In this document: positions 1 through 43,128 of the stretch, piece by piece
How the letters are laid out: every line of letters begins with the position of its first letter
How positions within the stretch are numbered: position 1 is the stretch's first letter
NCBI GenBank assembly: GCA_031279695.1
Contig: JAITIA010000088.1
Location: 1-43,128 of the forward strand
DNA length: 43,128 nucleotides
Direction of reading: 5' to 3'
Source: Prevotellaceae bacterium
Lineage (GTDB): Bacteria; Bacteroidota; Bacteroidia; Bacteroidales; UBA932
Position numbers and translations under genes: made by a program
Notes under the pieces: model-generated
Told to the model about the DNA's origin: nothing
Databases searched by the model: none
The model's input: only the letters and a program-made list of their open reading frames with translations

Positions 1-1
1 A

Positions 2-2125
2 TGGTACGTTGCCGCTATTCTTTTGGGAAGTATGCTTGCTTTCCAATCGTGCAACAAGCAAGCCGGACGACAGATTGTCAGTCTTAACGGCGAATGGCAA
101 ATTGCCAAAACAGACGGGAAACTGCCCGACAAATATGCATCCACCACTCCGGTACCTGGGCTGGTGGATCTGGCGTTGCCGGCGCTCGACGTCATTGCTA
201 CTCCGGAGGTGGACGCCGCCAATGACGCAAATCGTCCATCATACGGATACAAGGAAGGCTGGTACTGGCATCGCCGCTCGTTCGATGTGCCGCGCACGGA
301 CGACGACGTTATCCAACTCAAGATATTCAAAGCGCGATACCATACCAAAGTCTATGTGAACGGACAGTTTGTCGGCGAAAACACTTACTGCTTCACGCCT
401 TCGTATTTCAACCTGAAACCTTTTCTGAAACAAGGCAACAACGAGATTGTTGTCGGTATCGGATGCTATGCTCAACTGCCCGATTCTGTTCCCACCGGAC
501 ATGATTTTGAAAAACTGACATATATTCCGGGCATATACGATAACGTGGAAATCACATTTTCCAACAAACCTTTTATTGAAAACATCCAGTGTGTTCCCAA
601 TATAAAGGATGAAAAACTTCGCGTCGTTGCCGAAATCGACGCTGAGCAAAGTCGGTCGGTGAAGTTGTCGTACTCCGTAAAGGAAAAGAGCACGGGCAAA
701 GAGGTGGCGGCGGGAACTGTTAAGACCGCAGACTTTGAGATACCGATGAAGGACGCCACGCTCTGGACGCCCGAAACGCCTGTCCTCTACGAACTGACGC
801 TTTCTACCGGCGCCGACTGTAAACGGGTAAACTTCGGGATGCGCACGTTCCGTTTCGACGCAGAAAGGAAAATCGCTCTGCTGAACGAACAACCCTTTTA
901 CCTGCGCGGAACCAATGTCTGCATATTCCGTTTCTTTGAAGACCCCGACCGAAAAGCGCTCCCATGGGACGCCGCATGGACGGTAAAACTCCACAAACGT
1001 TTTAAGGACATGCATTGGGAGATGGCACGCTACTGCATTGGCTTTCCGCCCGAACTATGGTACGAAGTCTGCGATAGTATCGGCTTCATGTTGCAGGATG
1101 AATTTCCACTGTGGGAAGGATACCCTGCTTCATTCACCTATCAGACGCCGCAGATTGCCGAAGAGTATCGCCGCTGGATGCGCGAACGCTGGAATCATCC
1201 CAGCGTCGTTATCTGGGATGCACAGAACGAAACGGTGGACAAGCGCACGGCAGAGGCATTCCGGCAAGTACGCGACCTCGACCTCTCTAATCGTCCGTGG
1301 GAAAACGGGTGGTCGGCGCCTGACCGACCGACCGACCCCGTCGAATCTCATCCCTATTTGTTTCAAGCCTACTGTGACATAAATCGCAAAGAACCGGAAG
1401 AGGGCTATAAAAAAGAATTTTTTGGCACTATCCGTAGGGCGGGCGGCGACGCAAGTAACCTTGCAGCGGTTGTCCACCATACAAGCGATATTTTTCCGAA
1501 TCCTTCGCTAATCAACGAATACGGCTGGATATGGCTTAACCGCGACGGCTCGACCACCACGCTGACCGATTATATCTACGAGATGTTTTGGCAGGGCAGC
1601 ACTTTGACGGCGCAGCAACGCCGGTACATCTACGCCCGCAATCTGGCAATGCTGACCGAATATTGGCGTGCGCATCGTCGCGCCGCCGGCATATTGCATT
1701 TCTGCGGACTTGCCTACTCGCGCTCCAAACCGCCGCGCGGACAGACGTCCGACAATTTTACGGACATTCTCAACCTGACATTCGAGCCGGAATTTTACAA
1801 ATATGTCAAACCTTCTTTCGCACCTGTGGGTTTGATGATCGATTTCTGGGAGAAATCCTGCAATCCGGCAAGTATGGTCGAAATCCCTGTATTTGTTATC
1901 AACGACCTGCCCGAAAAGTTTGAGCAGAACGTTACGCTGACACTCGAAAGAGACGGCAAAACAATTACATCGATACAACAGAAAGTCCTTGCCGAAGGAT
2001 ACGAATCGAAAGCCTTTCCGTTTGAACTTAAATTGTCTGCCGAAGCGGGCGATTACCTGCTCCGTGCAGAAATCACACGCAACGGGGAAAAGGTATTCAG
2101 CCTGAGAGACGTGAAGATAAAATAA
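2..2125 (+). CDS. Glycoside hydrolase family 2 lipoprotein (5' end outside window)
   Basis: This is probably a periplasmic or surface-anchored GH2 exo-glycosidase of the beta-galactosidase/beta-glucuronidase type. The frame is open to the left edge. The visible N-terminus, WYVAAILLGSMLAFQSC, is the end of a lipoprotein signal with the lipidated Cys, so only a few residues are missing and the in-frame TTG at 23 is unlikely to be the start. Order: sugar-binding jelly roll, immunoglobulin-like domain, then TIM barrel from about base 880. The predicted acid/base Glu is in WDAQNET (1229-1231) and the nucleophile Glu in INEYG (1517-1519), so both catalytic residues are kept. It precedes GH120 and GH97 genes on the same strand, as in a polysaccharide utilisation locus. 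The substrate cannot be read from sequence alone. Confidence 0.88.
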   Translation, partial: WYVAAILLGSMLAFQSCNKQAGRQIVSLNGEWQIAKTDGKLPDKYASTTPVPGLVDLALPALDVIATPEVDAANDANRPSYGYKEGWYWHRRSFDVPRTDDDVIQLKIFKARYHTKVYVNGQFVGENTYCFTPSYFNLKPFLKQGNNEIVVGIGCYAQLPDSVPTGHDFEKLTYIPGIYDNVEITFSNKPFIENIQCVPNIKDEKLRVVAEIDAEQSRSVKLSYSVKEKSTGKEVAAGTVKTADFEIPMKDATLWTPETPVLYELTLSTGADCKRVNFGMRTFRFDAERKIALLNEQPFYLRGTNVCIFRFFEDPDRKALPWDAAWTVKLHKRFKDMHWEMARYCIGFPPELWYEVCDSIGFMLQDEFPLWEGYPASFTYQTPQIAEEYRRWMRERWNHPSVVIWDAQNETVDKRTAEAFRQVRDLDLSNRPWENGWSAPDRPTDPVESHPYLFQAYCDINRKEPEEGYKKEFFGTIRRAGGDASNLAAVVHHTSDIFPNPSLINEYGWIWLNRDGSTTTLTDYIYEMFWQGSTLTAQQRRYIYARNLAMLTEYWRAHRRAAGILHFCGLAYSRSKPPRGQTSDNFTDILNLTFEPEFYKYVKPSFAPVGLMIDFWEKSCNPASMVEIPVFVINDLPEKFEQNVTLTLERDGKTITSIQQKVLAEGYESKAFPFELKLSAEAGDYLLRAEITRNGEKVFSLRDVKIK

Positions 2126-2175
2126 CGAATCATGCTGAAATTGCTTTGGATTGCCACGCTCGGTAGAAGGTGCAC

Positions 2176-2220
2176 GCCGACATCAACCTGCATCCATACG
2201 GGATGCAGGCTGACGTCGGC
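2176..2220. repeat. Extended REP-like hairpin downstream of the GH2 gene
   Basis: CCTGCATCC (2187-2195) pairs with GGATGCAGG (2201-2209) across a five-base loop. Outer arms 2176-2186 and 2210-2220 match at 9 of 11 positions, giving a stem of about 20 bp. Just upstream, GCTCGGTAGAA (2158-2168) is the constant block also found in the paired elements near 7.5 kb, so this looks like a diverged member of that family. It may also help end GH2 transcription, although no T-tract follows. Confidence 0.6.
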
Positions 2221-2369
2221 AAACAACGCAGTACCCCGCTAACATCGCAAATCAATTAAAGATGAATAAGATGATAAGAATAAATACAGAGTTCAACACT
2301 GCGCTTGCTTTCGGTGGACGCTTCACCATGCACGTGGTGCGACGTCCACCATACACGTAATGCGACTAT

Positions 2370-2465
2370 GTACCACGTGCATCGTACAGTGTGTACCATG
2401 TACATCGTACACGGTGTACCACGTACATCGTACAGTGTGTACCACGTGCATCGTACACGGTGTAC
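2370..2465. repeat. Four 23-bp tandem repeats ahead of the GH120 gene
   Basis: Four exact-length units start at 2370, 2393, 2416 and 2439, with GTAC of a fifth at 2462. Each begins GTACCAYGTRCATCGTAC, a near-palindrome bounded by GTAC. Units alternate between two endings: AGTGT in units 1 and 3, CGGT in units 2 and 4. This points to a 46-bp doublet that duplicated. More degenerate copies seem to extend upstream to about 2325. Twenty-three is not a multiple of three, so a peptide repeat is unlikely. The rest of 2126-2519 shows no gene. Confidence 0.85.
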
Positions 2466-2519
2466 GCTCCGGCGTTATCGAATAGAATGTTAATTATTAA
2501 AATATTAAATATAAGTATA

Positions 2520-4397
2520 ATGAAAACAGTTTTTATCTATTGTATTATGACGATATTCCTTGCAGGGTCGATAGAGGCTCGCGAATATCATGTTTCCGTT
2601 AATGGAAACGACGCAGGCAGCGGCTCTGAAGCTGCTCCCTTTAAAACAATCGGGCGGGCGGCAGAGGTCGCCTACGCCGGCGATGTGATTACCGTCCACG
2701 CAGGCACGTATCGCGAATGGGTTAATCCTCCACGCGGGGGCGAGAGCGACGAGCGGCGCATTGTATATCGCGCTGCCGCCGGCGAACGGGTCGAAATCAA
2801 AGGCTCGGAACGTATCGCCAATTGGCAAAAGGACGAGGGCGAGGTCTGGAAGATTGTGCTGCCAAACTCCTTCTTTGGCGACTATAATCCTTACAAGGAC
2901 CTGATTTATGGCGACTGGTTCTGGAACAATTGGCGCGACCATCACACGGGCGAGGTATTTCTCAATGGCAAATCGCTCTACGAAGCCGATTCGCTCCACA
3001 AGGTACGCAATCCCGTTGCCAATAGCAAGATTATCGACCCCGAAGGCTCGACCTACGTATGGTATTGTCGGAGCGACGAGCAGACTACCACCATCTGGGC
3101 AAACTTCCATAAATATAATCCCAACAAAGAAGAGGTGGAAATCAGCCTCCGCCGCACCTGTTTCTATCCCTCCAATCCGGGTATCAACTATCTGACCATA
3201 CAGGGCTTCCACATCAGCCAGGCGGCAACGCAGTGGGGAGCGCCAACAGCCGAGCAGATTGGCATGATTGCCACCCACTGGAACAAAGGCTGGATTATTG
3301 AGAACAACGTTATCAGTAATTCAAAATGTTCGGGTATTACGCTGGGTAAGGAACGCGGCACGGGACATAACGTGTGGCTGAACGACCAGAGTATCGACGG
3401 TTCGCTGCACTATATCGAGGTGGTTTTCCGTACCTTGCGCAACGGCTGGAGCAAGGAGAATATCGGCTCGCACATTGTCCGCAACAACGAAATCTTTGCC
3501 TGCGAACAGACAGGTATATGCGGCAGCATGGGCGCGGCATTCAGTATTATAGAAAACAATTATATCCACCATATATGGACAAAGCGACAGTTCCAAGGAG
3601 CCGAAATTGCAGGCATTAAGTTCCATGCCGCAATCGACACGCGGATAGGCAATAACCGCCTCCACAGCGTTGGGCGCGGGCTTTGGTGCGACTGGATGAC
3701 GCAGGGTACATGGATATACCGCAACCTGTTCTACGACAACGACCTCGAAGACATATATGTTGAAGTCAATCACGGACCTTATCTTGTGGAGAACAATATC
3801 TTCGCTTCGACGGTCAATATCTGGGACATGTCGCAGGGAGGCGCATTTGTGCACAATCTCTTTGCCGGCAGTGTCCGCGCCCACCCTGAACGTGGACGAT
3901 ATACGCCCTATCACCTGCCCCACAGCACCGAAGTTGCGGGTCTTTCGATTATTATCAATGGTGATAATCGTTTCTACAACAACCTCTTCTTGCCCGTCAG
4001 CCTGAAGGAGAAACTGTCGTATGGCACAGCCATATACAATAAGACGGGCTACCCGTCGTTTATCGACTGCAATGCATATTACAATGGCGCACAAGCGTAT
4101 GAGAAGGAAGAGCACAAGTTGGTGCAGCCCGATTTCGACCCTGAATTCCGCCTCGAAGATAAGGGTAATGAAGTATATGTGTCGTTTACCTTACAGGGAC
4201 TTGCCAATTTGCCGACAAGCACGGTGAATACCGAGCGACTTGGTAAAGCCAAAATGCCCAAACAGGCTTACGAACAACCCGACGGGTCGCCAATCGTTAT
4301 CAATTATGATTATTTTGGACGACAACGCGGCGAACGACCCGCTCCCGGACCCTTTGAGCAGATAAAAGACGGGGAAGTACGGCGGAAAGTATGGTAG
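2520..4397 (+). CDS. GH120-type beta-xylosidase (right-handed beta-helix)
   Basis: Predicted exported exo-beta-xylosidase. The ATG at 2520 follows an AT-rich leader and gives a clean signal peptide (MKTVFIYCIMTIFLAGSIEA). The frame stays open upstream through the tandem repeats, but that extension is not credible. The mature protein begins EYHVSVNGND and runs as a parallel beta-helix. Many blocks match remembered Thermoanaerobacterium XylC, including TYREWV, NPYKDLIYGDW, GEVFLNGKSLYE, RNGWSKE and YHLPHSTEVAG. The XylC catalytic pair (Asp382, Glu405) corresponds to Asp391 in LWCDW and Glu415 in VEVNHGPYL, so both are present. It follows the GH2 gene and precedes GH97, suggesting xylan or arabinoxylan side-chain processing. 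Substrate assignment remains family-level inference. Confidence 0.87.
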   Translation: MKTVFIYCIMTIFLAGSIEAREYHVSVNGNDAGSGSEAAPFKTIGRAAEVAYAGDVITVHAGTYREWVNPPRGGESDERRIVYRAAAGERVEIKGSERIANWQKDEGEVWKIVLPNSFFGDYNPYKDLIYGDWFWNNWRDHHTGEVFLNGKSLYEADSLHKVRNPVANSKIIDPEGSTYVWYCRSDEQTTTIWANFHKYNPNKEEVEISLRRTCFYPSNPGINYLTIQGFHISQAATQWGAPTAEQIGMIATHWNKGWIIENNVISNSKCSGITLGKERGTGHNVWLNDQSIDGSLHYIEVVFRTLRNGWSKENIGSHIVRNNEIFACEQTGICGSMGAAFSIIENNYIHHIWTKRQFQGAEIAGIKFHAAIDTRIGNNRLHSVGRGLWCDWMTQGTWIYRNLFYDNDLEDIYVEVNHGPYLVENNIFASTVNIWDMSQGGAFVHNLFAGSVRAHPERGRYTPYHLPHSTEVAGLSIIINGDNRFYNNLFLPVSLKEKLSYGTAIYNKTGYPSFIDCNAYYNGAQAYEKEEHKLVQPDFDPEFRLEDKGNEVYVSFTLQGLANLPTSTVNTERLGKAKMPKQAYEQPDGSPIVINYDYFGRQRGERPAPGPFEQIKDGEVRRKVW

Positions 4398-4432
4398 AAT
4401 TTACGATTTTAGATTAAAAAGAATGTTCAAAA

Positions 4433-4499
4433 CTCTGTGCTTCCTCTGTGAAACTCTGTGTTATGAAAATTACACGGAGAGCCACAGAGGTACACAGAG
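4433..4499. repeat. Long nested CTCTGTG hairpin after the GH120 gene
   Basis: CTCTGTG blocks at 4433-4439, 4444-4450 and 4454-4460 face complementary blocks at 4475-4478 (one mismatch), 4483-4489 and 4493-4499. Together they can fold into a single hairpin of about 67 nt with a ten-base loop. It lies 35 bases after the GH120 stop and may act as a terminator or RNA-stabilising structure. It also resembles dispersed Bacteroidetes intergenic palindromes. Confidence 0.65.
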
Positions 4500-4528
4500 A
4501 ATTATGAAGTCAATTACGAATTATTCAT

Positions 4529-4595
4529 AACAGAAAAGAACTTTGTGATCTTAGTGCCCTTTGTGGGAGTTAAAAAACAGAAAAGAACTTTGTGA
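4529..4595. repeat. 20-bp direct repeat upstream of the GH97 gene
   Basis: AACAGAAAAGAACTTTGTGA occurs exactly at 4529-4548 and 4576-4595, 47 bases apart and ending 17 bases before the GH97 start. It may be a small duplication or a pair of regulator sites. Confidence 0.75.
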
Positions 4596-4612
4596 GAAAA
4601 TAATTAATAAAA

Positions 4613-6586
4613 ATGAAAACAGTGTTTATTATAAGAAAAGTCAGTTTATGTGCCGTTTGTTTAACGGCAATGTCGCTGTGTGTTGCGGCAAAATCAGTAA
4701 AAATCATCTCTCCCAACGGACAATTGGAGGTACAGGTGTCGGTCGATAACAAAGTGTCGATGAGGCTTTGCGCCAACAATAAAGTACTGATGGAGATAGA
4801 CAGTATTAAACTCGAAACCGACAGAGGGCTGATGCCGTCGGCAGGCGCGAACATCCGCAGGGTGCGCACGAGTTCGACTGACCGCGTGATTAAACCGGTG
4901 ATTCGGGAGAAACGGGCTGAAATTCCGGAACGGTATAACGAGGCCATCGTGGAGTTTCGAGACAAAACCGGACTGCAAATCCGTGTGTACAATGACGGAA
5001 TCGCGTACCGGTTTGTCCTGAACCTCCCCGGCGACCTCAAAGTCTTTAACGAGCACGCCCGTTTCGTGTTCGACAAAGAGGCAAGCCTTACCTTCCAGAA
5101 GGACAGTAACCCCAACAGCGCATACGAAAATCCGTACATCACCTCACGCATCGACAGCCTGAGCGTGGGCGACATGGGGCACTTGCCGGCGCTGGTGCAA
5201 AACGGCGCAGGCGACTGTATCCTGCTGCTCGAAGCCAACATTCGGGACTATCCCTGCACGTGGATCAGGAAGTCAGGCAGCGGACTGGTCTCCCATCACT
5301 GGGGCATTCCCACCGGCTACAGGGGCGGCAACAGCGAGTTCGACCGGAAAAGTACCACCGGCAACGGGGACGTTATTGCACAGACCAAAGCGTCGCGCGA
5401 TCTTCCATGGCGGGTATTTGCCGTCGCTCAAAAGGAGACGGAACTGCTGACCAACCAGTTAGTGTACCTGCTGGGCGAGGAGTGCAGAATCGAAGACCCG
5501 TCGTGGATAAAGCCGGGCTGGGTAACCTTCGACTGGTGGTCGAAACTGGGTATCTATGGCGTGGACTTCAGGGCAGGCGTCAACACCGAAACAGCGAAAT
5601 ACATGATTGATTTCGCGGCGGAGTTCGGCCTGCGCTACTTCCTGTTCGACTTGGGATGGACGCACAGCAACGACCTCACGCAGACTGTTCCGGAACTCGA
5701 CATGCCGGAAGTGATACGCTATGCCGAAACAAAAAACGTCGATGTGATGCTCTGGGTAACGTATGCCCTGTTCGACGACCAGATGGACACCGCCTTACAG
5801 CAGTTCCGGAAGTGGGGGATAAAGGGAGTGAAGATCGACTTCATGAACCGGTCGGATCAGGAAGTCGTCGGCTTCTACTGGCGGGCGGCCGAAGCGTGCG
5901 CCAAATACAGAATGGTCGTGGATTTCCACGGCGCATACAGCCCCGACGGACTGCGACGGGCGTATCCGAATGTGCTGACCCGCGAAGCGCTGATCGAATT
6001 CGAGTTCAACGGCGTGGCAAATATCGACAATCCTGACCATCACTGCACCCTTCCTTTCATCCGCAATGTAGCCGGCCCGATGGATTATATCCCCGGCACA
6101 ATGAACAATGCGACCCGAAAGGACTTCCGTCCCAATGGCGACAAACCGATGGGACAGGGTACGCGGGCGCATTCGCTGGCAATGGCGGTCATTACCGAAA
6201 GCCCCATGCAGATGCTGTCGGATGCGCAGCCGCTCTATTATCGTGAACGCGAATGCACCGAGTTCCTGACGCAAATTCCCGTCGAATGGGACGAAATTGT
6301 ACCTATTGACGGGAAAGTGGGGGATTATGCGGCGCTTGCCCGACGCAGCGGAAACAGCTGGTACGTCGCCGCCATTACCGACTGGACGCCGCGCACCATG
6401 GAAATACGTTTCGACTTTCTGGACGAAGGTAAAACGTACCGCATGGACATAATCAGGGACGGCGTCAATGCCGACAGGTGCGCAAACGATTATAAAAAGG
6501 AAACGCTCGAAGTAAAAAAAGGCGATAAAATAAACGTAAATCTGGCCTCCGGCGGCGGCTGGATAGCGAAAATAGTGATTTTTTGA
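4613..6586 (+). CDS. Glycoside hydrolase family 97 enzyme, retaining alpha-galactosidase type
   Basis: Exported GH97 enzyme of 657 residues, the usual family size, with a signal peptide ending near VAA at residues 24-26. It has the N-terminal beta-sandwich (about 30-285), a central TIM barrel from about 290 and a C-terminal beta-domain. The barrel has Asp409 in GVKIDFM and Glu464 in ALIEFEFN. Their 55-residue spacing equals that remembered for the nucleophile and acid/base of the retaining B. thetaiotaomicron alpha-galactosidase (D415/E470). Inverting SusB-type alpha-glucosidases lack that Asp, so alpha-galactosidase or a related retaining activity is favoured. It is third in the GH2-GH120-GH97 series. 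The long leader (4398-4612) makes co-transcription uncertain. Confidence 0.88.
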   Translation: MKTVFIIRKVSLCAVCLTAMSLCVAAKSVKIISPNGQLEVQVSVDNKVSMRLCANNKVLMEIDSIKLETDRGLMPSAGANIRRVRTSSTDRVIKPVIREKRAEIPERYNEAIVEFRDKTGLQIRVYNDGIAYRFVLNLPGDLKVFNEHARFVFDKEASLTFQKDSNPNSAYENPYITSRIDSLSVGDMGHLPALVQNGAGDCILLLEANIRDYPCTWIRKSGSGLVSHHWGIPTGYRGGNSEFDRKSTTGNGDVIAQTKASRDLPWRVFAVAQKETELLTNQLVYLLGEECRIEDPSWIKPGWVTFDWWSKLGIYGVDFRAGVNTETAKYMIDFAAEFGLRYFLFDLGWTHSNDLTQTVPELDMPEVIRYAETKNVDVMLWVTYALFDDQMDTALQQFRKWGIKGVKIDFMNRSDQEVVGFYWRAAEACAKYRMVVDFHGAYSPDGLRRAYPNVLTREALIEFEFNGVANIDNPDHHCTLPFIRNVAGPMDYIPGTMNNATRKDFRPNGDKPMGQGTRAHSLAMAVITESPMQMLSDAQPLYYRERECTEFLTQIPVEWDEIVPIDGKVGDYAALARRSGNSWYVAAITDWTPRTMEIRFDFLDEGKTYRMDIIRDGVNADRCANDYKKETLEVKKGDKINVNLASGGGWIAKIVIF

Positions 6587-6634
6587 TTTACGATTTTTGA
6601 TTAGTGATTTTTGATTAGTGATTGGTGATTTAAT
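6582..6634. repeat. Short tandem repeat after the GH97 gene
   Basis: The stretch after the GH97 stop is built from GATTTTTGATTAGT (two copies) and related GATTNNTGATT units. It is one of several short-period AT-rich repeats in this window's intergenic regions. Confidence 0.6.
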
Positions 6635-6661
6635 AGACAAAGAAATAAACGAAATAATAAG

Positions 6662-7321
6662 ATGAAAAGACAAATTTTAATGTTATTGACAATTACGTTT
6701 TTGACGAGTTGTGTAAGTACAAAAAGAATGGCGGGTTATGTTGAGTCTCGGTTTATTGAGCCTTACGTCAATAGGGATTCCGGCAATATTGTTTTTGATT
6801 ATACGGAATTGGACAGTATCGATAAACCGGTGGTTGCAACAAAATTGAAATCACTGTTTATTCCTGCAATTTTTTATTGGCAGTGGAACAGGACAATAAA
6901 ATGCAAAATCGACCCCCGCACAGTTGGACAAGCATTTCAGGAGCATTTTCTAAACTTTGCCGACGAATTAAATCTGTATGAAAAATTACAGGGACGCCAA
7001 TTAGAAATCAAACTGGAAAAAATCCCCAACAGTTTCATTTATACGGATAATGGTTTTGCAATAATATATATTTATGGATATATGATGTCTTCTAAGGAAG
7101 CAATACTTCCACAGGTGAAAAATCTGGTTATCAGCTACAAACTGACCGACGCCAAACAAACAGTACAGGAAGGAAGAATTGAAATCGCAGATAAAAACGA
7201 GCCAATCTACAATCAATTGAAATTAGTAAAGACATTTACATGGTCGTATATCGACGTGTTCAAACACAACAATAAAACAATGGCACAAGAAACTGTCGAA
7301 CAATTATTAACCGATATTTAG
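6662..7321 (+). CDS. Uncharacterised lipoprotein
   Basis: A 219-residue protein I do not recognise. The N-terminus MKRQILMLLTITFLTSC is a lipoprotein signal with Cys17, followed by Val-Ser rather than the acidic run typical of surface export, so a periplasm-facing lipoprotein is likely. The rest alternates hydrophobic beta-strand-like stretches and polar segments with no further membrane span (for example LFIPAIFYWQWN and FAIIYIYGYMMSS). A-T rich codon use differs from the more GC-rich glycosidase genes upstream, suggesting separate origin. It sits 75 bases after GH97 on the same strand. No function is claimed. Confidence 0.75.
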   Translation: MKRQILMLLTITFLTSCVSTKRMAGYVESRFIEPYVNRDSGNIVFDYTELDSIDKPVVATKLKSLFIPAIFYWQWNRTIKCKIDPRTVGQAFQEHFLNFADELNLYEKLQGRQLEIKLEKIPNSFIYTDNGFAIIYIYGYMMSSKEAILPQVKNLVISYKLTDAKQTVQEGRIEIADKNEPIYNQLKLVKTFTWSYIDVFKHNNKTMAQETVEQLLTDI

Positions 7322-7326
7322 AGTCC

Positions 7327-7350
7327 GTCCGAAAAGTTGAGTTTTCGGAC
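7327..7350. terminator. Hairpin just after the lipoprotein gene
   Basis: GTCCGAAAA (7327-7335) and TTTTCGGAC (7342-7350) form a perfect nine-pair stem with a six-base loop, starting six bases after the stop codon. It could end transcription, but no T-run follows. The GTCCGTCCGAAAA block containing the left arm recurs at 43048-43060, so it may instead belong to a mobile-element end. Confidence 0.5.
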
Positions 7351-7411
7351 AGTTACCACTTGGTGATACGCTAAGTTACCACTTGGTGATCCGCTAAGTT
7401 ACCACTTGGTG
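7351..7411. repeat. 23-bp tandem repeats resembling an IS21-type element end
   Basis: AGTTACCACTTGGTGAT begins units at 7351 and 7374, and the partial AGTTACCACTTGGTG begins a third at 7397, with an exact 23-bp period. Units 1 and 2 differ at one base. Multiple subterminal repeats containing ACCACTTGGTGAT-like cores are a feature of IS21-family ends as I remember them. No istA or istB gene is present, so this would be a remnant or a solo end. Confidence 0.55.
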
Positions 7412-7458
7412 TCTGTCTATAAAGTCAGTCGAAATATTATTGTAACATGAAAGGCTGA

Positions 7459-7594
7459 GCAATCCGTAGGATTGCATCGCTCGGTAGAATCGGTTGCCAA
7501 AGAATTTCCTGCATCCTGTAAGGATGCATCCCTGCGGGATGCAAATGCGTGTGTGTGATGATGTTCTACCGAGCGATGCATCTCGCAGAGATGC
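7459..7594. repeat. REP/BIME-like element with paired inverted units
   Basis: Two 31-base units lie in opposite orientation at 7459-7489 (plus) and 7564-7594 (minus). Each is a 17-base hairpin joined to the constant block GCATCGCTCGGTAGAA. The stems differ but both pair perfectly: GCAATCC/GGATTGC in one and GCATCTC/GAGATGC in the other. Two more perfect 17-base hairpins, 7511-7527 and 7526-7542, sit between them. The layout resembles REP sequences paired into BIMEs that RAYT transposases mobilise. No RAYT gene is in the window. The rest of 7322-7961 holds the repeats above, a promoter, a palindrome and one small ORF. Confidence 0.75.
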
Positions 7595-7667
7595 AAAAAA
7601 CCGCAGCTGTCATGCCAACAGCGCAGCCGTCTGCGAAGTGCTTTGTATTCATATTATGCTCAGGAAG

Positions 7668-7699
7668 TTTGCCGTTTCAAAAAGTTTCACTATCTTTGC
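7668..7699 (+). promoter_or_regulatory. Bacteroidetes promoter upstream of the AAA ATPase
   Basis: TTTG at 7668-7671 and TATCTTTGC at 7691-7699 are separated by exactly 19 bases, matching the Bacteroides consensus TTTG-N19-TAnnTTTG. Transcription would begin near 7705 and run through the 28-bp palindrome and a 40-codon ORF to the ATPase at 7962. Confidence 0.75.
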
Positions 7700-7721
7700 A
7701 TCGTAATTATAAAATTAAATT

Positions 7722-7749
7722 ATTTGTTAATATTTAAATATTAACAAAT
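7722..7749. repeat. Perfect 28-bp AT-rich palindrome
   Basis: ATTTGTTAATATTT is followed directly by its reverse complement, a perfect palindrome about 17 bases downstream of the predicted transcription start. It is a candidate operator for a dimeric regulator or a cruciform site; no regulator gene is adjacent. Confidence 0.75.
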
Positions 7750-7763
7750 TAAATATTATTAAG

Positions 7764-7886
7764 ATGGTGAAAATATTGATTAAAAATACGGTTGCAGTAA
7801 CCCGTCCCGACAAAAGAAAAGAGTTTGCAAGCAAAGTGCATCCGGCGGAAGTTTTGCACAGAGATTTGACAATTTGGTATTTATGA
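7764..7886 (+). CDS. Possible 40-residue leader or small protein
   Basis: An ATG at 7764 opens 40 codons (MVKILIKNTVAVTRP at the start, LTIWYL at the end) between a good promoter and the AAA ATPase gene. The product is basic and I recognise no family. It is preceded by A-rich sequence suitable for a Bacteroidetes start. It could be a small protein, a leader, the remnant of a larger gene, or chance. Confidence 0.25.
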   Translation: MVKILIKNTVAVTRPDKRKEFASKVHPAEVLHRDLTIWYL

Positions 7887-7961
7887 TATTTGATTTTTGG
7901 AAAAATTATCTATGATAAAGATAAAGAAAACAGGAAATACAAAAAATAGAAATATACAAGT

Positions 7962-9098
7962 ATGCTTACAAATATTAAAATAGAAAACTTCAAGAAGCTG
8001 GAATGCATATCATTTCCGCTTTCGTCGTCTGTTGTGATTATTGGTCCGAATAACTCCGGAAAATCTACCGTTTTTCAAGCATTGTGTTTATGGGAAATAG
8101 GGGTGCGCAGTTTTATTGCTGCAAAGGAACAAAAAAAACTAAACAAAAATAATCGAGTTACACTTAATCGCAAAGACTTATTAAACAGTCCTGTTGAAGA
8201 TGCCCGTTTTTTGTGGACAGAAAAAAAAACAGCGACAAACGGAAACGGAAATAAGAATGTAATTCTCTCCGTCGAAATAGAAGGCGAGGAAGAAGGGAAA
8301 AAATGGGTTTGCAGAGCTGAATTTTATTATTCTAATGCAGAATCTTTTTCCTGCGGAATAACAAAAGGATTAGCTGAAATCACAAAATTGTTTAATGAAG
8401 ACAAATCAATTCATTTCGGATTTCTTCAAGCAATGTCGGGAATTTCAACTATAGAAGACAAACTAATGCGCGGCTCTATTGAAAGAAGATTGGGCGAGGG
8501 TAAAACGGCAGAAGTTTTGAGAAATATTTGTTATGAAATTTTGTATCCCGAAGTGTTGCGCAATAAAGATTATAATCCGGAGGACAGTTGGAATAAACTG
8601 AAAAAAATAATTAAAACAATGTTTGGTGTTGATTTACTCGAACCGGAATATATAAAATCGTTGGGAACGGTAAAGTTTGAATTTGTTGAAAACAAAATCA
8701 CTTATGATATTTCGTTGGGCGGGCGCGGGTTTTTACAAACATTGCTATTATTTGCATATATATTTGCTAATCCAAATACAGTATTATTGTTGGACGAGCC
8801 TGATGCACATTTGGAAGTTATCCGCCAAAGAGAAGTATTTCAGAAAATTAATGAAGTGGCGCAGGAAACTCAAAGCCAAATTATTATTGCCTCCCATTCG
8901 GAGGTTGTACTGGATGAGGCAGCTGACGTTTCAACTGTAATTGCTCTTATTGAAAATAAGGCAATTCCATTAAATGTTTCCACAAAGTCGCAATCAATAA
9001 AAAGAAATTATTATAAACTTATTTCTTTATTAGATAAAAAAGATATTCCGGCAGAGATATCTGAAAAATTAGATACAATTTACGAATTATTGAAATAA
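7962..9098 (+). CDS. AAA family ATPase (AAA_21/RecF-OLD-like, no TOPRIM)
   Basis: A 378-residue ATPase of the SMC/RecF/OLD class. The start MLTNIKIENFKKLE is typical of the class. Walker A GPNNSGKST is at residues 28-36. A signature-like LGGRG precedes Walker B TVLLLDEPDAHLE, and the H-loop is IIIASHSE. Only about 60 residues follow the H-loop, so the TOPRIM nuclease of OLD proteins is absent. Such ATPases often belong to two-gene phage-defence systems, but the next gene is a pentapeptide-repeat protein rather than a known effector. It has its own promoter, low-GC codon use and repeat-rich surroundings, which suggest accessory DNA. A defence role is inference only. Confidence 0.8.
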   Translation: MLTNIKIENFKKLECISFPLSSSVVIIGPNNSGKSTVFQALCLWEIGVRSFIAAKEQKKLNKNNRVTLNRKDLLNSPVEDARFLWTEKKTATNGNGNKNVILSVEIEGEEEGKKWVCRAEFYYSNAESFSCGITKGLAEITKLFNEDKSIHFGFLQAMSGISTIEDKLMRGSIERRLGEGKTAEVLRNICYEILYPEVLRNKDYNPEDSWNKLKKIIKTMFGVDLLEPEYIKSLGTVKFEFVENKITYDISLGGRGFLQTLLLFAYIFANPNTVLLLDEPDAHLEVIRQREVFQKINEVAQETQSQIIIASHSEVVLDEAADVSTVIALIENKAIPLNVSTKSQSIKRNYYKLISLLDKKDIPAEISEKLDTIYELLK

Positions 9099-9104
9099 TA
9101 TGAA

Positions 9105-9118
9105 GCGCAGAAGTGCGC
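9105..9118. other. Small hairpin between the ATPase and pentapeptide-repeat genes
   Basis: GCGCA at 9105-9109 and TGCGC at 9114-9118 form a five-pair stem with a four-base loop, in the 41-base gap. It is too weak to call a terminator. Confidence 0.35.
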
Positions 9119-9139
9119 AAAACAACCAACAACCAGATA

Positions 9140-9703
9140 ATGACGGAAATATACACACAGGACAAAATTTTTGACAGAAACGATATGCCGGCAAAAGGCG
9201 AATACGAAAACTGCGTTTTCAACGGCTGCAACTTTGCCGACAAAGATTTTTCTGAATTTAAGTTCACCGAATGCAGATTTAACGCTTGTAATTTTAGTTT
9301 GGCAAAACTCAGCAGGACAGCGTTTAGGGAGGTTAAATTCAAAGACTGCAAAATGTTGGGGCTTCGCTTTGACGCCTGCAACGAATTTGGACTTTCATTT
9401 TCATTTGACGGCTGTCAACTAAACCATTCTTCGTTTCACAAAACAAAAATTAAAAAGACGATTTTCAAAAATTCGCAGTTACATGAAACCGACTTTGCAG
9501 AAGCCGATTTGACTGGTTCAGTATTTGACAACTGCGATTTGACACGAGCCATTTTTGACAATACAATACTTGAAAAAACCGACTTCAGAAACGCCTGCAA
9601 TTATTCCATTAATCCTGAAACTAACAGAATTAAGAAAGCAAAGTTTTCAATTTCGGGCATTGCGGGGCTTTTGGACAAATACGATATTGACATTGAAAAA
9701 TAA
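9140..9703 (+). CDS. Pentapeptide-repeat protein
   Basis: A 187-residue cytosolic protein built almost wholly of A(D/N)LXX-like pentapeptides, such as CVFNGCNFADKDFSEFKF and TDFAEADLTGSVFDNCDL, which fold as a right-handed quadrilateral beta-helix. Relatives include Qnr and McbG, which mimic DNA and protect gyrase, but repeats alone do not establish that role. I chose the ATG at 9140 (MTEIYTQD); a GTG at 9113 would add nine residues unlike the family. It follows the AAA ATPase by 41 bases and may be co-transcribed from the promoter at 7668. It converges on the hexokinase gene. Confidence 0.85.
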   Translation: MTEIYTQDKIFDRNDMPAKGEYENCVFNGCNFADKDFSEFKFTECRFNACNFSLAKLSRTAFREVKFKDCKMLGLRFDACNEFGLSFSFDGCQLNHSSFHKTKIKKTIFKNSQLHETDFAEADLTGSVFDNCDLTRAIFDNTILEKTDFRNACNYSINPETNRIKKAKFSISGIAGLLDKYDIDIEK

Positions 9704-9721
9704 TGTCCGTAAAAATCCGAT

Positions 9722-9791
9722 AAAAAAGACTGAGGATCCATGATTTCTATGGTAATTTATTCCCGAAAATCACAGTACCTCAATCTTTTTT
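9722..9791. terminator. Bidirectional terminator between convergent genes
   Basis: An imperfect inverted repeat pairs AAAAAAGA (9722-9729) with TCTTTTTT (9784-9791), TGAGG with CCTCA, and TGATTT with AAATCA, about 20 of 25 positions. It lies between the ends of the pentapeptide-repeat and hexokinase genes, and T-runs sit on the 3' side in both directions. Confidence 0.65.
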
Positions 9792-9802
9792 TCAACCGCA
9801 AT

Positions 9803-11020
9803 TTACGATAGCGCCGCTACTGCCGACCCAATAAGGTTGGCGTTTTCCTGTTGCGGAATATTAACGCGCACCTCGCCGTAGCCAAACTCGCCCAGCAGTT
9901 TATGCAGTTCGTCGAGGACGATTTTGTTGTAGTCGGTATCGCAGTCGTCGTGACTCCAGAAGAGGCTGCCTTCCGCTGTCAGACAGACCTTTTTTATTGA
10001 ACCGTCGTGCGAAATCAGCGCCAAAGTCAATCCCGCCAGCGAAGCAGCCACCAATTTTGCCGAGCGCTGATATATTTGGCGAGCAACGCGAACATACTGT
10101 TCCTTATGAATATCGGGATAATTCATAATGGTAGTAAGTTTTTGAGCGTCGAATTTTGCTTCGAAGCGGTCGTTGGGAAACACTGCCTTGAGAATTTCGC
10201 CAAGATACATTCCCGACACCGCCTTTTCGAAGCGTTGCCGTCCGGCGCTGTCCGACAGGCTGTCCACCGTTTCGTCAATTGCCGTCAGATAAGGCGGCAC
10301 AAAGTTGCCGGATTCGAGATTGATTGGAACCAGCCCTTTTTGAGTATATTCGGGGTTAAGTTTCGCAATTTTATCGGAGTGGATAAAGGTTGCCATGTTT
10401 GTTCCCGTTCCCACAATCAGCCCGATATGCGCCTGAGCGTCCCTGTCGGTGAGCCCCGAAAAGAGGCTGGCGATGGTATCGTTAATAACGTTGATATTGG
10501 TAAATTGGGCTTTTTCGAGATTGTCGTTCAGATATTTCATCAGAGGCTCGCCCACATTTTCGTTCACCATTTCCTTAATATCAACGCCTTTAGTCCAGCG
10601 CAGCAGTTTGGCGTCGCCCGAAAGCGCGGGTTCGGCGGGATACGAGAAGCAGTAGCCTATCGATTTCACTCCGTCGAGGTTAAGTTCGCTGATGAGGTCG
10701 GCAATTTCCTTAAACAGGTTTTCGCGCGTAAAGCCTGCATCCTTCATTTTCGACAGGTCTTTTTTGAAACCGTTTTCGGGATGAATGTGCGGTTTACCGT
10801 CGATAAATTCAACAATTGCAGCGCGATAGTTTGTTCCGCCCAAGTCGAGCACCAGCGCTTTCCCTTGGCTGATGTTTTTGTTTGGATTGATGTAGGTTGG
10901 CAAACATTGCACCTGCATGTCGTTTTGCGCCAAGCCTTTTTCGGTCTCAGCTTTGAGAGCCAAAGCAATCTCTTTCAGTTGCTCCGGGGTCAGTTCAAAA
11001 ATATTATCATTTAATATCAT
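9803..11020 (-). CDS. Eukaryotic-type hexokinase
   Basis: A 405-residue cytosolic sugar kinase that phosphorylates glucose or other hexoses at C6 with ATP. It has the hexokinase rather than ROK/Glk layout: phosphate-1 loop LDLGGTNYR near residues 58-66, catalytic Asp in VINDTIASLFSG, and phosphate-2 loop GTGTNM. It is close to single-domain eukaryotic hexokinases, a type also known in Bacteroides. It starts 37 bases after the end of the TldE-like gene on the same strand, with no obvious promoter between, so read-through is possible. It would feed sugars released by the nearby glycosidases into glycolysis. Confidence 0.9.
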   Translation of the reverse strand: MILNDNIFELTPEQLKEIALALKAETEKGLAQNDMQVQCLPTYINPNKNISQGKALVLDLGGTNYRAAIVEFIDGKPHIHPENGFKKDLSKMKDAGFTRENLFKEIADLISELNLDGVKSIGYCFSYPAEPALSGDAKLLRWTKGVDIKEMVNENVGEPLMKYLNDNLEKAQFTNINVINDTIASLFSGLTDRDAQAHIGLIVGTGTNMATFIHSDKIAKLNPEYTQKGLVPINLESGNFVPPYLTAIDETVDSLSDSAGRQRFEKAVSGMYLGEILKAVFPNDRFEAKFDAQKLTTIMNYPDIHKEQYVRVARQIYQRSAKLVAASLAGLTLALISHDGSIKKVCLTAEGSLFWSHDDCDTDYNKIVLDELHKLLGEFGYGEVRVNIPQQENANLIGSAVAALS

Positions 11021-11057
11021 ATTTAAAAAAATTTATATATTTAAAAACATTTAATTT

Positions 11058-12683
11058 TCATTTTGTAACTTCGGGTTTGGCGACAATAAATGGCGCTTTC
11101 AACTGTGCGTTGTTTTTGGTTACTTCCAGTTCTTCAAACAATATCGCGTCGGGAACGATGTAGGTAACCAGCGCCCCGTGCGCTCCTGTTGTGTAAAAAT
11201 ATTCCTGGTCGGACGTTCCCACAATTCTTTTGAACGATTTGAGGTTAAGGTCGGGCAGCGAAACGCCGCTCACCCGTTCTTCGCGTCCGTCGCTGACATA
11301 AACGCGGTATATTTCACGCGGCGATGTGCCTGTGCTGTTGCGCACTACGTATGCATATTCGAGGTCTTCTTCCTTGGCGGCGGCAAGCAGTTTTTTCCTG
11401 ATTTCGACGGGGCTGAATGTTATATTTGACGTACACAGAATATTTCCGGGTATTATCTGATTGTTGTGTGAGTCGAAAGTGTGCCGGCAATGACCGTTGC
11501 TGCGGGGGAATTTTTTTGTGGGCGTTCTTCCGTTGAGCATGTTTTTCAGCACGCCGTTTTCTATCAGTGTCAGTTCTTTATCGGGTTTCACGCCCTCGTT
11601 ATCCACAGGATAGTAGCCGTCGAGTTTTTTCCCTTTATACGATTCTGTTCCCGACAGAGATTTCAGGCTCAGCGCCCGCGACATTACTTTTTTATCCTTC
11701 ATCATTTCCATATTGTTGCCCGATCCGGAGCGTTCGACTGAGGCTCGTCGGGCATACAGCACAGAAATCTGCGACTGCAGGATTTCGGGAACTGCCTGAC
11801 CTTCAAAAAGTACCGGTCCGCAGTACGATTCTTGCAACATTGGCGCCTGACTCAGTTCGATAAATTTCCTGATAAAGATTTCGCAGGTGTCGATAAATTG
11901 CTGTAATGCAGGCATTTGTTCAAAAGTTGTGTGAGCAATCTGCAAACTTTGATCAATCGACTGTCCGTCGCCGGTGATTGTGGACAAATGCATCCGTACC
12001 TGATAATATGTGTCGGGCATGGCGATTTCGGTATTTTCTGTATTACAGATATATTGCATCGAATTGCGCACCACAACTTCGACCGACGATTCGAGAATAT
12101 CGGGATATTTTTTCACTATTGCGGATGATTTTACGGCATAATTTTCCCAAAATGCTTTTTCCGACATTGTTTTTGCCGGATCGATTATCAAACTGACGGA
12201 CTCCACTTTGTCGAAATCGGGCAAATTCAAGTCTTCTTCGTCGAGTTTTTGCTGTGCGATGACCGCCATTTTTGCCTCGTAGTTTTCTGCAGCATTTTTA
12301 TACATTCTGTCCACATCTGCCCACACCGGAACTGTCAGTCCGCTGTTTTCGCGGCTCACGTAACGATAATAATTATAGGGATTTCTAAAATTTGTATTGT
12401 TACGATTATAGTCGCCAACCAGAACTTTGGGTGCGCCGTTTCGCAGGTTGTGTTCCCTCACGACAGCCACCGAGCCCAGAACAGCGTTGATTTGCAGCCG
12501 TTTTGTATCAATCAAATTGTAATTGATAAAAAACGGAGGTTTCAACTTGTCGATTCTCAGTTGTTCCATATTTCGGTCTATCTCTTTTTTAATAACCGAG
12601 ATAACCTCGTTTTTCTGTGCCGATGCACAAACCGCCCACATCATCAATAAAAGCGGTACAATAAATTTATATTTCATTTTCAT
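11058..12683 (-). CDS. Exported TldE/PmbA-like protein without the zinc motif
   Basis: A 541-residue member of the TldD/PmbA (U62) family with a clear Sec signal peptide (MKMKYKFIVPLLLMMWAVCASAQ). It aligns with its upstream neighbour over the C-terminal half (KNMLNGRTPTKKFPRSNGH against KSFLMSRTPITGFPNSNGH). Where that protein has HEIFGH, this one reads ILQSQISVLYARRA, so the zinc ligands are lost. This mirrors the TldE subunit, inactive alone but paired with active TldD. The two genes are tandem with a 174-base gap. The canonical complex is cytosolic; the signal peptides here imply a periplasmic version of unknown substrate. Confidence 0.85.
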   Translation of the reverse strand: MKMKYKFIVPLLLMMWAVCASAQKNEVISVIKKEIDRNMEQLRIDKLKPPFFINYNLIDTKRLQINAVLGSVAVVREHNLRNGAPKVLVGDYNRNNTNFRNPYNYYRYVSRENSGLTVPVWADVDRMYKNAAENYEAKMAVIAQQKLDEEDLNLPDFDKVESVSLIIDPAKTMSEKAFWENYAVKSSAIVKKYPDILESSVEVVVRNSMQYICNTENTEIAMPDTYYQVRMHLSTITGDGQSIDQSLQIAHTTFEQMPALQQFIDTCEIFIRKFIELSQAPMLQESYCGPVLFEGQAVPEILQSQISVLYARRASVERSGSGNNMEMMKDKKVMSRALSLKSLSGTESYKGKKLDGYYPVDNEGVKPDKELTLIENGVLKNMLNGRTPTKKFPRSNGHCRHTFDSHNNQIIPGNILCTSNITFSPVEIRKKLLAAAKEEDLEYAYVVRNSTGTSPREIYRVYVSDGREERVSGVSLPDLNLKSFKRIVGTSDQEYFYTTGAHGALVTYIVPDAILFEELEVTKNNAQLKAPFIVAKPEVTK

Positions 12684-12704
12684 TTTTACTGTTTTTTATT
12701 TATA

Positions 12705-12776
12705 AAGGTACGCAGATGACGCAGATTATACTGATTTGCGCAGATTTTTATCTGTAATCCGCTGTGTACTTTTAGT
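12705..12776. repeat. CGCAGAT-rich imperfect hairpin
   Basis: ACGCAGATGACGCAGATTA is followed by CGCAGATTTTTATCTG and TAATCCGCTGTGTAC, which can fold back imperfectly (CAGAT/ATCTG at the tip, GCAGATTA against TAATCCGC, GTAC at both ends). It lies between the two TldD-family genes and resembles dispersed intergenic elements. Confidence 0.45.
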
Positions 12777-12818
12777 TATTAATCTTTTTTACTGTTTTTT
12801 ATTATCTTATTTTATATC

Positions 12819-12857
12819 AATCGTAAATCGTAAATCGTAAATCGTAAATCGTAAATC
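12819..12857. repeat. Heptanucleotide tandem repeat AATCGTA
   Basis: Five perfect copies of AATCGTA and a partial sixth (AATC) end just at the 3' end of the TldD-like gene. Seven-base tandem repeats are prone to slippage and could serve as a strain marker. Confidence 0.85.
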
Positions 12858-14528
12858 TCACGGTCTTTCGAGCACCGGAGGTTGATTTTGGGATTTCGAT
12901 TTCTTTTGTGTTTCAATCATTTTGATATACAATGTTGGAGTTACTGCCGACACAGGAATTGAGCCCGATTCAGCGCCGCAAGCGCCGTTGAAAGCGCCGT
13001 ATTCGGTTCCGCAGGCGGCAACCTGCGAGAATATCGACAGGGGCGTGCCAATCAAATCAACGCCGCGCACCAGTTCGTCGGGGCGACCGTCGGCATATAT
13101 CCTGTAAACAATCAGCGGGGTAACGTTAAAAGCGTTAGGCATATACCTGCCGGTGGTTGTGAAGCCGCCCGAAACTTTGTCGAACAAATATCCATACTCT
13201 TTATTTTCCTGTTTCAATTGCTGAACAAGTAAATTCCGCAATTGTGCTTCGGTTTTCGGGGCGCTGGTTTCGATAATCATATTCGACTGTCGAGTTACGG
13301 TATTTAACTGAATTATAGCGCGTCCATGTCCGTTAGAGTTTGGAAAGCCGGTGATAGGCGTGCGGCTCATGAGAAAGGATTTGAGCACGCCGTTTTTCAC
13401 AATTTCAACCTTCTGACCGCGCACGCCTTCGTCGTCGAAAACATAGCTGCCATTGAGCGGAATTCCTTTATATTTTTTGATAATCGGGTCGAAATACATG
13501 GTAATATCAGCAGGCAGTACCTGTTCGCCTACTTTTTTCTTGAATGTTTGAGCGTCGCCTTCCTGCTTGAGACGAGCGCCTTCGATTCTGTGTCCAAAAA
13601 TTTCGTGAAAAAAAACGCCGGCAGCTTCAGGCGTCATCAGCGCCGGACCGGTGTATGTTTCGGCGACGGGCGCCTTGCGCAAGGCTGAAATCATGCGGCT
13701 GAGATCGTTAGCGTCTTTAATAATTTCCTCGTCGGAAGGCAGGTCGCGAATATCGTGAGCAAAATACGATTTGTAGAGCGGCAGCGACATTCCGTCGTCG
13801 GCGGTTGTCGAAACGTTAATTAATATTCTGAATGCATATTTATTTTCAACAATTTCAGCGCCTTCGGTATCAACAAAATATTTACGCTCCAACTCGACCT
13901 CCATCGACGCCGAGCAGTCGTAGATATCTTTATTGGCAGAGAATATTCCGCTGTATTTTTTCAGTTTTGCTTCCCATTCGAGCGGTTTAAATTTCAGATT
14001 ATCAAAAGGGATAAGGGGTTCGAAATAGGTTTCGCGCAGTTCTTTGGAAAAGTCGTCCGACTTGTCCTCCGCCGCAACCTTAACGGCGACATTGGCTTTG
14101 ATGTGTTCAAACTTTTTGACCTCATTTTTGTAAGCCTCGTCGGTAGTTTTCCAGATTGTGGTTTTGATAGCCTGTTCGTTATTCTCCAGAGCCAGAGTCA
14201 AAAAGCGCGACTGATTGTCCTGACCGGCGTCCTTCAGTTCTCTGGTATTGTCCATTTCGTAACTTCCCACGCGCAGGTCGATATTGAACATGCGCAAATG
14301 GGTTGGGGCGCTGTATATCACATTCCCAAAGGATGTTGCAATATCGTAAGCCTCATAATCCACCACTCTGTAACCCATATAATATGCAGGAATGGGTTGT
14401 TCTTTCAACAAAATGTAATTTCTGTTGATTTCGTCCTTCAAAATATTCACAAGATTATCCTGTTTATTTTGAGAAAATGCTGTCTGCGACGCGACCAGAC
14501 AGATAAATATTAATATAACTTTGTTCAT
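12858..14528 (-). CDS. Exported TldD-like metallopeptidase
   Basis: A 556-residue TldD/PmbA-family zinc peptidase with a signal peptide (MNKVILIFICLVASQTAFSQ). The active-site helix HEIFGH (HExxxH) is at residues 308-313, within MTPEAAGVFFHEIFGH, so this should be the catalytic subunit. The C-terminal half carries the family blocks SYVFDDEGVRGQ and GFPNSNGHGRA. It is followed on the same strand by the zinc-less paralogue, giving a TldD/TldE-like pair. Cytosolic TldD/E processes microcin B17 and CcdA; the exported form must act on other, unknown periplasmic substrates. The C-terminus is extended and charged (QKKSKSQNQPPVLERP). Confidence 0.88.
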   Translation of the reverse strand: MNKVILIFICLVASQTAFSQNKQDNLVNILKDEINRNYILLKEQPIPAYYMGYRVVDYEAYDIATSFGNVIYSAPTHLRMFNIDLRVGSYEMDNTRELKDAGQDNQSRFLTLALENNEQAIKTTIWKTTDEAYKNEVKKFEHIKANVAVKVAAEDKSDDFSKELRETYFEPLIPFDNLKFKPLEWEAKLKKYSGIFSANKDIYDCSASMEVELERKYFVDTEGAEIVENKYAFRILINVSTTADDGMSLPLYKSYFAHDIRDLPSDEEIIKDANDLSRMISALRKAPVAETYTGPALMTPEAAGVFFHEIFGHRIEGARLKQEGDAQTFKKKVGEQVLPADITMYFDPIIKKYKGIPLNGSYVFDDEGVRGQKVEIVKNGVLKSFLMSRTPITGFPNSNGHGRAIIQLNTVTRQSNMIIETSAPKTEAQLRNLLVQQLKQENKEYGYLFDKVSGGFTTTGRYMPNAFNVTPLIVYRIYADGRPDELVRGVDLIGTPLSIFSQVAACGTEYGAFNGACGAESGSIPVSAVTPTLYIKMIETQKKSKSQNQPPVLERP

Positions 14529-14637
14529 ATAACATGTATTAAATTAGTACGTTACGGATGCAAACGGAGCTTATTATCCACGTCAAAATCCGGCGTAAAG
14601 GTAAGTATTTTTTTTGAAAAAAAAGATTTAGCCAAAA

Positions 14638-14661
14638 AATTCATAATTCATAATTCATAAT
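14638..14661. repeat. Heptanucleotide tandem repeat ATTCATA
   Basis: Three copies of ATTCATA followed by ATT lie immediately upstream of the GH30 gene's -7 box. Copy-number change here would alter the promoter's upstream spacing. Confidence 0.7.
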
Positions 14662-14668
14662 TTTGTAT

Positions 14669-14677
14669 TACCTTTGC
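14669..14677 (+). promoter_or_regulatory. -7 box upstream of the GH30 gene
   Basis: TACCTTTGC matches TAnnTTTG 36 bases before the ATG at 14713. No good TTTG lies at -33, where the heptamer repeats sit instead. Confidence 0.6.
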
Positions 14678-14712
14678 GGAAAAATTTGTGTAATTATTTA
14701 TATTATATTATC

Positions 14713-16149
14713 ATGAGAAACATTGTTTTAGTATCTTTATGTTTTATCTGCATGACCTCATGCAATCGAAAACCCGATGTACAATGGGTTGTATCAACGC
14801 CCGAATATTCGTGGAAAATACAAAATTCCGACAGTATCGAATTTGCGAAAGGCAATAAATTTGACGTCGAAGTGGACGTGGCAAATCCGCTGCAAACTAT
14901 CGACGGATTTGGCTCGTGCTTTAACGAACTGGGCTGGACTTCGCTGAGCGCTTTGAACGAGGCGGATAGAGAACACATTATGAAAGAACTCTTTGCGCCC
15001 GGCGTCGGCGCAAATTTTACCATTTGCCGAATGCCGCTCGGCGCTAACGATTTCTCGCGCGATTGGTATTCCTACAACGAAACAGAGGGCGATTTTGAGA
15101 TGAAAAATTTCAGTATCGCCAACGACAGGGAAACCCTGATACCCTTTATCAAAAACGCGCTCAAACACAATCCCGACGTCCGTGTATGGGCGTCGCCATG
15201 GTCGCCGCCCACGTGGATGAAGGAAAATAAACACTACGCCTGCCGACCTCTCAACGACCCCTATTTCGACCTGAGTTTCAGCAACGGTATGCGCCCCGAA
15301 CAGGAACGCGCCGAAGGCTTGAACATGTTTATTCAGAACGACGCCTACTTTAAGGCTTATGCCCTGTATTTTGCCAGATTTGTGGAAGCATATCGCAAGG
15401 AAAATATTAATATTGCAATGGTTATGCCGCAGAACGAGTTTAACTCGTGCCAGCCTTTTCCAAGCTGTACGTGGACGGCGGCGGGGCTGAACACTTTTGT
15501 AGGCAAATATCTGGGTCCGCAAATGCAGGCGCTTGGCGTGGAACTGATGTTCGGAACAATGGAGCGCCCCAATCATCTGCTGGTCGATACGCTGCTCAAA
15601 GACCCGCAAAGCAGCAAGTATATCAAAGGAGTAGGTTTTCAGTGGGCGGGAAAAGAATCTATCGGTGCAATCCACAAAAACTATCCGTCAATGAAACTCT
15701 ATCAAACTGAACAGGAATGCGGTAACGGTAAAAACGACTGGCGACATTGCCAATATGCATGGAGTTTGATGAAACACTATCTCCGAAACGGCGTAAACGT
15801 TTATAATTACTGGAATACCTCGCTCGAAGAAGGAGGAATGAGCCGCTGGGGATGGCGGCAAAACTCGCTGGTTACGGTAAACGCAAAGGAAAAAACCTAC
15901 AAATTTACCTGCGAATATTATCTGCTCAAACATCTGAGCCATTATGTGCGCGGCGGAGCGGTATTTTTACCCGTGTCGGGAACATCGGACAATGTGCTGG
16001 CGTTTAAAAACGCCGATGGCAGTTATGTTGTGGTGATATATAACGAAAAGAATACCAGAGCAAAACAGACAGTCAAAATTGGCGACAGCATTATTTCGGT
16101 ATCGTTGCAACCCGATTCGTTCAATACCATTGTAATCAAATCCCGATAA
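14713..16149 (+). CDS. Glycoside hydrolase family 30 lipoprotein
   Basis: A 478-residue GH30 enzyme (glucosylceramidase-like or beta-1,6-glucanase class). The ATG at 14713 gives a lipoprotein signal MRNIVLVSLCFICMTSC; an upstream in-frame start at 14674 overlaps the promoter and is rejected. GH30 blocks occur in order: GFGSCFNELGW, CRMPLGANDF, VWASPWSPPTWMK. The acid/base Glu242 is in MPQNEF and the nucleophile Glu333 in YQTEQECG. A C-terminal beta-domain follows. The nucleophile region suggests subfamily 1 or 3, so beta-glucosidase or beta-1,6-glucanase activity is most likely. It is anchored by lipid to a membrane. aroB follows after 11 bases, probably an incidental neighbour. Confidence 0.9.
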   Translation: MRNIVLVSLCFICMTSCNRKPDVQWVVSTPEYSWKIQNSDSIEFAKGNKFDVEVDVANPLQTIDGFGSCFNELGWTSLSALNEADREHIMKELFAPGVGANFTICRMPLGANDFSRDWYSYNETEGDFEMKNFSIANDRETLIPFIKNALKHNPDVRVWASPWSPPTWMKENKHYACRPLNDPYFDLSFSNGMRPEQERAEGLNMFIQNDAYFKAYALYFARFVEAYRKENINIAMVMPQNEFNSCQPFPSCTWTAAGLNTFVGKYLGPQMQALGVELMFGTMERPNHLLVDTLLKDPQSSKYIKGVGFQWAGKESIGAIHKNYPSMKLYQTEQECGNGKNDWRHCQYAWSLMKHYLRNGVNVYNYWNTSLEEGGMSRWGWRQNSLVTVNAKEKTYKFTCEYYLLKHLSHYVRGGAVFLPVSGTSDNVLAFKNADGSYVVVIYNEKNTRAKQTVKIGDSIISVSLQPDSFNTIVIKSR

Positions 16150-16160
16150 ACCCCAAAGCA

Positions 16161-17195
16161 ATGATAATCAAATTGCCCGATGGCACTACATCTGCCATTC
16201 TGACAAACGAAAGCATTGCCAGCCTGCCCGCCCGTCTCAAGGGCGAGCAGGTTTTTGTACTGACCGACCGGAAAGTTTATTCGCTGTACGGCAATGCATT
16301 TCCCCCAAATGAGGGCGTAATTGTTTTGCCCGACGGCGAAAAAAACAAAACGCTGGATACCGTTGCCGCCGCAGTGCGCCAACTGATTGCCAAAGGCGCT
16401 GACCGAAAATCGTTTATCCTTGGCATTGGCGGCGGAATAGTGTGCGATATAACGGGCTTTGTGGCGTCGATTTATATGCGGGGACTGCGTTTCGGCTTTG
16501 TGCCAACCACCCTGCTGGCGCAGGTGGACGCAAGCGTCGGCGGAAAAAACGGCGTAAACTGCGACGGATACAAGAATATGATTGGCGTTTTCAACCAGCC
16601 TGAATTTGTTCTGTGCGACGTTAATATGCTCGATACCTTAGATTGCCGCCAACTCAAAGCAGGTTTGGCAGAAGTGATAAAAAGCGCCCTGATTGCCGAC
16701 GCCGAACTGTTCCGTTATTTGGAAAACAATATCGCGTCGATTTTAAATCTCGACAAAAACCAACTGCGTTTTATTGTTGAACGCAGCATAGCAATCAAAG
16801 CACAAATTGTTGAAGCCGACGAAAGGGAAGCCGGCGAAAGAAAAAAACTGAATCTGGGACATACAATCGGTCATGCCATTGAAAAACAGTCGAACAACAA
16901 ATTTCTGCACGGCGAGGCGGTCAGCATCGGCATGGCAATGGCGGCATACATGTCGGCACGTGTCGGAATGCTCTCGGAGAGCGAGTTAAAGCGAATTTTA
17001 CATCTGCTGGAATGGGCAGGCTTGCCGCTGTCGGCGGGTATTCCAACGAAAAAACTTGTGGAAGCGGTTGGAAAAGACAAGAAAAAACATGGCAACACCG
17101 TAAGTTTTATATTTAATAAAGGTATTGGCAATGTGGAAATAAAAGACATTTCAATTACGAATTACGAATGGGGTAACAAAAATTTACAATTATAA
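16161..17195 (+). CDS. aroB: 3-dehydroquinate synthase
   Basis: Converts DAHP to 3-dehydroquinate in the shikimate pathway using NAD and zinc, in the cytosol. The 344-residue length is normal. The NAD-binding block is ILGIGGGIVCDITGFVAS, followed by FVPTTLLAQVDASVGGKNGVN. The zinc ligands are Glu171 (GLAEVIK), His234 (GHTIGH) and His250 (LHGEAVS); the 16-residue His spacing fits the family. It starts 11 bases after the GH30 stop, so it may be co-transcribed although functionally unrelated. Confidence 0.96.
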   Translation: MIIKLPDGTTSAILTNESIASLPARLKGEQVFVLTDRKVYSLYGNAFPPNEGVIVLPDGEKNKTLDTVAAAVRQLIAKGADRKSFILGIGGGIVCDITGFVASIYMRGLRFGFVPTTLLAQVDASVGGKNGVNCDGYKNMIGVFNQPEFVLCDVNMLDTLDCRQLKAGLAEVIKSALIADAELFRYLENNIASILNLDKNQLRFIVERSIAIKAQIVEADEREAGERKKLNLGHTIGHAIEKQSNNKFLHGEAVSIGMAMAAYMSARVGMLSESELKRILHLLEWAGLPLSAGIPTKKLVEAVGKDKKKHGNTVSFIFNKGIGNVEIKDISITNYEWGNKNLQL

Positions 17196-17222
17196 TGAAA
17201 ACATCTAATATTTAACAGTTTA

Positions 17223-18416
17223 ATGATGAAAAGAACAGTATTTATATCTATTGTAATTGCTTTGTTTCTATGGTCGTGCACCGAAAAACAGGGCATGTCC
17301 GATTATGGTCAGGCGAAATATACCATAAATCTCGACAGTATAGAATCGACGAAAACGCCGCTCAAACTTTCTACGATTTTTAAAAGTATCCGCACCATTA
17401 TTCTTGAAGATCACGAATATGCAGTTCTCGGACAAATAAACGAAATACAGGTGTTCGACAATAATATATTCGTACTTGACAAAAGAAAAGCAAAGAAACT
17501 GTTTGTTTATGATATGAATGGCAAATATTTACGTGAAATCGGAAGTCAAGGTCAGGGACCGGGAGAATATAGTTATTATTTATCGGATTTTTGTATTGAT
17601 ACCCTTAAAAGACAGATATATTTGCTTGATCCACCGAGAGTTCACGTTTATAATTGGGAGGGAAAACATATAAAATCCATACAAATTAAAACAAACGAGT
17701 TTGGATGCCAATATATAACCTTTTGTAACAATAGGTTATATATAGCAATTACTTCATGGTCTTCAAGCAATCCGGGAAATCTGATTCTGGAACTAAATCC
17801 CGAAACCGGAGAACAAAAGGAATACCTTGATGCAAATGTTTATAACTGTGGATGGAATGGAGATGAATTTACACCATCCAATTTTTTTATTGACAAATTG
17901 GGCGGCACTCCAAAATTTAAGGCGCTGTACATGAACTCTTTCATGAAAATTGATAAGGACAGTATTTATCCATATCTGACAGTAACACATAAAGAATGGG
18001 TGCGGAAATCCGACATCCTGTCCCAAGAAAAACTGAGAGAACTCGACAAGATACAGATGAACATAATTGATGAAAAGAGAAGAGTATTCATCAGACGTCA
18101 TAATTATGTGGAAACCAATAGATATATCTGTTTCCAGGATATGCCTCCAATATTGATAGACAAGCAGACCGGTGAGGCTAAAAGGTACTCATATTTGGAA
18201 AACGATTTGAAAAATAAAGAAAATGTGCCTTCAACTCCTCCCTATATTGCGTTTTACAATTCCAACAAAGCGTATGAATATCTGGAAGAAGAATGTACCA
18301 ATCTGTTTGTAGAACATCTTAAAACAGGCAAACTCGTTGATGATCTGGATAAAAAAGATGAATTACTGAAAATAAAAGACGAATATTTTATTCTTTTTGA
18401 ATATGAATTCAGGTAA
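17223..18416 (+). CDS. 6-bladed beta-propeller lipoprotein
   Basis: A 397-residue lipoprotein (MMKRTVFISIVIALFLWSC) of the 6-bladed beta-propeller family common in Bacteroidales. Blade motifs are visible, such as FDNNIFVLDKRKAKKLFVYDMNGKYLREIGSQGQGPGEY and RQIYLLDPPRVHVYNWEGKHIKSI. The GxGPGEY block after the first blade is diagnostic. These proteins are numerous and of unknown function, probably binding ligands at the cell envelope. It starts 27 bases after aroB; lower GC than aroB suggests it is an independent accessory gene. An ATG three bases downstream is an equally good start. Confidence 0.85.
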   Translation: MMKRTVFISIVIALFLWSCTEKQGMSDYGQAKYTINLDSIESTKTPLKLSTIFKSIRTIILEDHEYAVLGQINEIQVFDNNIFVLDKRKAKKLFVYDMNGKYLREIGSQGQGPGEYSYYLSDFCIDTLKRQIYLLDPPRVHVYNWEGKHIKSIQIKTNEFGCQYITFCNNRLYIAITSWSSSNPGNLILELNPETGEQKEYLDANVYNCGWNGDEFTPSNFFIDKLGGTPKFKALYMNSFMKIDKDSIYPYLTVTHKEWVRKSDILSQEKLRELDKIQMNIIDEKRRVFIRRHNYVETNRYICFQDMPPILIDKQTGEAKRYSYLENDLKNKENVPSTPPYIAFYNSNKAYEYLEEECTNLFVEHLKTGKLVDDLDKKDELLKIKDEYFILFEYEFR

Positions 18417-18432
18417 AATAAAAATGTAATTC

Positions 18433-18452
18433 TCGGCTAAATCTTTTTTGAG
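18433..18452. repeat. Dispersed 20-bp motif, copy 1
   Basis: TCGGCTAAATCTTTTTTGAG recurs at 43009-43029 with one extra T. It follows the beta-propeller gene and may be a shared terminator or element end. The rest of 18417-18680 holds a promoter but no gene. Confidence 0.5.
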
Positions 18453-18575
18453 TCCTCATATTGCTTGAGATGCTATAAAAATTTATTCTGAGGCTGCTTG
18501 TCGTTGGGTGAACAACCTGAATTGGAGTAAAAAGTTAATAACTATGGAAATTGTATATCAAAAGTCATGAAGATT

Positions 18576-18608
18576 TTTGCATATTATCAAAAAAAGCAGT
18601 ACCTTTGC
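18576..18608 (+). promoter_or_regulatory. Promoter of xerD
   Basis: TTTG at 18576-18579 and TACCTTTGC at 18600-18608 have a 20-base spacer, close to the Bacteroidetes consensus. Transcription should start near 18615, giving a leader of about 65 bases. Confidence 0.65.
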
Positions 18609-18680
18609 ACCGTAAAATTTTAGGCGCTTGGATTTTCTCGATTTTTATGTAATTTTGCTCAAAATTTTATACGGTCATGA

Positions 18681-19631
18681 ATGAAAGAATTATCAATAAC
18701 CGACAGTAAAACAGATGATTATTCGTCTTTGTTGAAAAAATACGATTTGTTAATAGAAGATTATTTGACGTATTTGACTCTGGAAAAATCGCTTGCGGCG
18801 GCTACTATTTTGGCATACAACGATGATTTACAAAAACTGAAAGCCTTTATGATAGCACAGGATATTGTTCCTGAGAATATTACCTCTGAAAATATAGAAT
18901 CGTTTCTGGCAGATATTTACGACAGAGGATTGAACCGCACCTCTCAGGCACGGATACTGAGCGGTATAAAGGGTTTGTTCAAATTCATGGAAATGGAAAA
19001 ACGAATAACCGTTTCGCCTGCCGAACTTATCGACGCTCCAAATCCACAGCGTAAATTGCCTGAAACTCTTTCGATTGACGAAATCGAGCGGACAATAAAC
19101 AGTATAGACCTGAGTTTGCCGGAAGGACATCGCAATAAGGCAATCGTCGAAGTTTTGTATGGCTGCGGATTACGGGTTTCCGAACTTGTATCGCTCCAAA
19201 TATCATGCTATTACCCGAAAAAAGGTTTTGTGCGCATTGTTGGAAAAGGCAACAAGGAGCGCTTGACGCCAATTGGAGCGTCGGCAATACATGCCATTTC
19301 CATTTATCTGAAACAGCGCGCTTTGATGAAAATCAAAAAAGATAGCGAAGATATTCTGTTTCTCAACAAAAACGGCGGAAAACTGAGTCGTACAATGATT
19401 TTAATTCTTGTAAAACAGATAGTTGGCGCTGCCGGCGTCGAAAAAACTGTCAGTCCGCACACACTTCGCCATTCGTTTGCCACTCATTTGATTGATGGAG
19501 GCGCAGATCTCCGCGCCGTACAGGAAATGCTTGGTCATTCGTCAATTACAACTACCGAAATATATACTCATCTCAATCAGGCATATCTAAGAGAAATTAT
19601 TAAATTTCATCCGAGAAATTTTTCCAAATAG
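18681..19631 (+). CDS. xerD: Tyrosine recombinase XerD (chromosome dimer resolution)
   Basis: A 316-residue tyrosine recombinase of normal XerC/D size. The SAM-like N-terminal domain is at about 25-110 and the catalytic domain at about 125-305. All active-site residues are present: Arg165 (CGLRVSEL), Lys189 (GKGNKER), His260 and Arg263 (HTLRHSFATHL), His286 (LGHSS) and Tyr295 (EIYTHL). The single-copy setting with its own promoter, among housekeeping genes and without element ends, fits a XerD acting on dif rather than an integron or transposon integrase. XerC versus XerD naming is by overall resemblance. Confidence 0.9.
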   Translation: MKELSITDSKTDDYSSLLKKYDLLIEDYLTYLTLEKSLAAATILAYNDDLQKLKAFMIAQDIVPENITSENIESFLADIYDRGLNRTSQARILSGIKGLFKFMEMEKRITVSPAELIDAPNPQRKLPETLSIDEIERTINSIDLSLPEGHRNKAIVEVLYGCGLRVSELVSLQISCYYPKKGFVRIVGKGNKERLTPIGASAIHAISIYLKQRALMKIKKDSEDILFLNKNGGKLSRTMILILVKQIVGAAGVEKTVSPHTLRHSFATHLIDGGADLRAVQEMLGHSSITTTEIYTHLNQAYLREIIKFHPRNFSK

Positions 19632-19749
19632 TTCAAATATTTTCAAACAAATGAATAAAAAACCCGATTGCGGACTTTGTTCAACGATTTTTATAAAGAT
19701 TAAAATCAGCAAATTACCTCAAAAACTTTCGATTTTCGATTATTTTTTC

Positions 19750-19758
19750 TACTTTTGC
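19750..19758 (+). promoter_or_regulatory. -7 box of the M48 peptidase gene
   Basis: TACTTTTGC matches TAnnTTTG, with TTTC (one mismatch to TTTG) exactly 19 bases upstream. It lies 28 bases before the ATG at 19787. Confidence 0.6.
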
Positions 19759-19786
19759 ACTTTGTATTATTAATATAGATTAAAAT

Positions 19787-20584
19787 ATGAACATATTGAA
19801 ATGGCTGATAATGACTGCATTATTTGTATCGGCATGTTCCACAGTTCCAATGACCGGACGGAAACAACTTAGTTTGGTCAATGACAAGGATGTACTGACT
19901 TCGAGTTTTCAGCAGTACAGCGAATACATCAAAACCGCGCCAATTTCCAAAGACAAGGCGAAAACGGCAATGGTTGTGAATGTTGGCAGGCGTATTGCAA
20001 TGGCAACCGACCAGTATATGCGTAATAACGGCATGGCAGACAGGGTAAATGGCTTCAAATGGGAGTTCAATCTGGTTGCCGACCCCGCCCCAAACGCATT
20101 CTGTATGCCCGGAGGTAAAATTGTTGTGTATGAGGGTATTTTGCCCTATACAGAGGATGAAACCGGATTGGCTGTGGTTGTTGGACATGAGGTGGCTCAT
20201 GCCATTGCCAAACATTCCAACGAAAGAATGAGCCAGCAAGTACTGGTTTCCGTTGGAAGTGAATTTGTTAATATGGCTGTGGACAAACAATCGATGCTTG
20301 TCAAAACGCTTGCGCCAACCATCTTTGGACTTGGCGTGCAAATTGGCGTAATGTTGCCCTATTCGCGTGCACATGAAAGCGAAGCCGACCATATTGGTCT
20401 GATTCTTATGGCAATGGCGGGATACAACCCTGCCGCCGCCGAACATTTCTGGCAACGCATGTCGCAACAGGGAGGCAGCAAATCGCCCGCATTTTTGAGC
20501 ACCCACCCTTCCGACGAAACAAGAGCAGCAAAATTGAGAGAACTTTTGCCGTCGGTACAGAAATATTACAAGCCGGTGTATTAA
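19787..20584 (+). CDS. M48 family metallopeptidase lipoprotein
   Basis: A 265-residue zinc peptidase of the periplasmic LoiP/YggG branch of M48. The lipoprotein signal MNILKWLIMTALFVSAC ends at Cys17. The conserved block STVPMTGRKQLSLV follows. The zinc helix HEVAH is at 134-138 and the third ligand is in HESEADHIGL. It lacks the TPR repeats of BepA. It probably degrades misfolded envelope proteins. The TIGR02757 gene starts 11 bases downstream, so the two form an operon. Confidence 0.93.
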   Translation: MNILKWLIMTALFVSACSTVPMTGRKQLSLVNDKDVLTSSFQQYSEYIKTAPISKDKAKTAMVVNVGRRIAMATDQYMRNNGMADRVNGFKWEFNLVADPAPNAFCMPGGKIVVYEGILPYTEDETGLAVVVGHEVAHAIAKHSNERMSQQVLVSVGSEFVNMAVDKQSMLVKTLAPTIFGLGVQIGVMLPYSRAHESEADHIGLILMAMAGYNPAAAEHFWQRMSQQGGSKSPAFLSTHPSDETRAAKLRELLPSVQKYYKPVY

Positions 20585-20595
20585 AAATCAGCACA

Positions 20596-21372
20596 ATGCC
20601 CAATCTGCAAAAAGTAAAAAATATTCTGGACGAATATTCGGCAAAAATCAATAATCACAACTTTATCAAGTCCGACCCCGTATGTTTTGCGCATCGATAC
20701 ACTCAGCGTCAGGACATTGAAATTGCCGGAATTTTGGCGGCAATCAACGCTTGGGGGCGCAGAGATATGATACTGAGAGATATTGACCGTTTGCTTGCTC
20801 TCATGGGCAAATCGCCCTACGATTTTGTGATGACCGCCAATTTGGATGCACTTTCGGGTAATGGCGCATTGCACCGAACATTCAACATGTCGGATTTTGG
20901 CTTTATTTGCAGAGGCTTACGTGGAATTTATTCTCAAATCACCTCGCCCGAAGAATATTTTGCCGGTAAAGACATGTTCGACGGAATACAAACGTTCCGA
21001 CAAGCAATTATTTCGGCAAACGACAACCGTTCCATGCGCTCGGTCAAGCACTTGTCGAATCCCGAAACAAATTCGGCATGTAAACGGTTGCACCTGTTTT
21101 TGAGGTGGATGGTTAGAAACGACGGAATTGTGGATTTGGGAATATGGAAAAAAATATCGCCAGCAGAACTCTATATTCCATTGGATGTGCATGTTGGGCG
21201 AATATCCCGCTCGCTTGGACTGGTTTTGCGATCACAAAACGACCGCAAAACGGTACACGAACTCACAGCAATCCTGCGGAAAATGAACCCCAACGACCCC
21301 ATTTTATACGATTTCGGGCTGTTTGGGATAGGCGAACAGAAAATTGACGTCGAGATAAAAGAATGTAATTGA
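20596..21372 (+). CDS. TIGR02757 family protein (DUF2400)
   Basis: A 258-residue conserved Bacteroidetes protein with the family signature DPVCFAHRYTQRQDIEIAGILAAINAWGRRD near residues 27-57 and a C-terminal half (RLHLFLRWMVRNDGIVDLGIW, then LDVHVGRISRSLGL) reminiscent of helix-hairpin-helix DNA glycosylases. The biochemical activity is unknown to me. It follows the M48 peptidase closely. No signal peptide, so cytosolic. Confidence 0.85.
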   Translation: MPNLQKVKNILDEYSAKINNHNFIKSDPVCFAHRYTQRQDIEIAGILAAINAWGRRDMILRDIDRLLALMGKSPYDFVMTANLDALSGNGALHRTFNMSDFGFICRGLRGIYSQITSPEEYFAGKDMFDGIQTFRQAIISANDNRSMRSVKHLSNPETNSACKRLHLFLRWMVRNDGIVDLGIWKKISPAELYIPLDVHVGRISRSLGLVLRSQNDRKTVHELTAILRKMNPNDPILYDFGLFGIGEQKIDVEIKECN

Positions 21373-21454
21373 CAGTATATTGCGCAAAATTCGTCTTAAA
21401 CTTTAATTTTTTCGCTTTAAACTGCGTAGAAGTATCTTTTTAAAGAAAAATAAC

Positions 21455-21463
21455 TATCTTTGC
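21455..21463 (+). promoter_or_regulatory. -7 box of the aldo/keto reductase gene
   Basis: TATCTTTGC matches TAnnTTTG and lies 31 bases before the ATG at 21494. No clear -33 TTTG is seen. Confidence 0.55.
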
Positions 21464-21493
21464 AAAAAGTTTTTTTAATATAAAACAAAGAAA

Positions 21494-22312
21494 ATGAATA
21501 CACACAATGTGATTTTGAAAAATGGAGTATCGATGCCGATACTTGGATTCGGAACATTCAAAATTCCGGATGGACAGGTTGCGGTTGATTCCGTGCTAAC
21601 CGCTTTGTCGGTGGGTTACAGGCATATAGACACCGCCGCCATCTATGGAAACGAGGACAGCGTGGGTGAGGCTGTCCGCCAAAGCGGGCTAAACCGGAAC
21701 CAACTGTTTATCACCACCAAACTCTGGAACAGCGATCAAGGCTACGATTCGACCCTCCGCGCTTTCGACAAGTCAATCAAAAAACTTGGGCTGGATTATC
21801 TCGATTTGTATCTGATACACTGGCCTAAACCTCTGAATCGGGAGACGTGGAAGGCAATGGAAAAACTGTATAACGAAAAACGGGTGCGCGCCATAGGAGT
21901 TTCCAATTTCCACATACATCATCTACTTGATTTACTTGATGTTTGCCAAATTGCACCTATGGTCAATCAAATTGAATTTCATCCCCGTCTGATTCAATCT
22001 AACCTGCTGGAATACTGTAAAAATAACGAAATACAGTACGAAGCGTGGAGTCCGCTTATGCAAAATCGGGCATTTTCGATTCCGCTGCTGCAACAAATTG
22101 CGGAAAAATATGGACGCACAGTATCGCAACTCATTCTGCGATGGGACATTCAAATGGGGGTGGTTACAATTCCCAAATCGATTAACCCTGACCGAATTAG
22201 TGAAAATTTTAAGATTTTTGATTTTGAAATAAGCGACGAGGACATGCAACTGATTTCTTCGCTCGACAAAGGCGAAAGAGTGGGTCCCGACCCTGATAAT
22301 TTCAATTTTTAA
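21494..22312 (+). CDS. Aldo/keto reductase
   Basis: A 272-residue NADPH-dependent carbonyl reductase with a TIM-barrel fold, cytosolic. The catalytic tetrad is Asp46 (YRHIDTA), Tyr51 (AIYGNE), Lys76 (ITTKLWN) and His109 (YLIHWP). The cofactor-binding region near the C-terminus reads VVTIPKSINPDRISEN. The size and motifs are those of AKR family 5 (2,5-diketo-D-gluconate reductase-like), but the physiological substrate is not predictable. It is transcribed alone from its own promoter. Confidence 0.93.
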   Translation: MNTHNVILKNGVSMPILGFGTFKIPDGQVAVDSVLTALSVGYRHIDTAAIYGNEDSVGEAVRQSGLNRNQLFITTKLWNSDQGYDSTLRAFDKSIKKLGLDYLDLYLIHWPKPLNRETWKAMEKLYNEKRVRAIGVSNFHIHHLLDLLDVCQIAPMVNQIEFHPRLIQSNLLEYCKNNEIQYEAWSPLMQNRAFSIPLLQQIAEKYGRTVSQLILRWDIQMGVVTIPKSINPDRISENFKIFDFEISDEDMQLISSLDKGERVGPDPDNFNF

Positions 22313-22475
22313 GGGTTTAATTATCGATAAATGGACAAATTTTGCGCCGGTTTTTATAAAAATATTTCACAAAATGAATAATTCTATTATTTTGAAAATG
22401 AATAATTTATCGAACAACGCAAAAAATAATAATGTTAATTAGTGTAAAAAATATTTTTTTTCCATTTAAAAATAG

Positions 22476-22484
22476 TAATTTTGC
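22476..22484 (+). promoter_or_regulatory. -7 box of the DUF1573 gene
   Basis: TAATTTTGC matches TAnnTTTG and lies 33 bases before the ATG at 22518. The upstream region 22313-22475 is very AT-rich, with the palindrome TTATCGATAA at 22321-22330 and a 13-base direct repeat AAAATGAATAATT at 22371 and 22395. Confidence 0.55.
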
Positions 22485-22517
22485 CGAAATTTTTTAACGC
22501 AGTAAATAAAAACGTAC

Positions 22518-23573
22518 ATGATGAAAAAATTGATGAAAATTTCAGGAATTGTAGCAATAGCGCTAATATCCTTTAGTCTTAATGCTCAGGTAATTGAGTT
22601 CGACGCTACCACACACGATTTTGGAGAAATCTCCGAAACACTTGGTACAGCCGTTCACAACTTTAAATTTACCAACAAAGGCGACAAACCGCTGGTTGTT
22701 ACTAATGTAGCCCCCAGTTGCGGCTGTACCGTTGCCGATTGGACAAAAGAACCTGTGAAACCGGGTGAAAGTGGAACAATTACAGCCAATTACAAAACCT
22801 CGCCGGGTCAGTTTAACAAATCCATGACGGTGGCTTCAAATGGCTCGCCAAGCTCTATTAAATTGTATATCAAAGGAAATGTACTCCGCAAACCGGAGGA
22901 TTTGAATGCCACGCATCCCCAAACATTGGCTAAATTAAAGGTCAAAAACAAAGGCGATTTGGTTTTTACGCAGATAAATTCGCAACAAACTTCTCCGTCA
23001 AAATTTATCGAAGTGGCAAATACAACCGACAGTGACATAAGCATTTCGTTTGAAAACACTCCCGAACATCTGCTTGTTGCCGCTGTTCCGCAGGTTTTGC
23101 CAGCCAACAAAAAGGGTCAAATCACTGTGAGCGTGATAGGTGAAAAAGCAAAAACCTACGGATTGCACAGCAATGAAATCACTATTGTAACAAACGATGT
23201 TAAGGAAAAAATCAAAATTACTGATATAGTATCCGAAAAAATTGATATTAAGGAGAATAGCCCCGTTCCGGTGTGCGAAATCGAAAAATCGTTTATTGAT
23301 TTGGGCGCAATTACCACAACCAAGACAAATGGCTCGTTTTCAATTAAAAACGTAGGCAATGAAGACCTTATTATCAAAACATTTACAACCGACAATACCG
23401 CCTTTGTTCCGGCTTCAAAAAAAGAAATGAAAATCAAAGCGGGAAAAACAGGGGAATATAAATTTTCAGCCGGCGGTCTTGCCAAAGGCGAAAATGCAGC
23501 AACAGTGTATCTTTGCACCAACGACCCGCTGAAACCGCTTTTGCAATTTGCAATCAAAGTCCTTGTAAATTAA
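22518..23573 (+). CDS. DUF1573 domain protein
   Basis: A 351-residue exported protein (signal peptide ending SLNAQ). The N-terminal DUF1573 module (about 25-125) has the typical HDFGEI start and SCGCTVADW block. Two further immunoglobulin-like beta-sandwich segments follow, the last beginning IDLGAITTTKTNGSFSIKN. These proteins are abundant in Bacteroidetes and of unknown role at the envelope. Its 3' end carries an internal TATCTTTGC promoter-like box, and a histidine-rich leader ORF begins two bases after its stop. Confidence 0.88.
   Translation: MMKKLMKISGIVAIALISFSLNAQVIEFDATTHDFGEISETLGTAVHNFKFTNKGDKPLVVTNVAPSCGCTVADWTKEPVKPGESGTITANYKTSPGQFNKSMTVASNGSPSSIKLYIKGNVLRKPEDLNATHPQTLAKLKVKNKGDLVFTQINSQQTSPSKFIEVANTTDSDISISFENTPEHLLVAAVPQVLPANKKGQITVSVIGEKAKTYGLHSNEITIVTNDVKEKIKITDIVSEKIDIKENSPVPVCEIEKSFIDLGAITTTKTNGSFSIKNVGNEDLIIKTFTTDNTAFVPASKKEMKIKAGKTGEYKFSAGGLAKGENAATVYLCTNDPLKPLLQFAIKVLVN
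23508..23516 (+). promoter_or_regulatory. Possible internal promoter for the his operon
   Basis: TATCTTTGC lies inside the end of the DUF1573 gene and would start transcription near 23522, about 50 bases before the histidine-rich leader. No clear -33 TTTG is present, so read-through from the DUF1573 promoter is the alternative. Confidence 0.4.
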
Positions 23574-23574
23574 A

Positions 23575-23634
23575 ATGATACGAAAAATTATACACAAACA
23601 TTTCCATGATATTCCGGCTCATATTGTTGGATGA
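23575..23634 (+). CDS. Histidine-rich leader peptide of the his operon
   Basis: A 19-codon ORF encodes MIRKIIHKHFHDIPAHIVG, with histidine at positions 7, 9, 11 and 16. It begins two bases after the DUF1573 stop in an A-rich start context, ends at TGA 23632-23634, and is followed 24 bases later by a strong terminator hairpin and then hisG. This is the gene order of classical histidine attenuation, in which ribosome stalling at His codons allows read-through. I could not find an obvious antiterminator pairing, so the mechanism is inferred from the leader and terminator only. Confidence 0.65.
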   Translation: MIRKIIHKHFHDIPAHIVG

Positions 23635-23657
23635 GGTAATGTTGTGTGTAACAGTTA

Positions 23658-23690
23658 AAAAACCCGTCTGATTTGTTCCGACGGGTTTTT
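23658..23690 (+). terminator. Terminator/attenuator hairpin before hisG
   Basis: AAAAACCCGTC (23658-23668) and GACGGGTTTTT (23680-23690) form a perfect 11-pair stem with an 11-base loop, ending in a T-run. It lies between the histidine-rich leader and hisG. It may simply end DUF1573 transcription or act as the attenuator. Confidence 0.8.
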
Positions 23691-23717
23691 CCATGTAAAT
23701 AAAATAGAAATATAACA

Positions 23718-24578
23718 ATGAAAGAAAAACTGAAAATTGCAGTCCAAAAAAGTGGACGGCTGAACGAAAAATCGCTGAATTTGCTGAAAGAATGCGGCAT
23801 AAATCTGCCCGGCGGAAACGGAAAACTGAAAACCGAAGCCAAAAATTTTCCGGTAGAAATATTGTTTCTCCGCGACGACGATATTCCGCAATATGTAGAG
23901 CAAGGCGTTGCCGATGTGGGTATTGTGGGCGAAAACGAAGTTTGGGAAAAGAAAAAAAACGTTATTGCAGTCCATAAACTTGGTTTTGCCGGCTGCCGAA
24001 TGTCGCTGGCAATTCCGAAGGACGAAAAATATACCGGATTGGCATTTTTTAATAACAAAAAAATTGCAACAAGTTATCCTACAATACTAAACGATTTTTT
24101 CGACAAACATAAAATAAACGTAACAATCGAAGAAATTAGCGGCAGCGTGGAAATTGCGCCCGGCATTGGGCTTGCCGATGCAATTTTTGACATCGTCAGC
24201 ACAGGAAGTACCCTGTTGATGAATGGGTTGAAAGAAGTGGAAAGGGTTGTGGAAAGCGAAGCCGTGCTGATTTCCAACGAAAAATTGAGCGAAGCAAAAA
24301 AAGAAATACTCGAAAAATTTCTGTTCAGAATTAAGGCGGTAAAAAAGGCGTCCGAAAATAAATACATCACCCTGAATGCGCCTGAATCATCTGTGCCAGA
24401 GATTGTTGAACTTCTGCCCGGAATGAAAAGCCCAACAATAGTGCCTCTGGCAGAAACAGGCTGGGTGGGAATACATTCAGTGGTCAAAGAGGATGAATTT
24501 TGGGATATTATCGACAAAATGAAAGACTTGGGCGCCGAAGGCATTCTGGTTATTCCGATAGAAAAAATGGTAATCTGA
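23718..24578 (+). CDS. hisG: ATP phosphoribosyltransferase, long form
   Basis: Catalyses the first step of histidine synthesis, joining ATP and PRPP, and is normally feedback-inhibited by histidine. The 286 residues include the C-terminal ACT-like regulatory domain (from about 210), so it is the HisZ-independent long form. Family blocks: MKEKLKIAVQKSGRLNEKSL at the start, QYVEQGVADVGIVGEN, and the PRPP loop ADAIFDIVSTGSTLLMNGL. The start follows an A-rich leader 27 bases after the terminator hairpin. hisD follows after five bases, so hisG-hisD-hisC is one operon. Confidence 0.96.
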   Translation: MKEKLKIAVQKSGRLNEKSLNLLKECGINLPGGNGKLKTEAKNFPVEILFLRDDDIPQYVEQGVADVGIVGENEVWEKKKNVIAVHKLGFAGCRMSLAIPKDEKYTGLAFFNNKKIATSYPTILNDFFDKHKINVTIEEISGSVEIAPGIGLADAIFDIVSTGSTLLMNGLKEVERVVESEAVLISNEKLSEAKKEILEKFLFRIKAVKKASENKYITLNAPESSVPEIVELLPGMKSPTIVPLAETGWVGIHSVVKEDEFWDIIDKMKDLGAEGILVIPIEKMVI

Positions 24579-24583
24579 CAGTT

Positions 24584-25903
24584 ATGGCAAATGGCAACAA
24601 ACTTGCTGTTTTCAATTTTCAAACAGCAATTGACAAACGGCTGATTCAGCGCCCAAACAAACCAAAGGCAAAATTGGAAGAGACTGTGCGCGAGGTTTTT
24701 GCAGCAATCGAACAGAAGGGCGACAAGGCATTGTTCGACTATACTCTGAAATTCGACAAAATATCGTCCAATATATTGGAAATAAGTAAAAAAACCATAG
24801 ATGAAAGCGACCGGTATCTGTCGCAGGATTTGAAGGATGCAATTGTTCAAGCAGCCTCGAATATACGCAAATTCCATGAAAATCAGGTAGAAAAACTTTC
24901 ACCGGTTGAAACCGCCAAAGGCGTGCTCTGCTGGCGCGAAAACAGAGCGATAGAACGAGTTGGAATTTATGTTCCGGGAGGCTCGGCGCCGCTGTTTTCG
25001 ACGGTTTTGATGCTTGCAATCCCCGCAAAAACAGCCGGATGCAAGGAAATTATTCTTTGTACGCCGCCAAACATCGCAGGCGTTAATCCCGCCATTCTTT
25101 TTGCCGCCAAACATACCGGAGTGGACAGGGTTTTTGCAGTTGGCGGCATTCAGGCAATTGGCGCAATGGCTTGTGGAACAGAAACTATACCAAAAGTGAG
25201 CAAAATATTCGGTCCGGGAAATCAGTATGTTACCAAAGCCAAACAAATTGCTCAAATTGAATACAATACGGCAATCGATATGCCTGCCGGACCCAGCGAG
25301 GTGCTGATAATTGCCGACGAAACCTGCAATCCCGCATTTGTTGCCGCCGATTTGCTTTCGCAGGCGGAACATGGCGACGATAGTCAGGTTATACTGTTGT
25401 TGGACAATGAATTGCTGGCAGCAAAAATCAACAGTGAATTAAGCCGGCAACTCGAAAAATTGCCGCGACAAAAAATTGCCGAACTTGCGCTCGAAAATGC
25501 CAGAGCAATAGTAATGAACAATATAGACGAATGTATTGCTCTGAGCAACGAATATGCTCCCGAACATTTGATACTTGCCTGTAAAAATTATGGTAAAGTG
25601 GCTGAAAAAGTGGTCAATGCAGGCTCGGTATTTCTTGGCAATTTCAGTTGCGAAAGCGCCGGCGATTATGCTTCGGGAACAAATCATACGCTCCCAACAA
25701 ACGGATATGCAAGGGCTTACAGCGGAGTGTCGCTCGACAGTTTTATCCGAAAAATTACGTTTCAGGAAATTTCGGAAGAGGGCATTGCAAGCATCGGCAA
25801 AACGGTGGAAGTTATGGCAGCAGCCGAAAGCCTTGATGCTCACAAAAATGCAATGAAAATCAGAGCCGAATTTATTGCAAACAACAAAAATAAACAATCC
25901 TGA
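24584..25903 (+). CDS. hisD: Histidinol dehydrogenase
   Basis: Performs the final two oxidations from L-histidinol to L-histidine with NAD and zinc. The 439-residue length is normal. Hallmarks are RVGIYVPGGSAPLFSTVLM, GPGNQYVTKAK, DMPAGPSEVLIIAD, DLLSQAEHG and the catalytic block NEYAPEHL. I chose the ATG at 24584 (MANGNKLAVFNF); a longer frame from 24500 would overlap hisG and adds an unrelated basic sequence. hisC begins nine bases after the stop. Confidence 0.96.
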   Translation: MANGNKLAVFNFQTAIDKRLIQRPNKPKAKLEETVREVFAAIEQKGDKALFDYTLKFDKISSNILEISKKTIDESDRYLSQDLKDAIVQAASNIRKFHENQVEKLSPVETAKGVLCWRENRAIERVGIYVPGGSAPLFSTVLMLAIPAKTAGCKEIILCTPPNIAGVNPAILFAAKHTGVDRVFAVGGIQAIGAMACGTETIPKVSKIFGPGNQYVTKAKQIAQIEYNTAIDMPAGPSEVLIIADETCNPAFVAADLLSQAEHGDDSQVILLLDNELLAAKINSELSRQLEKLPRQKIAELALENARAIVMNNIDECIALSNEYAPEHLILACKNYGKVAEKVVNAGSVFLGNFSCESAGDYASGTNHTLPTNGYARAYSGVSLDSFIRKITFQEISEEGIASIGKTVEVMAAAESLDAHKNAMKIRAEFIANNKNKQS

Positions 25904-25912
25904 CATACAATA

Positions 25913-26947
25913 ATGAAACAATTTGTTTTACAGAATATTATAAGAAAAAATATTCTTTCGATGAACCCATATTCCTGCGCTCGCGACGAATTTAAGGGCA
26001 GCGAAGGTGTTTTTCTCGACGCAAACGAAAATCCGTTTGGTAACCTGAATCGCTACCCCGACCCGTACCAAACAGAACTGAAACAGGCGCTTGGCTCGCT
26101 GAACAATATCGATACGTCCAAAATTTTTGTAGGAAACGGCAGCGACGAGGTTATTGATTTGACTTTCAGGATTTTTTGCAATCCGGGCAAAGATAAGGCG
26201 CTGCTTTTTCCGCCAACTTACGGCATGTACGCGGTTTGTGCCGAAATTAACGAGGTTGAAACGCTTGAAATTCCATTAACTCCTGATTTTCAACTCAATA
26301 TACCCAAAATCGAAACCGTGCTGAACGATGATTTGCTGAAAGTGATTTTTATCTGTTCGCCGAATAATCCTACCGGAAATCTGATAAAACGCGAGGATAT
26401 TGAGTTCATTCTGAATAATTTTGCGGGTCTTGTGTTTGTCGATGAAGCCTATATCGACTTTGCCGGTACAAAATCGTGGATAAACGAAATTGCCAAATAC
26501 CCAAATCTAATTGTATCCCAAACATTTAGCAAAAGCAGGGCGCTGGCGGCAGCACGGATTGGAATTGCATATTCGCGTCCGGAAATTATCTTGTTCTATA
26601 ACAAGATAAAATATCCGTATAATGTCAGCAAACTCAATCAACAGGCTGGATTAGAGGCGCTTACCGCTGTCGATGATTTTACACAGAGAAAAAATACTAT
26701 ACTCGACGAAAAAGAAAAACTGAAAGCGAAACTGAACAGACTGTCGTGTGTAACAGGGATTTATCCCTCCGATGCAAATTTTTTGCTGGTCGAATTTACC
26801 GACGCCAACAAAATCTACTCGGAACTGATTGCCAGAAAAATAATAACCCGCAATCGCAGTTCGGTGGTAAACAGTTGTATAAGAATTACTGTTGGTACTC
26901 CGGAAGAAAATAATATCCTCATAAATGCTCTTTTGGAATTGTTGTAA
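25913..26947 (+). CDS. hisC: Histidinol-phosphate aminotransferase
   Basis: A PLP-dependent aminotransferase of 344 residues that makes histidinol phosphate. HisC blocks are FLDANENPFGNLNRYPDPY, the NNPTGN loop (residues about 155-160), VDEAYIDFAG and the PLP lysine Lys207 in TFSKSRAL. It is last of the three his genes. The usual Bacteroidetes order continues to hisB, but here the operon ends and a convergent ATPase gene follows 109 bases later. Confidence 0.95.
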   Translation: MKQFVLQNIIRKNILSMNPYSCARDEFKGSEGVFLDANENPFGNLNRYPDPYQTELKQALGSLNNIDTSKIFVGNGSDEVIDLTFRIFCNPGKDKALLFPPTYGMYAVCAEINEVETLEIPLTPDFQLNIPKIETVLNDDLLKVIFICSPNNPTGNLIKREDIEFILNNFAGLVFVDEAYIDFAGTKSWINEIAKYPNLIVSQTFSKSRALAAARIGIAYSRPEIILFYNKIKYPYNVSKLNQQAGLEALTAVDDFTQRKNTILDEKEKLKAKLNRLSCVTGIYPSDANFLLVEFTDANKIYSELIARKIITRNRSSVVNSCIRITVGTPEENNILINALLELL

Positions 26948-27056
26948 AGAATTTTTACTCAGGGTAAACGCAAAAAATTAATCGATTTCGATTTGATAAC
27001 CGATTCTATTTTGGAAAAACGTGCAGGCTACCGCCAACACTGTCCCAAATCACAGA

Positions 27057-28325
27057 TTATTTTGTTATTAGCCATTCCAAAACAGATATAATATTGATTG
27101 TCTTATTATTTGCCAAGTATGTTCTGTTTTCGTTTAATGTTATAATGGTTAGTGCATTACAATCCAATTCGTTGGATGCCCTAAAAAGCGCATTGGTTTC
27201 GCGGTTAAAAGTTTTTACTGCCGAAATATCTGCCGAAACCTGGATCAATTCCACCACTTTATTGTTGTTACTCAACACAAAATCAACCTCATAGCCATTT
27301 TGAAAGTAATATACATCATTGAAAGTCTGATTTCTACGACGCAACAGTTCGATACACACAATATTTTCGAGCCGCGAGCCAAAATTTTTTGCGGAAAAAC
27401 CTTCTTTTGCTGCTGCAATAAACGCAGGGTCAATCACATAATTTTTTTCGTTACGAATACGCTCTTTGCTTTTAAACGAAAACTTCTGAATACCAAGCAG
27501 TAAATATGCCTTACGAAGATAAGCAACATAGTTTTCTGCCGTATGTGTTGAGCCAAACGAGAATTGCTCTGCAAGTTTTTTATAGTTGATTTCTGTTGCT
27601 ATCGTATCAGTCATATAATCAGCCATTTTCCTCAATGATTCAGGATAACGTACAGAAAATCGTGGCTGTATATCCCGCGAGATAATTGCATTAAAAAGAT
27701 TTTTGATATATGCTTTTTTATTGCGCACAAAAAACAGTTCGGGAAAACCGCCCTGCGAGATATATTCTTCAAAAGCCGTTTTCCGCAATGCAACACCTAT
27801 TGTAGAATTGTCGTCGAACGGGATTTTTTTGTATTGCAACATTTCCGAAAAAGAGAAAGGATAGAGTTCGATTTGATTGTAACGTCCTGTAAGATGCGTA
27901 CTTAACTCATGGCTCAGCAGTTTGGCATTCGAACCGGTAACAAACAGACGTATTCCTTGCCGCAATAGCCGGTTTATAAACAAAAACCACGAAGGAATAT
28001 TTTGTATTTCATCGCAAAACAGGTATTTGAACTCGCCATAAACCATATACAATGCCTCAAGCACAGAATTAAGATCTTTCGATTTTAAGCCGTATAGACG
28101 TTCATCATCAAAATTGACATAGGCGTAATCTATGTTGTTTTGTTTCAGGACTTTATGGCACAAAGTAGATTTTCCGCTACGTCGTACACCTATAACAATT
28201 TGAGCCAAAGGACTGTCCAACTCAAAAAATATTTCATCCCTTCGACCGGTCAGTGTAGAAAAAACAATTGCGTTTTTTTCGTTCTTTTGGTCTGTAATAA
28301 CCTGTTTATAAGTATTTATATCCAT
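27057..28325 (-). CDS. AAA_14/DUF4143 ATPase adjoining a tandem-repeat array
   Basis: A 422-residue ATPase: N-terminal AAA_14 domain with Walker A GVRRSGKST (46-54), Walker B LFCDEIQNIP (102-109) and a sensor VTGSNAKLL, followed by a C-terminal DUF4143 domain with a restriction-nuclease-like stretch (ENIVCIELLRRR, then GYEVDFVL). I chose the ATG at 28325 because a longer frame with a TTG start at 28352 overlaps the promoter's -7 box. The family is widespread, multi-copy and of unknown function in Bacteroidetes. DUF4143 shows possible catalytic acids, which suggests but does not prove DNA cleavage. The gene converges on hisC and is preceded by the 32-bp repeat array. Confidence 0.85.
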   Translation of the reverse strand: MDINTYKQVITDQKNEKNAIVFSTLTGRRDEIFFELDSPLAQIVIGVRRSGKSTLCHKVLKQNNIDYAYVNFDDERLYGLKSKDLNSVLEALYMVYGEFKYLFCDEIQNIPSWFLFINRLLRQGIRLFVTGSNAKLLSHELSTHLTGRYNQIELYPFSFSEMLQYKKIPFDDNSTIGVALRKTAFEEYISQGGFPELFFVRNKKAYIKNLFNAIISRDIQPRFSVRYPESLRKMADYMTDTIATEINYKKLAEQFSFGSTHTAENYVAYLRKAYLLLGIQKFSFKSKERIRNEKNYVIDPAFIAAAKEGFSAKNFGSRLENIVCIELLRRRNQTFNDVYYFQNGYEVDFVLSNNNKVVELIQVSADISAVKTFNRETNALFRASNELDCNALTIITLNENRTYLANNKTINIISVLEWLITK

Positions 28326-28348
28326 AATATAAGTGATATTTTTACGCC

Positions 28349-28357
28349 GCAAAGGTA
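28349..28357 (-). promoter_or_regulatory. -7 box of the AAA_14 ATPase gene
   Basis: On the minus strand TACCTTTGC lies 23 bases before the ATG at 28325. The position where TTTG would lie, 19 bases upstream (28377-28380), is occupied by the TGCAC core of the first degenerate array unit, so array-binding proteins could control this promoter. Confidence 0.65.
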
Positions 28358-28373
28358 AGTAAAAAATTTAATA

Positions 28374-28750
28374 ACTGCACTATTTTGCAAGTTTTTCGCT
28401 TATAAACTGCACTAAAAACGCTATTTTTCATTTATAAACTGCACTAAAAACACTATTTTTTGCTTATAAATTGCACTAAAAACACTATTTTTCGATTATA
28501 AACTGCACTAAAAACGCTATTTTTCGCTTACAAACTGCACTAAAAATGATGTTTTTCATTTGTAAACTGCACTAAAAATGATATTTTTCATTTGTAAACT
28601 GCACTAAAAATGATATTTTTCGCTTGCAAACTGCACTAAAAATGATGTTTTTCATTTGCAAACTGCACTAAAAATGATGTTTTTTGCTTATAAACTGCAC
28701 TAAAAATGATGTTTTTCGATTGTAAACTGCGATAAAAGTAAAGGTGTTTA
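28374..28750. repeat. 32-bp tandem repeat array upstream of the AAA_14 ATPase
   Basis: Ten full units start at 28406, 28438, 28470, 28502, 28534, 28566, 28598, 28630, 28662 and 28694, always 32 bases apart, with degenerate units at 28374 and 28726. The conserved core is ACTGCACTAAAAA. The variable part changes at few positions: CGCT or CACT in the four gene-proximal units and TGAT in the six distal ones, followed by a T-run and CATTT, CGCTT, CGATT or TGCTT. Thirty-two bases is about three DNA turns, so cores fall on one helix face. There are no unique spacers, so it is not a CRISPR, and 32 is not a multiple of three. The rest of 28326-28814 shows no gene. Confidence 0.95.
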
Positions 28751-28814
28751 AATCTTTTTGAGTATCTGTGATTTAGTACAGACCGGAAAACAGAACAGAT
28801 TAAACGTCTCTCAA

Positions 28815-29528
28815 TCAATCAATGAATCTGTATTTGAACAGTGTCCACAGGGCTTCTATTCCATCCGTCCATTTTATTTTTTTCCCTTCCTGTATCGAGC
28901 GTGGATAGTAGTTTATTGCAACTTCTCTGATTTTGAGACCTTTCTTTGCGATTTTTGCTGTTACTTCAGGACAAAACTCAAACCCTTCACATCTCAGAGT
29001 CAGCGATTTTAAAAACACTGCATCAAATAACTTATAACAGGTAGGCTCGTCGGTTAAATGCTGAATATACAGCACATTGGTAAACCAGGTTACTAAACGT
29101 CCTCCCCAATAAAAAGAACGGTAGGAATGTCGGTTTTGGGGATTCAGAAAGCGAGAACCGTACAGAACTTTCAGATTTTCCGATAAAAATGTTTGAAGCA
29201 GAATGTTGTAATCTTCCGGCTCATATTCCAAATCGGCATCCTGTATAATGACGTAATCACCTGTTACATATTCAATTCCTTTGCGAATTGCCGCACCCTT
29301 ACCCCGATTTTTTTCCTGATTGATTAAAACTATCGTTTCGTCAGGATGAGCATGTATATATTGTTTTACAAAATCTTCCGTACTGTCGCGCGAACAGTCA
29401 TTTACAACGATTATCTCTTTGCCGGTACCGTTTATCAATTTCACATCCGACACTTTTTGAAGCAGTTGCCGGATTGTTTTTTCTTCGTTATAGGCTGGAA
29501 TAATGATGGTTAAGGTTTTCATTTGCAT
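28815..29528 (-). CDS. Glycosyltransferase family 2 (dolichyl-phosphate mannose synthase-like)
   Basis: A 237-residue GT2 enzyme with the start LTIIIPAYNEEKTI, nucleotide-binding VVNDCSRDS near residue 44 and the metal-binding DAD at 97-99 (VIIQDADLEYEPEDY). It resembles polyprenyl-phosphate sugar transferases and lacks a C-terminal membrane pair, so it likely works at the cytosolic membrane face, giving a lipid-linked sugar donor. I chose the ATG at 29528 (MQMKTLT); a longer start would overlap the methyltransferase gene. It is last in the operon 32250-28815. Confidence 0.88.
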   Translation of the reverse strand: MQMKTLTIIIPAYNEEKTIRQLLQKVSDVKLINGTGKEIIVVNDCSRDSTEDFVKQYIHAHPDETIVLINQEKNRGKGAAIRKGIEYVTGDYVIIQDADLEYEPEDYNILLQTFLSENLKVLYGSRFLNPQNRHSYRSFYWGGRLVTWFTNVLYIQHLTDEPTCYKLFDAVFLKSLTLRCEGFEFCPEVTAKIAKKGLKIREVAINYYPRSIQEGKKIKWTDGIEALWTLFKYRFID

Positions 29529-29530
29529 AT

Positions 29531-30241
29531 TCAAATTATATCTGTTTTTTTTGCGACAACAAACACGTTTTTGCCAAACAACAATCCGAAAATCCGATCG
29601 CATATTCGGCTGAGCGGGAAACAGTAACGGTCGTAAAAAATCAGTCCGCCGCGTTTGACGTCGCCACTTTTATCAGTCAGTTTATAGAGCCATGCGGCAA
29701 AAAATCCCAGACAGTCGGCATATCGAACTTTGCCCACCGGCTGAAGTCCTGCCTGTAAAACCTTTTTGCTCAGTTCTTTGCGGCGGTATCTCCGAAAATG
29801 TCCGACTTTGACGTCCATACTTGAAAACAGTATGCGAAACGCCGGTACATAAATTAAGATGTATCCACCCGGTTTCAACTTTGCCGACCATTGGGCAAGG
29901 GCGTCTCTGTCGTCGGCAATATGCTCAAGGACATTCAGTGCATATATCAGGTCAAAAGTTTTATCGGGCACTGTATCAGGCGATTTATGTACTTCAAATC
30001 CTTTTGCCTGCAAAAGGATTACCTGACGTACGTCAGGTTCGACGCATACAACCGAATGCCCTCTTTTTTTCACGGCGTCGGCAAAAAGTCCGATACCTGC
30101 TCCGATGTCCATGATTTTCGACGGCGCTGATTTTACATGCCTGAGTATCAGCGATACAAGCCATGCATTGTATTTTGTTGCGTCCTGCATAACTTCCAGA
30201 TTGGAAGTCCCCGTATATGTAAATTCTGTCTCTGTATTCAC
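29531..30241 (-). CDS. Class I SAM-dependent methyltransferase
   Basis: A 236-residue methyltransferase with SAM-binding motif I (DIGAGIGLFAD, from residue 45), acidic motif VVCVEPD near 64-70 and a motif IV/V region LIYALNVLEHIADD. The C-terminal half has a hydrophobic, aromatic stretch (YADCLGFFAAWLYKL). The start is GTG, overlapping the membrane-protein stop by four bases (GTGA), indicating translational coupling. Its neighbours suggest it methylates a lipid-linked sugar or acceptor, but the substrate is unknown. Confidence 0.85.
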   Translation of the reverse strand: MNTETEFTYTGTSNLEVMQDATKYNAWLVSLILRHVKSAPSKIMDIGAGIGLFADAVKKRGHSVVCVEPDVRQVILLQAKGFEVHKSPDTVPDKTFDLIYALNVLEHIADDRDALAQWSAKLKPGGYILIYVPAFRILFSSMDVKVGHFRRYRRKELSKKVLQAGLQPVGKVRYADCLGFFAAWLYKLTDKSGDVKRGGLIFYDRYCFPLSRICDRIFGLLFGKNVFVVAKKTDII

Positions 30242-31629
30242 TTTTTTGATTTCGTATTAGGCTGAAACACAAAATCATCTATCTTCTCGAATATGATACG
30301 GATATTTTTTCCCGCCGCCACATAAAACCAGAGCAGAGGCATGAAGGAAAACAGAAATCGCTTGTAGGAATAACGCATAACATTTTCGAGCGTATCCCAA
30401 ATATAATCAATCTGATACACAAGAACAGTATAGAATATCCATGCCAGCAGTATCAGCAACAGTGTAACTAACTGGTCGCCATGCCGAATGATATGTCGCA
30501 GATTGGAAACGGCAATGAGCGGAAATACAATGAAAATCACCCCGTAATATGCCGGACTTGTAAACAGCGCCCACATTTCCCGCCACAGAATACCGGCTTT
30601 TGCCGCATCCCAATATGGCTTAAATATAATGAGTTGTTTTATTTCCATGTGATTTATCTTCAAAAATACATTCCAGAAAACAAAGGGCAACAGACAGAGG
30701 AAAGTAAACAGTATTAGTGTTTTATACTGTTTTATCCGCAGGCTGTGCCGGCACAGCAGGCAGCAAGCGGCGCCAATAAATGCCAGACCCTCGTTCCGCG
30801 TCCAAACGTTCAACATCAGCAACAGGGCTGAAATCCAAAGCAATGAGGCATTTTTCCCGTAATACCAGGCGGCAAAAAACAGCAGTCCGAGCGAGGCATA
30901 CACGGCATGTGTGAAATTTGTTCCCGACAGGGACGAAAATCCCAGCATTTCGGGGGTTATAATCATCATAAAAGTGGTCAGCGCAGCCAGCGTATGCGTT
31001 GTAAACCTTCGCGTTACGCCATAAAAAGCAAAAAGCATCGAAATGAATATCAATGCATTGAAACTTTTTGATGTTTCTGCGCCAAGCATATACACGTAAG
31101 CATAGCCCAATTGCGAAAGCGGAGTGTAAGTCTTGTATAAATCAAGGTCATGCGGTTCATAGTTCACGTCGTTATACAACGATAGCCCTTTAATTGTTCC
31201 CTCGTGTGCAACGGCAATGCCTGTCAGATTAAAACCCACCACACTGTCTCTGTCGAAGGTCGGATAGTACATGATTTTTGCCATATTCATCACGCTTACC
31301 GTTGTGAGCGCAAGCATAATTACCAGCCATAACCATGTGATTTTAGGCGATTTGACAACAAACAGCGATGCCCGCCATTCCCGAAGCGTTTTCCTGCGCA
31401 GATACAGTCGGAGGCACAGTCCCGCCAACAGCAATACCGATACGGCGACGACGGTTGTGGCGGTCAGCCGGATACCGGCAAAGTCCAGACAAACCATTAT
31501 AATGGTCTGTGCACCAATGCCTGCGGGGAAGGACAGACCCAATAATTCTGTTCTGCTCAGTTGTTGTGAGATATTCAACAAAATAGCCAGCCCCAGCAGT
31601 ATGGAAAGTATTAAACCTGTAATCAACAT
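30238..31629 (-). CDS. Multi-spanning membrane protein, probable GT-C glycosyltransferase
   Basis: A 463-residue protein with about ten to twelve membrane segments. The large loop after residue 110 has TFDRDSVVGFN, which contains an acidic DxD-like pair as in GT-C enzymes using polyprenyl-phosphate sugars. It is not clearly ArnT, PMT or AglB. It lies between a one-span membrane protein and a methyltransferase, with a GT2 two genes downstream, so it is likely the step that uses the lipid-linked donor at the outer face. The family name is inference from topology and context. Confidence 0.7.
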   Translation of the reverse strand: MLITGLILSILLGLAILLNISQQLSRTELLGLSFPAGIGAQTIIMVCLDFAGIRLTATTVVAVSVLLLAGLCLRLYLRRKTLREWRASLFVVKSPKITWLWLVIMLALTTVSVMNMAKIMYYPTFDRDSVVGFNLTGIAVAHEGTIKGLSLYNDVNYEPHDLDLYKTYTPLSQLGYAYVYMLGAETSKSFNALIFISMLFAFYGVTRRFTTHTLAALTTFMMIITPEMLGFSSLSGTNFTHAVYASLGLLFFAAWYYGKNASLLWISALLLMLNVWTRNEGLAFIGAACCLLCRHSLRIKQYKTLILFTFLCLLPFVFWNVFLKINHMEIKQLIIFKPYWDAAKAGILWREMWALFTSPAYYGVIFIVFPLIAVSNLRHIIRHGDQLVTLLLILLAWIFYTVLVYQIDYIWDTLENVMRYSYKRFLFSFMPLLWFYVAAGKNIRIIFEKIDDFVFQPNTKSKK

Positions 31630-31641
31630 AATATCATATTA

Positions 31642-32250
31642 TTAAGGATTTGTCTTACGTTTGGGAAATACGGCAAATGGTGGTTGTTCGTTCACTGTAT
31701 ATTCCAGATATTCATACCCATACCCTGCTGTAATTGCCACGTGTGTAACCTGATTATAGAGCGGATTTTTATCTTTTTCGGTTTGATAGAGTACCCTGCG
31801 CGGATACAGAAAATGCGTTACCCATTTTTTGCTGCCTATTTGGTTGCTAAGTTTCTGATTATCAACAGTTTTTGAAAGATGTTCGTGCGGAGGAAATAGT
31901 ATGATTGCATCTTCCGGAGTATTTTTTTTGATATAATTCAGATAAGAGTAGTCGAAACCAACTTTCATTGCATAGCGCTCTTCTATGGTTGCGTTTTTAT
32001 GTGTCCGGATGACTTTCCAGTTACTCTTTAACAATCCTGTCCACACCCACTTATATCCTTCATTCATCGATAATCCCATATATAAAAGCACAGCGCCTGC
32101 CAGGCCCACCGCCATGCTTCTGACGCCAAATGCCCGACTCCACCAAACGCCCGACTGCTCTGTCCGGCGGTTTTCGATGCGAGGTTTTGGCGCAGGCGAT
32201 TTTTGTCGCCGCCGAGTGGATTGTTGTGCATTTATTGTTTTTTTTGCCAT
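31642..32250 (-). CDS. Uncharacterised single-span membrane protein
   Basis: A 202-residue protein I do not recognise. The N-terminus is strongly basic (TRRRQKSPAPKPR), followed by one membrane segment at about 46-62 (VRSMAVGLAGAVLLYMGL). The C-terminal domain would face the periplasm and has a HEHLSKTVDNQK region and a YGYEYLEY stretch. It is first in the membrane-glycosylation operon and ends 12 bases before the GT-C-like gene. It could be an accessory subunit of that enzyme. Confidence 0.7.
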   Translation of the reverse strand: MAKKTINAQQSTRRRQKSPAPKPRIENRRTEQSGVWWSRAFGVRSMAVGLAGAVLLYMGLSMNEGYKWVWTGLLKSNWKVIRTHKNATIEERYAMKVGFDYSYLNYIKKNTPEDAIILFPPHEHLSKTVDNQKLSNQIGSKKWVTHFLYPRRVLYQTEKDKNPLYNQVTHVAITAGYGYEYLEYTVNEQPPFAVFPKRKTNP

Positions 32251-32427
32251 ATTTTATTTATTATTAAGATATTATGATATTTTATTTTAATGTTCCGTAA
32301 CAGAATTTTACCTGCATTATGATTTGCTTTTCGATATAACATAAAAAATACAGGCGCAATATTATTTTCAAAAATAATATTGGGACTGCAAAATATTTTG
32401 GCAAAAAAACCCGTAACTCGCTGATTA

Positions 32428-32452
32428 CTTCTCTCTCTCTCTTTCTTTCTCT
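32428..32452. repeat. Pyrimidine/CT microsatellite in the operon's 5' leader
   Basis: A 25-base C/T-only tract contains (CT)6 at 32431-32442 and a CTTT-like repeat. On the minus-strand transcript it is a GA-rich run immediately downstream of the predicted -7 box, thus at the very 5' end of the RNA. Slippage here could alter expression. Confidence 0.7.
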
Positions 32453-32456
32453 AAAT

Positions 32457-32465
32457 GCAAACATA
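32457..32465 (-). promoter_or_regulatory. -7 box of the membrane-glycosylation operon
   Basis: TATGTTTGC on the minus strand matches TAnnTTTG. It predicts a leader of roughly 200 bases before the start at 32250. Between 32251 and 32677 I see only this promoter, the CT tract and the terminator of the GldK-like gene. Confidence 0.55.
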
Positions 32466-32607
32466 GTGCAACAATCTGTATTCCAAGAGGTTACAAATTT
32501 CGAAAAATATTGCCAATATGTCTGCAAATTATACATTATCAAATATTTGATTTGTTTCTACTGTTTTTTGATTTTTCATAAAAGGCGCTCTGTTTTTAAT
32601 TTACTCA

Positions 32608-32646
32608 AAAACAGGAACTTGTTAAAACTTAACAAGTCCCTGTTTT
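32608..32646 (-). terminator. Strong terminator after the GldK/GldJ-like gene
   Basis: Two 18-base arms (32608-32625 and 32629-32646) pair with a single mismatch across a three-base loop, with A/T runs on both outer sides. It lies 31 bases beyond the stop at 32678. Confidence 0.8.
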
Positions 32647-32677
32647 CTGTTGTTTAAAACATCTTATTTTATGAACT

Positions 32678-34189
32678 TTATTTCTTTTTCTTCTTTTTGC
32701 CTTCGACTTTATTTTCGCCGCCCAAACTGCTCATTGCGCAACGGAAGCCAATGTCCACAGCTGCACGGTCCTGGTCGAGGTATCGTCTTGTTGCCGGTCG
32801 CAGCCAGTATGGACGGTCTTGAAATCCACCGCCTTTATATACTCTTGATTTATTGCTGATTAAGGTTGTCATGCCTTCATGTGTGGGTCCGCTTCCCTGA
32901 TAATATACATAGTTTGAGTTACTTTTGAGTGAGTCGGTTCCTTCGTTTGCCTGCTTATAATATATCGACGAGCGCAGGTCGCCATCTCGGTAATCGCGGT
33001 TGTCGCCAATCTGATAATTATATCTGTCGACATATTTTACGGTGTCGAATACCATTCTTCCCATCGAGTCTTTGGGGACATAACTTCCGTCTTCGTTTCT
33101 TTTCATATCCATAAACACATTGCCTCTGAACGGATTAAATTCTTCGACTTCCGAGAACGAGGCTGGGCGATAAACGTCCAGTACCCATTCGTTCACATTG
33201 CCAATCATATCGTACAGACCGAAATCGTTGGGAGGAAACGAGCGGATTGGCGCGGTAATTGCTTCGCCGTCGTTTTGTTTTCCACCGGCAACTCCGGCAA
33301 GGTCGCCTCTGCCTCTCTGAAAGTTAGCCATCATTTGACCTCTGCGTTTTTTGCTTGGGTCGCGCACGCTTGTGCCGTCCCAGCCGTACAGCCGCCGTTC
33401 GATAGTCCGTTCTTCGTAGGTTGAGCCGATTTCCGCTCTTGCGGCGTATTCAAATTCGGCTTCGGTGGGGAGGCGATATTTGGGATAAAGGATACCGTCT
33501 TCAAATTTCACATTGCGTGCTTCGTTTGACGCAATATCTTTGGGCAATTTGCCCTCTTTTACCTCGCCTTCAAACTGTCCTGCAAGAAAAGCATCGCTGT
33601 TAAAATTTTTACTGCCTTGCTGCGCCTCGTAATCAGGAGCAGACAGGATACCTTTTTTTATCAGGGCGGCTTCGTTGACTCTGTCGGTACGCCAGAGGCA
33701 GTAATCGTTTGCCTGTTCCCAAGTTACGCCAACAACGGGATAGTTGTTGTATGCCGGATGTCGCAAATAGGTTGTTACATACGGTTCGTTGTATGCCAGC
33801 GCTCTACGCCATACAAGGGTATCGGGCAAGGCTTTTTTGACGATGTTGGGAGTTGCGCCAAATACTTTGCCCATCCATAACAGATAATCTCTGTAATGCT
33901 GGTTGGTAACTTCAGTTTCATCAATATAATATGAATCTAAAGTTATTCGTCGTGGCATGTTATTCCATTCGCGACCGATATCGTCGGCAATTTGCCCCAT
34001 AATGAAGGCGCCGCCAGGGATAAATACCAGACCCGGAGCGGTTTTCTCCTTGTTGGGTTTAACATATTCTACTCCGCCATATTTGCGGTCGTTATAATTC
34101 CATCCTGTTTTTTCCGAAACCTGTTTTTTTCCGAAACAGCCGGAAAGGAAAACGGATATACACATACATAATATCACTTTGGACTTCAT
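32678..34189 (-). CDS. GldK/GldJ-like lipoprotein of the type IX secretion system
   Basis: A 503-residue lipoprotein (MKSKVILCMCISVFLSGC) with an FGE/sulfatase-modifying-factor fold at about 50-485. Blocks typical of GldK/PorK and the paralogue GldJ are MGQIADDIGREWNNMPRRITLDSYYIDETEV, LAYNEPYVTTYLRHPAYNNYPVVGVTWEQANDYC and IGNVNEWVLDVYRP. The C-terminus is a lysine-rich tail. GldK forms periplasmic rings with GldN in type IX secretion. gldL, gldM and gldN would normally follow gldK; here a terminator and unrelated genes follow, so this may be GldJ, a second GldK paralogue or a split locus. Either way it implies type IX secretion. Confidence 0.85.
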   Translation of the reverse strand: MKSKVILCMCISVFLSGCFGKKQVSEKTGWNYNDRKYGGVEYVKPNKEKTAPGLVFIPGGAFIMGQIADDIGREWNNMPRRITLDSYYIDETEVTNQHYRDYLLWMGKVFGATPNIVKKALPDTLVWRRALAYNEPYVTTYLRHPAYNNYPVVGVTWEQANDYCLWRTDRVNEAALIKKGILSAPDYEAQQGSKNFNSDAFLAGQFEGEVKEGKLPKDIASNEARNVKFEDGILYPKYRLPTEAEFEYAARAEIGSTYEERTIERRLYGWDGTSVRDPSKKRRGQMMANFQRGRGDLAGVAGGKQNDGEAITAPIRSFPPNDFGLYDMIGNVNEWVLDVYRPASFSEVEEFNPFRGNVFMDMKRNEDGSYVPKDSMGRMVFDTVKYVDRYNYQIGDNRDYRDGDLRSSIYYKQANEGTDSLKSNSNYVYYQGSGPTHEGMTTLISNKSRVYKGGGFQDRPYWLRPATRRYLDQDRAAVDIGFRCAMSSLGGENKVEGKKKKKK

Positions 34190-34219
34190 GACTACTAATT
34201 TTCTTTAAAAAATTTCGGT

Positions 34220-34228
34220 GCAAAATTA
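34220..34228 (-). promoter_or_regulatory. -7 box of the GldK/GldJ-like gene
   Basis: TAATTTTGC on the minus strand matches TAnnTTTG, 30 bases before the ATG at 34189, with ATTG about 18 bases upstream. Confidence 0.55.
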
Positions 34229-34339
34229 CTAATTATTTCTTGATTACAATGCAAAAATCGACATAAAATAAACCATTTTTTACATAAAACGCTATCATTT
34301 AACCTTTTTTAACCGTATCAATCTGATTTTTTTTCCGTA

Positions 34340-35320
34340 TTAATCTAACGATTGACCCTTGTCGGACGATATTGTGGCGAATAATATTAGCTGTTTTGGC
34401 GACAAATCTCTGAAAAAATAGTTGAGCGGGTCGGCAATTTTTCCGTCAATTCTGACTTCGTAGTGCAGGTGCGGTATTGTTATGCCGATATTGCCCACTG
34501 TTCCTATCACTTCGCCACATTTTACCCGTTCGTTTTTGCTCACTGTTGCTTTTTTCAGATACAGATAGCGGGTTTCGTAGCCATTTTCGTGGTCGATTAT
34601 TATTTCCGTTCCTGTGCTGAACTGTTTGGTTACAACGCTTTTAACTTTGCCCGAAGCGGTTGCAATGACTTCCGAGCCTGCCGAAACCGCAAAATCGATT
34701 CCCGTGTGGACATTCAACTGTTTGTATATCGGATGCATCTTGTTGCCCACCGATGCGCCTACAGAATTGATATTCAGCCCCGCCACCGGAACTATCGAGG
34801 GAATGGCGTCGATTCCGCTCTTTTTTGCGGCAATCAGGTTTTTCATGCTGTCGAAAATGGGCGAATATTTGTTTATTGTCGCTGTCAGTTCATCAAGTTG
34901 CCTGTTTGTCAGCGCAATCAATTCGTTATTTGTTTTTCTGTTCAGTATTTCCAATTCTTTTGACGAGGAATTGGCGTCGGCAAACACATCTGCCGGTTTG
35001 GATTCAAAAATAACATTATAAATGCCTGTATCTCTTCTTGATATATCGTCAATCACTTCGCTAAGTTTATGGTATCGACTTTTCAGACTGTCGAGATGTT
35101 CGGCAAATATCGCATTTTCCCGTTTGATGGAATATTCGGGCAAGGTATCGAAAAATATCGAATAGACAAAATAGTAGATTACGGAGATAACGAGAGTGAA
35201 CAACAGAAACGAAATGAAACGTTTAGCCTTTTGCAGCACGGTTTTTCCCTTAACACTTTCGTAGCGAAGTGTGTTGGGATTGTATCTGAATTTTATTTTT
35301 TTCTTTTTATCCATCGTCAT
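34340..35320 (-). CDS. M23 (LytM) protein with a substituted catalytic His
   Basis: A 326-residue inner-membrane protein: short basic N-terminus with FRYNPNTLRYE, one membrane segment at about 34-52, coiled-coil-like middle, and a C-terminal LytM domain from about 205. Zinc ligands are kept (HTGIDFA and the second His of HLHYEV), but where active LytM enzymes and the neighbouring paralogue have YAHL, this has YLYL. The Tyr codon (34559-34561, residue 254) differs by one base from His. It may therefore be a weak or regulatory enzyme, as for EnvC/NlpD-type proteins. It follows the intact paralogue by ten bases. Confidence 0.88.
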   Translation of the reverse strand: MTMDKKKKIKFRYNPNTLRYESVKGKTVLQKAKRFISFLLFTLVISVIYYFVYSIFFDTLPEYSIKRENAIFAEHLDSLKSRYHKLSEVIDDISRRDTGIYNVIFESKPADVFADANSSSKELEILNRKTNNELIALTNRQLDELTATINKYSPIFDSMKNLIAAKKSGIDAIPSIVPVAGLNINSVGASVGNKMHPIYKQLNVHTGIDFAVSAGSEVIATASGKVKSVVTKQFSTGTEIIIDHENGYETRYLYLKKATVSKNERVKCGEVIGTVGNIGITIPHLHYEVRIDGKIADPLNYFFRDLSPKQLILFATISSDKGQSLD

Positions 35321-35330
35321 TTCCGTAAAT

Positions 35331-36314
35331 TTAATCGCCCTGATCGACCCACTGCAAATCGTCGAGATTGTCGTCGAGACTGTGTTTGAAATAGTTGAGC
35401 GGATTTTGCGGGACGCCTCTCAGCCTCACTTCGTAGTGTAAATGCGGTCCTCTTGATTTGCCTGTGCTGCCAAGTTCTCCGATTTTATCGCCGCGCTTAA
35501 CTCTTGCTCCTTCAACGACATGCATTTTCGACAGATGTGCATAGCGGGTAACGTAGCCAAAACCGTGCGAAATTTCGACCAGATAGCCATATCCAAATGC
35601 TCCGGCAAAAGTTGAGCGCAGCACTGTTCCGTCGCCTGTGGCATAAATTGGCAAGCCCACACTTCCCGACAGATCAATGCCTTCGTGCAGTCGGAAATAG
35701 CCAAAAAAGGGATCGCGTCGCACGCCAAAAACCGACGACAAACGTACTTTGGTCAGGTCGATTGGCGCTGAAACGGGCATCGACTGCTGCATAAGAACTT
35801 TATTTGCTGCAAGTTCGCCCACTCTGTCGAAGGATTTTGACTGGATGTACGCCTTTTTATACAGTATGTCCATTTTGCGATGTATGGTTTTCAGCAAATC
35901 GGAATATTTTATGCCCAAATCGTCGAATTTTGCATAGCGGTCGATGCCTCCAAAGCCTGCATTCCGTATCGAATAGGGAATAGTATCCTCCTCAAACACT
36001 GCGCGATATACTTTATTGTCGCGTTCCATTATCCTGTTCAGAGTATTTTCGGCTTCGTTGAGTTTCATTTGCATGATTTCGTATTCGAGCAGCAGGTTAT
36101 GAGTTGTTTTGCTCAGATTGATTTCTTTGGGAGTGCTGAAATACAGGGAATAGGCAAACAGCCACAAAACCGCCATCGCGCTGCTTCCCAAAAACAGCAT
36201 AAACCCGCGCTTTATCTGCGCAACAACGCTCACAATTTCCTGTTCATACATCAATGTAACAGGATTAAATTTATATTTTTTCCCTTTCCCCAATCGTATA
36301 AAGTTTAATTTCAA
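35331..36314 (-). CDS. M23 (LytM) peptidoglycan peptidase, intact
   Basis: A 327-residue membrane-anchored peptidase predicted to cut peptidoglycan cross-links. The N-terminal KYKFNPVTLMYEQE motif, one membrane span at about 38-54 and a coiled-coil-like stretch are shared with its neighbour. The LytM domain has all usual residues: HEGIDL, YAHLS and HLHYEV. The pair most likely arose by duplication, is co-transcribed from the promoter at 36349, and could act together, with the altered copy modulating this one. Confidence 0.93.
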   Translation of the reverse strand: MKLNFIRLGKGKKYKFNPVTLMYEQEIVSVVAQIKRGFMLFLGSSAMAVLWLFAYSLYFSTPKEINLSKTTHNLLLEYEIMQMKLNEAENTLNRIMERDNKVYRAVFEEDTIPYSIRNAGFGGIDRYAKFDDLGIKYSDLLKTIHRKMDILYKKAYIQSKSFDRVGELAANKVLMQQSMPVSAPIDLTKVRLSSVFGVRRDPFFGYFRLHEGIDLSGSVGLPIYATGDGTVLRSTFAGAFGYGYLVEISHGFGYVTRYAHLSKMHVVEGARVKRGDKIGELGSTGKSRGPHLHYEVRLRGVPQNPLNYFKHSLDDNLDDLQWVDQGD

Positions 36315-36348
36315 CCAATTAATATAAACAGCATTTTTTTTATGCGAT

Positions 36349-36380
36349 GCAAAAGTAGTAAATATTTTTTATCCGGCAAA
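36349..36380 (-). promoter_or_regulatory. Promoter of the M23 pair
   Basis: On the minus strand TTTG (36377-36380) and TACTTTTGC (36349-36357) are exactly 19 bases apart, a full match to the Bacteroides consensus, 35 bases before the ATG at 36314. Confidence 0.75.
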
Positions 36381-36493
36381 AAAAATTGTATTACGCCAAT
36401 TGGAGACGGATTCTCGGCATCGATTTTGTGTTGAACCGTAATTTTTTCAAAATGTTTGCACAACTGAGTTTGGCAAATGCAATATGCTGAAAC

Positions 36494-37522
36494 TCACTCT
36501 ACAAAGCGCGATTTTATATTGTCGGAACGATATTCGACAATTTTTTCCCTGTCGGAGCAGATTAGAAACACTTCGAGTTCGGGGTGATTTTCCAGAAATT
36601 TTTTGGTTTTTTCCAGACCCATTACCATAAAAGCCGTAGCATAAGCGTCGGCGCTCATGCAGTCGGGAGCAATGACGGTGGCGCTCAGGACGTTCTGTCG
36701 TGCGGAATAGCCGGAACGCGGGTCAATTGCGTGTGAATATTTTTTTCCGTCCACCGAGTCGATAAAAAACCGTCGATAATCGCCGGAAGTGGCTAAGGAC
36801 TTGTTGGTCAGTTGCAGTGTTGCCTGCAATTCGAGTCCTGAAATCATGTTTCCGTCGTCGGGTTTGTCGATGCCTATCAGCCAGTCTTTTCCTTGTTTAT
36901 TTTTTCCCTTGACCACAATTTCGCCGCCAATGTTAATCATGTAATTATCAATTCCTTTGGTTTCGAGAAACTCAGCCGTAATATCCGAGGCATAGCCTTT
37001 GGCAATGGCGTTGGTATTTAGCGTAATATGCGGCGATGTTTTGACAATTTTTCCATTTTCAATCCATATTTTGTCCATGCCCACATATTGTTTCAAACTG
37101 TCGATCATTGAGGGAGTTATCCTGTTTTCGCGTTTTTTTGCACCCCAGCCCCAGATTTCGAACAGCGGCGAGGCGGAAATATCGAAAGCGCCGTCCGTCT
37201 GTTCCGATATTTGCTTCGCCTTGTCGAACACGGCAAGAAAATATTTGTCCGGCACGGTGTCCATATTGTTGTTTATCTTGGAAATCAGGGAATTTTCCCG
37301 ATAAACCGAGAGCGAATTTTCAAACCGGTACAGCAAATATTTTATCGAATCGTAATAGTCGCGTTTCTGTAAATCGCTGTAAGTGATTTTGAAATATGTG
37401 CCGAGAGCAAATCCGTTGAGCGTTGTATAACCGTTTGACACAGACATATATGCCGGCATGGCGGTGCGTTTTTCGCCGCAGGCGAGGAAAACCGTACAAA
37501 GAACAAAAACAAGATATTTCAT
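36494..37522 (-). CDS. apbE: FAD:protein FMN transferase (ApbE-like) lipoprotein
   Basis: A 342-residue lipoprotein (MKYLVFVLCTVFLAC) that attaches FMN covalently to Thr residues of NqrB/RnfG-type proteins on the periplasmic side, using FAD and Mg. ApbE blocks are NGFALGTYFKITY, GAFDISASPLFEIWGWG, ITLNTNAIAKGYASD, NIGGEIVVKG and the C-terminal SADAYATAFMVMG, the metal-site region. It starts 14 bases after the trpS stop and is probably co-transcribed. Confidence 0.94.
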   Translation of the reverse strand: MKYLVFVLCTVFLACGEKRTAMPAYMSVSNGYTTLNGFALGTYFKITYSDLQKRDYYDSIKYLLYRFENSLSVYRENSLISKINNNMDTVPDKYFLAVFDKAKQISEQTDGAFDISASPLFEIWGWGAKKRENRITPSMIDSLKQYVGMDKIWIENGKIVKTSPHITLNTNAIAKGYASDITAEFLETKGIDNYMINIGGEIVVKGKNKQGKDWLIGIDKPDDGNMISGLELQATLQLTNKSLATSGDYRRFFIDSVDGKKYSHAIDPRSGYSARQNVLSATVIAPDCMSADAYATAFMVMGLEKTKKFLENHPELEVFLICSDREKIVEYRSDNIKSRFVE

Positions 37523-37536
37523 ATAAAATGAGGCAT

Positions 37537-38529
37537 TTACCGGAACGATTTGAATCCCATAATTTTCTTCACTTCTTTCAGTGTTGCCGCAGCGCTTTCG
37601 CGGGCTTGGGCTGTTCCGTTTATCACGGTATCCGACAGATATTTACCGTTTTCGCGGATTTCCAGAATCCGTTCGCGGATTGGCAGGGTGATTTTGCAAA
37701 TATCGTCGGCAAGTTCTTTCTTCATATCTCCGTAACGTATTGAGCCTGCGCTGTATTGCTCTTTGAAATATTCGACTTTTTCGAGCGGGGAAACTATTTC
37801 CATAATGGTAAACAGATTTTTGACCGGCTCGGACATTTCGGCATTTGGACTTGTGTTGCTGTCGGTTACGGCTCGCATAACTTTTTTGCGTACAGTTTTT
37901 TCATCATCAACAAGATAGACGCCGTTGCCTTCCGATTTGCCCATTTTGCCGCTGCCATCCAGTCCGGGAACTTTTACCAGTTCACTGCCAAAGTTATACG
38001 CGGCAGGTTCGGGGAAAAAATCGACCTTGTACATGCTGTTGAAACGGCGGGCAAAAACACGTGTCATCTCTAAATGCTGTTCCTGATCTTTGCCAACCGG
38101 CACTTTATGAGCCCGGTGTATCAGTATGTCCGAAGCCATCAGCACCGGATAGGTCAGCAAACCGGCATTGATATTGTCGGGATGTTTGCGGATTTTTTCT
38201 TTAAACGAGGCAGTGCGTTCAAGTTCACCAACATACGACCACATGTTCATCAGCGTATAAAGTTCGGAAATTTCGGGCACAAGACTTTGGACAAAAATCA
38301 CCGATTTTTCGGGGTCAAGTCCGGCGGCAAGATATTCCGACAGCACTGTTTTAACATTTTCGTGGAAATTTTCCGGATTTGGATGAGTTGTGAGCGAATG
38401 TAAATCGGCAATAAAAAAATAGCACCGGTTTTCGTTCTGCATTTTTATAAAATTGCGCAAAGCCCCAAAATAATTTCCAAGATGCAGATTTCCAGTCGAA
38501 CGGATTCCGCTCAATACAATTTCTTTCAT
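37537..38529 (-). CDS. trpS: Tryptophanyl-tRNA synthetase
   Basis: Class I synthetase charging tRNA-Trp, 330 residues, a normal length for bacterial TrpS. The HIGH-like motif is TGNLHLGN (residues 12-19), the KMSKS-like motif is KMGKS (195-199). The intervening blocks MASDILIHRAHKVPVGKDQEQHLEMTRVFARRFN are characteristic. It heads a two-gene unit with apbE and is separated from the upstream LRR gene by a strong hairpin. Confidence 0.96.
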   Translation of the reverse strand: MKEIVLSGIRSTGNLHLGNYFGALRNFIKMQNENRCYFFIADLHSLTTHPNPENFHENVKTVLSEYLAAGLDPEKSVIFVQSLVPEISELYTLMNMWSYVGELERTASFKEKIRKHPDNINAGLLTYPVLMASDILIHRAHKVPVGKDQEQHLEMTRVFARRFNSMYKVDFFPEPAAYNFGSELVKVPGLDGSGKMGKSEGNGVYLVDDEKTVRKKVMRAVTDSNTSPNAEMSEPVKNLFTIMEIVSPLEKVEYFKEQYSAGSIRYGDMKKELADDICKITLPIRERILEIRENGKYLSDTVINGTAQARESAAATLKEVKKIMGFKSFR

Positions 38530-38544
38530 ATAATTTTTATATAA

Positions 38545-38576
38545 ACGGAAATACTTTTGTTGAAAAGTATTTCCGT
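38545..38576 (-). terminator. Perfect hairpin between the LRR gene and trpS
   Basis: ACGGAAATACTTTT (38545-38558) and AAAAGTATTTCCGT (38563-38576) form a perfect 14-pair stem with a four-base loop, followed on the minus strand by TTATATAAAAATTA. It should end the LRR gene's transcript. Confidence 0.75.
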
Positions 38577-38600
38577 TGTATTATTTTGATATTAATATAC

Positions 38601-39779
38601 TTATGGGCAAATGTGGTTTGAAAAATTTGTGCCTTTCTGCGGACAGACGATAACGCCGTCTTTGTCGATAAATTCGTCGGGCAAAACTCCGCTGAAATGA
38701 TTGTTTTCGAGCCGGAGTGTTTGTAGATTTAAACCGGTCAGTTCCTGTGGAATTGCGCCCGTGAAACTGTTGTTCGACAAAATCAGAGTTTCCAGATTTG
38801 TGAGCTGCGACAAATCCGCAGGCAGTCTGCTATCCAGCATATTATTGTTCAGCGACAGGTATTTCAAATTTGTCATTTCAAGAATCGACGGCGGGAAGCC
38901 GGTATCCAATCCGCAGGAATCCAGCGACAGATATTCGAGATTTTTCAAACCGGCAAAGACCACCGTATCGCTCACTTTCATGCTATCGAGCGCAAGTGTT
39001 GTTAAACCAACAAGTTGCCCGATTTCTACCGGAACGGGAACGCTCCTGTTCAACAGAGGGTTTGACGACAGTATCAGGGTTTTAAGGCTCGACATGCCGG
39101 CAATTTCGACGGGAATGTTGCCCGCAATCGACAATCCGGTCAGATTGAGATAGCGCAAATTCGGTAACTGAGTGAATTCTACGGGGAAACTGCCTGTAAC
39201 GCCGCGTTCGGAAACTATGGAAAGCGTATCGATATTTTTCAGATTTTTCAATTCGTCGATAGCGCCCCTCAGGTTGTTGTTTTCAAATTTAACGCCAACA
39301 ATTCTGTCATTTTCAACGGTAATTCCGTGCCAATCTTCGAGTTTCGATGTTTTCCATCCGTCATTGACTGTCCAGTTGTCGCCATCTGTTGCCTCGTAGA
39401 AACGCACGAGGGTCAAACTGTCCAGAACTCGCTGAGGTACTCCACGTTGAATTACTTTAACGGTTTTCAGTACCGCCGTTTTGCCGGCAACTTCAAAGGA
39501 AATGTATGCAATGCGTTCATCTGTCGAAGAATTAGCTTCTACGGAGATTTTTACCGTATCGCTGCCAAACTTCTGAAGAATAGATGCTTTACACCAATTC
39601 TGAGAAGATGTCGAACTCCACGAAGTGTTGGATTCTACATACACTTTTTGTGACGATTCGGCGTTGCCGAATTCAATAGTCGCCAGCCCGACAGTCAGGT
39701 CGGGAGCGGCATTTTCGCTTGTTGTACAGGCAATTAAACTTATGCCAAAATATAAAAACAAAATCCGTTTCATATCCAA
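38601..39779 (-). CDS. BACON and leucine-rich-repeat lipoprotein
   Basis: A 392-residue lipoprotein (ISLIAC). A BACON-like beta-sandwich covers about 28-112 (VYVESNTSWSSTSSQNWCKA) and leucine-rich repeats about 140-375, such as LRYLNLTGLSIAGNIPVEIAGMSSLKTLILSSNPLL and LEYLSLDSCGLDTGFPPSI. Between them lies a DWTVNDGWKTSKLEDWHGITV-like cap typical of plant-type LRR proteins. BACON domains are taken to bind glycans or mucin and LRRs to bind proteins, so a surface adhesin role is plausible. It probably has its own promoter. Confidence 0.88.
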   Translation of the reverse strand: MDMKRILFLYFGISLIACTTSENAAPDLTVGLATIEFGNAESSQKVYVESNTSWSSTSSQNWCKASILQKFGSDTVKISVEANSSTDERIAYISFEVAGKTAVLKTVKVIQRGVPQRVLDSLTLVRFYEATDGDNWTVNDGWKTSKLEDWHGITVENDRIVGVKFENNNLRGAIDELKNLKNIDTLSIVSERGVTGSFPVEFTQLPNLRYLNLTGLSIAGNIPVEIAGMSSLKTLILSSNPLLNRSVPVPVEIGQLVGLTTLALDSMKVSDTVVFAGLKNLEYLSLDSCGLDTGFPPSILEMTNLKYLSLNNNMLDSRLPADLSQLTNLETLILSNNSFTGAIPQELTGLNLQTLRLENNHFSGVLPDEFIDKDGVIVCPQKGTNFSNHICP

Positions 39780-39965
39780 AAATTTGTCGCAATTATACGC
39801 ATAATTATGTATTTGACAAAAATAAATGTGTAAATATCTAATTTAAAATGCATTAATTGCAACAATTTTTGCCCGCACAAAGCAAATATTCGACAAAATT
39901 AATGATATTCGCACCAAATTTTGATGAAATTTTGCGCACACAAGGTTTTTTGGTTTATTATGAAT

Positions 39966-40529
39966 TTATTTCAAAAACATTCTGTAATAAAGTTGGTCGA
40001 AAGTTCCGTTTTCGCACATTATCACAAGTTTTTCGAGCATTTGTTCTTCGTTTTTATCGTACTGCGATTTAAGATTGTGTCCAAACACGCGAGCAATATT
40101 TTGCCAGAAGAATGCCGAAAATCCGCCTTTAAATTCTTTCAGCACCGAATATGAAGTTTGTCCTGTTTCTCTGTCTATCAGTTTTATGAGCATTTTTCCC
40201 TGCGAAACGGTCAGTTTGCGCAACGGGGCGTCGAACTCGTCGAACAGTTGTTTTTCCAGAGTTTTTACAAACTTTTTTCTGTCGCGGTTCGACGAATACG
40301 ACTGGTAGCGGCTGTCGAGTTCCTGCAATTTCTTTTTGGCGATTTGGGAATAGGGATACACTTTTTTCAGATTGTAAACCGTGCGTCGAAACTGTTTGAT
40401 ATCTTTTTGATTATGCCAGGCATAAACATAAATCGGCGACAGGCGGACGGTGTCGAACCCACCCGCCTGTGCATCCGATAAATCGAAAACAAACGTCAGC
40501 AAAATCACAAACAAATGTTTCCCGTACAT
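39966..40529 (-). CDS. DUF4294 domain protein
   Basis: A 187-residue protein of the Bacteroidetes-specific DUF4294 family with an N-terminal signal-like segment (MYGKHLFVILLTFVFDLSDAQA). The core includes RRTVYNLKKVYPYSQIAKKKLQELD and LKEFKGGFSAFFWQNIARVFGHNLKSQYD, which are the conserved family blocks. The function is unknown; an envelope role is suggested by the signal. It starts 34 bases after manC on the same strand and is probably co-transcribed. Confidence 0.85.
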   Translation of the reverse strand: MYGKHLFVILLTFVFDLSDAQAGGFDTVRLSPIYVYAWHNQKDIKQFRRTVYNLKKVYPYSQIAKKKLQELDSRYQSYSSNRDRKKFVKTLEKQLFDEFDAPLRKLTVSQGKMLIKLIDRETGQTSYSVLKEFKGGFSAFFWQNIARVFGHNLKSQYDKNEEQMLEKLVIMCENGTFDQLYYRMFLK

Positions 40530-40563
40530 TTTAAATATTCTTTTAAATACTTCTTAATCTCTT

Positions 40564-41658
40564 TTAAATAAAATCTTTGCCTTTATCTGCCAGAATATCG
40601 GCAACGGTTTGTTTGATTATGTCTTCATTTTCGCGCGGCGAAATCATCAGGACGTCGTCGGTGTCGATAATCATATAGTTGCGCAAGCCTCTCACTACTA
40701 TCAGTTTATCGGGATTTGACGAGTTTATCATGCTGTCGGCGACTTGCGAAAGGTATATTTTGCTGTTTTTTGTAACGTTATTATGCTTGTCCTTATCGAG
40801 TTGCAGATACAGCGAATTCCATGTACCAACGTCCGACCAGCCGAAATCGGCGGCAAAGACATAGACATTTTCGGCTTTCTCCATCACGCCATAATCGATT
40901 GAGATATTGGGACATTGCGAATATGCGTCGAAAATAAAACGTTCTTCATCGCCGGTATCGTAGCATTTGTTACCTTTGGCAAACAGTTCCGCCACTTCGG
41001 GCAAATGTTCGTTGAGCGCTTTGTTGATAGATTTCAACGACCAGATAAAAATTCCGGAATTCCAGTAAAATTCTCCGCTTTTTACAAAGATTTTTGCCGT
41101 TTCTATTTCCGGTTTTTCGGTGAATGTCTTGACTTTACAGATAGTATCCTTACAGTCGGGAGCGTCGTCCTTTTCGATTTGGATATATCCGTAGCCGGTT
41201 TCAGGGCGCGAGGGTTTCAATCCGACGGTTACCAGCGCGTTGTTGTCGCCGGCATAAGCCAAAGCGTTCAGCATCACTTCAAGAAAGTTGGTTTCGTTGG
41301 AAATAAAATGGTCGGCAGGCGTAACCACCACGTTGGCGTTGGGGTTTTGTTTGAGCAGTTTACAGGTGGCGTAGGCTATACACGGGGCGGTATTGCGACG
41401 CATGGGCTCGCACAGTACCTGACTTTCGTCAATTTCGGGTATTTCGCTCAGAACAAGGTCTTTGTAAACTGCGCCTGTTACAACATAAAAGTTGCGGGCG
41501 GGGATTATTCTTGCAAAACGTTCGTAGGTTTGCCTGATAAATGTTTTACCTGTCCCCAGAATATCCAGAAACTGTTTGGGTTTTTTTGTCCGGCTCAGGG
41601 GCCAGAAGCGGCTACCGATACCTCCTGCCATTATTATACAATAATCATTGTTATTCAT
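40564..41658 (-). CDS. manC: Mannose-1-phosphate guanylyltransferase
   Basis: Makes GDP-mannose from mannose 1-phosphate and GTP for surface polysaccharide and glycoprotein synthesis. The 364 residues carry the pyrophosphorylase signature GGIGSRFWPLSRTKKPKQF (residues 12-30) and the blocks CEPMRRNTAPCIAYA, VTPADHF and EKPEIETAKIFVKSGEFYWNSGIFIWS. No isomerase domain is present, so it is the single-function form. The manB or manA genes are not in the window. Confidence 0.95.
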   Translation of the reverse strand: MNNNDYCIIMAGGIGSRFWPLSRTKKPKQFLDILGTGKTFIRQTYERFARIIPARNFYVVTGAVYKDLVLSEIPEIDESQVLCEPMRRNTAPCIAYATCKLLKQNPNANVVVTPADHFISNETNFLEVMLNALAYAGDNNALVTVGLKPSRPETGYGYIQIEKDDAPDCKDTICKVKTFTEKPEIETAKIFVKSGEFYWNSGIFIWSLKSINKALNEHLPEVAELFAKGNKCYDTGDEERFIFDAYSQCPNISIDYGVMEKAENVYVFAADFGWSDVGTWNSLYLQLDKDKHNNVTKNSKIYLSQVADSMINSSNPDKLIVVRGLRNYMIIDTDDVLMISPRENEDIIKQTVADILADKGKDFI

Positions 41659-41796
41659 CTGATTTTAATTTATTTATTATACAAAATTTCATAATATGTT
41701 TTCGACTTTGTCGATATATTTGTTTACTAAGATGCAAAAAATGTCAAAAATGTTGTACGAGCCTGCAAAAATATTGCATTTTTTTGTAGAATATTT

Positions 41797-42924
41797 TCAT
41801 AAATGCCGTATTTTCAGTTCGAGAGGCGAGCGACGGGCGCGGGCAAAAACTTCAATGGCGTTAATCCAGTCGTTGTCGCCGGTAAATTTCCACCGGCTCC
41901 ATCCGCCGCCAAACCAGTAAGTAAAATCGCTGTTTGCCGCGTATGGCGCAACAATCAGCAGGTGATTGTTTTCTTCCACAATTTTTGTTTCCGGCTGCGG
42001 CACAAAAACGCCCACATAATTTCTTCCCTGCGGGATGCCGGCGTCCGAAACAGCGTCTTCGGCGTATGCAATCAATCCGTTGGGAGAAGAAAAGAGAGCG
42101 CCTTTTTTGCTGTGCAAAACAATGCCGGCGGCAAGATGCAGCGAATCGTCCATGCCTTCGTAGCGGACGACGGCTTTATTGAGAATGCTGCCTGCGTCGG
42201 CGGTTATCTCTATCATTTGTCGATAGTAACGGCTGTCGATTTTGACCGAATCGTAGATAAGAACAAAGACCGAACGTAGCGGTCCGTTTTCCACAACGCG
42301 GTAACGGCTATAATGTTTGCCAATCCACAGTTGCGAGGTGTATGGCGCAATTCCGCCTGCGCCCAGGGTACGCCCCACGCTGTAACAGTCGAGCCCAAGT
42401 CCGTGATTTACATGATACGACAGACCTTTTTCAAGTTCGTCGGCATAAAATTTATCAACAATCAAACTGTCGGTGCATTTGAGCCAGAGATCGACGCCGT
42501 TGCCCGGATTTTCCCGTGCCAGAGCGGGTCCGTACATTCGATATGCAGCAAAATCGTTTTCCCAGGCAAAATCGTCCTTGCGTTCAGGCACATGGCGGGC
42601 GGCGGTTTTTGCCGCCACCGGCGACGGAACACCCTGTTTCAGTTGATAGGTTTTCGACGAATGCGCCCGCAGTTCGACCGGAAAAATCATTGTCCGGCGG
42701 CTGTTTGTCAATTGACAGGGGATTTCTTTGCCCTCGCTGTCCACAAGAATAAAGGAGGCAGAAAAATTAAGTTCGCTCAGGCAAATTTCCACCATTTCGC
42801 CCGTTCTGTCGATGTCCGAATTGTTGCTGACAACTATTTCGCGACCTTGTGCCGGACAGGTATCAGGCACGCAAAAAATCATAGCCAACAAGCATGTTTT
42901 CAAAATCATTATACCCTGTTTCAT
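41797..42924 (-). CDS. DUF4861 domain protein
   Basis: A 375-residue exported protein of the DUF4861 family (signal peptide MKQGIMILKTCLLAMIFCVPDTCPAQ; MILKTC at 42909 is an alternative start). The core has FAWENDFAAYRMYGPALA, YHVNHGLGLDCYSVGRTLGAGGIAPY and a C-terminal SDFTYWFGGGWSRW block. The family occurs near unsaturated glucuronyl hydrolases and in polysaccharide loci; activity is not established. It has its own promoter and a 138-base gap to manC. Confidence 0.87.
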   Translation of the reverse strand: MKQGIMILKTCLLAMIFCVPDTCPAQGREIVVSNNSDIDRTGEMVEICLSELNFSASFILVDSEGKEIPCQLTNSRRTMIFPVELRAHSSKTYQLKQGVPSPVAAKTAARHVPERKDDFAWENDFAAYRMYGPALARENPGNGVDLWLKCTDSLIVDKFYADELEKGLSYHVNHGLGLDCYSVGRTLGAGGIAPYTSQLWIGKHYSRYRVVENGPLRSVFVLIYDSVKIDSRYYRQMIEITADAGSILNKAVVRYEGMDDSLHLAAGIVLHSKKGALFSSPNGLIAYAEDAVSDAGIPQGRNYVGVFVPQPETKIVEENNHLLIVAPYAANSDFTYWFGGGWSRWKFTGDNDWINAIEVFARARRSPLELKIRHL

Positions 42925-42964
42925 CTGTTTACATTTATTGTATTTATACTTTCAATTTTACGGT

Positions 42965-42973
42965 GCAAAGGTA
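42965..42973 (-). promoter_or_regulatory. -7 box of the DUF4861 gene
   Basis: TACCTTTGC on the minus strand matches TAnnTTTG, 40 bases before the ATG at 42924. No TTTG is seen at -33. Confidence 0.55.
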
Positions 42974-43008
42974 TGAAACATTTTTGAAAAATAAAAATTT
43001 GGAGATTT

Positions 43009-43029
43009 TCGGCTAAATCTTTTTTTGAG
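43009..43029. repeat. Dispersed 20-bp motif, copy 2
   Basis: TCGGCTAAATCT followed by TTTTTTGAG matches 18433-18452 with one extra T. The function is unknown. Confidence 0.5.
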
Positions 43030-43047
43030 GTGCTATATTTATTTAGT

Positions 43048-43096
43048 GTCCGTCCGAAAACTCGAATACACGCAATCGCCGTCCCGTCAGGGACGG
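43048..43096. repeat. Repeat edge with small hairpin at the right end
   Basis: GTCCGTCCGAAAA (43048-43060) is an exact copy of the block at 7323-7335. It is followed by the perfect hairpin CCGTCCC/GGGACGG (43079-43096, four-base loop), of the same size class as the hairpins near 7.5 kb. The element continues past the window edge. Confidence 0.5.
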
Positions 43097-43128
43097 AATG
43101 TGAAATTTGTTGATTTAAAGTGCAGTCC

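What the first reader, a model, noticed from the sequence alone, without database searches (positions are those of the whole stretch)
27057..28750. AAA_14/DUF4143 ATPase coupled to a strictly 32-bp tandem array
Ten full 32-base units with no length variation and an invariant 13-15-base core lie directly upstream of the ATPase promoter. Thirty-two bases is about three helical turns, so all cores fall on one DNA face, as with iterons or multi-site operators. The ATPase family is common in Bacteroidetes but has no known function. ATPase plus array could form an undescribed nucleoprotein system (silencing, DNA defence, recombination or plasmid-like partition).
Basis: partly seen in the sequence, partly recalled or inferred. 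Interest (0 to 1): 0.85.

Follow-up and report, generated by a model that had tools for sequence, protein, structure and literature searches.

The report
Self-recognising ATPase gene with own operator
The 32-base repeats beside this gene are almost certainly the docking sites of the gene's own protein, a very common but untested 'defence candidate' ATPase, and gene plus repeats appear to move between genomes as one small unit.

Summary
The array is real: 12 cores, all exactly 32 bp apart (28373-28734), upstream of an AAA_14/DUF4143 ATPase gene whose -7 box is at 28350-28357. It belongs to a family-wide pattern. Close homologues (42-83% identical) almost all carry 2-12 direct repeats spaced 32 or 33 bp, and cores lie in helical register with the promoter. 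Repeat sequences differ between genes; two distant ATPases in the same genome each have an unrelated 32-bp array. One residue of the ATPase's winged helix (Thr in FGSTHTAENY) predicts core base 4: acidic gives C, small/hydrophobic gives T, Asn/His gives G. On a tree built without the winged helix, all 8 base changes share a branch with a residue-class change. The ATPase therefore very probably binds its own array, most likely repressing itself.

Array plus gene behaves as a mobile unit: near relatives share only repeats and gene, no flanks, and 33/200 genes are bracketed by direct repeats (mostly 18-260 bp) against 6/287 control genes. No empty site was found. By profile the gene is PADLOC candidate PDC-S01, reported as the fourth most common prokaryotic defence system. 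Binding, repression, transposition and defence are all undemonstrated at the bench.

The parts
28373..28737 (-). array of 12 cores TAGTGCAGTT (reading towards the gene) at exact 32-bp spacing; unit consensus ACATCATTTTTAGTGCAGTTTATAAGCGAAAA; proximal copy 28373 and distal copy 28725 degenerate
28350..28357 (-). Bacteroidota -7 promoter element TACCTTTG; proximal core starts 25 bp upstream of it
   Evidence: consensus match only
27057..28325 (-). AAA_14/DUF4143 ATPase gene (PADLOC PDC-S01), 422 aa from ATG
27804..28214 (-). AAA+ ATPase domain (Walker A GVRRSGKST, Walker B FCDEIQ, invariant in family)
27435..27587 (-). winged helix (DNA reader); key residue is the Thr of FGSTHTAENY, codon 27546-27548 (position 259 of alignment A1)
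27060..27434 (-). C-terminal PD-(D/E)XK-like nuclease domain (E319, E345-x-D347, Q361 in A1 numbering conserved)

Best explanation
The array is the operator of the adjacent gene. The ATPase's winged helix reads the 10-bp core; copies three helical turns apart put every bound protein on one DNA face. The innermost copies overlap the promoter, so the protein most likely represses its own transcription, with array length setting how tightly. Core sequence and reading residue change together, so each gene keeps a private address. Array, promoter and gene travel as one 1.2-1.9 kb single-gene unit that enters new sites, often leaving a long direct repeat of the target on either side. Shown computationally: array, spacing, promoter phasing, residue-base covariation, unit boundaries, flanking repeats. 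Inferred: physical binding, repression, that the flanking repeats are target duplications, and that the unit moves itself.
For: 1) Spacing: 115 of the successive core distances are 32 and 34 are 33, across 60 curated loci. In a broader set the best self-match lag is 32/33 for 28/123 family genes against 1/155 other genes in the same loci, Fisher p=3e-10. 2) Three ATPases of the own genome, distant from one another, have three unrelated 32-bp arrays (window; L014; L246). 3) Promoter phasing: core to -7 distances cluster near 14, 25, 37, 47 and 57 bp, p~1e-12; non-redundant n=13, p~0.003. 4) Residue-base covariation: position 259 ranks first of all 421 columns for explaining core similarity after regressing out overall identity; acidic to C 30/31, small/hydrophobic to T 13/13, Asn/His to G 11/11; 8 of 8 base changes share a branch with a residue-class change, P~2e-11. 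5) No dispersed regulon in the own genome. 6) Mobility: pairs 72-89% identical share repeats and gene but no flanks (window versus paralogue); bracketing direct repeats in 33/200 versus 6/287, p=8e-9, 0 hits in shuffled pairs; ATPase absent beside hisC in congeners; homologues on 268 plasmids.
Against: No binding, expression or movement data exist. Family members on Acinetobacter and Lactobacillus plasmids and one Bacteroides record have no 32-bp repeat, and other subfamilies show 23- or 40-44-bp spacing. The window element itself has no detectable flanking direct repeat. Empty sites were sought without success. Cores were curated by hand, and two loci (L028, L158) fit the code only after a 1-bp register shift. 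L167 breaks the code. Some host labels are MAG bins and may be wrong.
Confidence: 0.75

Rival explanations
1. PDC-S01 is a stand-alone anti-phage defence gene. The array is a sensor or tight repressor site that is released when phage DNA or nuclease activity titrates or removes the ATPase, so the nuclease-bearing protein is produced on infection.
For: PADLOC PDC-S01 profile match E=4e-96. AAA+ plus PD-(D/E)XK-like architecture, with weak structural hits to McrC, Can2 and Card1. PDC-S01 was flagged by genomic embedding and is very widespread (PMC12988326). A Thermus DUF4143 gene is listed among genes changed by plasmid presence (PMC4406477).
Against: PMC12988326 says validation is pending for most candidates of this kind. 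The window neighbours with family matches are histidine biosynthesis, a glycosyltransferase, a methyltransferase and a GldJ-like protein, not defence genes. This rival does not conflict with autoregulation and mobility.
Confidence: 0.35
2. The array is a cis-acting end of a transposon that the ATPase-nuclease recognises in order to move itself, as TnsB sites or Mu end sites do; autoregulation is secondary.
For: Array and gene move together. Long bracketing direct repeats. Self-recognition code. One relative (L086) has a 40-bp array on both sides of the gene.
Against: No cores at the 3' side in any of 55 loci. Inverted termini are not general. No transposase domain. Direct-repeat length varies from 18 to 260 bp, unlike known transposases. 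Promoter phasing is better explained by regulation.
Confidence: 0.25
3. The flanking direct repeats come from Campbell-type homologous integration of circles carrying local DNA, or from older tandem duplications, not from insertion by the unit.
For: Repeat copies are often only 81-95% identical and of very variable length. No empty sites found.
Against: In L032 and L170 the repeat spans the end of one gene and the start of the next, so both genes are kept, as a target duplication would give. About eightfold rarer at control genes.
Confidence: 0.3
4. The array is a neutral minisatellite or an iteron-like replication or partition site that happens to lie by the gene.
For: Tandem, AT-rich, clean period.
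Against: Same period with unrelated sequences at many unlinked homologues, covariation with a protein residue, promoter phasing, no Rep or Par gene in the unit.
Confidence: 0.03

Closest known systems
PADLOC PDC-S01 (phage defence candidate, single gene; COG1373, AAA_14/DUF4143)
   Same: Same protein family by profile; ATPase fused to PD-(D/E)XK (PMC12988326); repeated transfers between domains reported there.
   Different: No operator array, recognition code or insertion signature was described in the papers found here.
Archaeal AAA+ ATPase SSO1545 (PDB 2fna) and relatives
   Same: Best fold match of the whole protein (E=6e-9) and best sequence-profile match.
   Different: TM-score only 0.42; 18% identity; no array is known for it from what was read here.
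Autorepressing mobile endonucleases such as I-TevI (from memory)
   Same: A mobile nuclease gene whose own DNA-binding domain represses its promoter.
   Different: I-TevI is intron-borne with a defined homing site; here there is an AAA+ domain and a tandem operator.
Tn7/Mu-type transposon ends and AAA+ regulators (from memory)
   Same: Several protein sites at one end; AAA+ component.
   Different: No transposase domain found, no paired ends, no fixed short target duplication.

Membership tests
PDC-S01 / AAA_14-DUF4143 | profile match over AAA+ and C-terminal domain | tested here: met
   PADLOC E=3.6e-96; Pfam AAA_14 118.7 and DUF4143 72.6 bits, both over cut-off
PDC-S01 / AAA_14-DUF4143 | anti-phage activity | not testable with these tools
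PD-(D/E)XK nuclease | alpha-beta-beta-beta-alpha-beta core with conserved acidic residues | tested here: inconclusive
   topology and conserved E, ExD, Q fit; many of the top fold hits are nucleases of this class but only E=0.002-0.2; K replaced by Q in this subfamily
Autoregulated operator array | sites phased with own promoter | tested here: met
Autoregulated operator array | own protein binds the sites | tested here: inconclusive
   strong residue-base covariation but no binding assay
CRISPR array | repeats separated by unique spacers, cas genes nearby | tested here: not met
   continuous 32-bp unit, no spacers; no cas gene among the neighbouring proteins scanned; no Rfam match
Iteron replicon / partition locus | Rep or ParA/B gene next to iterons | tested here: not met
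   unit holds only the AAA_14/DUF4143 gene
Classical DNA transposon | terminal inverted repeats | tested here: not met
   family mean close to that of mismatched pairs (8.1 versus 7.6); the window's 18-bp case is the strongest and stands nearly alone
Classical DNA transposon | transposase domain | tested here: not met
   Pfam scan
Mobile unit | same unit at unrelated sites | tested here: met
Mobile unit | empty site with a single copy of the flanking repeat | tested here: inconclusive
   not found

The most novel reading that the evidence does not exclude
PDC-S01 units are a new class of single-gene mobile element: an AAA+/winged-helix/PD-(D/E)XK protein recognises its private 32-bp array, inserts array plus gene by widely staggered cleavage that duplicates 18-260 bp of target (so operons stay intact), and evolves its address by matched residue and base changes. 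A large share of what is counted as the fourth most common prokaryotic 'defence system' would then be selfish DNA.
Probability: 0.27. Interest if true: 0.95.

Novelty: new variant of a known kind. Interest (0 to 1): 0.78.

Why it matters
PDC-S01 is reported as the fourth most common defence system across prokaryotes, with experimental validation pending for most candidates of its class. A DNA address that can be read from sequence, with a one-residue code, gives a direct handle: the ligand of many of these ATPases can be predicted and assayed, and their repression and movement tested. If the units are mobile, counts of defence genes may need revision. Matched change of residue and base also offers an unusually clean natural record of how DNA-binding specificity switches.

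Tried and rejected
Terminal inverted repeats: the window has an 18-bp pair (27040-27057 / 28764-28781, 16/18), but it is not general and related sequences are dispersed in the genome; rejected as element ends. Dispersed regulon: single cores elsewhere are not above the reversed control. Exact core pair in 396 phylum genomes: only this genome, too strict because cores diverge. Empty sites: L032 flanks in 100 relatives, G442 flanks in 41 genomes, YbaK/YbjQ synteny for L170 in 247 genomes, Acinetobacter plasmid flanks; none conclusive. Bacteroides sp. CACC 737 'plasmids' that seemed to carry three copies look like chromosomal fragments of one locus and were not counted as separate insertions. RNA family: no Rfam match. 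CRISPR, iteron and minisatellite readings rejected for the reasons given in the membership table.

Full report
OBSERVATION. Tandem Repeats Finder reports period 32, 10.8 copies and no indels at 28392-28737. Reading towards the gene (minus strand), 12 cores TAGTGCAGTT or close variants start at 28373, 28405 and so on to 28725, every step exactly 32 bp. Ten are identical, 28469 reads TAGTGCAATT and the outermost reads TATCGCAGTT. The gene is AAA_14 plus DUF4143. Its first ATG is at 28323-28325. A Bacteroidota -7 element (TACCTTTG) lies at 28350-28357, with the nearest core 25 bp upstream of it.

THE PATTERN IS FAMILY-WIDE. A protein search of 61 related genomes gave about 150 homologues, most of which were fetched with flanks. 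TRF on the upstream regions found arrays of unrelated sequence but the same 32- or 33-bp period at many of them, with 2 to 14 copies. A self-match test on 350 bp upstream gave best lag 32/33 for 28 of 123 family genes against 1 of 155 other genes in the same loci and about none in shuffled sequence (Fisher p=3e-10). The window's genome has 12 DUF4143 matches. Two distant ones have their own 32-bp arrays: C248 (TTTCGGAATACAATCC...) and C100 (CAAGTATCACTTTG..., about a dozen copies). The 83% paralogue on C241 has two copies of the window's core at 32 bp.

CLOSE SUBFAMILY. A tight alignment (A2) found 80 loci in named genomes and six viral contigs. Of 86 upstream regions tested, 59 have a repeat score of 12 or more, nearly all at lag 32, 33 or their doubles. 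Archaeal (Methanoperedens L191, Lokiarchaeon L202), Chlorobiota (L179) and Chlamydiae (L197) members show the same spacing. For 60 loci I curated a 10-bp core by eye, pattern mostly TANNGNNNTT. Of successive distances, 115 are 32 and 34 are 33. In two spirochaete-labelled loci (L160, L181) the same core sits inside what looks like a sigma-70 spacer (TTGTAA-17-TATGAT, TTGCAG-17-TATAGT; my reading). Binning errors in MAGs are possible.

PROMOTER PHASING. In 46 loci with a recognisable -7 box, the distance from the nearest core clusters near 14, 25, 37, 47 and 57 bp, steps of one helical turn, with one outlier at 10 (Rayleigh p~1e-12 at 10.7-11 bp; 13 non-redundant loci p~0.003). In 39 of 46 the core starts within 28 bp of the box, so it overlaps the promoter. 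This favours repression; it is inference.

THE PROTEIN READS THE REPEAT. The AlphaFold model is confident (pLDDT 92) and shows AAA+, winged helix and a C-terminal domain. After regressing out overall identity, column 259 (the Thr in FGSTHTAENY, first residue of the recognition helix) is the best of 421 columns at explaining core similarity. Acidic residues go with C at core base 4 (30/31), small or hydrophobic with T (13/13), Asn/His with G (11/11 once L028 and L158 are shifted by 1 bp, 9/11 before). The 19 sequences under 62% identity to each other all agree, counting one Tyr-to-C case outside the three classes. On a tree made without columns 246-296, all 8 inferred base changes fall on branches where the residue class also changes (9 such branches of 112; P~2e-11). 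The covariation was found by scanning all columns, but the tree test depends on the same curated cores and on residue classes chosen after seeing the pattern, so an independent set is needed.

ONLY ITS OWN PROMOTER. Phased core pairs in the own genome occur at the window array and the C241 paralogue only. Single cores with up to one mismatch are no more common elsewhere than the reversed control. The ATPase looks like a dedicated autoregulator.

MOBILE UNIT. The window and C241 copies are 81% identical over 1363 bp, from the second repeat to just past the stop codon, and unrelated outside. The listed pairs at 72-89% identity likewise share at most a few repeats and the gene and no flanks, with 1.5 kb available for most. 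Direct repeats bracket array plus gene in 33 of 200 family genes against 6 of 287 other genes in the same loci (p=8e-9) and none of the shuffled pairs. They are mostly 18-260 bp; the unit between them is about 1.2-1.9 kb. In L032 the 51-bp repeat holds the end of an SDR gene and the start of a FabH-like gene, so both stay whole; L170 is similar. None of the hisC contigs of the window's genus that were examined carries the ATPase there, although several end close to hisC. Homologues lie on 268 plasmid records. No empty site was found, and the window copy itself shows no bracketing direct repeat, so insertion with target duplication is inferred, not shown.

WHAT IS KNOWN. PADLOC calls the protein PDC-S01. 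PMC12988326 reports PDC-S01 as the fourth most common defence system in prokaryotes, with ATPase fused to PD-(D/E)XK, multiple transfers between domains and validation pending for most such candidates. PMC10782964 lists COG1373 among genes shared in the mobilome. The searches run found no paper on operator arrays or a recognition code for this family; the library holds only open-licence papers. Closest fold is archaeal SSO1545. The C-terminal domain matches PD-(D/E)XK nucleases weakly but repeatedly.

VERDICT. The array is very probably the ATPase's own helically phased operator. The most likely action is self-repression, and array plus gene is probably a mobile single-gene unit. Whether it defends the host, serves itself or both is open.

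Noticed in passing
window 27040-27057 and 28764-28781: 18-bp inverted repeat (16/18) bracketing gene and array; related to a dispersed sequence ATCCGAGTTTTCGGACAG present more than 20 times in the genome.
   Followed up: partly
L036, L037, L043, L051, L055, L065 upstream regions: Other AAA_14 genes have upstream repeats at 23-bp spacing; L047, L077, L086, L093, L095, L101 and others show 40-44 bp.
   Followed up: no
L086: A 40-bp array is present on both sides of the ATPase gene.
   Followed up: no
G000:C241 1-4207 (L011): Three AAA_14/DUF4143 genes in a row on one short contig.
   Followed up: no
window 12819-12857 and 14638-14662: Perfect 7-bp tandem repeats (AATCGTA x5.6, AATTCAT x3.6), each in an intergenic stretch next to the start of a long open reading frame.
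   Followed up: no
window 2369-2465 and 7351-7411: Two unrelated 23-bp tandem arrays.
   Followed up: no
L208: Two AAA_14 units in tandem in a Diapherotrites archaeon, with similar direct repeats around both.
   Followed up: partly
L183 4181-5291 and L105 220-1438: Two non-family genes near ATPase loci are also bracketed by long direct repeats; identity not checked.
   Followed up: no
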